DNA of 39,145 nucleotides, taken from NCBI GenBank assembly GCA_018829905.1, contig JAHJST010000002.1, positions 1 to 39,145 of the forward strand, in the 5' to 3' direction. The stretch comes from Patescibacteria group bacterium. GTDB lineage: Bacteria; Patescibacteriota; Minisyncoccia; RBG-13-40-8-A. Both the position numbers and the translations under genes were made by a program. Of the stretch, positions 1-39,145 are shown piece by piece. Below the pieces are notes generated by a model that had not been told where the DNA came from, searched no databases, and saw only the letters and a list, made by a program, of their open reading frames with translations. Position 1 is the first letter of the stretch, and each line of letters opens with the position of its first letter.

Positions 1-75
1 CATATTAAGGTGGTGCTTAATGCCCACATGAAAAAATCTGACTTTACTTCTTTAACTAATGTTTCTACTAGTTAA
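1..75 (+). CDS. Possible C-terminal tail of an upstream gene (partial)
   Basis: An open frame enters from the left edge and ends with TAA at 73-75, giving 24 codons. I recognise no family in the short peptide. An 8-bp inverted repeat (TTTAACTA at 51-58, TAGTTAAA at 69-76) spans the stop and could be a weak terminator, although no T-run follows. The frame may be chance. Confidence 0.2.
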   Translation, partial: HIKVVLNAHMKKSDFTSLTNVSTS

Positions 76-133
76 AGTGTAGAAAATATTTGATTACTTG
101 TCTATTAATTAATTTTAACTAATAACTATATAC

Positions 134-1099
134 ATGAAAAAGAATATAAAGAAAATATTGAAATTATTGAAAAATAAAATATTCCTAATTGTTTTAGGAA
201 TTGTTTTAATTATTGTTATTCTTTTAATATTTTCTTTTCCTGTTGGCGGTTCTCAAGAAAAATTAATTATTATTGAAAAAGGATGGGGAACAAATGAAAT
301 GGGACAAAAATTAAAAGAACAGGAAATGATTAAAAACAAATGGTTTTTTGTTTTTTATGTTTGGTTTCGTGGTTTCAATGATTCATTAAAAGCTGGTGAA
401 TATTTATTAAATTCTGATATGAGTGTTTTAAAAATTTCAGAAATAATTTTTAAAGGAGATATTGCTCCTAACTGGGTTAAAGCAACTATTCCTGAGGGTT
501 GGACAAATAAAAATATAGAAAAAAGATTAGTTGAATTGGGAGTGTTTACTGAAAAACAAAAACTACCATTAGAACAAGAGGGTTATTTATTTCCAGATAC
601 TTACTATTTTTACAGAAAATCTTCTGTAAAAGATGTTGTTAATAAAATGAATGATAATTTTAATAAAAAAGTTGATCAAGATTTATTATTAGAAATTGAA
701 AAACAAGGAAAAACTCTTCATGATGTTTTAACAATGGCTAGTATTATAGAAAGAGAAGTATTTGGATACGAAGATAGAAGAATTGTTTCTGGAATATTTT
801 GGGATAGATTAAAAATTAATTATCCATTACAGTCTTGTGCTACACTTGCATATATTATTGGAAAAGATAAAAAAAGATATTCATATGAAGATACAAGAAT
901 AGAATCTCCATATAATACATATTTAAATCCTGGCTTACCTCCTGGACCAATTAATAATCCTAGTTTGCCAGCTATACAAGCAGCTATTTATCCTAAATTC
1001 ACAGATTATTTTTTCTTTTTATCTGCTTCTGATGGAACAACTATATTTTCTGCAACAGTAGAGGAGCATAATGCAAATAAAGATAAATATTTGGATTAG
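134..1099 (+). CDS. mltG: Endolytic murein transglycosylase MltG (YceG-like)
   Basis: This is a membrane-anchored lytic transglycosylase that cleaves nascent glycan strands and so limits peptidoglycan chain length. One N-terminal transmembrane helix (about residues 17-37) is followed by a LysM-like region and the YceG catalytic domain. The catalytic glutamate is expected in the MASIIEREV motif (about E206). The family signature SPYNTYLNPGLPPGPINNP lies near residue 258. At 321 aa it is close to the usual length. The ATG has no Shine-Dalgarno (SD) sequence and no convincing promoter (TTGTCT at 98-103 lacks a good -10), so it may be read through from an upstream gene. The family call is firm. 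Confidence 0.93.
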   Translation: MKKNIKKILKLLKNKIFLIVLGIVLIIVILLIFSFPVGGSQEKLIIIEKGWGTNEMGQKLKEQEMIKNKWFFVFYVWFRGFNDSLKAGEYLLNSDMSVLKISEIIFKGDIAPNWVKATIPEGWTNKNIEKRLVELGVFTEKQKLPLEQEGYLFPDTYYFYRKSSVKDVVNKMNDNFNKKVDQDLLLEIEKQGKTLHDVLTMASIIEREVFGYEDRRIVSGIFWDRLKINYPLQSCATLAYIIGKDKKRYSYEDTRIESPYNTYLNPGLPPGPINNPSLPAIQAAIYPKFTDYFFFLSASDGTTIFSATVEEHNANKDKYLD

Positions 1100-1101
1100 A
1101 C

Positions 1102-1130
1102 TTGATAAAATAAATTTTTTTTGTTATCTT
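1102..1130 (+). promoter_or_regulatory. Candidate promoter for the 1152 gene
   Basis: TTGATA (1102-1107), a 17-nt spacer and TATCTT (1125-1130) predict a start near 1137. That leaves a leader of about 15 nt carrying AAAGGAG. The -10 is moderate. Confidence 0.4.
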
Positions 1131-1151
1131 TAAAATTAAAGGAGATATAAA

Positions 1152-1358
1152 TTGAATCACTCAGAAGCTCAAAAAAATCTTTGGAATAATCCAGAATATC
1201 GAAAAAAACAATGCAAAAAAATGAAAAGTGCATGGACAAAGAAAAGAAGAGAAGAATTAAGAAAAAGATTAATTGGCCGAGAACTAAGTCCAGATACCAT
1301 AAGAAAGATATCAGAATCTAATATTAGAACGTGGAGAAGAAAAAATGGTATTGCATAG
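1152..1358 (+). CDS. Small NUMOD3-like putative DNA-binding protein
   Basis: This 68-aa, strongly basic protein reads like the helix-turn-helix modules attached to GIY-YIG and HNH homing endonucleases: a SEAQKNLWNNPEYRKK stretch followed by LSPDTIRKISES (NUMOD3-style). No nuclease domain is attached, so it is either a stand-alone DNA-binding peptide or a leftover of a homing endonuclease. The start is TTG, chosen because AAAGGAG (1138-1144) lies 7 nt upstream. This is one of the few strong SD sequences in the window and suggests an accessory gene. It has its own candidate promoter and a strong terminator. The function is not known. Confidence 0.6.
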   Translation: MNHSEAQKNLWNNPEYRKKQCKKMKSAWTKKRREELRKRLIGRELSPDTIRKISESNIRTWRRKNGIA

Positions 1359-1361
1359 TTT

Positions 1362-1397
1362 TGTCAGCAATTTTAATTAATTGCTGACATTTTTCTT
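1362..1397 (+). terminator. Rho-independent terminator
   Basis: A perfect 11-bp stem (1362-1372 with 1379-1389) closes a 6-nt loop and is followed by a T-rich tract (1390-1397). It separates the small basic gene from the ribosomal operon promoter, whose -35 overlaps its tail. Confidence 0.85.
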
Positions 1398-1424
1398 GAC
1401 AACTCATTTTATATCTTATAAACT
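1396..1424 (+). promoter_or_regulatory. rplJL promoter
   Basis: A perfect -35 TTGACA (1396-1401), a 17-nt spacer and TAAACT (1419-1424) form the promoter. The same -35, spacing and -10 recur at hrcA. The predicted start near 1431 places the L10 leader at the 5' end of the mRNA. Confidence 0.7.
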
Positions 1425-1445
1425 TAAATTAATTAAATATTAATA

Positions 1446-1520
1446 CCGTAGACAGTAGGCGATTAATAAGTCCTACCGAGGAAATTAAAAGCTATTTTAG
1501 TTTTTGTATTCTATCTACGG
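1446..1520 (+). ncRNA. L10 leader (ribosomal protein leader, rplJL autoregulation)
   Basis: The layout matches the known L10 leader: closing helix CCGTAGA (1446-1452) with TCTACGG (1514-1520), an internal helix GTAGG (1455-1459) with CCTAC (1472-1476) in the typical AGTAGGCGA...CCTACCGAGG context where L10-L12 binds a kink-turn, and a small AT hairpin near 1486-1505. In other bacteria this RNA lets the L10(L12)n complex repress its own operon. The 3' arm of the closing helix is also the 5' arm of a terminator, so an attenuation switch is likely. Confidence 0.85.
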
Positions 1521-1535
1521 TTACGTAGATTTTTT
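1513..1535 (+). terminator. Attenuator terminator of the L10 leader
   Basis: ATCTACG (1513-1519), loop GTTA and CGTAGAT (1524-1530) are followed by TTTTT, just 5 nt before the rplJ start. Six bases of its 5' arm are needed by the leader's closing helix, so the two structures cannot coexist. Confidence 0.75.
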
Positions 1536-1540
1536 AATTT

Positions 1541-2053
1541 ATGTTAACAAGAAAACAAAAAGAACAAATAGTTGAAGAATTAGCTGATAAAATTAAACGT
1601 CAGCAATCTTTGATTTTTACTGATATTTCTGGTGTTAATGTGTCTGAAATGCAAAAACTAAGAAGAGAATTAAGACAATCAGAAATAGAATATCAAGTAG
1701 CTAAAAAAAGTTTAATTGATTTAGCTTTAAAACAAGAAAAAATTGATGTAGATATGTCTGAAATTGATGGTTCTGTTGGTTTGGCATTTGGATATAATGA
1801 TCCGATTTTGCCAGCTAAAATAATTAATACGTTTTCTAAATCAAATGAAAATCTAAAGATTTTAGGCGGAGTAATGGAAAATAAGTTTTTAGATATTAAT
1901 GAGGTTAAACAATTAGCTATGATTCCTTCTAAACAAGAATTGCTTGGTATGTTTATTGGTAGTTTAAAAGCTCCAATAACAGGATTTGTTAATGTTTTGG
2001 GAGGAAGTATAAGAAACTTGGTCGGAGTTTTAAATGCTATTAAAGAAAAATAA
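1541..2053 (+). CDS. rplJ: 50S ribosomal protein L10
   Basis: L10 anchors the L12 stalk on the large ribosomal subunit and recruits translation factors. The 170-aa length is normal. The N-terminal half carries the usual rRNA-binding fold (LTRKQKEQIVEELADKI at the start, FTDISGVNVSEMQKLRRELR). The C-terminal helix that holds the L12 dimers ends the protein (IRNLVGVLNAIKEK). The ATG lies directly after the attenuator T-run and has no SD. It is the first gene of an rplJ-rplL pair, 18 nt apart, behind the L10 leader. Confidence 0.97.
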   Translation: MLTRKQKEQIVEELADKIKRQQSLIFTDISGVNVSEMQKLRRELRQSEIEYQVAKKSLIDLALKQEKIDVDMSEIDGSVGLAFGYNDPILPAKIINTFSKSNENLKILGGVMENKFLDINEVKQLAMIPSKQELLGMFIGSLKAPITGFVNVLGGSIRNLVGVLNAIKEK

Positions 2054-2071
2054 TAATTAATTAATAATATT

Positions 2072-2581
2072 ATGACTGATGAACAAAAACAAGAAGAAAC
2101 AAAAGAAGAGACCCTTAAGGAAGAGACTCCTGTTAAAGAAGAGAAAAAAAAAGAAGCTCCTAAAAAAGAGCCTAAAGTAGGTGATAAAGCTGATGAAAAA
2201 GTTGAAGTTCCTGCGAAATTTAAAAAACTAGTTGATGAAATTGAAAAAATGAGTATTATGGAATTATCTGAACTAGTTAAAATTCTTGAAAAGAAATTTG
2301 GTGTTTCTCCTATGGTTGCAGCAGTAGCTCCTGTAGTAGGCGCTGGTGATGTTGGTGCAGCAGAAGAAAAATCTGAATTCAATATTGAGCTTAAGAGTAG
2401 TGGAGAACAAAAAATTCAAGTTATTAAGATTGTTAGAGAGGTTACTGGTTTAGGATTAAAAGAAGCAAAAGATATGGTAGATGGAGCTCCTAAAGTTATT
2501 AAGGAAAATGTTAAGAAAGAAGAAGCAGAAGAGATTAAATCTAAGATTGAAGCAGCTGGTGGTAGTGCAGAGCTTAAATAA
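2072..2581 (+). CDS. rplL: 50S ribosomal protein L7/L12 with N-terminal charged extension
   Basis: This is the flexible stalk protein that recruits EF-Tu and EF-G. The conserved dimerisation domain begins near residue 50 ([20 protein letters not shown]). It is followed by an Ala/Val-rich hinge and the factor-binding domain ([17 protein letters not shown]). At 169 aa it is about 45 residues longer than the usual 120-125. The extra part is an N-terminal tail made almost wholly of Glu, Lys, Pro and Thr, which should be disordered. An internal start just before the core has no obvious SD, so the long form is preferred. A perfect hairpin terminator follows. Confidence 0.95.
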
Positions 2582-2601
2582 TTTATATAAATCCTTGTAT
2601 T

Positions 2602-2631
2602 AAAAAAATACGTATTTCTACGTATTTTTTT
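2602..2631. terminator. Bidirectional terminator between convergent genes
   Basis: A perfect 13-bp stem (2602-2614 with 2619-2631) encloses a TTTC loop. It has A-runs on the left arm and T-runs on the right, so it serves rplL on the plus strand and the convergent minus-strand gene. The last bases of the minus-strand gene (stop at 2630-2632) lie in it. Confidence 0.85.
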
Positions 2632-4588
2632 ATATATCAAATTTATAAACCAAATGATTATCTAGAACATATATATATTTTTCATCATCTGTTATCCAAA
2701 GATCTATGAGATTATTAAACTTATCAGAAACATATTGAGTTATTCTATCATCGTTTTTATCATAAGCTAAAATTCTTTTGTTTTCTGAGTCTAGAATATA
2801 TAGATTTTTCATATTTTCTTTTGTAAATATTTGATTTCCTTTTATTATTTCAGGACTAATATTTAATTTAAATTCTTTTATTTTGTTTCCTTGTGTAAAT
2901 TTAATAATTGTTCCGTTTTCTTTTGAAACGTATATATTGCCATCAATTGCTATAGATCTAGAATTTATTAAAGATTCATCTGATGCCCAAATTGATCCAT
3001 TAAGATATGTTTCATTTGGTGAATATTTTAAAATATGTTTATTTTCTGAATCTAAGAAGTATAAATTATTATTATACTCAGCAACATCTTTAATATTAAA
3101 TGTATTTTGTAAATCTGGTTTTAAAAGGTAAGTATTATAATTATCATTTATACTATAAATATATATTTTTTCTGGACTTGATAAAAGAACAATAGAATTG
3201 TCTTTTACAGCTCCTAATTTAAATGTATCTTTTGATGATAAAAATATTAATGTAGGTTGTTTTGTTTCTAAGTCCATTTTGTATAAAAATCCAGAGCTAT
3301 TTTCATATAAATAAAGACTATCTTTTAATTTTAATATTCCACTAGGATTAAAGCTATAAGTATTTTTTGATAAATCAACTATTTCTTCTAATTGATTAAT
3401 GTTTACAATATTATTTATGCTATTTTTCTGAAGATCTAAATCTTTTTTTACTTTTTCAATATTTTCTTCTGAAACTTGCTTAACTCTATTTGGTAAATCA
3501 AATACAATATTGTTAGCATTTGCTATTAAAATATTTGCCTGTTGCAATAGGGATTTGGCACTAAATTGATCTTGATATATTAAAGATATTTTAGATTTTT
3601 CAATTTTTTCATTTGTTCTTTTAATAATATTATCTATGTTTTTGATTTTTGAATCATATGATGTTTTTTGTATTAAATAGGGAGAGAGAAGTAGGGCTAA
3701 AAATAGGAAAAGCATGAATAGATATTTTGGAGCATTATATTCTAGCAAATTAAGCAAAAACTTAGATTTAATTTTTTCCTTTAATTTATTATCTATTTTA
3801 GACACTTTAAGCTTTAATTCGTTTTCTAAGTCAATGCCAAATATCTTTTCTTCTAATTTAGGTTCTTGTTCTATAACTGTTTCTGGTTTATGCCTTGTTT
3901 CTAAAATTAAACAAGCCAAACAAGAAATAGGATTGTTTTTTTGTTCCAATTTATTTTTAATCTCTTCATATAATTGTTCTGTAGATGGATAAGATATCAT
4001 TTCCTTTACTTTTTGACTTGTAATTATTTCTGATATTTCTTCGGTAGCAACAAAAATTCTATCATTTTCTTCTAATTTTCCAGATGCAATATTAGAAAAG
4101 ACTTTTGATGATTGTCCTGTTTTTTCTTTGTTTGTAAATTTTCTAGCAATATTAGTCATTGTTCCTCTTCTGAATAAATATGCTAATGCTTTTCCTGTTT
4201 GTCCAATATGAATATTATCTTTAACAAACGCTAAGCAAGTAAAATCTAGATTTTTAATTAAATCTTTATGTCCTTTTTTAACAAAATCATCTAAATAAAT
4301 ATTTGATCCTTGAAGCGCAGATTCCAATGCTTCTAATGTATTTTTATTTGGATCAGAATAAAAATCTCTTTTAATTGCTGAAGATAATAAATTTAAAACA
4401 AAATCAGCATTTTTTTGTTTTTTAGGAGAAATATTAGATATTTTCCCAATTAAGTATAAATTTCCTAGTTTTGTTTCTTCAATATTTAATGCCTCGTATG
4501 AAAAAACCCCACAAACACAGTCCTTTTTGTTTGAAGGGTTATGATAAACAATTTCTTGGAAATATAGATTAAGATCTCGTAAATTCAT
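2630..4588 (-). CDS. Membrane protein: PPM-phosphatase-like domain, TM helix, coiled coil, beta-propeller
   Basis: I recognise no named family. From the N-terminus it shows a globular domain (about 1-235) resembling a PPM/PP2C fold but without clear metal-binding Asp motifs, a charged linker, one transmembrane helix (about 288-306), a helical coiled-coil stretch (about 312-400), and a C-terminal region with repeated beta patterns (DNSIVLLSS, NNLYFLDSENKHILKYS, KNLYILDSENKRILAYD) typical of a beta-propeller. A cytosolic sensor or pseudophosphatase joined to an extracytoplasmic propeller is the natural reading, but this is inference. The start is placed at 4588 (MNLRDLN) because the ATG three codons upstream overlaps the -10 hexamer TATAAT (4596-4601, minus strand). 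The length from this start is 652 aa. Confidence 0.75.
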   Translation of the reverse strand: MNLRDLNLYFQEIVYHNPSNKKDCVCGVFSYEALNIEETKLGNLYLIGKISNISPKKQKNADFVLNLLSSAIKRDFYSDPNKNTLEALESALQGSNIYLDDFVKKGHKDLIKNLDFTCLAFVKDNIHIGQTGKALAYLFRRGTMTNIARKFTNKEKTGQSSKVFSNIASGKLEENDRIFVATEEISEIITSQKVKEMISYPSTEQLYEEIKNKLEQKNNPISCLACLILETRHKPETVIEQEPKLEEKIFGIDLENELKLKVSKIDNKLKEKIKSKFLLNLLEYNAPKYLFMLFLFLALLLSPYLIQKTSYDSKIKNIDNIIKRTNEKIEKSKISLIYQDQFSAKSLLQQANILIANANNIVFDLPNRVKQVSEENIEKVKKDLDLQKNSINNIVNINQLEEIVDLSKNTYSFNPSGILKLKDSLYLYENSSGFLYKMDLETKQPTLIFLSSKDTFKLGAVKDNSIVLLSSPEKIYIYSINDNYNTYLLKPDLQNTFNIKDVAEYNNNLYFLDSENKHILKYSPNETYLNGSIWASDESLINSRSIAIDGNIYVSKENGTIIKFTQGNKIKEFKLNISPEIIKGNQIFTKENMKNLYILDSENKRILAYDKNDDRITQYVSDKFNNLIDLWITDDEKYIYVLDNHLVYKFDI

Positions 4589-4595
4589 AATTTTC

Positions 4596-4624
4596 ATTAT
4601 ACATCATAAATTAACTCTTTACAA
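4596..4624 (-). promoter_or_regulatory. Promoter of the minus-strand beta-propeller gene
   Basis: Minus strand: TTGTAA (4619-4624), a 17-nt spacer and TATAAT (4596-4601), then 7 nt to the ATG at 4588, which predicts a leaderless mRNA. Its -35 overlaps the -35 of the divergent promoter. Confidence 0.65.
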
Positions 4625-4646
4625 GATTGATTTTAGGGGGTAATAT
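4618..4646 (+). promoter_or_regulatory. Promoter of the lysine-tailed gene, sharing its -35 with the divergent promoter
   Basis: Plus strand: TTTACA (4618-4623), a 17-nt spacer and TAATAT (4641-4646), then 7 nt to the ATG at 4654. Six of the seven bases in TTTACAA form the -35 in each direction, so polymerase can occupy only one promoter at a time. Confidence 0.55.
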
Positions 4647-4653
4647 ACAATAT

Positions 4654-5559
4654 ATGGCAAAAAAGACAAAAATAATTAAAGTAAAAGAAAAAACTGCTAA
4701 GAAAAAAGCAGTTAAAAATAGTAAATCAATTAAATTGAGAAAAAGTGGTAAAAAAGCAAGACAAATGTTAAAGCCTAAAAAAAGGGTTGTTAAAAAATTT
4801 AAAAAGAAAGTTGTTAAAAAGCCAGTTAAGAAAATAATCAAAAAAACTATTAAAAAGCCAGTTAAGAAAAGAGCCAGAAAAATTGTAAGAAAACCAGCAA
4901 AAAGAAAAGCAAAAAAACAAGCATCAAAACCAAGGGTTTTTGTTGGTAAAGATCCTTTAGATCAATTATTTGAATCACAAGTAAAAGTAAAGCTTTTAAA
5001 GTTTTTCTTTAGAAATGCTGAAGATGTTTTTGAACAAAAAGAAATATTTAAACATTTAAGATCTAATGTTATTTTATTAAGACAAGAAATGAATAAATTA
5101 GAAAAAACAGGAATTATTAAACAAAAAAAAGCATTTTTATCTTTTGAAAATAAAAAAGGTGATATTAAAAAAATACAAAAAACAGTTTTTTATTTAAATC
5201 CAGAAATAGAGTTTATTAATGAATTAAAAAATTTAATTCTTAAATCTGTTATATCTTCTAAAGAAGATTTATTAAATGATGTAAAAAAAATAGGAGCTAT
5301 TAAGCTTTTTGTTTTAAACGGTATTTTTACTAATAATAATAATTCAGTAGCTGATATGCTTATTGTTGGTAGTAAAATAAATCAAAGAAAATTAAATAAT
5401 TTCATTAAAGATTTAGAAGCAGAAGTTGGAAAAGAATTAAATTGCGCAGTTTTAACATTAAAAGAATTTGATTATAGATATGATATGTATGATAGATTTG
5501 TTAGAGATTTAATAAGTGATAAAGGAGAGATTTTAATTCAAAGAGTTAGGTTGTGGTAA
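4654..5559 (+). CDS. Lys-rich-tailed winged-helix / nucleotidyltransferase-like protein
   Basis: The first ~95 residues form a histone H1-like tail of KKPVKK and KKTIKK type repeats that should bind nucleic acid and be disordered. After DPLDQLFESQVKVKLLKFFF comes a winged-helix domain (EQKEIFKHLRSNVILLRQEMNKL) and then a region like a minimal nucleotidyltransferase fold (IKLFVLNGIFTNNNNSVADM), in which only one of the usual acidic pair is evident. A catalytic role is therefore doubtful and a DNA-binding regulator or nucleoid protein fits better (inference). The start at 4654 is preferred over an in-frame upstream codon at 4627 because it sits 7 nt after a -10. Length is 301 aa. Confidence 0.75.
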   Translation: MAKKTKIIKVKEKTAKKKAVKNSKSIKLRKSGKKARQMLKPKKRVVKKFKKKVVKKPVKKIIKKTIKKPVKKRARKIVRKPAKRKAKKQASKPRVFVGKDPLDQLFESQVKVKLLKFFFRNAEDVFEQKEIFKHLRSNVILLRQEMNKLEKTGIIKQKKAFLSFENKKGDIKKIQKTVFYLNPEIEFINELKNLILKSVISSKEDLLNDVKKIGAIKLFVLNGIFTNNNNSVADMLIVGSKINQRKLNNFIKDLEAEVGKELNCAVLTLKEFDYRYDMYDRFVRDLISDKGEILIQRVRLW

Positions 5560-5577
5560 AAGCCATTTATATATTTT

Positions 5578-5604
5578 AAAGACCTTGATTATTTCAAGGT
5601 TTTT
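5578..5604 (+). terminator. Rho-independent terminator
   Basis: ACCTTGA (5582-5588) pairs with TCAAGGT (5594-5600). The stem is extended by A-T pairs and one G-U, and the T-run ends at 5604. It ends the lysine-tailed gene. Confidence 0.8.
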
Positions 5605-5614
5605 AAAAATATTG

Positions 5615-5620
5615 TATAAT
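5615..5620 (+). promoter_or_regulatory. -10 element for the 5627 gene (leaderless)
   Basis: A perfect TATAAT is followed by 6 nt and the ATG at 5627. No good -35 is seen; the -35 position falls inside the preceding terminator. Confidence 0.6.
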
Positions 5621-5626
5621 ATAAGT

Positions 5627-6001
5627 ATGATAATATTAATTTTCTGGAAATGGTATTATACTAAGGGAGTTAAGAATATTTTATTTGCATGGAAAAACTT
5701 TATTTTATTTTCTGTGGAATATTTTTCTATTCCCTTGCTTTTAAAAACTTTGTTTTCTCCATGGAAAAGAGATATTACTAAAAAGCCACGTGGTCTTGAT
5801 TTAAAAAAAATATTTGAATACATATCATTTAATACTATTTCTCGTGGCTTAGGTTTTGTTATAAGATTCTTTACTATTTTAGTTGGAATCTTATTTTTTT
5901 TATTAACTTTAATAATTGGTTGTTTCATTTTTATTATTTGGTTAATTTTGCCTTTGATATTTATTGGTTTATTAATTTTAGCCTTTTTTCTAATTGTTTA
6001 A
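5627..6001 (+). CDS. Small integral membrane protein paired with the Clp-like ATPase
   Basis: This 124-aa protein has a hydrophobic N-terminus, a polar middle with LLKTLFSPWKRD, and a long C-terminal double-helix hydrophobic block ending at the stop. I know no named family. The start at 5627 is chosen from the TATAAT 6 nt upstream; a longer frame from 5585 would begin inside the preceding terminator. It ends one base before the ATG of the Clp-like gene, so the two are very likely co-translated and may form one membrane complex (inference from position). Confidence 0.75.
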   Translation: MIILIFWKWYYTKGVKNILFAWKNFILFSVEYFSIPLLLKTLFSPWKRDITKKPRGLDLKKIFEYISFNTISRGLGFVIRFFTILVGILFFLLTLIIGCFIFIIWLILPLIFIGLLILAFFLIV

Positions 6002-6002
6002 T

Positions 6003-8531
6003 ATGTTTAAAACAAGAAAAACAAATTTAGTTTATGAAGCTGTAAGATTAGAGAGATTATTTCATCCAGATGTTGTAAAATCATTTAATTGGTTGTTTTT
6101 TCTTTTGGCAATATTCTTTTTTTTGGTTTTTATGAAACCAGGATTTTTAAATTTATCATCAGAAGAAATTCTTGGTATTTTTATACTTTGTATTTTAGTA
6201 GCTATAAAGGGTTTAATTTATTTATTATTTTTATCTGATCTTAAGGCTAATTTTTCTTCAAAAAAATCTTTAGTTGATGAGATTGCTTCTGGAAAAAACT
6301 TAAAAGATATTAATTTAGCAGAGTATTTGGGCTTTAGAGTTACCAGGGCAATTGCAAAAACATCTCTTTTTTGTAAACGTAAAAACATTCCTTTAGACGC
6401 TTTTATTGTTGTTTGTATTTTTTTAAAAGACAAAAGAGTTAAGGCAATTTTTGAAAAATTAGATTTAGACTTTGATTTATTTAAACAAAAACTAAAAGAT
6501 AGAATAGAACAATTAAAGGAAAGTAAAAGTGAAGAAAGATTTTTAAGTGTTTTGGAAAAAGCAGCATATATAGCTAATACTAATTTTCATAGTCAGATTT
6601 GGGCAATAGATTTTTTAGTTGCAGTTGCTATACAAGATCAATCTTTTATTGAAATTCTTGCTCAAGCTGATATGAAGGCAGAAGATGTTGATCATGTTGT
6701 TGCTTGGGAAGATTATGTTGAACATGAGTTTAAGGTTAAAAAGCAATTTTGGAGATTAGAAAATCTAATGAAGATCAGAGGAATAGGAAAACAATGGGCT
6801 GCTGGTTATACAGTAAATCTAGATCGTTATAGTATAGAAGTATCAAAAATTATTAGAAAACAAGATCTTTCTATCCATTTAATGGCTCATGAAAAAGAAG
6901 TTTATGCAATAGAAAGAATTTTAGCCAGAAGTGGTGAGAATAATATATTATTAATTGGTAGGCCAGGAGTTGGTCGTTCAACAATAGCTTATTCTTTTGC
7001 TAAAAAAGCATGCGAAGGAAGATCTTTTTCTAATCTTAATGATAAAAGAATTTTAGAATTAGATATACAAGTTGCTTTGGCTGGCCTAGACACAGAAGGA
7101 GAAATGCTTGGAAGATTAAAAATAATATTTTCTGAAGCAGTTAGCGCTGGAAACGTTATTCTAATAATTGATGAAATACATAATTATCTAGGTTCAAATA
7201 AAGGTCCAGGAGCAATAAATATTGGTCCTGTTATTGCTCCTTATCTTTCTTCTCCTAATTTTCAAGTTATTGGTATTAGTTCATATGATGGTTGGCACAA
7301 ATATATTGAGAATAATTCTACAATTAGAAGATCTTTTGTTAAATTAGAGATTAATGAGCCAGATAAATTAAAAACAATTTTAATTTTAGAAGATATGCTT
7401 CCTGGTTTAGAAAAAAAGTATAAGGTTTATGTTAATTATCGTGTTTTAAGAGATATTGTTGAATTAACTGATCAATATATTCAAAATATTCCTTTTCCGG
7501 AAAAAGCAATTGATTTATTGACTGAAATTCTTGTTTATACAAAAAGACAAGGCAAAAACAAGGTTTTATCAGAATATGTTAATCAAATCATTTCAGAAAG
7601 GACAGAAATTCCAGTAGGAGCAATTAAAGAGGAAGAAAGACAAAAATTATTAAACTTAGAAAAAATTATTCATAAAAGAATAATCAATCAAGAAGAAGCA
7701 GTTAAAATGATTTCTGAGGCAATGCGCAGAGCAAGAGCTGGTGTTCAAGAAGGAAAAAGACCAATTGGTAGTTTTTTATTCTTAGGTCCTACTGGCGTTG
7801 GAAAAACAGAAACATCAAAAGCATTAGCTAATGCATATTTTGGTTCTTCTGAAAGAATGATAAGATTTGATATGTCTGAGTATCAACAAATACAAGCAAT
7901 TAGTAGATTAATTGGTATGCCTGAAAAAGATGAACCAGGGCTATTAACCAAAGCTATTGCTGATGATCCATTTTCTTTGGTTCTTTTTGATGAAATAGAA
8001 AAAACCAATCCAAATATTTTAAATTTGTTTTTACAAGTTTTTGATGAAGGCTGGTTAACAGATGCTTTTGGTAGAAAAGTAAGTTTTAGAAATTCAATAA
8101 TTATTGGAACATCTAATGCAGGAGCAGAATTAATTAGACAAAAAGTTAGACAGGGGAAAGGATTAGAAACATTTAAAGATGAATTAATTGATTACTTATT
8201 AAAACAAAATTTATTTAGACCAGAATTTTTAAATCGTTTTGATGCTGTTGTTGTATTTAAACCATTAACTCATGAGAATTTAATTGAAATAGCTAAATTA
8301 ATGTTAACCAGCTTAGCTAATAGATTATATGAAGGAAAGGGGATTCGTTTTGTTATTAGTCATGAATTAGTAGATATGGTTGCTAAACTTGGTTATGAAC
8401 CAGAATTTGGTGCCAGGCCAATGAGAAGAGTTATACAAGATAAAATAGAAAGTAAGATTGCTAGAGATATTTTAGAGAATAATCTTAAAAGAGGGGATTT
8501 TGTTGAGATTAAACTTGAAGAATTAAAATAG
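6003..8531 (+). CDS. Membrane-anchored divergent ClpC/ClpB-type AAA+ ATPase
   Basis: This 842-aa protein has two N-terminal transmembrane helices (about 30-48 and 56-78), a Clp_N-like helical region (about 90-240) and two AAA+ modules. Module 1 has P-loop GRPGVGRST (about 319-327), with Arg where Lys is invariant, and Walker B ILIIDEIH. Module 2 has intact GPTGVGKT (about 595-602), LVLFDEIEK and FRPEFLNRFD, plus the usual Clp C-terminal small domain. Missing elements are the KYRG-type pore loop of module 1 (AGLDTEG instead), the GYVGYEEG pore loop of module 2 (SRLIGMPEKDEPGL instead), the VGF ClpP-docking loop, and an M-domain. It is unlikely to be a standard ClpP-feeding unfoldase. The ATG at 6003 is preferred to a TTG at 5994. 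Confidence 0.85.
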   Translation: MFKTRKTNLVYEAVRLERLFHPDVVKSFNWLFFLLAIFFFLVFMKPGFLNLSSEEILGIFILCILVAIKGLIYLLFLSDLKANFSSKKSLVDEIASGKNLKDINLAEYLGFRVTRAIAKTSLFCKRKNIPLDAFIVVCIFLKDKRVKAIFEKLDLDFDLFKQKLKDRIEQLKESKSEERFLSVLEKAAYIANTNFHSQIWAIDFLVAVAIQDQSFIEILAQADMKAEDVDHVVAWEDYVEHEFKVKKQFWRLENLMKIRGIGKQWAAGYTVNLDRYSIEVSKIIRKQDLSIHLMAHEKEVYAIERILARSGENNILLIGRPGVGRSTIAYSFAKKACEGRSFSNLNDKRILELDIQVALAGLDTEGEMLGRLKIIFSEAVSAGNVILIIDEIHNYLGSNKGPGAINIGPVIAPYLSSPNFQVIGISSYDGWHKYIENNSTIRRSFVKLEINEPDKLKTILILEDMLPGLEKKYKVYVNYRVLRDIVELTDQYIQNIPFPEKAIDLLTEILVYTKRQGKNKVLSEYVNQIISERTEIPVGAIKEEERQKLLNLEKIIHKRIINQEEAVKMISEAMRRARAGVQEGKRPIGSFLFLGPTGVGKTETSKALANAYFGSSERMIRFDMSEYQQIQAISRLIGMPEKDEPGLLTKAIADDPFSLVLFDEIEKTNPNILNLFLQVFDEGWLTDAFGRKVSFRNSIIIGTSNAGAELIRQKVRQGKGLETFKDELIDYLLKQNLFRPEFLNRFDAVVVFKPLTHENLIEIAKLMLTSLANRLYEGKGIRFVISHELVDMVAKLGYEPEFGARPMRRVIQDKIESKIARDILENNLKRGDFVEIKLEELK

Positions 8532-8574
8532 CCTTGTTTACAACCTGTGGATAAAATTTTTTAATACTTTGTTT

Positions 8575-8607
8575 AAAATAGGAATTTTGAAGCTAAATTC
8601 CTATTTT
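8575..8607 (+). terminator. Rho-independent terminator
   Basis: A 13-bp perfect stem (8575-8587 with 8595-8607) has a 7-nt loop and a T-run that continues to 8611. It ends the Clp-like unit and lies between the first DnaA box and the dcw promoter. Confidence 0.8.
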
Positions 8608-8641
8608 TTTTAATTGTTTAAACATATGGTTTTTAAAGGTG

Positions 8642-8670
8642 TTGACATGGGTATTTTAGTGGAATAAAAT
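8642..8670 (+). promoter_or_regulatory. dcw cluster promoter
   Basis: TTGACA (8642-8647), a 17-nt spacer and TAAAAT (8665-8670) make one of the best promoters in the window. The predicted start near 8677 gives a leader of about 55 nt that contains two DnaA boxes and no SD. Confidence 0.75.
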
Positions 8671-8732
8671 TTAGGTATAGTGTTGCGTTGTGGATAAAAG
8701 TGTTAATAAGTTAATTCTTTTGTGGATAAAAC

Positions 8733-9164
8733 ATGTTAATTGGAGAATACACACATATAATTGATACAAAAAAAAGATTAGCCATTCCTTCTAAAATAAA
8801 GAAGGACCTTGGCGATAAAGCAGTTATTACTAGAGGACTAGATAGCTGTCTTTTTGTTTTTACCACAAAAGAATGGCAAAAATTAGTTGATAAATTGTCT
8901 AATCTTCCTTTTGGAGACAAAGATAGTAGAAGTCTTAAAAGACTAATGTTAGCTGGTGCAAGTGAAGTTTCTTTGGATGGCTTGGGTCGTATTCTTATTC
9001 CTGACTATTTAAAATCCTATGCTGGTTTAAAAAAGAATGTAGTTATTGCTGGTGTATATGATCGTTTAGAGATCTGGGATAAATCAAAATGGGAAATATT
9101 TAAACAACAAAGCGAAAAAGAAGCTGACAACATAGCAGAAAGATTAGGGGAGTTAGGTGTTTAA
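8733..9164 (+). CDS. mraZ: Transcriptional regulator / division protein MraZ
   Basis: MraZ is the first gene of the dcw cluster in most bacteria and represses its own operon as a DNA-binding ring. Both SpoVT/AbrB-like repeats are present with the DxxxR signature: DTKKRLAIPSKI near residue 11 and DGLGRILIPDYL near residue 82. At 143 aa it has normal length. rsmH follows after 6 nt. I could not find the repeated TGGGN sites that MraZ binds in E. coli, so its operator here is unknown. Confidence 0.95.
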   Translation: MLIGEYTHIIDTKKRLAIPSKIKKDLGDKAVITRGLDSCLFVFTTKEWQKLVDKLSNLPFGDKDSRSLKRLMLAGASEVSLDGLGRILIPDYLKSYAGLKKNVVIAGVYDRLEIWDKSKWEIFKQQSEKEADNIAERLGELGV

Positions 9165-9170
9165 TATATT

Positions 9171-10043
9171 ATGCATATACCCGTTCTTTTGGACAAAGTT
9201 ATTGAATATTTAAGACCAAGACCAGGAAAGAATTTTATAGATTGTACTCTTGGACAAGCAGGGCACGCACGTGCCATTCTTGAGCAAACAAAGCCAGATG
9301 GAAAAGTATTAGGAATTGATGCTGACTTTGATTCTTTAAAAAGATTAAAAGAATATAAAGGGTTAATTATTGCTCATGGAAATTTTAAGGATTTAGAAAA
9401 AATTGTTCAGAAAAACAATTTTAAACCAATTAATGGAATTTTATTTGATCTTGGTTTGTCAAGCTGGCAAATAGATGAAAGTGAAAAAGGATTTACTTTT
9501 AAAAAAGATGAACCATTAAATATGATTTTAAATAGTAGTCAAGAAGTTAATGCTCAAGAAATATTAAACACATGGCCAGAAGAAAGCTTAATTGAGATAT
9601 TTCAAAAATATGGAGAAGAAAAGTTTTCTCGTAGGATTGTAAGACAAATTGTTAGTTATAGGAGGCTTAGTCCAATAAGAACAACATTTCAATTAAAAGA
9701 AGCAATTAGAAGGGCTGTTCCTATTTCAGAAAAAGGAAGAGGAAGATTAAATAGGGTTTGTGCTAGAATATTTCAATCCTTAAGAATTGTAATAAATGAT
9801 GAATTAGAAAATTTAAAACAAGCATTAGAACAATCATTAGAAATTATTAATCCAAAAGCAAGAATAGTTGTAATATCATTTCATTCTTTAGAAGACAGAA
9901 TAGTTAAAAGATTTTTTAAAGAAAAAGAATTACAAGGAAAAATAAAGATTTTAACAAAAAAGCCTCTTATTGCTGATGAAATAGAAATGAATCTTAATCC
10001 TAGATCAAGAAGCGCAAAATTAAGAGCAGCACAAAAAATTTAA
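9171..10043 (+). CDS. rsmH: 16S rRNA (cytosine-1402-N4)-methyltransferase RsmH
   Basis: RsmH methylates N4 of C1402 in the decoding centre of 16S rRNA using S-adenosylmethionine. The N-terminus HIPVLLDKVIEYL is standard, with the SAM-binding motif FIDCTLGQAGHA near residue 22 and FDLGLSSWQIDESEKGFTF in the middle. The C-terminus (FHSLEDRIVKRFF, NPRSRSAKLRAAQKI) is also typical. The length of 290 aa is slightly short. It is the second gene of the dcw cluster. A block of overlapping hairpins separates it from the next gene. Confidence 0.96.
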   Translation: MHIPVLLDKVIEYLRPRPGKNFIDCTLGQAGHARAILEQTKPDGKVLGIDADFDSLKRLKEYKGLIIAHGNFKDLEKIVQKNNFKPINGILFDLGLSSWQIDESEKGFTFKKDEPLNMILNSSQEVNAQEILNTWPEESLIEIFQKYGEEKFSRRIVRQIVSYRRLSPIRTTFQLKEAIRRAVPISEKGRGRLNRVCARIFQSLRIVINDELENLKQALEQSLEIINPKARIVVISFHSLEDRIVKRFFKEKELQGKIKILTKKPLIADEIEMNLNPRSRSAKLRAAQKI

Positions 10044-10071
10044 ATAATATTCCAATATAATATTAAGGATA

Positions 10072-10124
10072 CTAAGGATTTGCCTTAGAATCTTAGGCAA
10101 GGTAGAACCTTGCCCAAGGTTCTA
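10072..10124 (+). repeat. Chain of overlapping inverted repeats between rsmH and ftsL-like gene
   Basis: Four hairpins overlap in sequence: CTAAGG/CCTTAG (10072-10077, 10083-10088), a 10-bp repeat with one mismatch (10080-10089, 10091-10100), a perfect 8-bp stem GGCAAGGT/ACCTTGCC (10096-10103, 10107-10114), and a perfect 10-bp stem TAGAACCTTG/CAAGGTTCTA (10103-10112, 10115-10124). Each can form only if its neighbour opens. A-runs but no T-run follow, so it is not a plain terminator. It could be an RNA switch, a processing site or a small palindromic repeat. Confidence 0.75.
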
Positions 10125-10132
10125 AAAAATAT

Positions 10133-10498
10133 ATGACTGTAATTGGCTTAGCTCAATCTAATATTATCAAGTCTAAATCATCTGTATATAGAGAAAAGAC
10201 TTGTTGTAAAAACAAGGCTAATAAATTTTTAGCAATAGCTTTGATTTTTGTAATTGGATTAAGTGTTTTCTTTTATCTTTTTCAAGTAAATAATATTTCA
10301 ACTAAAGACTATAAAATTAGAGAAATTAAAAAACAAGCATCTGAAATAGAAAATAGGAACAAAATATTGCAAGTGAGTGTTTCTAGTTTAAAATCAATTA
10401 ATGGTTTACAAATAAAAACACAAGATTTTGATATGGTTGCAGCTCAAGAAATAGAATATGTGAATCTTTCTGCTGTTAATGGAGTGGCAATAAAGTAA
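10133..10498 (+). CDS. ftsL: FtsL/DivIC-like divisome protein
   Basis: This 121-aa bitopic protein has a short basic cytoplasmic tail, a single transmembrane helix (about 32-52) and a periplasm-side helical stretch rich in heptads (YKIREIKKQASEIENRNKILQ). That is the architecture of FtsL, which with DivIC/FtsB activates septal peptidoglycan synthesis. Sequence identity in this family is very low, so the call rests on topology and on its place between rsmH and the transpeptidase gene, exactly where ftsL sits in other dcw clusters. Confidence 0.7.
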   Translation: MTVIGLAQSNIIKSKSSVYREKTCCKNKANKFLAIALIFVIGLSVFFYLFQVNNISTKDYKIREIKKQASEIENRNKILQVSVSSLKSINGLQIKTQDFDMVAAQEIEYVNLSAVNGVAIK

Positions 10499-10514
10499 AA
10501 ATACATCCAAATTT

Positions 10515-12218
10515 ATGAAAAACTGGCGTTTCTATGCATTAGTTTTTTTTATTAGCTTGATTTTCATCATTGTTATTTTTAGATTTTTTTCATTACAAGC
10601 TTTAAAATATAGTTTATATAAAACATTAGCATTTAATCAACACCAAACATTTCAAATAATAGAACCATTAAGAGGAGAGATTTTTATGAGAGACAGATAT
10701 ACTTCTTCAGATTCTCGTTCTCTTTTGTTTCCAGTTGCTCTTAATAAGGATTTATATACTGTTTATGCGATACCGAATATAATTGAAGATAAGGATGAGG
10801 CCATTGAACAATTATTTCCTATTTTAGAAATGGATAAAAGTATTTTAGAATCTAGAATAAATAAAGTAGATGATCCTTATGAACCATTAAAAAACAAAAT
10901 TGATGAACAAACAGCTGAAATAATTAAAAACTTAAATATTAAAGGAATAGACTTAAAAAGAGAAAATTGGAGATATTTTCCAGCTAATAATATGGCTTGT
11001 CATTTATTAGGCTTTGTTGGTTTTGATGAAGATAAAAAAATTGGTAGATATGGGATAGAAGAAAATTATGAAGACGAATTAGGTGGTGAGCAAGGATTTG
11101 TAGAGGCAAAAAGAGATAGTCTTGGCAACATACTATCAGTTAATAATAATGTTTTAAAAGAAGCTGAAGATGGCGCAGATATAATTTTAACAATTGATCC
11201 TAATGTTCAATATTTTGTTGAGGAAATATTAGAGAAATCTATAAAAGATCTAGATGCAGAATCAGGTACAATATTGGTTATGGATATTAAAACTGGAGCT
11301 ATTAAAGCAATGGCTAGTTATCCGGCTTTTAATCCAAATGAATATAATGAAGTGAAAAATATTAATGTTTTTTTAAATCCAGCAATTCAAGAATTATTTG
11401 AACCTGGTTCAATATTTAAACCAATAACAATGGCAGCTGCTTTAGATAGTGGAGCTGTTACTCCAAGAACAACATATGAAGACAAAGGAAGTATAGCAAT
11501 TAGTGGATATATTTTGAAAAATGCTACTGATGGCATTAAGGGGATACAAACAATGGTTCAGGTTTTAGAAAAGTCTTTAAATACTGGAGCAATATTTGCA
11601 CAACAACAAACTGGTAAGGATAACTTTAAAAAATATGTTGAAAAATTTGGATTTGATGAAAAAACAGGAATAGATTTAAAAGGTGAATTAAATGGTAATT
11701 TGTCTAATTTAAATAAAAAACAAGACTTAGAATATGCTACTGCTGCTTTTGGACAAGGGATAGCAATTACTTCAATTCAAATGATTACAGCCTTGTCTGC
11801 AATTGCAAATGATGGTATCCTATTAAGACCATATGTTGTTGAAAAAATTATTTATAAAGATGGATCAGAAAAAATAACTAAGGTGAAAGAAAGAAGAAGG
11901 GTAATTTCTTCTCAAACAGCTTCTAAATTAACAGCAATGCTTATTAGTGTAGTAGATAATGGATTTAGTAGAAAAGCAGGAGTTGATGGTTATAAAATAG
12001 CTGGTAAAACTGGCACTGCCCAAATTGCTGAAGCAGGTGGTTATTCTGAAGAAACAATTCATTCTTTTGGTGGATTTTTTCCAGGATTAAGTCCTAGATT
12101 TTCTATTTTAGTTAAAATAGATAAACCAAAAAGAATTCGTTTTGCTTCTGATTCTGTAACTCCAATATTTAGTAAAATAGCCAAATATATTCTTAATTAT
12201 TACGAAATAGCACCATGA
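10515..12218 (+). CDS. ftsI: Septal peptidoglycan transpeptidase FtsI / PBP2-type
   Basis: This class B penicillin-binding protein cross-links peptidoglycan during division. It has an N-terminal membrane helix (about 5-28), a PBP dimerisation domain (PLRGEIFMRD near residue 51) and a transpeptidase domain with all three active-site motifs: SIFK (S299, K302), SLN (354-356) and KTG (498-500). At 567 aa it is typical, and no PASTA domains follow. It overlaps murF by 4 nt (ATGA). A division role rather than elongation is inferred from the cluster. Confidence 0.93.
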   Translation: MKNWRFYALVFFISLIFIIVIFRFFSLQALKYSLYKTLAFNQHQTFQIIEPLRGEIFMRDRYTSSDSRSLLFPVALNKDLYTVYAIPNIIEDKDEAIEQLFPILEMDKSILESRINKVDDPYEPLKNKIDEQTAEIIKNLNIKGIDLKRENWRYFPANNMACHLLGFVGFDEDKKIGRYGIEENYEDELGGEQGFVEAKRDSLGNILSVNNNVLKEAEDGADIILTIDPNVQYFVEEILEKSIKDLDAESGTILVMDIKTGAIKAMASYPAFNPNEYNEVKNINVFLNPAIQELFEPGSIFKPITMAAALDSGAVTPRTTYEDKGSIAISGYILKNATDGIKGIQTMVQVLEKSLNTGAIFAQQQTGKDNFKKYVEKFGFDEKTGIDLKGELNGNLSNLNKKQDLEYATAAFGQGIAITSIQMITALSAIANDGILLRPYVVEKIIYKDGSEKITKVKERRRVISSQTASKLTAMLISVVDNGFSRKAGVDGYKIAGKTGTAQIAEAGGYSEETIHSFGGFFPGLSPRFSILVKIDKPKRIRFASDSVTPIFSKIAKYILNYYEIAP

Positions 12219-13465
12219 GAAAAATTTTAGAAAAAATATTAAAAATTTTATCTAAGTTAGTTTTAAAAAAGTATAAACCAGTTATTATTGCAATAACTGG
12301 CTCTGTTGGCAAAACTTCTACAAAAGAAGCTATTTTTCATGTTTTAAAAACTCACTTTGGAGAACACAGAGTAAGAAAAAATATTCATAATTACAATAAT
12401 GAAATTGGAGCTCCTTTAACTATTTTTGGTTTAGAAACAGGTGGCAAATCTATTTTAAAATGGTTATTAAGATTTTTAAAAATATTTTATATGTTAATTG
12501 ATAGAATTAATTATCCTGATTTTTTAATTTTAGAAATGGGAGCTGATAGACCAGGTGATATTAAATATTTAGTTGATTTTATTCATCCCAAGGTTGGAGT
12601 AATTACTGCTATGGGTGATATTCCTGTTCATGTAGAGTTTTTTAAATCACCAGAAGCTGTTGCAAAAGAAAAAAGAAATTTAGTTTCTTGTTTAGAAAAA
12701 GATGAAACAGCTATTTTAAATTATGACGATAAAAGAGTTAAAAATATGTCAAAAGATTTAAAATCAAAAATATTATTTTTTGGATTAAATGAACAAGCTG
12801 ATATTAAAGCTACAAATTATTCTTTAAATGAAAATGAATTAAATTTTAAATTAGAATTTGATGGTAAAAGCGTTCCTGGAAAATTAATTGATGTTTTGGG
12901 CACACAACATTTATACTCTGCTTTGGCTGCTACAGCAGTAGGAATTGTTTTTAATATGAATCTTATTGAAATTGTTGAAGCATTAAAACAATTTAGACCA
13001 CTTTCAGGAAGAATGAGATTAATTAAAGGAATTAAAAATTCTTTAATTGTTGATGATTCATATAATGCTGCTTTATTATCAATGCAAGCTGCTTTAGATT
13101 CTTTAAAAATATTTAACAGAAGAAAAATTGTTGTTTTAGGAGACATGTTAGAAATAGGGGATTATTCTTTAGAAGCTCATAAGCTTATTGGTAAAAAAGC
13201 CAATGAAATAGCTGATGTGGTTTTTTGTATTGGTGCTAGAGCTAAGTTTATAGCTAAGGAGATTAAAAACAAGCCTGTTTTTGAATTTGATACATCTGAC
13301 CAAGCCAGATTAGCTATTCAAGATGAAATTAAAGAAAATGATGTAATCTTATTTAAAGGATCTCAAGGAATTAGATTAGAAAAAATCATTAAAGAAGTAA
13401 TGGCTGAGCCAAACAAAGCAAAAGAATTATTAGCTAGACAAGATAAGGCTTGGTTAAAAAAATAG
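12215..13465 (+). CDS. murF: MurF-like Mur ligase (UDP-MurNAc-tripeptide:D-Ala-D-Ala ligase), N-terminally short
   Basis: This is an ATP-dependent Mur ligase. The P-loop ITGSVGKTSTKEA starts near residue 27. The MurF-typical NYNNEIGAPLTI, EMGADRPGDI, SGRMRLIKG and VDDSYNAALLSMQAAL motifs follow, and GDMLEIGDYSLEAH lies in the C-terminal domain. At 416 aa it is short because the usual N-terminal ~80-residue UDP-sugar-binding domain is replaced by about 20 residues of amphipathic helix. The substrate could therefore be recognised differently, or the enzyme may act on another Mur-type substrate. It overlaps ftsI by 4 nt, and its stop codon abuts tRNA-Glu. Confidence 0.85.
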   Translation: MRKILEKILKILSKLVLKKYKPVIIAITGSVGKTSTKEAIFHVLKTHFGEHRVRKNIHNYNNEIGAPLTIFGLETGGKSILKWLLRFLKIFYMLIDRINYPDFLILEMGADRPGDIKYLVDFIHPKVGVITAMGDIPVHVEFFKSPEAVAKEKRNLVSCLEKDETAILNYDDKRVKNMSKDLKSKILFFGLNEQADIKATNYSLNENELNFKLEFDGKSVPGKLIDVLGTQHLYSALAATAVGIVFNMNLIEIVEALKQFRPLSGRMRLIKGIKNSLIVDDSYNAALLSMQAALDSLKIFNRRKIVVLGDMLEIGDYSLEAHKLIGKKANEIADVVFCIGARAKFIAKEIKNKPVFEFDTSDQARLAIQDEIKENDVILFKGSQGIRLEKIIKEVMAEPNKAKELLARQDKAWLKK

Positions 13466-13538
13466 GGCCCTATCGTCTAGTGGTCTAGGACGTCGCCCTC
13501 TCACGGCGGAAACCGGGGTTCGAGTCCCCGTAGGGCTA
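13466..13538 (+). tRNA. tRNA-Glu (CTC)
   Basis: A 73-nt cloverleaf: acceptor GGCCCTA with TAGGGCT (the first pair is G-U), D-arm GTCTAGTGGTCTAGGAC, anticodon loop CTCTCAC (anticodon CTC, reads GAG), T-arm CGGGG-TTCGAGT-CCCCG, and discriminator A. No CCA is encoded. It begins at the base after the murF stop, so it is probably cut from the dcw transcript. No separate promoter is visible. Confidence 0.95.
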
Positions 13539-13542
13539 TTTT

Positions 13543-13570
13543 AAAAATCGCTTTTTTTGCGATTTTTTTT
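13543..13570 (+). terminator. Rho-independent terminator of the dcw-tRNA unit
   Basis: AAAAATCGC (13543-13551) pairs with GCGATTTTT (13559-13567) around a T7 loop, with T-run to 13570. Confidence 0.85.
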
Positions 13571-13571
13571 A

Positions 13572-13580
13572 TGTTAAAAT
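13572..13580 (+). promoter_or_regulatory. Extended -10 promoter of the P-type ATPase gene (leaderless)
   Basis: TGTTAAAAT is an extended -10 (TGn plus TAAAAT, 13575-13580). The ATG at 13588 is 7 nt further on. It abuts the T-run of the preceding terminator, and no -35 is evident. Confidence 0.55.
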
Positions 13581-13587
13581 ATAATTA

Positions 13588-16221
13588 ATGAATGAAAATT
13601 GGCACAGTATGAGTGTCGAAGATATTTTTCGGCACTTAAAAACAAATAAACACGGTTTATCAGAAGAAGAAGCTGAATCAAGACTTCGTAAGTTTGGTTT
13701 AAATAAATTACCAGAAGAAGAATCTGCTTCTAAGTTGATGATTCTTTTTGAACAGTTTAAAAGCCCTTTAATATATATTTTAGTTATTGCTGGCTTAATA
13801 ACTTTGGCTTTACAAGATTGGACTGATTCAGTAGTAATATTTGCTGCTGTTTTTTTAAATGCTTTAATTGGATATTTTCAAGAAAACAAAACTTCTAATA
13901 TTTTATCTAAATTAAAAACAGTTGTTCGTGATAAAGCAATTGTTATTAGGGGCGGACAAGAAAGAGAAATTGCTCAAAGCAGAATAGCAATAGGTGATAT
14001 TATTATTTTAAGACCAGGAGATAAAATTCCAGCAGATTCCAGAATAATTGAAAATTATTCTTTAAAAATTAATGAATCTACTTTAACTGGAGAATGGTTG
14101 GCTTCTAATAAATCTGTTGATATTTTACCTGAAGGAATTGGCTTGGCTGATAAAAAGAATATGGTATATATGGGTACAATTATTGAAAGCGGTAAAGGAA
14201 AAGCAATTGTTATTGGCACAGGTCTAAAAACAGAGATAGGCAAGATTGCTTCTTCTTTGAACACACTAGAAGAAGAAAAGACTCCTTATCAAATTAAAAT
14301 ATCTAAATTTAGTAAAATTATTGCAATAATTGTTGGGTTAGTTTCTTTAGCAATTTTTATCGGAGGAGTAATAACTGGTCGTGATATTTTAGAAATGTTT
14401 GTTACTTCTGTTGCTGTTGCAGTTGCAGCAATTCCAGAGGGATTGCCAATAGCTATTACTGTAATTTTGGCTCTTGGAATGAAAAATATTTTAAAGAAAA
14501 AAGGATTAGTTAGAAGGATGGTAGCTTCAGAAGTATTGGGTAGCACATCAATAATATGTACTGATAAAACAGGAACTTTAACTCTTGCTAAAATGCAGGT
14601 TACTGATATTTTTGATGGTGGAAGTGGTGTTTCTCACGAATTAGCCTTAAAAACTGGAATGTTTTGTAGTGAGGCATTTGTTGAAAATATTCATGAACCA
14701 ATGCAAAAATGGATTGTTAGGGGAAGACCAACAGAAAAAGCTCTTCTTATGGCTGCTTTGCAATTTGGTTTAAGAAGAGATATTTTAGAGAAAAAAGAAC
14801 CCAGAATTGATATTCTAAGCTTTAATGCTGGGTATAAATATTCTGCTGCTTTACATGGTGATAAAAAACAAACCTTATACATGTTAGGTGCTCCAGAAAT
14901 AGTTTTAGATAAATGTACTTATTTAGATTCAAAAAAATTATCTAGCAAAGACAAATTAAAACTTAAAAGGAAATTTGAAAAATTAAACAGCAAAGGACTA
15001 AGATTAGTAGCTACTAGTTATGTTGAAATTAAAAAAGATTCTTTATTTAAAGATTTACAAAGTATAAAAGATTTATCTGAAGAGCAAAGACAAAAAATTT
15101 ATGAAAAATATTTGCAGAATATGTCTTTTATAGCTTTTATAGCCATAAGTGATCCAGTAAGAAAAGATGTTAAACATTCAATAGATATTTGTAAACAAGC
15201 TGGTATGAGACCAATTATTGTTACTGGAGATCATCCGTTAACAGCAAAAGCTGTTGCTCAAGAAATCGGTATTTTAGCAGATGATAAAAATATTATTACT
15301 GGATCAGAGTTTGAAAAATTAACAGATGCAGAATTTGAAAAAAGATTAGATAAGATAACTATTTATGCTCGTATGGAGCCACAGCAAAAATTAAGAATTG
15401 TTAAAGCATGGCAAAAAAGAGGAGAAGTTGTTGCAATGACTGGAGATGGTGTTAATGATGCACCAGCTTTAAAAAGAGCTAATATTGGTATTGCGCTTGG
15501 TTCTGGAACAGATGTTGCTAAAGAATCTTCTGATTTAATTCTTTTAACTGATAATTTTTCAATTATTCTTACTGCTATAAAACAAGGCAGAACAATGGTT
15601 GATAATATTCGTAAAGTAATTACACTATTGTTTTCTAATGCTTTTGGAGAAATGATTTTAATTGGAGCTAGTATTGCTGTTGGTATGCCATTGCCTCTTT
15701 TGCCAGCTCAAATATTGTGGATTAATCTTATAGAGGGTAGTTTACCAGCTGTTGCTCTTAGTTTTGAAAAATCAGAAAAAGGAATAATGAAAAGAAAGCC
15801 AGAAAATCCAAAGGCTTCTCTTTTAACTAAAGAAATAAAAGCATTAGCTATTGTTATTGGTGTAATTACTAGTATTATCCTTTTTGGATTATTTGCTTGG
15901 TTGTTTAATAAGAAGTTTGATTTAGCTGAAATTAGAACAATAATATTTGCTGCTTTGGTTATTGATACTATTTTCTATGTTTTTTCTTGTAAAAATTTAA
16001 GAAAAAATATTTGGCAGATTAATATATTTTCTAATAAACCTTTAATTTTATCTTGGGTCTTTGCTGTTATAATGTTATTAATTGCTATTTATGTTCCGTT
16101 CTTTCAAGTAATTTTAAAAACAGTTCCTTTAAATGTTTTTGATTGGGGTTTGGTTTTTAGTATTGGAATTATTAATTTATTTTTAATTGAAATAACTAAA
16201 TTCTTTTTTAAAGAAAAATGA
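13588..16221 (+). CDS. P2-type cation-transporting ATPase (Ca2+-ATPase-like)
   Basis: This 877-aa ion pump has the full set of P-type motifs: the actuator loop STLTGEW (near 164-170, where TGES is usual), PEGLP in M4 (283-287), the phosphorylation motif DKTGTLT (326-332), MTGDGVNDAPALKRANIGIA, and ten predicted helices. In M6 the SERCA sequence NLVTDGLPA reads NLIEGSLPA, so the Thr and Asp ion ligands are replaced, while M5 keeps GE. Calcium export is the default guess, strengthened by the coupled CaCA exchanger, but the altered M6 leaves another cation possible. It overlaps the exchanger gene by 4 nt. Confidence 0.92.
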   Translation: MNENWHSMSVEDIFRHLKTNKHGLSEEEAESRLRKFGLNKLPEEESASKLMILFEQFKSPLIYILVIAGLITLALQDWTDSVVIFAAVFLNALIGYFQENKTSNILSKLKTVVRDKAIVIRGGQEREIAQSRIAIGDIIILRPGDKIPADSRIIENYSLKINESTLTGEWLASNKSVDILPEGIGLADKKNMVYMGTIIESGKGKAIVIGTGLKTEIGKIASSLNTLEEEKTPYQIKISKFSKIIAIIVGLVSLAIFIGGVITGRDILEMFVTSVAVAVAAIPEGLPIAITVILALGMKNILKKKGLVRRMVASEVLGSTSIICTDKTGTLTLAKMQVTDIFDGGSGVSHELALKTGMFCSEAFVENIHEPMQKWIVRGRPTEKALLMAALQFGLRRDILEKKEPRIDILSFNAGYKYSAALHGDKKQTLYMLGAPEIVLDKCTYLDSKKLSSKDKLKLKRKFEKLNSKGLRLVATSYVEIKKDSLFKDLQSIKDLSEEQRQKIYEKYLQNMSFIAFIAISDPVRKDVKHSIDICKQAGMRPIIVTGDHPLTAKAVAQEIGILADDKNIITGSEFEKLTDAEFEKRLDKITIYARMEPQQKLRIVKAWQKRGEVVAMTGDGVNDAPALKRANIGIALGSGTDVAKESSDLILLTDNFSIILTAIKQGRTMVDNIRKVITLLFSNAFGEMILIGASIAVGMPLPLLPAQILWINLIEGSLPAVALSFEKSEKGIMKRKPENPKASLLTKEIKALAIVIGVITSIILFGLFAWLFNKKFDLAEIRTIIFAALVIDTIFYVFSCKNLRKNIWQINIFSNKPLILSWVFAVIMLLIAIYVPFFQVILKTVPLNVFDWGLVFSIGIINLFLIEITKFFFKEK

Positions 16222-17174
16222 TATTTTTGTATTTAATAATTTTTGTTATTGCGTGTTTTGTTTTAATAAAAAGCGGGGGATTTTTAGTTAAGATATTAAT
16301 TATGTTGTCCCGCTATTTTAAATTAACCGAATATGTATTTTCTTTTGTTTTAATGGCTTTTGCTACTTCTGTTCCAGAATTATTTGTTGGTATTACTTCT
16401 GGAATTAGGGGATTATCAAATATTTCTTTGGGAAATATTATTGGCGCCAATTTAATTAATTTAACACTTACATTAGGAATAATTGTTATTGTATCTAAAG
16501 GATTAAAAATACAAAGCAAAATAGCTAAAAAAGATGCTTGGATTGTACTTTTTATCTCTTTATTGCCTTTGCTCTTACTTTTTGATAAAAACCTGTCTAG
16601 GGGCGAAGGAGTGCTTCTTGTGCTTGTTTTTGCATGGTATATATATCGTATTTTAAAAGATAAAGACGCTTTTCATAAAAGAATGGATCATATGAAAAGA
16701 GATGTTGGTGCATATATTAAATTAGTAAAAAACTTTTTATACTTTTTTATAGCTTTTATTTTTTTAATTATAAGTTCTTTGGTGGTTGTTGAAACAGCTA
16801 AATTAATTGCCATAGAATTATATTTGCCATTAGCTCTGGTTGGAATAATTTTAGTTGCAATTGGTACTTCTTTGCCTGAATTAGTTTTTGGTGTTAGGGC
16901 TGCTGTTACTAAGCATGAAGGATTAAGTCTTGGTACCCTTATAGGTAGTATTGTTGTTAACTCAACTTTTATTTTAGGCCTAGTAGCCATTATTCATCCA
17001 ATTCAATTAGAATCATTAAATGTTATATATATTGGTGGTTTTTTTATGGTTGTTTCTATTTTACTTGTTAATATATTTATTTCTTCAAAAGAAAAAATTT
17101 CTTGGAAGCAGGGATTATTTTTAATTCTTTTTTATGTTGCTTTTTTAATTGTTGAGTTTTTGTTTAGGGGTTGA
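16218..17174 (+). CDS. CaCA-family cation antiporter (YrbG-like Na+/Ca2+ exchanger)
   Basis: This 318-aa integral membrane protein has two inverted alpha repeats. Alpha-1 contains FATSVPELFVGITSGIRG and GNIIGANLINL (about 49-90). Alpha-2 contains IGTSLPELVFGV and GTLIGSIVVNSTFILG (about 214-255). The paired Glu in SVPE and SLPE are the expected ion ligands. Five helices per half and a cytosolic linker (KDKDAFHKRMDHMKRDVG) match the family. It starts with ATGA overlapping the stop of the P-type ATPase, so the two act as one cation-homeostasis unit. Confidence 0.93.
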   Translation: MIFLYLIIFVIACFVLIKSGGFLVKILIMLSRYFKLTEYVFSFVLMAFATSVPELFVGITSGIRGLSNISLGNIIGANLINLTLTLGIIVIVSKGLKIQSKIAKKDAWIVLFISLLPLLLLFDKNLSRGEGVLLVLVFAWYIYRILKDKDAFHKRMDHMKRDVGAYIKLVKNFLYFFIAFIFLIISSLVVVETAKLIAIELYLPLALVGIILVAIGTSLPELVFGVRAAVTKHEGLSLGTLIGSIVVNSTFILGLVAIIHPIQLESLNVIYIGGFFMVVSILLVNIFISSKEKISWKQGLFLILFYVAFLIVEFLFRG

Positions 17175-17199
17175 TAATTTGTTTACTTTACGATACTAT
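17171..17199 (+). promoter_or_regulatory. Promoter of the zinc-ribbon gene
   Basis: TTGATA (17171-17176, overlapping the exchanger stop codon), a 17-nt spacer and TACTAT (17194-17199). The short leader ends in AAAGGAGG. Confidence 0.55.
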
Positions 17200-17227
17200 T
17201 GGGTCATAAATATGAAAGGAGGTATTG

Positions 17228-17434
17228 ATGAGTTCTTTAATAATTGTTTCACCAAGAATATGTCCTTCTTGTAATTCAATTTCTGGCATGAGCCGTGGAA
17301 GTGATTATGATTGTCCTTTTTGTAGAAAATCATTTTGTAGTCATTGTTACAAAACAGATCCACAAGGATCAGGTAATTATGTTTTTTGTCCACATTGTAA
17401 TAAAAAATTATATTTTCCAAAAGAAGACACTTAG
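17228..17434 (+). CDS. Small four-CxxC zinc-ribbon protein
   Basis: This 68-aa protein carries four CxxC or CxxH-like pairs: CPSC, CPFC, CSHC and CPHC, which could bind two zinc ions. Nothing else is present. I do not recognise a named family; small zinc ribbons of this kind serve as adaptor or nucleic-acid-binding proteins. The start at 17228 is chosen over an adjacent TTG (17225) because AGGAGG ends 5 nt before it. It forms a single-gene unit with its own promoter, strong SD and GC-rich terminator. Confidence 0.75.
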   Translation: MSSLIIVSPRICPSCNSISGMSRGSDYDCPFCRKSFCSHCYKTDPQGSGNYVFCPHCNKKLYFPKEDT

Positions 17435-17441
17435 TCTAATT

Positions 17442-17474
17442 CAGGGCCCTCTTAATTGAAGGCCCTGTTTTTTT
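17442..17474 (+). terminator. Rho-independent terminator
   Basis: CAGGGCC (17442-17448) pairs with GGCCCTG (17461-17467), followed by T7. Confidence 0.88.
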
Positions 17475-17550
17475 ATTTATTAGTATTTGAAAAATGATTT
17501 TTATGTGGGCGCCTAAGTTATAGATGTCCCTTTTAATGTTTTTATAAAAA

Positions 17551-17559
17551 TGCTACCAT
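17551..17559 (+). promoter_or_regulatory. Extended -10 promoter of rmuC (leaderless)
   Basis: TGCTACCAT (TGn plus TACCAT at 17554-17559) is followed by 6 nt and the ATG at 17566. The hexamer is weak (4 of 6). Confidence 0.45.
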
Positions 17560-17565
17560 AATCAT

Positions 17566-18564
17566 ATGATATATTTTCTTTTAGCGTTAATAATTGTTTT
17601 GTTGGGTATTTTAATATATCTTGTTTTTATGAAACAGGAGCAGATTAGAAAAGAAATGATTGATTCTAGAGAAAAAAGCATGGAATCAATGCAAAGACAA
17701 TTAATAGAAAGCGGTAAGATAGCAAGAGATGCAAATATTAATATTAAAGAAGTTACTTCTCAATTAGAAAAAATTCATTCTGGTCAACAACACGTAAAAG
17801 ATGTAAAAGACCAATTAGGTAAATTAAGTGATATTTTAGCTAATCCAAAACAAAGAGGAATTTTAGGGGAGTATTTTTTAGAGACATTATTAAAAAATGT
17901 TTTCCAACCAAATCAATATAAACTACAGTATAAATTTAAGGATGGAGAAATAGTTGATGCTGTAATATTTATTAAAGACAAAATTATTCCTATAGATTCT
18001 AAATTTTCTTTGGAAAATTACAATCGTATATTACAAGAAAAAGATTCTTTAAAAAGAAAAGAATTAGAAAAACTTTTAAAACAAGATTTAAAAAAAAGAA
18101 TAGAAGAAACAGCAAAATATATTAGACCAAGTGAGGGAACAATGGATTTTGCTTTTATGTTTATTCCTTCTGAGGGAATTTACTACGATCTATTGATTAA
18201 TCGTGTGGGAGCTGTTAAGATATCTACTTATGACTTAATTGAATATGCCTTTAAAGAAAAGCATGTTATTATAGTATCTCCAACATCTTTTTATGCATAC
18301 TTACAAACTGTTTTGCAAGGATTAAGGGCTTTGCAAATAGAAGAATCAGCTAAAGATATTCTTAAAAGGGTTGAAATCTTACGTAAACATATGTTAAACT
18401 ATAATGAGTTCTTGAGTAAGCTTGGAATACATCTTGGAACTGCAGTTAATGCATATAATAGGGCTTATAAGGAATTTTCTAAAATTGATAAAGATACAGC
18501 TAAATTAACTCAAGGAAAAGAAAGAATTAAATCTAAAGAAATAAAAAATGTTAGCAATAATTAA
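17566..18564 (+). CDS. rmuC: DNA recombination protein RmuC
   Basis: RmuC is a membrane-tethered protein with a nuclease-like core that limits recombination at inverted repeats. It shows an N-terminal transmembrane helix (about 2-22), a coiled coil (about 25-95) and the RmuC domain, including GILGEYFLETLLKNVF, the EIVDAVIFIKDKIIPIDSKFSLENY core and FIPSEGIYYDLL. At 332 aa it is a compact version. Its last 17 nt overlap rplU, so the ribosomal protein is translated from the same message. Confidence 0.92.
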   Translation: MIYFLLALIIVLLGILIYLVFMKQEQIRKEMIDSREKSMESMQRQLIESGKIARDANINIKEVTSQLEKIHSGQQHVKDVKDQLGKLSDILANPKQRGILGEYFLETLLKNVFQPNQYKLQYKFKDGEIVDAVIFIKDKIIPIDSKFSLENYNRILQEKDSLKRKELEKLLKQDLKKRIEETAKYIRPSEGTMDFAFMFIPSEGIYYDLLINRVGAVKISTYDLIEYAFKEKHVIIVSPTSFYAYLQTVLQGLRALQIEESAKDILKRVEILRKHMLNYNEFLSKLGIHLGTAVNAYNRAYKEFSKIDKDTAKLTQGKERIKSKEIKNVSNN

Positions 18565-18889
18565 AACAGGAGGTAAGCAATACCTCGTAAAAAAGGGTGA
18601 TAAGATTAAAGTTGAAAAGATAGAAAAGAAAAAAGGTGAAGAAATTGAATTCACTGATATTTTATTATTAAAAGATAAAGAAATAGAAATAGGCAAACCA
18701 TTGGTTAAAGCTATTGTAATTGGAAAAATTTTAGAACAAGAAAAAGCAGATAAGATTATTATTTATAAATATAAAGCAAAAAAGAGATATTCTCAGAAAA
18801 AAGGGCATAGACAACCATATACTGAAGTAGAAATTATAGATATTAAAAAAACAACCCAAAAGGTTGCAGAGAAAAAAGAGGAAAAATAG
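18548..18889 (+). CDS. rplU: 50S ribosomal protein L21
   Basis: L21 binds 23S rRNA next to L20. The N-terminus AIIKTGGKQYLVKKGDKI is diagnostic, and the C-terminal rRNA-binding part (YKAKKRYSQKKGHRQPYTEVEI) is intact, followed by a short Lys/Glu tail. At 113 aa it is normal. It starts inside rmuC (17-nt overlap) with no SD. The usual partner rpmA (L27) does not follow; a convergent gene ends 2 nt beyond the stop. Confidence 0.96.
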   Translation: MLAIIKTGGKQYLVKKGDKIKVEKIEKKKGEEIEFTDILLLKDKEIEIGKPLVKAIVIGKILEQEKADKIIIYKYKAKKRYSQKKGHRQPYTEVEIIDIKKTTQKVAEKKEEK

Positions 18890-18891
18890 AT

Positions 18892-19074
18892 TTATATATT
18901 AACAAATTTGTCGACAGTTGTTATTAATTTGTCGATTTTTTTATCTAAGATAGACATTTTTTCGTCAATAGCATCAATAATAACCACTGATTGTTGATTA
19001 AGTAGTTTTTCTATGTTTTTGGCTTGTTTATCAAACAATTTTTCTATTCCTTTTAATGTTATATTTTTTTCCAT
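18892..19074 (-). CDS. Small coiled-coil protein
   Basis: This 60-aa, helical, Lys/Ile/Asp-rich peptide has heptad spacing throughout (IDEKMSILDKKIDKLITTV). No family is recognised. Its reality is supported by a canonical promoter (TTGACA, 17 nt, TAAAAT) placed so that transcription should start at its ATG. It probably forms an oligomeric coiled coil; its function is unknown. Confidence 0.6.
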   Translation of the reverse strand: MEKNITLKGIEKLFDKQAKNIEKLLNQQSVVIIDAIDEKMSILDKKIDKLITTVDKFVNI

Positions 19075-19080
19075 ATCTTA

Positions 19081-19109
19081 ATTTTATTTCTTTAAAATTC
19101 TCTTGTCAA
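19081..19109 (-). promoter_or_regulatory. Promoter of the small coiled-coil gene (leaderless)
   Basis: Minus strand: perfect TTGACA (19104-19109), a 17-nt spacer and TAAAAT (19081-19086), then 6 nt to the ATG at 19074. It lies immediately past the recR stop. Confidence 0.75.
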
Positions 19110-19111
19110 AT

Positions 19112-19699
19112 TTATTTTCTTCCTAAAAATGCATTACTTAAAGTATCTTCGTCCATATATTCTAATTCACTACCAGTAGATAACCCGCGTCCTAGCCGGG
19201 TTATTTTTAATTCAGGATAAATCTTTTTTAATTCTTCTAATTGTTTTTGTGCGTATAAAGCAATTGTTTCTCCTTCAGTTGTTGCATCAGTAGCAATAAC
19301 TATTTCATTTAATTCTTTTTTTGATTTTTTAATTCTTTCTATTAATTTTTTCAATCTTTTTAATTGTTCTTTTTCATTTTCTGTTAAAATACAATATATT
19401 CCTTGATATCTTTTTGTTTTTTCTATTGCTTCAATGTCTGTGTCTTTTTCTATTAAACATATACTTGTTCTATCCCTGTTATTATCCTTACATATTTCAC
19501 ATACATTTGATTCAGTAACTCTATTACAAAAATCACAATGAGTGATTTTTTTAATTTCATCAATCTTTTTAGAAAATTTTTCTATTTCTTCTTTTGGTTG
19601 ACTTAATAAATGAAAAACAAATCGGGCTGCTTGTCTTGGCCCAATTGAAGGTAGTTTGGCAAATTCATCTATTAAATTTTGTATAGGTTTTGGTAACAT
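19112..19699 (-). CDS. recR: Recombination mediator RecR
   Basis: RecR works in gap repair with RecO (and RecF) to load RecA. The N-terminal helix-hairpin-helix (FAKLPSIGPRQAARFVFHLL), a C4 zinc finger (CDFC...CEIC, about 55-70) and a Toprim domain (CLIEKDTDIEAIEKT, VIATDATTEGE, TRLGRGLSTGSELEYMDE) are all present. The 195-aa length is standard. The start codon overlaps the dnaB stop by one base (TAATG), so the two replication/repair genes are translationally coupled. Confidence 0.96.
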   Translation of the reverse strand: MLPKPIQNLIDEFAKLPSIGPRQAARFVFHLLSQPKEEIEKFSKKIDEIKKITHCDFCNRVTESNVCEICKDNNRDRTSICLIEKDTDIEAIEKTKRYQGIYCILTENEKEQLKRLKKLIERIKKSKKELNEIVIATDATTEGETIALYAQKQLEELKKIYPELKITRLGRGLSTGSELEYMDEDTLSNAFLGRK

Positions 19700-22341
19700 T
19701 ATTCGTCTCTATGTTTTTCTAATGTTTTAAAAGTTACTCGATCTTGATCAAAGTATAGTTCTATTTGTCCAATAGGACCATTTCTATGTTTTGCAATAAA
19801 TATATCTGCTATATTTTTTCTTTCACTGTCTTTTAAATCTAAATCTTCTCTATAAATCATTAAAACTACGTCTGCATCTTGTTCTAAGGAATTATGAACA
19901 ATAATATCATTAGCAATAAAATTATGTGCTTTTTCTACTGTTGCATCATACACATCTTCTATTTTGAGTTTTTTTATTGAAACAATTTTTTCCCAAAGAA
20001 TATCAGAGTTTGCTAATTTTCCTAAAAATGGGTCTTTTAGCGTATTGTATATTTTAGTCATTCTTGTTCTGCTTATTCCATTTTTAAAGTTAGGAGAATA
20101 ACGAGAAGAATTAATAGATTTAAAAACACCCTTCCATCCTACTCCAATTTTTTCTTTTGCTGGAATAACTGCAAATTGCCATACTTGTCTTGGAATAATA
20201 TCAATATTTGTATTTGTTGAAATTTCTTTAAGAGATTTTTTAAGTTCTGGAATGATTTTTGCTCTTTGTCCAACAATTCCTATTTCGTTTAAAAACTTTA
20301 ATTGTTCTTCAGCTCCTTCTATGTGTATATGATACATTTTTCTATATCCTTTTTTTGTAATTTCTCTTAAAGAGCTTTTAATATTTAATCTTAATAAAAG
20401 ATGTTGTACTTGTTCAGCAAGAATTATGCTACTAGTAGCATAATATATATTTCCAGCTGGTTTTCTTCCAGTAAGTTTTTTCCAGCTTAAATTACCATCA
20501 GTTGCCCATAAATGTTTTAAAAACATTGCTATTCTTTTATTATCACATTCAAATATGGCTTTTGGCATTTTTTTATTATAAGAACGAACGCGATCAATTT
20601 CTAATTTATTAAACCAATTGGTAATTGGATGATATTTTTTATGAGTTAAATGATATGGACTTGTTAAATATATATGATACCAGTTTTTCTGTTTTACAAT
20701 TCTTCCATCTATATTAAATAAATCTTTTGCTGTTTTTTTAACTATTTCAATATTTTCTTTATCAGCGCTTGTATAGTGATATGGTTGTTTTGGCAAAATA
20801 CAACCATCTCCGAGTAGATGTGCAAGTAAAATAAGTTCTTTTAAGGAAATAGGATTTGATGGTTTTTCTGGCTCGAATTTTCTAGGAAGTGCAATAAAAT
20901 CTCCAATTTCTAATTTGTCTAATCTTTGCCATCCCTCTAATTTTAAAAATGGATGATTTGATGATGCTTTAATAGTTTTTCCACTTCTAGTTTTTAATTC
21001 ATAAGTCATTTTTTTTCCAGAAGAAAATACTTTTGTCATTTTGTGTGATTTAACTTTTAAATTTTTATCAACTGCCAATATTTTAATTGGTTTTTGTTCT
21101 TTTCTTTCAGCTAATTCTCTAATTGGCATTCTTTGACCAGTATCTGCTATTGTAATTAAAGTATCTCCTGTTAAACAACCAGAGCTACGTAAGTCAGATA
21201 ATCTAGGAATTTTTGGATGTCTTTGTTCTGATGCTCTAGACAATTGAGAAATAGCTAAAACAGGAACATCTAATTCTCTTGCTAATGCTTTTAAGGATCT
21301 AGAAATATCAGTCATTTGTTGAACCTCACTTTCTCTATAATTGCCTGGATTTATTAATTGAATATAGTCTACGATTATTAATCCTAATCCGTGTTCTGAT
21401 TGTAATCTTCTTGCCTTTGTTTTAATTTCTAAAACAGAACAAGAAGCTGTATCATCAATAAATATTGGTGCTTCTGATAATTTTCCTATTGCTTTTTGTA
21501 TTTTTGTAAAATCATTATCTTCTCCTTTAGAAGATAGTTTTCCAGTTCTTAATTTCCATAGATCAATGCCTGCTTGAGAACAAAGCATTCTATCTACTAA
21601 TTGAGATGCTGACATTTCTAATGAAAATATTCCTACTGGTATTTTTTCATTTACTGCAATGTTTCTAGCTATGTCTAGCCCCAAAGTTGTTTTTCCTATG
21701 CTTGGCCTTGCAGCCAAAAGAATATAGTCTGATTTTTGAAGACCAGCTAAAAGATTATCTAAATCATTGAATCCAGTGGGAATTCCTCTTAGGGTCCCTC
21801 CTTCATGTTTGTGTAATTGATCAATTCTTTCAAATGCTTCTTCTAAGGCTGGTTTTATTGGTGTAAAATATTGTTTTAAAGATTTTTGAGATACGGCAAA
21901 AATTCTTTTTTCTGCATCATCTAATATCACTTCTATTTCATCTGATTCTTGAAAACTAGTTTGTGTGATATTATGAGCTGCTTCTATTAAATCTCTTAAC
22001 ATCTTTTTTTTCTGAACTATTTTTGCATATTTAACAACATTAGCAGCTGTTGGCACAAAATTAACCAATTCTGTTAAATAGCTTGATCCACCAATATTAT
22101 TTAATGTTTTTTTCTCTTCTAATCTGCTTGATAGAGTCATAATATCAATTGGTTCATTTTTTTCAAATAATTCTAGCATTATATCAAAGATAATATTATG
22201 TGTGTCTCTATAAAAATCTCCTGGATGTAAAATATCAGCTATTTTAACAATAGCTTTTTTATCTAAAAGCACAGAACCTAAAACAGATTGTTCTGCTTCT
22301 ATACTTTGAGGTGGTAGTTTGTCTATTTTTTCATCTGGCAT
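19699..22341 (-). CDS. dnaB: Replicative DNA helicase DnaB with an in-frame intein
   Basis: DnaB unwinds DNA at the replication fork as a hexamer. The N-terminal domain (PQSIEAEQSVLGSVL) is followed by a RecA-type helicase core: Walker A ARPSIGKTT (about 211-219), IIVDYIQLI and SQLSRASEQR. The 880-aa frame is interrupted after residue 388 (DLRSSG) by a 429-residue intein and resumes with SLEQDADVVLMIYRED. Without the intein the helicase is 451 aa, the usual size. Splicing should be needed for function, since the insert falls in a conserved motor motif. recR follows at a 1-nt overlap. The predicted promoter makes the mRNA leaderless. Confidence 0.96.
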   Translation of the reverse strand: MPDEKIDKLPPQSIEAEQSVLGSVLLDKKAIVKIADILHPGDFYRDTHNIIFDIMLELFEKNEPIDIMTLSSRLEEKKTLNNIGGSSYLTELVNFVPTAANVVKYAKIVQKKKMLRDLIEAAHNITQTSFQESDEIEVILDDAEKRIFAVSQKSLKQYFTPIKPALEEAFERIDQLHKHEGGTLRGIPTGFNDLDNLLAGLQKSDYILLAARPSIGKTTLGLDIARNIAVNEKIPVGIFSLEMSASQLVDRMLCSQAGIDLWKLRTGKLSSKGEDNDFTKIQKAIGKLSEAPIFIDDTASCSVLEIKTKARRLQSEHGLGLIIVDYIQLINPGNYRESEVQQMTDISRSLKALARELDVPVLAISQLSRASEQRHPKIPRLSDLRSSGCLTGDTLITIADTGQRMPIRELAERKEQKPIKILAVDKNLKVKSHKMTKVFSSGKKMTYELKTRSGKTIKASSNHPFLKLEGWQRLDKLEIGDFIALPRKFEPEKPSNPISLKELILLAHLLGDGCILPKQPYHYTSADKENIEIVKKTAKDLFNIDGRIVKQKNWYHIYLTSPYHLTHKKYHPITNWFNKLEIDRVRSYNKKMPKAIFECDNKRIAMFLKHLWATDGNLSWKKLTGRKPAGNIYYATSSIILAEQVQHLLLRLNIKSSLREITKKGYRKMYHIHIEGAEEQLKFLNEIGIVGQRAKIIPELKKSLKEISTNTNIDIIPRQVWQFAVIPAKEKIGVGWKGVFKSINSSRYSPNFKNGISRTRMTKIYNTLKDPFLGKLANSDILWEKIVSIKKLKIEDVYDATVEKAHNFIANDIIVHNSLEQDADVVLMIYREDLDLKDSERKNIADIFIAKHRNGPIGQIELYFDQDRVTFKTLEKHRDE
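19891..21177 (-). mobile_element. DnaB intein with LAGLIDADG homing endonuclease
   Basis: The element spans 429 codons, from Cys1 (CLTGDTLI) to His-Asn (IIVHN), followed by Ser+1 of the extein. The splicing blocks are visible: N-terminal block A, block B with the Thr...His pair in GKTIKASSNHPFL, and a C-terminal YDATVEKAHNFIAND block. Two LAGLIDADG-type motifs (LLAHLLGDG and FLKHLWATDG) mark a homing endonuclease with its acidic residues intact, so both splicing and mobility look functional. The insertion point corresponds to a site used by DnaB inteins in other bacteria. Confidence 0.94.
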
Positions 22342-22347
22342 GTTTTA

Positions 22348-22377
22348 ATGTTAACAAATAAAAAAGCCTGTAGTCAA
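22348..22377 (-). promoter_or_regulatory. Candidate dnaB promoter (leaderless)
   Basis: Minus strand: TTGACT (22372-22377), an 18-nt spacer and TAACAT (22348-22353), then 6 nt to the ATG. The -35 lies in the loop of the cysS terminator. The -10 is weak. Confidence 0.4.
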
Positions 22378-22387
22378 ACAAGCTTTT
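22358..22387 (-). terminator. Rho-independent terminator of corA-cysS
   Basis: On the minus strand, AAAAGCTTG pairs with CAGGCTTTT (one G-U) around an 8-nt loop, followed by more T. It separates cysS from dnaB. Confidence 0.75.
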
Positions 22388-22414
22388 CCGGAAAAAATGT
22401 GTATATTCTGGGGG

Positions 22415-23767
22415 TTAAATTTTCTTAATTTTTTGTCCTTTTTTTGTGTCTTCAATTATATATCCTAGTTTTTTAATTTTATCTCTTAATTTATCAGATT
22501 CTTTATAATTTTTGTTTTTTCTTGCTATTTTTCTTTTTTCTGTTAATTCCTTAATATTTTTAGGAATAGATATTTCTTTTTTATTAAATAAATCTAATGC
22601 AAAAACTTTTTCCATTTCTTTTATTGTTCTAACCTTTCCTTGTGCTTTTTTGTCTCTTATTAAATTCCATAAAATACTTAAAGCTTTTGGCATGTCTAAA
22701 TCATTATTAATTGCATTTTTAAATTCATTTAAATATTTTTTATTAATTTTTTTATCATCTTTTAATTCTTGAATAATATTTTTTAATTTAGAATATGCAT
22801 TATTAGCTTTTTCTAAAGATTTTAAAGAAAAGTTTAATGATTTTCTATAATGCGTTAAAAATGTTAAATATCTAAAAGATAGGGGATTGCATTCTAATTC
22901 TGATAATGTAAACAATCCACCAGTGCTTTTAGATGCTTTTTTGCCATTTGATAATAGAAATGCTCCATGCATCCAAAAATTAACTACTTTTTTTCCTGTT
23001 GCTGCTTGGTTTTGTGCTATTTCATTTGTGTGGTGTGTTGGTATGTGGTCTATTCCACCAGTATGTATGTCTATTTTATCTCCTAAATATTTTAAAGCCA
23101 TTGCTGAACATTCTATGTGCCAACCAGGAAAACCAATTCCCCAAGGAGAATTCCATTCTTGTTGTCTTATGCCTGGTTTTTCTGAAAACTTCCATAAAGA
23201 AAAATCAGTAATATTCTTTTTTTCTTTTAATTCTATTCTTTTTCCTGCTTGCAATCCCTTAATATCTAATTTGGCTAACTCTCCATAATTTTTAATTTTA
23301 GAAGTATTAAAATATATTCCATCCTTTGTTTTATAAGTAAATCCTTTTTTTTCTAAAATTTTAATTAATTCAATTTGCTCTTTAATGTGTTCAGTTGCTT
23401 TTGCCCAGATATTTGGTTCTTTAATATTAAGTTTTTTAAGATCTTGTTTGAAATTATTTAAATAATAATTAGCTATTTGTTGTGTTGATTTTTTTTCTTT
23501 TTTAGCTGCTTTTTCTATTTTATCTTCTCCTTGATCAGCATCTGATGTTAAATGACCAACATCAGTGACATTTATTATTTGCTTTGTTTTAAAATTATTA
23601 AATTCTAAAACTCTATTTAATATATCTGAGAAAATATATGATCTAAGGTTTCCTATGTGGGAAAAAAAATACACAGTTGGACCACAAGTATAAATCCCAA
23701 CTGTTTTTTTAATTGGTTTAAATATTTGTTTTTTTCTATATAAAGTATTGTATAATTTTAAAGCCAT
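22415..23767 (-). CDS. cysS: Cysteinyl-tRNA synthetase
   Basis: This class I enzyme charges tRNA-Cys. The HIGH motif appears as HIGN (about 36-39) after the zinc ligand in TCGPTVYFF. The zinc-site motif GFPGWHIECSAM is present near residue 213. The signature loop reads KASKS (KKASKSTGGLFTL) instead of KMSKS, a common variant. GIDHIPTHHTNEIAQ is typical. At 450 aa it is a compact form. It overlaps corA by 10 nt and shares its transcript. Confidence 0.96.
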   Translation of the reverse strand: MALKLYNTLYRKKQIFKPIKKTVGIYTCGPTVYFFSHIGNLRSYIFSDILNRVLEFNNFKTKQIINVTDVGHLTSDADQGEDKIEKAAKKEKKSTQQIANYYLNNFKQDLKKLNIKEPNIWAKATEHIKEQIELIKILEKKGFTYKTKDGIYFNTSKIKNYGELAKLDIKGLQAGKRIELKEKKNITDFSLWKFSEKPGIRQQEWNSPWGIGFPGWHIECSAMALKYLGDKIDIHTGGIDHIPTHHTNEIAQNQAATGKKVVNFWMHGAFLLSNGKKASKSTGGLFTLSELECNPLSFRYLTFLTHYRKSLNFSLKSLEKANNAYSKLKNIIQELKDDKKINKKYLNEFKNAINNDLDMPKALSILWNLIRDKKAQGKVRTIKEMEKVFALDLFNKKEISIPKNIKELTEKRKIARKNKNYKESDKLRDKIKKLGYIIEDTKKGQKIKKI

Positions 23768-24666
23768 TTTTTGCCTCTAAACATTATTAACATAAACATA
23801 GTTCCAATCATCATTATTGATAGAATAATCCAAAAATCATTAGATGTTCCTACAAATGGCAGATATTTTGTATTCATTCCAAATATAGCAGCTAAAAGCG
23901 TTAATGGAAAAACAACAACAGCAAACATAGTAAGAACAGTCATTATTCTATTTGCTTTGTTGGTTAACAAAGAATCATTTGTTTCTTGTAAAGATTCTAT
24001 TGTTTCTTTATGATTTTCTAATAAATTCCATATTCTCATGTGATCTCCAATAATATCTGTAAAATATGGTTTTAGTTTTTTACCAAAAAATTCCACACCT
24101 CTTATTTTTAATGATTCAAGAATAGATTCTTGTGGTTGAATTGTTCTTCTAAAGTTTAAAATGTCCATTCTAATTAAAGAAATCTTTTTTACTAATTCAT
24201 CTTCTTGTTTTGCTCTTCTGACTTTAAACATGCCTTTTTCTAAATGATTTATTTTTTTAGTGATATGATCTATTTGTCTTAGAGAAAAATTAGTTAATTC
24301 TTCTAAGATGCAATGCATTAGAAGAGCAGGTGAGTTTAGTTTTTGTCCTTGTGTTTGGCATGTTTTCCAAAATTCTTCTAATGGTTTAATACTTTCGTAT
24401 CTTATTGTTATCAATGTATTTTTTGTTATTAGAAAATCTAATTCTATTGAATTTGTTGATTTTTCTTTTGGATCATAAATAGGAAAGCGCAGAACCATAA
24501 AAAGATAATCATCAAAGTGTTCTACTTTTGGTCTTAGGGTAGGGGATAATAATTCTTTTAAAGTAATTTTATCAAAAGCATATTTTTTTGATAAATGTTC
24601 AATATCTTTTTTGTCTGGATCTATAACATCAATCCAGGTTAATTCATTTATTTTTATTTCATTCAT
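23758..24666 (-). CDS. corA: CorA-family Mg2+/divalent cation channel
   Basis: CorA forms a pentameric funnel in the membrane that takes up Mg2+ (or Co2+/Ni2+). The 302-aa protein has a soluble N-terminal alpha/beta domain, a long stalk helix, and two C-terminal transmembrane helices joined by the GMN selectivity motif (AAIFGMNTKYLPFVG, about 263-277). A short basic tail (RGKKWL) ends the protein, as in the family. It heads a two-gene unit with cysS. An extended -10 promoter lies 27 nt upstream of the ATG. Confidence 0.94.
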   Translation of the reverse strand: MNEIKINELTWIDVIDPDKKDIEHLSKKYAFDKITLKELLSPTLRPKVEHFDDYLFMVLRFPIYDPKEKSTNSIELDFLITKNTLITIRYESIKPLEEFWKTCQTQGQKLNSPALLMHCILEELTNFSLRQIDHITKKINHLEKGMFKVRRAKQEDELVKKISLIRMDILNFRRTIQPQESILESLKIRGVEFFGKKLKPYFTDIIGDHMRIWNLLENHKETIESLQETNDSLLTNKANRIMTVLTMFAVVVFPLTLLAAIFGMNTKYLPFVGTSNDFWIILSIMMIGTMFMLIMFRGKKWL

Positions 24667-24693
24667 AATTTTATATTTAATTCTTATTTATAT

Positions 24694-24724
24694 ATTATAT
24701 CATAAAAATATTTAAAAAAGTCAA
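24694..24724 (-). promoter_or_regulatory. corA promoter
   Basis: Minus strand: TTGACT (24719-24724), a 19-nt spacer and TGATATAAT (extended -10; hexamer 24694-24699). Unlike most core units here it gives a real leader of about 20 nt. It is back to back with the SPFH promoter. Confidence 0.55.
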
Positions 24725-24729
24725 AACAG

Positions 24730-24759
24730 TTGACAATCATATGATTTGTATGGTATAAT
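24730..24759 (+). promoter_or_regulatory. SPFH gene promoter
   Basis: Perfect TTGACA (24730-24735), an 18-nt spacer and TGGTATAAT (extended -10; hexamer 24754-24759). The leader of about 30 nt ends in AAGGAG (24783-24788). Confidence 0.8.
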
Positions 24760-24794
24760 TGATATGTTCTTTAAAAATTAAAAAGGAGATTATT

Positions 24795-24986
24795 ATGGAA
24801 GAAAAGAAAGATGTAAAGATTGAAAGGTTAAAAAAGGAAGAAAAAGAGATTGAGGAATTAAAGAAAAAATTTAGATTAGCAAGAAAAATCTTTTTTGTTA
24901 TTTCCATTGCTATGCTTGTATTTTCTTTTACTATTTCTTATTCTTTCTTTGCTTTGTTTTTGGTTTTTTGTTCTCAGCCTATCTAA
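24795..24986 (+). CDS. N-terminal part of an SPFH/stomatin-like protein (frame 1)
   Basis: This 63-aa reading frame has a charged coiled-coil N-terminus (about 1-27) and a hydrophobic hairpin (about 30-57), ending four codons past a T6 run. It starts at 24795 with AAGGAG at proper distance under a consensus promoter. The following SPFH frame lacks exactly this part: read in the -1 frame, the hydrophobic segment continues smoothly (FGFLFSAYLTFSFKFVQEW). The two frames are therefore best read as one gene joined by a -1 shift at 24964-24969, or as one gene broken by a frameshift mutation or sequencing error. Confidence 0.7.
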   Translation: MEEKKDVKIERLKKEEKEIEELKKKFRLARKIFFVISIAMLVFSFTISYSFFALFLVFCSQPI

Positions 24987-25777
24987 CCTTTTCATTTAAG
25001 TTTGTGCAAGAATGGGAAGAGGCATTGATTATTTTTCTTGGCAAATATAAAAGAACCAGAAAAGCTGGACCAACTAGCATTTTTTGGCCATTTGAGAAAG
25101 TAATCTTTGTTGACATGAGAATAAAAGAAAAAGACATGTCAAAGCAGGAGGTTATAACGTCAGATGGAATAACCTTAGAAGTAGATGCTGTAATATGGTA
25201 CAGGGCAGATGATGCAAAGGCATATACTTTTAACATCCAGGACCCAGATGGATCGACCCAAGATTTTTCAATGGCTGTTATAAGAGGCAAAATGGGAAGA
25301 ATGACAGAAAAAGGATGCATTAAAGAAAGACGCAAAATAACAGAGTATTTAATGAGTGAGGTTGATGGAAAGACAAAAGAGAATGAAGCAGAAAAACCAA
25401 TTGACTGGGGAATTAAAGTAACAGGAGCAGAAATAAAGGATATTCGAAGACCAAAAGAAGTTGAAGCCGCAGTCCATAAAAAGAGAGCAGCAAAAGACGA
25501 AAGAGATGCTACAATACTAAAAGCAGAAGGAGAATCTAAGGCAAAGATGTTGATGGCTGATGCAGAAAGATATCAAGTAGAAGAAGAGGGGAAGGCTGAT
25601 GTTTTTTTTACCAACCTTTCAATTGAGATGTTGGAAAAATACACCGGAGACAAGAAATCAGCTGCAGAGCTTTATAAGGTTCTCAGAGCTATTAATGAAT
25701 TTGGTGGCTCTGATACAAAAACAATTCTTGCGGAATTTCCTGGTATTAGTGATTTGTTCGGAAAATTTCTAAAATAG
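24968..25777 (+). CDS. SPFH/band-7 (stomatin-like) domain protein, frame 2
   Basis: This frame encodes the SPFH core: EEALIIFLGKYKRTRKAGP, KQEVITSDGITLEVDAVIWYR and VTGAEIKDIRRPKEVEAAV, followed by a long Lys/Ala/Glu coiled coil (AAKDERDATILKAEGESKA) and a C-terminal domain ending FLK. SPFH proteins scaffold membrane microdomains and often hold proteases or stress complexes. The only start for this frame alone would be TTG at 24968 inside a transmembrane segment with no SD, so expression by frameshift from 24795 is more plausible. Base composition and codon use are visibly less AT-biased than the neighbours, which hints at transfer. Confidence 0.8.
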   Translation: MFSAYLTFSFKFVQEWEEALIIFLGKYKRTRKAGPTSIFWPFEKVIFVDMRIKEKDMSKQEVITSDGITLEVDAVIWYRADDAKAYTFNIQDPDGSTQDFSMAVIRGKMGRMTEKGCIKERRKITEYLMSEVDGKTKENEAEKPIDWGIKVTGAEIKDIRRPKEVEAAVHKKRAAKDERDATILKAEGESKAKMLMADAERYQVEEEGKADVFFTNLSIEMLEKYTGDKKSAAELYKVLRAINEFGGSDTKTILAEFPGISDLFGKFLK

Positions 25778-25786
25778 TTTTTTATC

Positions 25787-25824
25787 TCGGGTATGGACTC
25801 AATGTTCATGCCCGATTTTCTTTT
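25787..25824 (+). terminator. Rho-independent terminator of the SPFH gene
   Basis: TCGGGTATG (25787-25795) pairs with CATGCCCGA (25807-25815, one G-U), followed by TTTTCTTTT. It runs into the CIRCE element. Confidence 0.8.
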
Positions 25825-25849
25825 AGCACTCTTGACATGAGAGTGCTAA
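25823..25849. promoter_or_regulatory. CIRCE operator (HrcA binding site)
   Basis: A perfect copy of the consensus: TTAGCACTC, nine bases, GAGTGCTAA. The nine-base spacer and flank hold the -35, so HrcA binding should block the hrcA-grpE-dnaK promoter until heat shock. Confidence 0.97.
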
Positions 25850-25860
25850 TTTAATAAACT
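25832..25860 (+). promoter_or_regulatory. hrcA-grpE-dnaK promoter (leaderless)
   Basis: TTGACA (25832-25837) lies inside CIRCE, followed by a 17-nt spacer and TAAACT (25855-25860), identical in form to the rplJ promoter. The hrcA ATG is 6 nt further on. Confidence 0.75.
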
Positions 25861-25866
25861 TAATAT

Positions 25867-26520
25867 ATGACAGAAAGACAGAAAAAATTATTAGAAATAA
25901 TTGTTAAAGAATATGTTAAATATTCTAAGCCAATTAGTTCAAAAAACTTAGTTAAAAAATTAAGCCTAAGCTCTGCTACAATTAGAAATGAAATGAATGA
26001 ATTAGAAAAAAAAGGATATTTAATTAAGCCACATATATCTGGAGGAAGAATCCCAACAGAAAAAGCATATAAGGTATATATTTCTTCTTTAGAAGAAGTA
26101 GACGTTCCAATAAATGTATGTGTTTCTGATTTTAGAGAAATGACTAAAATATTAGCTGAATTATCTGGTGGTTTTGCGTTTGGTGGAATAAGACAAGATT
26201 TTCATCAGTCTGGTTTTTCTAATTTATTAAAAGAAGCAGAACATGATGAAGATTTTTCTATTGAAACTAGAAAAATAATGGAGGAATTTGAAAATCATTT
26301 TGATGAACTATTTGAAGATATATCTGATAATCAAACACGTGTTTTTATTGGAAAAGAGAGTCCATTTAAAAAAACTAAAAAAATAAGTTTGATTGTTTCT
26401 GGTTGTAATACACCAGAACAAGGATTAATTGGATTATTAGGTCCAATGAGAATGAAATATGATTACAATATTTCATTAATTAATAAATTAAAACAATTAA
26501 TTGAACAAGATTATGAGTGA
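25867..26520 (+). CDS. hrcA: Heat-shock repressor HrcA, minimal form
   Basis: HrcA represses chaperone genes by binding CIRCE. The winged helix is complete (SSKNLVKKLSLSSATIRNEM, then GGRIPTEKAYKVYI). The C-terminal GAF-like signature is present (RVFIGKESPF, SLIVSGCNTPEQG, LLGPMRMKYDYNISLINKL). At 217 aa it is far shorter than the usual ~340; the missing part is the inserted domain and much of the middle region. It still sits behind a perfect CIRCE, so it probably works with a reduced sensing domain. grpE overlaps its end by 8 nt. Confidence 0.92.
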   Translation: MTERQKKLLEIIVKEYVKYSKPISSKNLVKKLSLSSATIRNEMNELEKKGYLIKPHISGGRIPTEKAYKVYISSLEEVDVPINVCVSDFREMTKILAELSGGFAFGGIRQDFHQSGFSNLLKEAEHDEDFSIETRKIMEEFENHFDELFEDISDNQTRVFIGKESPFKKTKKISLIVSGCNTPEQGLIGLLGPMRMKYDYNISLINKLKQLIEQDYE

Positions 26521-26980
26521 ATTAAAATATGTTTCTGAACAGGAAGATAAAAACAAAAAAGCAAAAAATAAGTTAAAGATCTGTCAAAAAGAAAGATCAG
26601 AATATTTAGCTGGTTGGCAAAGAGCTAAAGCAGATTTAATTAATTTTAGAAAAGAACAAGAGAGCAGAAATTCTGATATTTTTAAATTTGCAAATCAGAA
26701 TTTTGTTTTAGAAATTCTTCCTGTTTTAGATTCTTTTGAATTAGCATTAAAACATAAAAACGAAGGAATTGAACAACTATATTTACAATTTAAAAACATA
26801 TTAAAATCTAATGGTTTAGAAGAAATAAAATCTATTGGAGAAAAGTTTAATCCTGAATTTCATGAATCTATTGGAGAAATTAAAGGAAAAAAAGGATTTG
26901 TTATTCAGGAAATACAAAAAGGATATGTTTTAAATAATAAGGTTATTAGGCCCTCAAGAATTAAAATTGGTAAAAATTAA
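26513..26980 (+). CDS. grpE: Nucleotide exchange factor GrpE
   Basis: GrpE releases ADP from DnaK as a dimer. It has an N-terminal long helix ([19 protein letters not shown]), the conserved [16 protein letters not shown], and the beta-domain ([30 protein letters not shown]). From the ATG at 26513 the length is 155 aa, on the short side. An upstream TTG in frame (26501) is less likely. It overlaps hrcA by 8 nt and is followed by dnaK after 11 nt. Confidence 0.95.
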
Positions 26981-26991
26981 TTAAAAAATAT

Positions 26992-28905
26992 ATGTCAAAA
27001 ATATTAGGTATTGATTTAGGCACAACCAATTCAGCTATGGCTATAATTGAAGCTGGTGAGCCAAGAATTATTGAAAACAAAGAAGGAAACAGAACAACTC
27101 CTTCTATTGTTGCTATGTCTAAGGCTAATGAAAGATTAGTTGGTCTTTTAGCAAAAAGACAATCTGTTACTAATCCAGAAAATACAATTTTTTCTACAAA
27201 AAGATTAATTGGTAGAAGATATTCTGATTCAGTTGTCCAAAAAGATAAAAAACTTTTTCCTTTTGAAATGAAAGAGTCTAAAGAAGGAGGCGTGGAAGTA
27301 AAAATGGGAGATAAATATTATCGTCCAGCTGAAATATCAGCAATGATTCTTCAAAAACTAAAACAAGACGCAGAAGATAAATTAGGAGAAAAAATAGAAG
27401 AAGCTGTTATTACTGTTCCAGCATATTTTGATGATTCTCAAAGAAAAGCAACAAAAGATGCAGGAGAAATAGCTGGTTTAAAAGTAAAAAGAATAATTAA
27501 CGAACCAACAGCAGCTGCTTTAGCTTATGGATTAAATAAGAAAAAGGATGAACAAATTGTTGTTTTTGATTTTGGTGGTGGTACTTTTGATGTTTCGGTT
27601 TTAGAGGTATCAGCAGATACTGTAGAGGTTAAATCAACTGGTGGAGATACTCATTTGGGTGGAGATGACTTTGATCAAAAAATAATTGATTGGTTAATTG
27701 ATGAATTTAAAAAAGATCAAGGAATTGATTTATCTAAAGATCAATTGTCTCTTCAAAGACTAAAAGAAGCAGGGGAAAAAGCCAAGCATGAATTATCTTC
27801 TACTCCAGAGGCAGAGATTAATATTCCTTTTATTACTTCTGATGCTAATGGACCAAAGCACTTAAACATTAAATTAACTAGAGCTAAATTAGAAGAATTA
27901 GTAGGAGAATATATTGATAATGCAATTGAAGTTACTAAAAGAGTTGTAGATGATTCTGGTTTTAAAATTTCAGATATTGATGAAATTGTTTTAGTTGGTG
28001 GGCAAACAAGAATGCCTGCTATTCAAAAAGCTGTTAAAAAATTATTTGGGAAAGAACCTCATAAAGATATTAATCCTGATGAAGTTGTTGCTCTTGGTGC
28101 TGCTACTCAAGCTGGCATTTTTCAAGGAGATGTTAAAGATGTTCTATTATTAGATGTAACGCCTTTATCTTTGGGAATAGAAACCTTGGGAAGCGTTATG
28201 ACTAAATTAGTTGAAAAAAACACAACTATTCCAGTTTCTAAATCACAAGTATTTTCTACTGCAGCTGATAATCAACCATCTGTGGAAATACATGTTTTAC
28301 AAGGAGAAAGACCAATGGCTAGTGATAATAAAACATTGGGAAGATTTATTTTAGACGGTATTCCACCTGCTCCAAGAGGAATTCCTCAAGTTGAAGTATC
28401 TTTTGATATTGATGCTAATGGAATATTAAATGTTTCTGCCAAAGACAAGGCAACAGGAAAAGAACAATCTATTAGAATAGAAGCATCTTCTGGTATTCCA
28501 GAAGAAGAAATAGAAAAAATGAAAAAAGATGCTGAATTACATGAACAAGAAGATAAAAAGAAAAAAGAATTAATTGATGCTAAAAATACAGCAGATACTT
28601 TAGTTTTTTCTACAGAAAAAACATTAAAAGAATTTGGAGACAAAGTTAAAGAAGATGATAAAAAAGAAATTCAGGAAAAAGTAGAAAATCTTAAAAAAGT
28701 AAAAGATATAGATGATGTTGAAGAAATTAAAAAAGCTTCTGATGAATTATCACAAGCTATTCAGAAAGTAGGGACAGAATTATATAAAGCACAGCAAGAT
28801 GCTCAAAAACAAGATGAGAAAAATCCAGACGTAGAAGCTCCAGATGTAGAAGAAGGTGAGATTGAAGAAGATAAAAACCAAGATTCAACTGAACAAGATA
28901 ATTAA
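26992..28905 (+). CDS. dnaK: Chaperone DnaK (Hsp70)
   Basis: This is the ATP-driven Hsp70 chaperone. The nucleotide-binding domain has [13 protein letters not shown] at the start, [32 protein letters not shown] and [13 protein letters not shown]. The substrate-binding domain follows the [16 protein letters not shown] linker. The helical lid ends in an acidic tail. At 637 aa it is full length. It is the last gene of the CIRCE-controlled operon. dnaJ is not next but 960 bp on, behind another promoter. Confidence 0.98.
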
Positions 28906-28932
28906 ATTTGATTTACAAAAATTTTGATTTTT

Positions 28933-28971
28933 ATTTGTTTTTTAAGAAAACAAATATATTTATAGTATAAT
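28933..28971 (+). promoter_or_regulatory. Hairpin (terminator-like) and -10 element before the membrane gene-dnaJ pair
   Basis: ATTTGTTTT (28933-28941) pairs with AAAACAAAT (28947-28955) and probably ends the dnaK message, although the following tract is AT-mixed. TATAAT at 28966-28971 should start the next unit, leaving a leader of about 20 nt. No CIRCE is present here. Confidence 0.5.
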
Positions 28972-28998
28972 TAAATAATAAAAATTAAATTTAAAATT

Positions 28999-29871
28999 AT
29001 GACCAAATTAAAAAAAGAATTAATTTTGGGATCAATTCTTTTTATATTATCGATCTTTTCTTGGTGGTTTATTAAATCCATTTTTTATTTTGGCAATTTA
29101 ACATTAGCTTGTTGGATATCTGGGATAATCCTTTTAATTATTTGGGGAGTTTCTTTGTGCTTATCAATGTTATTAATAAAAGATAAAAGAATTTTATTTG
29201 GTTCTTTTTTTATTTCTTTAGTTTCTTTTGTATTTTTCTTTAACAATGAACCATTTTATTATTTAATTGTATTAATTCTTTTATTTTTTTCTTTTATTAA
29301 TGCAAGTAGAAAAATTAAAAAACAAGAACAAATACAAATTAAATTAAATTATTGGAAAATATATAAATCTGGTTTTTCTTTTTTAATTACATTTTTAATT
29401 ATTGTTATTTCTCTTATTTACTATTTTTCTCCATCTCTAATGCAAATCAAAGAATTTGAATTTTCTTTATCTAGAGATATTTTTAATAAAGTAATAAGTC
29501 CATTAGAAAATCTAATTGCTGAAAGATTACCAGATGGTGTTAATTTAGATTTTAATGCTAATGAATTTTTAAAAGAAGATGAGATTTTAGATTTAAAAGA
29601 AAGATATGGTATTGTTGTTGAAAAAACAGACACAGGAAAAGATGTTTTATATAATTTAATTAATTTTCAATTAAATAATTTTTCAGGGCCGTATAGAAAA
29701 TTTATTCCTTTTGGATTAGCAATAGGACTTTTTATTTTTCTAAAAATCATAAGCATAATATATGTTATAACAGTTGTTTCTTTTAGTTCTCTTTTAACTT
29801 ATTTTCTAATCAATATTAAATTTATTTCTAAAGAGAATATTAAAAAAGAAGTTTCAACAGTTAAATTATGA
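28999..29871 (+). CDS. Multi-pass membrane protein co-transcribed with dnaJ
   Basis: No family is recognised. The 290-aa protein has four close N-terminal transmembrane helices (about 8-100), a short basic loop, a fifth helix (about 128-146), a soluble segment of roughly 90 residues (SLSRDIFNKVISPLENLIAERLPDG region) and one or two C-terminal helices (about 232-275). It overlaps dnaJ by 4 nt (ATGA), so they share translation. A membrane partner for the DnaJ/DnaK system is a reasonable guess from position only. Confidence 0.75.
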   Translation: MTKLKKELILGSILFILSIFSWWFIKSIFYFGNLTLACWISGIILLIIWGVSLCLSMLLIKDKRILFGSFFISLVSFVFFFNNEPFYYLIVLILLFFSFINASRKIKKQEQIQIKLNYWKIYKSGFSFLITFLIIVISLIYYFSPSLMQIKEFEFSLSRDIFNKVISPLENLIAERLPDGVNLDFNANEFLKEDEILDLKERYGIVVEKTDTGKDVLYNLINFQLNNFSGPYRKFIPFGLAIGLFIFLKIISIIYVITVVSFSSLLTYFLINIKFISKENIKKEVSTVKL

Positions 29872-30929
29872 GTAAAGATTATTATTCAATTTTAGGCGTT
29901 TCAAAATCTTCTTCTAAAGAAGAAATTAAGAGAGCTTATAGAAAATTAGCTCATCAATATCATCCTGATAAAAATGGAGGAGATGATAAGAAGTTTAAAG
30001 AAATCAATGAATCTTATCAGATTTTATCTGATGATCAGAAACGTCAACAATATGATCAATTTGGAACTAATTTTAATCAAGCAGGTTCTTCTGGTGCTGG
30101 TTTTGAAGATATGTTTAGTGGATTCCAAGGAAATTTTTCTAATTTTGATTTTTCTGATATGTTTGGAGATGTTTTTTCTAGAGCTGGATTTTCAAGAAAA
30201 CAAAAAGGAAAAGATATTGTTGTTGATGTAGAAATTAGTTTAGAAGATGCATTTAAAGGAATTGTTAAAGAAATTAATTTAAGAAAATTAACCAATTGTT
30301 CTAATTGTCGGGGAACTGGTGGAGAGCCAGGAAAAGGAAAGAAAAGATGTTCTGATTGTAATGGGGCTGGAAAAATAGAACAAACAAAAAGAACTTTTTT
30401 TGGTATTTTTTCTCAAGTAATTTCTTGTCCTAAATGTAATGGGAAAGGAGAGGTTCCAGAAAAAGAATGTAAAAAGTGTAAAGGAAGGGGCAAGGTGTAT
30501 GATATTGAGACAATAAAGCTTAAATTACCAGCTGGGGTTAATAATGCGCAAACAATTAGATTAGCTGGTAGGGGAGAAGTTTCTAAGTCAGATGGTTCTT
30601 CTGGCGATTTATATGTAAGGGTTCATGTTAAAAAACATAAAGAATTTGAAAGAAAAGGAGATGATATTTATTACAATGCAAAAATTAAATTTACTCAAGC
30701 TGTTTTAGGAGATAAAATAGATATTCCTACATTAGAAAATAATGTTAAATTAAAAATACCAGTTGGTACTGAATCTAATAAAATATTTAGACTAGCAGAT
30801 AAAGGAATGCCAAGACTAAATCGTTCTGGTAGAGGAGATTTATATGTAAAAATTAATGTTATTGTTCCAAAAAGATTATCTAGAAAAGAAAAACAATTAA
30901 TTGAAGAATTAAAAGAAGAAGGTGTATAA
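29868..30929 (+). CDS. dnaJ: Co-chaperone DnaJ (Hsp40)
   Basis: DnaJ delivers unfolded clients to DnaK and stimulates its ATPase. The J-domain has HPD at 32-34, then a Gly/Phe region (about 68-110), four zinc-binding CxxCxGxG repeats (CSNCRGTG, CSDCNGAG, CPKCNGKG, CKKCKGRG, about 143-212) and the C-terminal substrate-binding domains. At 353 aa it is a complete type I DnaJ. Only the preceding membrane-protein gene lies with it. Confidence 0.97.
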   Translation: MSKDYYSILGVSKSSSKEEIKRAYRKLAHQYHPDKNGGDDKKFKEINESYQILSDDQKRQQYDQFGTNFNQAGSSGAGFEDMFSGFQGNFSNFDFSDMFGDVFSRAGFSRKQKGKDIVVDVEISLEDAFKGIVKEINLRKLTNCSNCRGTGGEPGKGKKRCSDCNGAGKIEQTKRTFFGIFSQVISCPKCNGKGEVPEKECKKCKGRGKVYDIETIKLKLPAGVNNAQTIRLAGRGEVSKSDGSSGDLYVRVHVKKHKEFERKGDDIYYNAKIKFTQAVLGDKIDIPTLENNVKLKIPVGTESNKIFRLADKGMPRLNRSGRGDLYVKINVIVPKRLSRKEKQLIEELKEEGV

Positions 30930-30932
30930 AAC

Positions 30933-30969
30933 TTGACAAGTTAATTTTATGTACGTTATAATGTACATA
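30933..30969 (+). promoter_or_regulatory. Toxin-antitoxin promoter with palindromic operator
   Basis: TTGACA (30933-30938), an 18-nt spacer and TATAAT (30957-30962). A perfect inverted repeat TATGTAC (30948-30954) / GTACATA (30963-30969) brackets the -10, where the antitoxin or toxin-antitoxin complex would repress its own promoter. Confidence 0.8.
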
Positions 30970-30989
30970 TAATTATTAATAGTATATTT

Positions 30990-31271
30990 ATGAGTAAAAA
31001 AATAATTTCTATAACAGAAGGTCGTAAAAATCTCTTTAAAATTGCCGAATACGTACAAAAACCAGCTACTTATTATGAATTTACTGTAGATGGGAAACCA
31101 AAGGTTGTTTTAATGTCTAGCCAAGAATTTGATTCTATTGTTGAGACAATGGAAATTCTTAGTGATCCACAAACAATGAAAAACATTAAAAAAGCAGAAG
31201 AAGAACACAAAAAAGGAGAATATATTAGTTGGGATGATTTAAAAAAAGAACTTGGTTTAAGTAATAAATAA
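30990..31271 (+). CDS. Phd/YefM-family antitoxin
   Basis: This 93-aa protein starts with the Phd/YefM N-terminal fold (ISITEGRKNLFKIAEYVQKP, then YYEFTVDGKPKVVLMSSQEFDSI), which dimerises and binds DNA. The C-terminal tail (EEEHKKGEYISWDDLKKELGL) should wrap and inhibit the toxin. The toxin gene follows after 3 nt. Autorepression through the palindrome at the -10 is expected. Confidence 0.9.
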   Translation: MSKKIISITEGRKNLFKIAEYVQKPATYYEFTVDGKPKVVLMSSQEFDSIVETMEILSDPQTMKNIKKAEEEHKKGEYISWDDLKKELGLSNK

Positions 31272-31274
31272 TTT

Positions 31275-31535
31275 ATGTCTCGAAAATTTAAGATAATAGT
31301 TTCTAAATCATCTGCAAAAGGATTGAAAAAAATTCCTTTACCATGGAGAAGCAGAATTATATTGAGCATAGACCCGCTTCAAGAAAATCCTTTTATGGGT
31401 GAGAAATTATGGGGGAAGCTTGAAGGAAAAAGAAAGATTCACATACATCCATATCGTATAATTTATGAAGTTAGTGAAAAAGAGAAAACAATAATTATTT
31501 TAGAAACAGGCCATAGATCTAATGTGTATAAATAA
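31275..31535 (+). CDS. RelE/ParE-superfamily toxin
   Basis: This 86-aa protein has the RelE fold signature: FKIIVSKSSAKGLKKIP, DPLQENPFMGEKLWGKLEG, then KIHIHPYRIIYEV and IILETGHRSNVYK. The Arg/His/Tyr-rich C-terminus is the catalytic face in ribosome-dependent mRNA endonucleases of this family; a ParE-type gyrase poison is not excluded. It overlaps the mutase start by 14 nt, so the toxin is tied in translation to an essential-looking metabolic gene. Confidence 0.9.
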   Translation: MSRKFKIIVSKSSAKGLKKIPLPWRSRIILSIDPLQENPFMGEKLWGKLEGKRKIHIHPYRIIYEVSEKEKTIIILETGHRSNVYK

Positions 31536-32829
31536 AATATTTAAAGCATATGATATTAGAGGAATTTATCCTGATGAAATTAATGAGGATGTTGCTTTTA
31601 AAATAGGACAAGCAACAACTAAATTTTTAAAAGCAAAAGAATTAATTGTTGGTAGAGATAATCGTTTGTCTTCAGATTCTTTATCTAATTCTTTAATTAA
31701 TGGAATAATAGATCAAGGAGTTAATGTTATAGATGCTGGGTTAATAACTACCCCAGCTTTTTATTATTCATCTTTAAATGGAAAATTTAAAGGAGGAATA
31801 ATGATTACTGCTTCTCACAATCCAAAAGAGTATAATGGGTTTAAAATAATTGGGAAAAAAGCAATTTCTATTGGTATAAATTCTGGACTTTTGAAAATTA
31901 AAAAATTAGCTGAGAAAAATAAATTTAGATCTAATGAAAAAGGAGAAATTAAAAAAGTTAGTATTTATGATTCATATATTAAAAATGTTTTAAGATTTAT
32001 TAAAATAAAGGATATAAAAGAAATAAAAGTTGTTATAGATACTTCTAATGGTATTGCTGGTAAGATAATTCCTATGTTATTTGAAAAATTACCGTGTGAA
32101 TTAATTCATATTAATTCTGAATTAGATGGAAATCTTATTAATTCTTCCAATGAAAATTTACAAGAAAAAGTTTTAATTGAAAAAGCTGATTTAGGTGTTT
32201 GTTTTGATGGAGATGGTGACAGAATATTATTTATTGATGATAATGGAGATAAAATTGATCCTGATTTAATTTCTGCTCTTTTAATTAATTATTTATTACC
32301 AAATAAAGGAAAAATAGTTCATACTACTGCAAGCAGTAGAAATTTAACAGATCAAATAGAAAAAACAAATAATATTGCTATAGATTCTAAGGTTGGTCAT
32401 ACTTTTGTACAACAAGAAATGAAAAATGAAAAAGCTATTTTTGCATGTGAATCATCTGGCCATTATTTTTTAAAAGAAAATAATTATTTAGAATCTCCTT
32501 TGATAATATTATTAAAAATATTAGAAATTGTTTCTAAAAGGCCATTGTCTAGTTTAATTGAACCATTTAATATATATATTACTGAAAAAATTAATATTAA
32601 AGTTAATAATAAAAAAGCATTTAAAAAACTTAAAAGAAGAATTAAAAGAAAGTATAAAAAAACAACAGAAATCTATGAATTAGATGGAATTTCTGTTGAA
32701 AGAAAAACTTGGTGGTTTAATATTAGAATGTCTAATACTGAGCCAATTATTAAGATTATTATAGAAGCAAAGAGAAAAGATATTTTAGAAAGAAAAAAAG
32801 AAGAACTGTTTAAATTAATCCCATTTTAG
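31522..32829 (+). CDS. Phosphomannomutase/phosphoglucomutase
   Basis: This alpha-D-phosphohexomutase interconverts hexose-6-P and hexose-1-P for sugar-nucleotide and cell-wall synthesis. The catalytic phosphoserine loop TASHNPKEYNG (about 92-102), the metal loop FDGDGDRILF (about 230), the sugar loop CESSGHYF (about 312) and the phosphate-binding RMSNTEPIIK near the C-terminus are all present. At 435 aa it is standard. Which sugar it prefers cannot be read from the sequence. Its last 20 nt overlap the convergent trpS. Confidence 0.93.
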   Translation: MCINKIFKAYDIRGIYPDEINEDVAFKIGQATTKFLKAKELIVGRDNRLSSDSLSNSLINGIIDQGVNVIDAGLITTPAFYYSSLNGKFKGGIMITASHNPKEYNGFKIIGKKAISIGINSGLLKIKKLAEKNKFRSNEKGEIKKVSIYDSYIKNVLRFIKIKDIKEIKVVIDTSNGIAGKIIPMLFEKLPCELIHINSELDGNLINSSNENLQEKVLIEKADLGVCFDGDGDRILFIDDNGDKIDPDLISALLINYLLPNKGKIVHTTASSRNLTDQIEKTNNIAIDSKVGHTFVQQEMKNEKAIFACESSGHYFLKENNYLESPLIILLKILEIVSKRPLSSLIEPFNIYITEKINIKVNNKKAFKKLKRRIKRKYKKTTEIYELDGISVERKTWWFNIRMSNTEPIIKIIIEAKRKDILERKKEELFKLIPF

Positions 32830-33787
32830 TTTTTATCTGTTTCATTGTTTGTTTTGCAATTTTTTCTGCTTTTTTGGCGCCCTGAATTAGTATTTGTTCA
32901 ACTAATTTAGGGTTTTTTTCATATTTTTTTCTTTTTTCTTGAAATGGTTTTAATGCTTTAATAATAACTTCTGCTAAATCTTTTTTAAATTCTCCATATC
33001 CTTTTCCTTTGTATTGTTTTTCTATATCTTTAATCTCTTTATTAGAAAATAAATGATATATATTTAATAAATTAGAAATAGCTGGTTTATTTTTCTCATC
33101 GTGTTTAATTTCTTTTTCAGTATCAGTTACTGCTTTTTTTATTTTCTCTCTAATTTTATTTGGAGAATCTGTTAAATAAATATTGTTTTGGGAACCAAGT
33201 GATTTTGCCATTTCTTTTTTTGGATTACAAAGTGCTTTTATTCTAGCCCCAGATTTAGACAAATATGTTTTTGGCAAAGGAAAAGTTTCTCCAAACTTAT
33301 TGTTAAATTTTTTAGCTATTGTTCTTGCCAATTCTATGTGTTGAGATTGATCTTCTCCAACTGGAACAATATTTGTTTTATACAAAAGAATATCTGCAGC
33401 CATTAAAACTGGATAAGAAAGCAGACCAGCATTAATATTTTTTTCGTGTTGTTTTGACTTTTCTTTAAATTGAGTCATTCTTTGTAATTCTCCAATTGGT
33501 GTTATTGTGCTTAATAACCAAGCTAATTCTGCGTGTTCTTTAATATGAGATTGTATAAAAATTATTGATTTTCTAGGATCAACTCCAGCAGCTAAGTAAT
33601 CTAGTGCAATATCAAAAATTCTTTTTTGCATTTTTTTTGGATCATAATCTATTGTTATTGCGTGTAGATCTACAATAATAAAAATACATTCTCCTTGTTT
33701 TTGGAGTTCAATCCATTGTTGTAATGCTCCTAAATAGTTTCCTATATGAAGCTCTCCAGTTGATTGCATTGCACTTAATATTCTCAT
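32810..33787 (-). CDS. trpS: Tryptophanyl-tRNA synthetase
   Basis: This class I synthetase charges tRNA-Trp. The HIGH motif is GELHIGNYLGAL (about 11-22), GEDQSQHIELARTIA is diagnostic, and the KMSKS loop reads EMAKSLGSQNNIYL. At 325 aa it has the normal length. It overlaps the upstream tRNA-binding-domain gene by 4 nt and the convergent mutase by 20 nt. Confidence 0.96.
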   Translation of the reverse strand: MRILSAMQSTGELHIGNYLGALQQWIELQKQGECIFIIVDLHAITIDYDPKKMQKRIFDIALDYLAAGVDPRKSIIFIQSHIKEHAELAWLLSTITPIGELQRMTQFKEKSKQHEKNINAGLLSYPVLMAADILLYKTNIVPVGEDQSQHIELARTIAKKFNNKFGETFPLPKTYLSKSGARIKALCNPKKEMAKSLGSQNNIYLTDSPNKIREKIKKAVTDTEKEIKHDEKNKPAISNLLNIYHLFSNKEIKDIEKQYKGKGYGEFKKDLAEVIIKALKPFQEKRKKYEKNPKLVEQILIQGAKKAEKIAKQTMKQIKTKMGLI

Positions 33788-34104
33788 CTTATTTTTGATC
33801 CATTAATTATTTTTTTATCTGGATGTATTAATGTTGCTTTATTATCAACATCAATAGCTAAAATCATTCCTTTGCTTTCAATTCCTTTTATTGTTTTTGG
33901 TTCCAAGTTTATTAATATTGGTATTTGTTTTCCTATAATATCTTGCGCAGAATATGTATCTGCTATCCCAGCAACTAAATCTCTTTGTTCGTTGCCTAAA
34001 TCAATTTTTAATTTAAAAAGCTTATCTGTTTCTGGAACAGGTTCTGCTTCTAATATTTCACCAATTCGTATATCTAATTTTTGAAAATCTTCAAAGCTAA
34101 TCAT
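33784..34104 (-). CDS. Free-standing tRNA-binding domain (MetRS C-terminal / CsaA-like)
   Basis: This 106-aa OB-fold protein matches the EMAP-II/MetRS C-terminal domain: FQKLDIRIGEILEAEPVPETDKLFKLKIDLG, LVAGIADTYSAQDIIGKQI and SKGMILAID. Such domains help synthetases hold tRNA in trans (Trbp111-like) or act as the CsaA chaperone. It is the first gene of a unit with trpS (4-nt overlap), so it may assist TrpS or a MetRS encoded elsewhere. Expression should be leaderless. Confidence 0.9.
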   Translation of the reverse strand: MISFEDFQKLDIRIGEILEAEPVPETDKLFKLKIDLGNEQRDLVAGIADTYSAQDIIGKQIPILINLEPKTIKGIESKGMILAIDVDNKATLIHPDKKIINGSKIR

Positions 34105-34110
34105 ATTTTT

Positions 34111-34121
34111 ATTATATTATA
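34111..34121 (-). promoter_or_regulatory. Tandem -10 elements for the tRNA-binding protein-trpS unit
   Basis: On the minus strand TATAATATAAT gives two overlapping TATAAT hexamers (34116-34121 and 34111-34116). The nearer one ends 6 nt before the ATG at 34104. Confidence 0.6.
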
Positions 34122-34430
34122 CTTTTTTAAAAATAGAAAGGCCTTATTTGTGCAAGGCTCTTATTAAAAAATGAGGTTTAAATTCTTTTTATGATTCATA
34201 TATTAACCAAATAAATTAAAGGACTCATTATAGCCTACTTAATACAATAGATATATAGCCCAAGAGATATGCATTTATTTAGATCCTCTTTATTTGCACC
34301 TATGTCTAGTAGAAATATCTAGTATTTATCCTGGTACCCATGGAGGGGGATCAAAGTCTGAGAGCGTACAGAATTAATATATGGTTGGTTAACAATTTTT
34401 TCTCTTAAAATGAAAAATCACTAAGCAAAT
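34122..34430. other. Gene-free stretch of ~310 nt, possibly structured
   Basis: No reading frame of note. A 5-bp hairpin (GCCTT 34141-34145, AAGGC 34154-34158) could end minus-strand transcription before the next unit. GATCCTCTT (34282-34290) can pair with 34344-34352 with two G-U pairs, and TCTAGTA is repeated directly near 34306-34325. The stretch 34330-34370 is much richer in G and C than its surroundings. A structured RNA or a decayed insertion is possible; nothing is certain. Confidence 0.35.
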
Positions 34431-34472
34431 AAAAAAAGAGCGTCAGAGCAACTTAACAAGTTGATAACGCTC
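34431..34472 (-). terminator. Rho-independent terminator of the small membrane gene
   Basis: Minus strand: GAGCGT (34467-34472) pairs with ACGCTC (34438-34443), with an inner CAACTT/AAGTTG stem (34449-34463). A run of T's follows (34431-34437). Confidence 0.8.
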
Positions 34473-34495
34473 AATCGGATTGGTGGGGACAGATT

Positions 34496-34756
34496 TTATC
34501 GTATGCGCTTCCCATGCCCCCTTTTTAACTCTTTGGGCATTCGAAAACAAAAAGAAAATTTTCCTTGATTTGATTCGACCATGTACCAGGCAATTATAAG
34601 ACCAAGCAATCCACTCATTCCAACAAGAAGACAAATGACTTCTTCCCAGAGGGAATATTTGACAATTGCTTCGTGTTCAAGAGATTCCTTCATGCCTCCT
34701 TTCAGCATACCATACGCCAAAATACCAAGGATTAACCACGCAATGATTATTAACAT
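34496..34756 (-). CDS. Small two-TM membrane protein
   Basis: This 86-aa protein has two hydrophobic helices (about 2-18 and 41-61) separated by an acidic/aromatic loop (KESLEHEAIVKYSLWEE), with a basic C-terminal tail (KELKRGHGKRIR). No family is recognised. The start at 34756 is chosen because AAAAGGAG lies 6 nt upstream; a longer frame would start at the -10. A consensus promoter and a strong terminator frame it as a single-gene unit. Codon use is less AT-rich than the core genes, suggesting an acquired gene. Confidence 0.65.
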   Translation of the reverse strand: MLIIIAWLILGILAYGMLKGGMKESLEHEAIVKYSLWEEVICLLVGMSGLLGLIIAWYMVESNQGKFSFCFRMPKELKRGHGKRIR

Positions 34757-34789
34757 TTTAATCTCCTTTTCAAATTTAAATCTACTATA

Positions 34790-34818
34790 ATTATACACCT
34801 ATATTAGTAATTTGTCAA
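34790..34818 (-). promoter_or_regulatory. Promoter of the small membrane gene
   Basis: Minus strand: perfect TTGACA (34813-34818), a 17-nt spacer and perfect TATAAT (34790-34795). It is the strongest promoter by consensus in the window. Confidence 0.85.
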
Positions 34819-34836
34819 TACCATTATGACTAAGCA

Positions 34837-34950
34837 ATGACTAAGCAAGAACAACAATTAAAAGATGTTTATTTAGAATCTGAAGAAACCCTTTGGGATT
34901 TAAGTATTGACGTTAATGACGATGTTAAATTATATAATATAGTTTATTAA
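34837..34950 (+). CDS. Possible 37-aa acidic ORF
   Basis: An acidic 37-codon frame (MTKQEQQLKDVYLESEE...) lies between two divergent or convergent units. Its first 11 bases are a direct repeat of the 11 just before them (ATGACTAAGCA twice, 34826-34847), so the ATG is duplicated and the first copy stops after four codons. There is no SD. It may be a gene remnant. Confidence 0.25.
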   Translation: MTKQEQQLKDVYLESEETLWDLSIDVNDDVKLYNIVY

Positions 34951-34952
34951 AT

Positions 34953-35017
34953 AAAATAAAAAGACCCCCAGCCAAGAAAGAGAGGGGAAACCAAAAAGGA
35001 GGGGATGGGCTGGGGGT
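34953..35017 (-). terminator. GC-rich terminator of the five-gene minus-strand unit
   Basis: Minus strand: a 10-bp stem ACCCCCAGCC (35008-35017) with GGCTGGGGGT (34964-34973), a 34-nt loop, then CTTTTTATTTTATTT. It is unusually GC-rich for this genome. Confidence 0.8.
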
Positions 35018-35037
35018 GGAATGAAGAACTATTTTTA

Positions 35038-35658
35038 TTATATCTTTTTTAAAATACCTTTGTCAAATGTATAATTCTCAGGATTTTTTAAAAAGTCTAA
35101 CTCTTGTAAATTAAATTCTTTAATTGGTTTTGAAAAATCTTTGTTTGGTTCTATTATTTCTAATTCGGGTATGTCTGTGTAATTGGGATTTTTAATCCAT
35201 TGATTATTTTTTATTAAATAATATGCTAGTCCCTTTTTTTGTTTTATTGAATCATAAATATTATTGCCAAACTCATATATCCAATTACATGTTTTTGCTT
35301 CATTTTCTGTAGTATTTATCATTATATGCTCATAATTAGGTGGAATGATTACTTTATCTGTTTTTTTTGCATTTATTGTGTATACATGTTTATCGTTTTG
35401 TAATAAAAAAATTACTTGACCTTCTAATACTTCATATAGTTCAGGATAATTTGATGGATGTTTGTGTCCAGCTGTTTTGTTGTATTCCTTACCAAGCATT
35501 AGTGGTTTTAAAATCGTAATATCATATCTAAGATTATGTTTTTTTTCTACCCCTCTTTGCATGTAATAAAGTTCTAAATCTTTATTAGCTGTTTTTAGCC
35601 ATTCTTTATCATATATTACATCATCCATTTCATTTAAATATCTAGTTGATTGTTTCAT
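35038..35658 (-). CDS. Cupin-type (archaeal-type) glucose-6-phosphate isomerase
   Basis: This enzyme interconverts glucose-6-P and fructose-6-P with a metal-dependent cupin fold, unrelated to the common PGI. The metal-binding His/Glu set appears in AGHKHPSNYPELYEVLEGQVIFLL (residues about 87-110), with the second cupin motif VIIPPNYEHIMIN downstream. At 206 aa (start MKQSTRYLNEMDD at 35658, overlapping the oppA-like gene by 17 nt) it is close to the ~190 aa of the archaeal enzymes. It is the last gene of the unit. A frame with a longer N-terminus reads back into the upstream gene and is unlikely. Confidence 0.85.
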   Translation of the reverse strand: MKQSTRYLNEMDDVIYDKEWLKTANKDLELYYMQRGVEKKHNLRYDITILKPLMLGKEYNKTAGHKHPSNYPELYEVLEGQVIFLLQNDKHVYTINAKKTDKVIIPPNYEHIMINTTENEAKTCNWIYEFGNNIYDSIKQKKGLAYYLIKNNQWIKNPNYTDIPELEIIEPNKDFSKPIKEFNLQELDFLKNPENYTFDKGILKKI

Positions 35659-37348
35659 TTTTTTCTCTTTTTGTTTTAATGTACCATTCTTCAATATCAT
35701 TAAATCTTTTTGATGGAAGAACAATATTTTCTGATTCTATGCCTTTTACTTTTTTATTAACAAAGTATAAATTATATGAACTGTATAAAAATATTCCAGG
35801 AACATCATTAACAACTATTTCTTGAAAATCTTTGTATTCTTGTTTTCTTTCTTCATTGTCTAAATTTTGTCTTGCGTTTTTTAACAATGTATCTACCTTT
35901 GAATTGTCATAAAGACAAAGATTTAATCCAGGATCTTTTTTTTGAGAAGAGTGCCAAAATGCAAATGGATCAGGATCTGATCCTAATACTTGTCCAAATA
36001 AAAGAGCTTGATAATCTCTTGGTCTGATATGCTCTTGTTGTATTTCTCCAATATTTAAAATTTTAACAGTTATTTTTGCATCTAGTTTAGACCATTGTTC
36101 TTGTAATAAATTTGCTACTTGTTGTAATTCTTTTAATTCAGTAGTAATTAATTCTATTTCTAAATTAGTAGTTCCTCTTTCTCTTATTCCATCTTCATTT
36201 TCATCTGTCCACTCTCTGTCTGTTAGTATTTGTTTTGCTTTTTCTAAATCAAATTCATATTTTTCAACCTCTGTATTCTCCCAATCTCCAAATGGAATAG
36301 GCGAGTAAGCTGGTTTTGCTTCTCCGTTTAATACCTCATTAATAATTGTTTGTTTGTCTGTGGCATAATTTAGGGCTAATCTTACTTGTTTATCTGATAG
36401 TGCTTTGCTTTTGCTTTGATTAAAAAATATTGCAAAATATCTAGGAAGATTTAATTTATATATATTTTTGTTGTCATTTATTCCTGTTAACAAGGATTTA
36501 TTTCTAACTGAAGATAAGTTGATATTATCTATTTTCCCTTTATTATATGCTCTAATTAAACTTTCTTCGTCTAAATAAAAAGATAGTTCAATTTTTTCAA
36601 TATATGGTTTATGTGGTTTAAAATTATCAAATGCTTTTAATTCAATAAAGCTAATAAATCCTTCTTTGTCTTTTTTTAACCTTTTAAGCACATATGGACC
36701 AGTTCCAATAGGTGAAAGATTTTGTTCAGTGAAAGCAAAACTATCTGCAGGAATGTTTTCCCAAATATGTTTTGGTAATATTCCAACTGTTGTGTTTGTT
36801 AAAAATGGAGCATAAGGAGTTTTTAATTTAAATCTAACAGTATAATCATCTATTTTTTCTATTTCTACTCCAGTCCAATTAATTCTTAAAGGACTTCTAT
36901 ATTCTGGGTTTTGTATTAATTGGATTGTAAATATTATATCATCTACTGTAAATGATTGATTATCATGCCATTTAATGTCTTTTCTTAAGAAAAAATCATA
37001 TGTTTTTCCTAATTCATCAATACTATATTTTTCAGCTAAATCAGTTACTAATTCATTATTACTATTATATTTCATTAGACCAGAGAATATTAATTGAGTT
37101 GTGTCTCTGTCAGCATCACTTGTTTCGCTTAAAACAGGATTTAAATATTGAGGACTACCAACAATTCCTTCTTTAAAAGATCCTCCGTGTTTTGGAACTA
37201 AAATTGTATTGTTTAAGCTAAGGGCAACAATCCATAAAATCAAAGAAATTATTAGAATTAAAAAAAGCCCGAGTATAAAATAGCGTTCTTTTTTTGCCAG
37301 AACACTCGGGAGTCTTTTAAATTGATTCCAAGAAGGTATATTTAACAT
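35642..37348 (-). CDS. ABC-type peptide-binding protein (solute-binding family 5, OppA-like)
   Basis: This 568-aa extracytoplasmic solute-binding protein has a basic N-terminus, one uncleaved-looking transmembrane helix (about 23-45) with no lipobox cysteine, then the SBP family 5 body: GSFKEGIVGSPQYLNPVLSE, the KWHDNQSFTVDDIIFTIQLI signature, IGTGPYVLKRL, and LALNYATDKQTIINEVL. These proteins bind oligopeptides or other solutes for uptake. No permease or ATPase gene is in the window, so its transporter must be elsewhere. It overlaps secG by one base. Confidence 0.92.
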   Translation of the reverse strand: MLNIPSWNQFKRLPSVLAKKERYFILGLFLILIISLILWIVALSLNNTILVPKHGGSFKEGIVGSPQYLNPVLSETSDADRDTTQLIFSGLMKYNSNNELVTDLAEKYSIDELGKTYDFFLRKDIKWHDNQSFTVDDIIFTIQLIQNPEYRSPLRINWTGVEIEKIDDYTVRFKLKTPYAPFLTNTTVGILPKHIWENIPADSFAFTEQNLSPIGTGPYVLKRLKKDKEGFISFIELKAFDNFKPHKPYIEKIELSFYLDEESLIRAYNKGKIDNINLSSVRNKSLLTGINDNKNIYKLNLPRYFAIFFNQSKSKALSDKQVRLALNYATDKQTIINEVLNGEAKPAYSPIPFGDWENTEVEKYEFDLEKAKQILTDREWTDENEDGIRERGTTNLEIELITTELKELQQVANLLQEQWSKLDAKITVKILNIGEIQQEHIRPRDYQALLFGQVLGSDPDPFAFWHSSQKKDPGLNLCLYDNSKVDTLLKNARQNLDNEERKQEYKDFQEIVVNDVPGIFLYSSYNLYFVNKKVKGIESENIVLPSKRFNDIEEWYIKTKREKNETIN

Positions 37349-37569
37349 TAAATTATCATTCTAATAACAGCACTAATAATAAATAGAGCTGCTAAGATAA
37401 TTGAAGCAGTAAAAAACATTTTTTCTGCTCCTCGTTTTTTAAAATAAACACTTCCACCGCCACTATCACCACCACCAAAAGCACCAGAAAGGCCTTGGCC
37501 TCTTTGTTGGAACAAAACAGTGATAATTAATAGGACAGAGATAATTATTTGAACTATATCTAATATCAT
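37348..37569 (-). CDS. secG: Preprotein translocase subunit SecG
   Basis: SecG is the small auxiliary subunit of the SecYEG channel. It has two transmembrane helices (about 4-21 and 51-70) joined by the Gly-rich loop QQRGQGLSGAFGGGDSGGG. At 73 aa it is typical. It overlaps the holin-like gene by 4 nt and the solute-binding gene by 1 nt. Confidence 0.95.
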   Translation of the reverse strand: MILDIVQIIISVLLIITVLFQQRGQGLSGAFGGGDSGGGSVYFKKRGAEKMFFTASIILAALFIISAVIRMII

Positions 37570-37925
37570 TTTTTCTTTTTAGCTATTGGTACTATTATAG
37601 CATTAATTATACTAATAATTAATGTTGTCCATAAATATGCCCAAAAACCAATAATTGTTAAATTGTCTATAAAGAAATCTACTCCAAAAAGAATTATACC
37701 ATTTATTACTATTAAGAAAAGACCCAGGGTAATAAAAATTAATGGAGTAGAAATAAGTCTTAAAAATGGTCTTATTATTAAATTGGCTAGAGTTAGTATT
37801 GCGCCAATGATTAAATAATCTGTTAAATCTCCTAAAAATGAAACATTTTGTATAAAATATACTGCTATAAAAATACCAATAGCATTAGCTATCACTTGTA
37901 TTATCAATTTAGTTAAAAATCTCAT
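37566..37925 (-). CDS. Phage-holin-4/YvlD-like membrane protein
   Basis: This 119-aa protein with four transmembrane helices fits the widespread family of small membrane proteins that includes YvlD (ANLIIRPFLRLISTPLIFITLGLFLIVINGI is the family core). Despite the name these are chromosomal proteins with no shown lysis role. The basic tail IAKKKK ends inside secG. Confidence 0.88.
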   Translation of the reverse strand: MRFLTKLIIQVIANAIGIFIAVYFIQNVSFLGDLTDYLIIGAILTLANLIIRPFLRLISTPLIFITLGLFLIVINGIILFGVDFFIDNLTIIGFWAYLWTTLIISIINAIIVPIAKKKK

Positions 37926-37926
37926 A

Positions 37927-38046
37927 TTATTTTTTTATTAATTTTTTAATTTCAAAAACACTTTTACCAGAAACTTTCATTTTTGGTTTTCTCTTTTTTT
38001 CTCTAGATTCTATCTTATTTTCTGTTTTTTTAGGCAATTCAGCCAT
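37927..38046 (-). CDS. 39-aa lysine-rich miniprotein
   Basis: A 39-codon frame (MAELPKKTENKIES...FEIKKLIKK) ends one base before the holin-like ATG. It is very basic and has no recognised family. Its reality is supported by promoter placement: TAAAAT ends 6 nt before its ATG, as at other leaderless units here. It would be the first gene of the secG unit, or a translated leader peptide. Confidence 0.55.
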   Translation of the reverse strand: MAELPKKTENKIESREKKRKPKMKVSGKSVFEIKKLIKK

Positions 38047-38052
38047 TAATTA

Positions 38053-38081
38053 ATTTTATCCTTATTTTATTTTTTTTACAA
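38053..38081 (-). promoter_or_regulatory. Promoter of the five-gene minus-strand unit (leaderless)
   Basis: Minus strand: TTGTAA (38076-38081, the same -35 as at 4619), a 17-nt spacer and TAAAAT (38053-38058), then 6 nt to the ATG at 38046. Confidence 0.6.
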
Positions 38082-38082
38082 G

Positions 38083-38091
38083 TGATATAAT
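38083..38091 (+). promoter_or_regulatory. Extended -10 promoter of the nucleotidyltransferase-like gene (leaderless)
   Basis: TGATATAAT is a perfect extended -10 (hexamer 38086-38091). The ATG at 38098 is 6 nt on. It is back to back with the minus-strand promoter. Confidence 0.7.
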
Positions 38092-38097
38092 TAAAAT

Positions 38098-39036
38098 ATG
38101 AATCAATTAGAAAAATCAGTTTTAGCAACAATTAAATATTATGATATATTTGATTATCCATTAACAGGATTTGAAGTTTTTAAATATTTAATTAATCCTG
38201 TTCATTTAATTTCTAAAGATTCATTAGAGCCAATTAAAAAAATTAAATATTTAGATATTTTAGAAATTTTAAATAAATTAAAATCTGTTAAAGAGTATAA
38301 TGGATTCTATTTTTTAAAAAATAGAAATATAGTTGATAAAAGAATTAAAAGACAGAAAATATCTATTAAAAGATGGAAAAAGGTAAAAAGAATAATTAAA
38401 GTTCTTAAGTATGTTCCTTTTGTTAAAATGATTTCTGTTTGTAATGGATTAGCTATTAATAATTCTAAAAAATCTGCAGATATAGATCTTTTCATAATTA
38501 TTAAAAAATCAAGAATATTTATTACTAGATTTTTAATTACTTTTACTGTTTGGGCAATGGGACAGTGGAGGCATAATAATAAAATATCAAATAAAATATG
38601 CTTAAGTTTTTATATTACAGATGATTCTTTAAATCTAAAATCTATTAAAATACAACCTTTTGATATTTATTTAGCTTCTTGGGTATTTCAATTAAAGCCT
38701 GTTTATTCTGTTGATAATATTTATGAAAGATTTATTAAAGAAAATAAATGGGTAGAATCATATTTTTTTAATTATGGAAAAATCTTAAATAAATACTATT
38801 TAGACAGTAAAGAGCCTTTTTTAAAGAAATTTTTTGAATTAATTTTTAATTTTAATTTTATAGAAAAAATATTTAAATTTATTCAAATTAAGAAAATGAA
38901 AAAAATCGATCATAGTCTTGAAACTGCTGTTGTTGTTTCTGATTCAATGTTAAAGTTTCATGAAAATGATAAAAGAGAGTTCTTTCAAAATAAATTTAAT
39001 AAATCATGTTGTCAATCACATAAATGTCGCCTCTAA
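38098..39036 (+). CDS. Nucleotidyltransferase-like protein, apparently 3'-truncated by an IS
   Basis: The 312-aa frame starts with a winged-helix-like domain (LEKSVLATIKYYDIFDYPLTGFEVFKYL). It continues with a nucleotidyltransferase-type core (ISVCNGLAINNSKKSADIDLFIII, about 112-135) with a DxD pair, and a helical C-terminal half. Uncharacterised proteins of this layout are frequent in Candidate Phyla Radiation genomes. The last ~11 residues (from SCCQSHKCRL) look unrelated and are encoded by sequence that appears to belong to an insertion element, so the native C-terminus is probably lost. Substrate unknown. Confidence 0.7.
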   Translation: MNQLEKSVLATIKYYDIFDYPLTGFEVFKYLINPVHLISKDSLEPIKKIKYLDILEILNKLKSVKEYNGFYFLKNRNIVDKRIKRQKISIKRWKKVKRIIKVLKYVPFVKMISVCNGLAINNSKKSADIDLFIIIKKSRIFITRFLITFTVWAMGQWRHNNKISNKICLSFYITDDSLNLKSIKIQPFDIYLASWVFQLKPVYSVDNIYERFIKENKWVESYFFNYGKILNKYYLDSKEPFLKKFFELIFNFNFIEKIFKFIQIKKMKKIDHSLETAVVVSDSMLKFHENDKREFFQNKFNKSCCQSHKCRL

Positions 39037-39145
39037 TCGTTCATAGCAATGTCGTCTGAAAGAATAAATTAGAAGCAGAAAGTATTAATTTTTAATGATT
39101 TTCTTAAATTGTTGAACAAACTTTTCTTGGACATATACTCTAATC
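39007..39145. mobile_element. End of a probable insertion sequence (runs off the window)
   Basis: From about 39007 the AT-rich coding pattern stops. The sequence has a TGT-type terminus (TGTTGTCAATCACATAAATG) with two related blocks, AATGTCGCCTCT (39024) and AATGTCGTCTG (39048), then a minus-strand reading frame entering from the right edge. This is what the end of a DDE-transposase element looks like; I suspect IS481-like but cannot confirm it. The other end and the target duplication lie outside the window. Confidence 0.5.
39085..39144 (-). CDS. C-terminal fragment of a putative transposase (partial)
   Basis: A minus-strand frame enters at the right edge and stops with TAA at 39085-39087, giving 19 residues (ends VYVQEKFVQQFKKIIKN). 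The basic amphipathic tail is plausible for a transposase C-terminus, but it is too short to assign alone; the call depends on the insertion-element context. Confidence 0.35.
   Translation of the reverse strand: MRVYVQEKFVQQFKKIIKN

Follow-up and report, generated by a model that had tools for sequence, protein, structure and literature searches.

What does a Clp ATPase do once it is fixed in the membrane and has lost the loops with which its relatives grip their substrates? This question is raised by a gene lying in a 39,145-nucleotide stretch of DNA (hereafter the window), which is contig C26 of a patescibacterial genome of 641 kb; neighbouring genomes also carry the gene. Its reading frame (5994-8531, forward strand) encodes a protein that we call CLP, which has 845 aa if translation begins at the TTG at 5994 and 842 aa if it begins at the ATG at 6003. 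The ATG, already taken as the start in an earlier note made from the sequence of this DNA, is the more likely of the two, while the residue numbers used here are counted from the TTG. Pfam recognises AAA, AAA_lid_9, AAA_2 and ClpB_D2-small in CLP, and with these two modules (D1 and D2), the D2 small domain and a fold match to ClpC, both AAA+ modules are as recognisable as the note had said. The best PDB matches, by sequence and by fold, are ClpB (1qvr) and ClpC, the fold being closest to ClpC in an AlphaFold model with a mean pLDDT of 83 (all models discussed here are of monomers). The nearest NCBIfam models are those of ClpB and ClpA, and CLP falls far under the cut-off of both (502 vs 1232 bits and 456 vs 993 bits, respectively). 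The positions of the features are collected in Table 1.

Table 1. CLP, its partner PART and their features, in window positions
Feature	Position	Strand	Basis
Terminator-like hairpin of 15 pairs, after the upstream wHTH gene and ahead of the PART-CLP pair	5574..5608	+	Consensus scan only; 2 found vs 1.3 expected
PART, 124-aa membrane protein; conserved W..Y, FSxxxLxxTLFxPWxR, NxxSRxxGxxxR	5627..6001	+	ORF, profile searches, AlphaFold
CLP, membrane-anchored Clp/HSP100-derived double AAA+ ATPase	6003..8531	+	ORF, Pfam, alignment, AlphaFold model
Two transmembrane helices and short loop (residues 25-80)	6066..6233	+	Hydropathy; AlphaFold helices 25-47 and 56-85
Divergent Clp_N domain (about residues 134-237)	6393..6704	+	hhalign vs standard Clp N-domains
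Family-specific linker FWxxENLxxxxGIGxxWxxGYTxxLDxY (residues 237-280)	6702..6833	+	Alignment
D1 module (about residues 296-550); R328 in Walker A, without D1 Arg fingers	6879..7643	+	Alignment
D1 pore-loop position A363-E370, AGLDTEGE for AGxKYRGE	7080..7103	+	Alignment
D2 module and small domain (about residues 560-839); K604, D666, E667, N708, R748, R808 intact	7671..8510	+	Pfam, alignment
Shortened D2 pore loop G641-L650, 10 residues	7914..7943	+	Alignment; 14 in 96/96 standard Clps
Short helix replacing the xGF ClpP-docking loop	8127..8171	+	Alignment, AlphaFold

The earlier note had two transmembrane helices replacing a free N-terminus. The helices themselves are borne out by hydropathy and by the AlphaFold model, but the N-terminus is not replaced as a whole, since behind them lies a divergent Clp_N domain, which hhalign matches to the N-domains of standard Clps with a probability of 97% and an E of 2.5e-11. 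Next comes a linker in which W238, W268 and G271 are kept in 81-86% of the family and not in standard Clps. The M-domain, which had been described as absent, is indeed missing from the alignment between the D1 lid and D2.

The losses in CLP were first checked in an alignment with 23 standard Clps from the same class, which bore out every one of them. The family alignment comprises 81 members, namely 34 from the class, 7 named ones and 40 drawn phylum-wide, and 96 standard Clps served as a control; the members span the Parcubacteria, Moranbacteria, Taylorbacteria, Magasanikbacteria and Saccharibacteria, all within the Patescibacteria (CPR). In the window, the Walker motifs of D2 are intact (GPTGVGKTE and LFDEIEK) and the protein reads LIGMPEKDEPGLL where standard Clps have LIGxPPGYVGYEEGGxL. 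Throughout the family, the D2 Walker A Lys, the Walker B Asp and Glu, the Arg finger and the sensor-2 Arg are found in 81 of 81 members, and the sensor-1 Asn in 80. The GYVG loop is found in none, the first Tyr of GYVGY being missing from all of them, while all 96 standard Clps have the Tyr at this position, so that the loss of the D2 pore loop beside intact Walker motifs, first noticed in the window protein, is a property of the whole family. The loop is 7-11 residues long in 66 of the 81 members, against 14 in every standard Clp, and reaches this full length in nine. An aromatic occurs somewhere in the D2 loop of 15 members without any conserved position, and the search for aromatic pore residues moved elsewhere, which the note had named as a refutation, found none at a conserved place in the loops of the 81 members. 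The ClpP-docking loop was likewise correctly read as absent: the position of its Phe is a gap in 79 of 81 members, and is Phe in 91 of the 96 standard Clps. The losses are thus conserved over the Patescibacteria, and chance is excluded, since those of the pore loop and of the ClpP loop recur in 81 members in which five D2 positions are invariant, while none of the 96 standard Clps has lost the D2 loop.

For module 1, attention had been drawn to an Arg in place of the Walker A Lys. This substitution is real in the window protein (Arg328, in GRPGVGRST), but it is not family-wide, Arg being found in 23 of 81 members and Lys in 53. More general changes are the absence of the Walker B Glu (63 members, against 18 that keep it) and that of the D1 Arg fingers (finger 1 kept in 4/81, finger 2 in 5/81). 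No member among the 81 has the complete set of Lys, Glu and an Arg finger, and D1 is predicted to be a catalytically dead module. Restoring the Lys of D1 for an ATPase assay, as had been proposed, would therefore be beside the point, since this residue is present in most relatives and D1 would be dead for other reasons. The absence of a KYRG pore loop, noted for the window protein, holds for nearly all members, in which Asp, Thr, Ser, Asn, Gly or another residue stands at the position of the pore aromatic; an aromatic is found in the D1 loop of 7 of the 81, and a KYRG-type loop in a single class member (L018, with KYRGD) and in one regular-expression match among the 40 phylum members. L018 (genome G025) has no D2 loop and is useful as an intermediate in loop loss. 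Mean identity within the CLP family is 0.31 in D1 versus 0.52 in D2, the corresponding values in standard Clps being 0.65 and 0.61.

In a tree of D2, built on an alignment that includes the few pore-loop columns, a branch with 100/95 support separates all sampled CLP members from the standard Clps, both those of CPR and those of other bacteria. Scanning GTDB genomes gave a list of 80 matches, seven of which lack both GYVG and YRG; all seven have PART, the partner protein described below, which the other matches do not, and among the matches listed no CLP was found outside the CPR. A profile search for PART across the phylum matched 155 of 380 genomes. CLP is thus a monophyletic family derived from Clp/HSP100 and not a quirk of one genome. 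It shares with ClpC, ClpA and ClpB the N-domain, the two AAA+ modules, the D2 small domain and the D2 catalytic residues, and it differs from them in that it is membrane-anchored, has a seemingly dead D1, is without aromatic pore loops, ClpP loop and M-domain, comes with a putatively obligate membrane partner, forms a separate clade and stays under the NCBIfam cut-offs for ClpA and ClpB.

PART is encoded from an ATG at 5627 to a stop at 5999-6001 and ends 1 nt ahead of the start of CLP. It lies beside CLP, or is fused to it, in every class member with intact flanks and in seven of the seven named members, and in 40 of 40 PART loci drawn across the phylum the adjacent or fused gene is CLP. At locus L025 the adjoining ORF, of 134 aa, has weak similarity to the PART profile; contig ends truncate loci L015 and L024, and in the genome of L015 another contig carries PART along with the N-terminal part of a CLP. 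The two proteins form a single polypeptide in 11 of the 81 members. Several parts of the tree hold sampled fused members surrounded by unfused ones, so that this fusion probably arose more than once. The constant adjacency of PART and its occasional fusion mark it as an obligate membrane subunit of CLP; the note had already put it forward as a partner, and its conservation across CPR genomes, often in fused form, speaks for this. The AlphaFold model of PART (pLDDT 95) is all-helical, with a helix of 45 residues, a short turn region and a helix of 65 residues, although the long hydrophobic stretch could in reality be folded back as a hairpin. Searches for PART gave no PDB sequence match, no convincing Pfam match and no PDB fold match; the Foldseek matches (best E 2.8) were treated as noise, as was a Pfam match to PRA1, present in 1 of 23 members with an E of 0.005. 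A TATAAT (window 5600-5627) lies after the terminator-like hairpin and about 9 nt ahead of the PART ATG, and the pair may have a transcript of its own that lacks a leader.

The surroundings of the pair point to a possible setting. Wall or division genes (mraZ, mraW, ftsL, PBP, MurF-like, MltG, FtsQ, MurT/GatD, UppS, MraY, MurA) lie within six genes of it at 35 of 80 CLP loci, versus 3 of 20 standard-Clp loci, in a comparison for which the markers were picked from the CLP loci themselves and named by sequence inspection of clusters, and in which related genomes are not independent. Such genes are missing near more than half of the CLP loci. Gene order varies: in the window the pair precedes mraZ, in Magasanikbacteria (L098) it is flanked by ftsL and mraY, in L225 it follows FtsQ, and in Saccharibacteria-like loci it adjoins MurT/GatD. 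A tie of the pair to the cell wall and division is suggested by this gene neighbourhood, which is its sole basis; MreB and MraZ each occur in 55 of 55 genomes, and their phylogenetic profile against that of the pair is uninformative. In G011 (C30) and G040 (C25), two genomes without the CLP family, a standard Clp gene lies near mraZ, and a neighbourhood of Clp and mraZ is possibly ancestral. Upstream of the pair, the window encodes a 655-aa protein (2630-4597, reverse strand) without Pfam match, with one transmembrane helix, a possible phosphatase-like N-part and a propeller-like C-part, and a Lys-rich winged-helix-like protein (4627-5559, forward strand). They are found near the pair in 14 and 12 of 80 loci, respectively, and may be functionally linked to it.

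Could the pair, then, serve the ordinary proteolysis of the cell? CLP might enter mixed rings with the standard Clp, or be its membrane anchor, as a subunit that regulates or localises ClpP proteolysis, and the presence of a standard Clp in nearly all class genomes and of ClpP in 49 of 55 would leave room for this. We nevertheless judge it quite improbable: G019 and G047 (98 and 100% complete) have the PART-CLP pair and one Clp-type match only, with no standard Clp and no ClpP, and therefore the pair can act without either. The ClpP loop is missing almost throughout the family, the only ClpP neighbour of CLP, in G048, is convergent and not common to the relative G351, and the Arg finger and sensor 2 that CLP has of its own suggest homomeric hydrolysis. 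A ClpP partnership was rejected on the same grounds, namely the vanished docking loop, the two genomes without ClpP and the neighbour that is not conserved; the fusion or co-occurrence with ClpP that the note had named as a refutation has no conserved instance. The replacement of FtsH by the pair was rejected as well, FtsH being encoded separately in 52 of 55 genomes. CLP resembles FtsH in having two N-terminal transmembrane helices followed by a cytoplasmic-side AAA+, but FtsH has an M41 peptidase domain, for which CLP has no Pfam match. That CLP is not a conventional threading unfoldase or a ClpP feeder is thus well supported at the sequence level, by the conserved losses and the missing ClpP link, and we infer as candidate roles those of a membrane remodeler, a scaffold or a regulated ATPase, as proposed before.

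Among these possibilities, we lean slightly towards PART and CLP being one non-threading membrane machine, driven by D2, with envelope growth or division as its likely setting according to the gene neighbourhood. As CLP would be unable to grip and thread a polypeptide, the best explanation would be that ATP cycles in D2 act as an assembly or conformational switch. D2 would form a hexameric ATPase ring on the cytoplasmic face of the membrane, and its force would be handed on by the D1 ring, then by the Trp-rich linker and the N-domain, to reach the membrane helices and PART. In this way the membrane would be remodelled, or a membrane complex assembled or disassembled. It is conceivable, if unlikely, that CLP still threads or extracts membrane proteins by means of non-aromatic or moved pore residues, with PART perhaps delivering substrates, as a ClpP-independent, Msp1-like extractase or disaggregase. 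Such an activity would suit a membrane-anchored protein that has the whole two-module architecture of a Clp and every catalytic residue of the D2 ring in place, and the residual aromatics in 15 D2 and 7 D1 loops of the 81 members, the nine D2 loops of full length and the one KYRGD mean that some lineages may keep a residual substrate grip. However, most members have a shorter D2 loop with no conserved substitute residue, the D1 pore loop is degenerate, and aromatic pore loops are described as critical to processive unfolding by Clp/HSP100 proteins (PMC5425593). The degenerate D1 and the missing substrate loops could also be those of a scaffold or a decaying paralogue without mechanical role, but with D2 catalytic residues invariant over a phylum-wide clade and a PART that is conserved and fused, we give this a very slight probability. 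A broader form of the non-threading machine can be drawn, that of a phylum-wide Torsin-like motor in which a Clp/HSP100 protein without threading and a long-helix membrane subunit would remodel the envelope in wall growth and division, an independent prokaryotic origin of non-threading Clp; this is tentative, and we would rather bet against it.

The comparison with Torsins deserves some detail. These proteins are described as relatives of Clp/HSP100 that have no aromatic pore loops and are under the control of membrane cofactors, so that Torsin with LAP1/LULL1 shares with CLP a Clp-related AAA+ devoid of such loops, an association with the membrane and a membrane partner (PMC5425593, PMC7175109). 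The mode of action of CLP could be analogous, with a Clp of two modules and another partner as its parts. Torsin has one AAA+ module where CLP has two, it is luminal (ER/nuclear envelope) whereas CLP would be on the cytoplasmic side, and it has no Arg finger of its own, this being supplied in the ER/nuclear envelope lumen by AAA-fold cofactors, while CLP has the invariant R748. PART, in contrast to these cofactors, is all-helical and has neither an AAA fold nor a PDB fold match. The partner does not activate CLP in the manner of Torsin cofactors, because the Arg finger of D2 is its own, and with this finger, two modules and an unrelated partner, CLP is not a Torsin by membership. Pfam does give a weak Torsin match in 2 of 18 CLP members (best 1.6e-4), which reflects the common AAA fold.

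The loss of all substrate-gripping loops together with the strict retention of one ATPase ring has its best-known precedent in the Torsins, and a bacterial counterpart that has an obligate partner, occurs naturally in fused form and offers dozens of homologues would be a simpler model for non-threading Clp ATPases, as well as giving the Patescibacteria a defined envelope machine. We found no account of the PART-CLP pair in the main texts of the open literature, and there is no mention of Clp or AAA in the main text of a CPR protein-family survey. Saccharibacteria have cultured strains and published genetics (PMC10633639, a paper with no mention of Clp); one CLP member comes from this group, and a direct test may be within reach, provided that a cultured strain is confirmed to carry the pair. 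Elsewhere in the window, an SPFH/Band_7 protein is encoded at 24968-25777 on the forward strand, possibly a membrane-scaffold gene, and a DnaB helicase gene at 19699-22341 on the reverse strand is split by an intein with LAGLIDADG domains.
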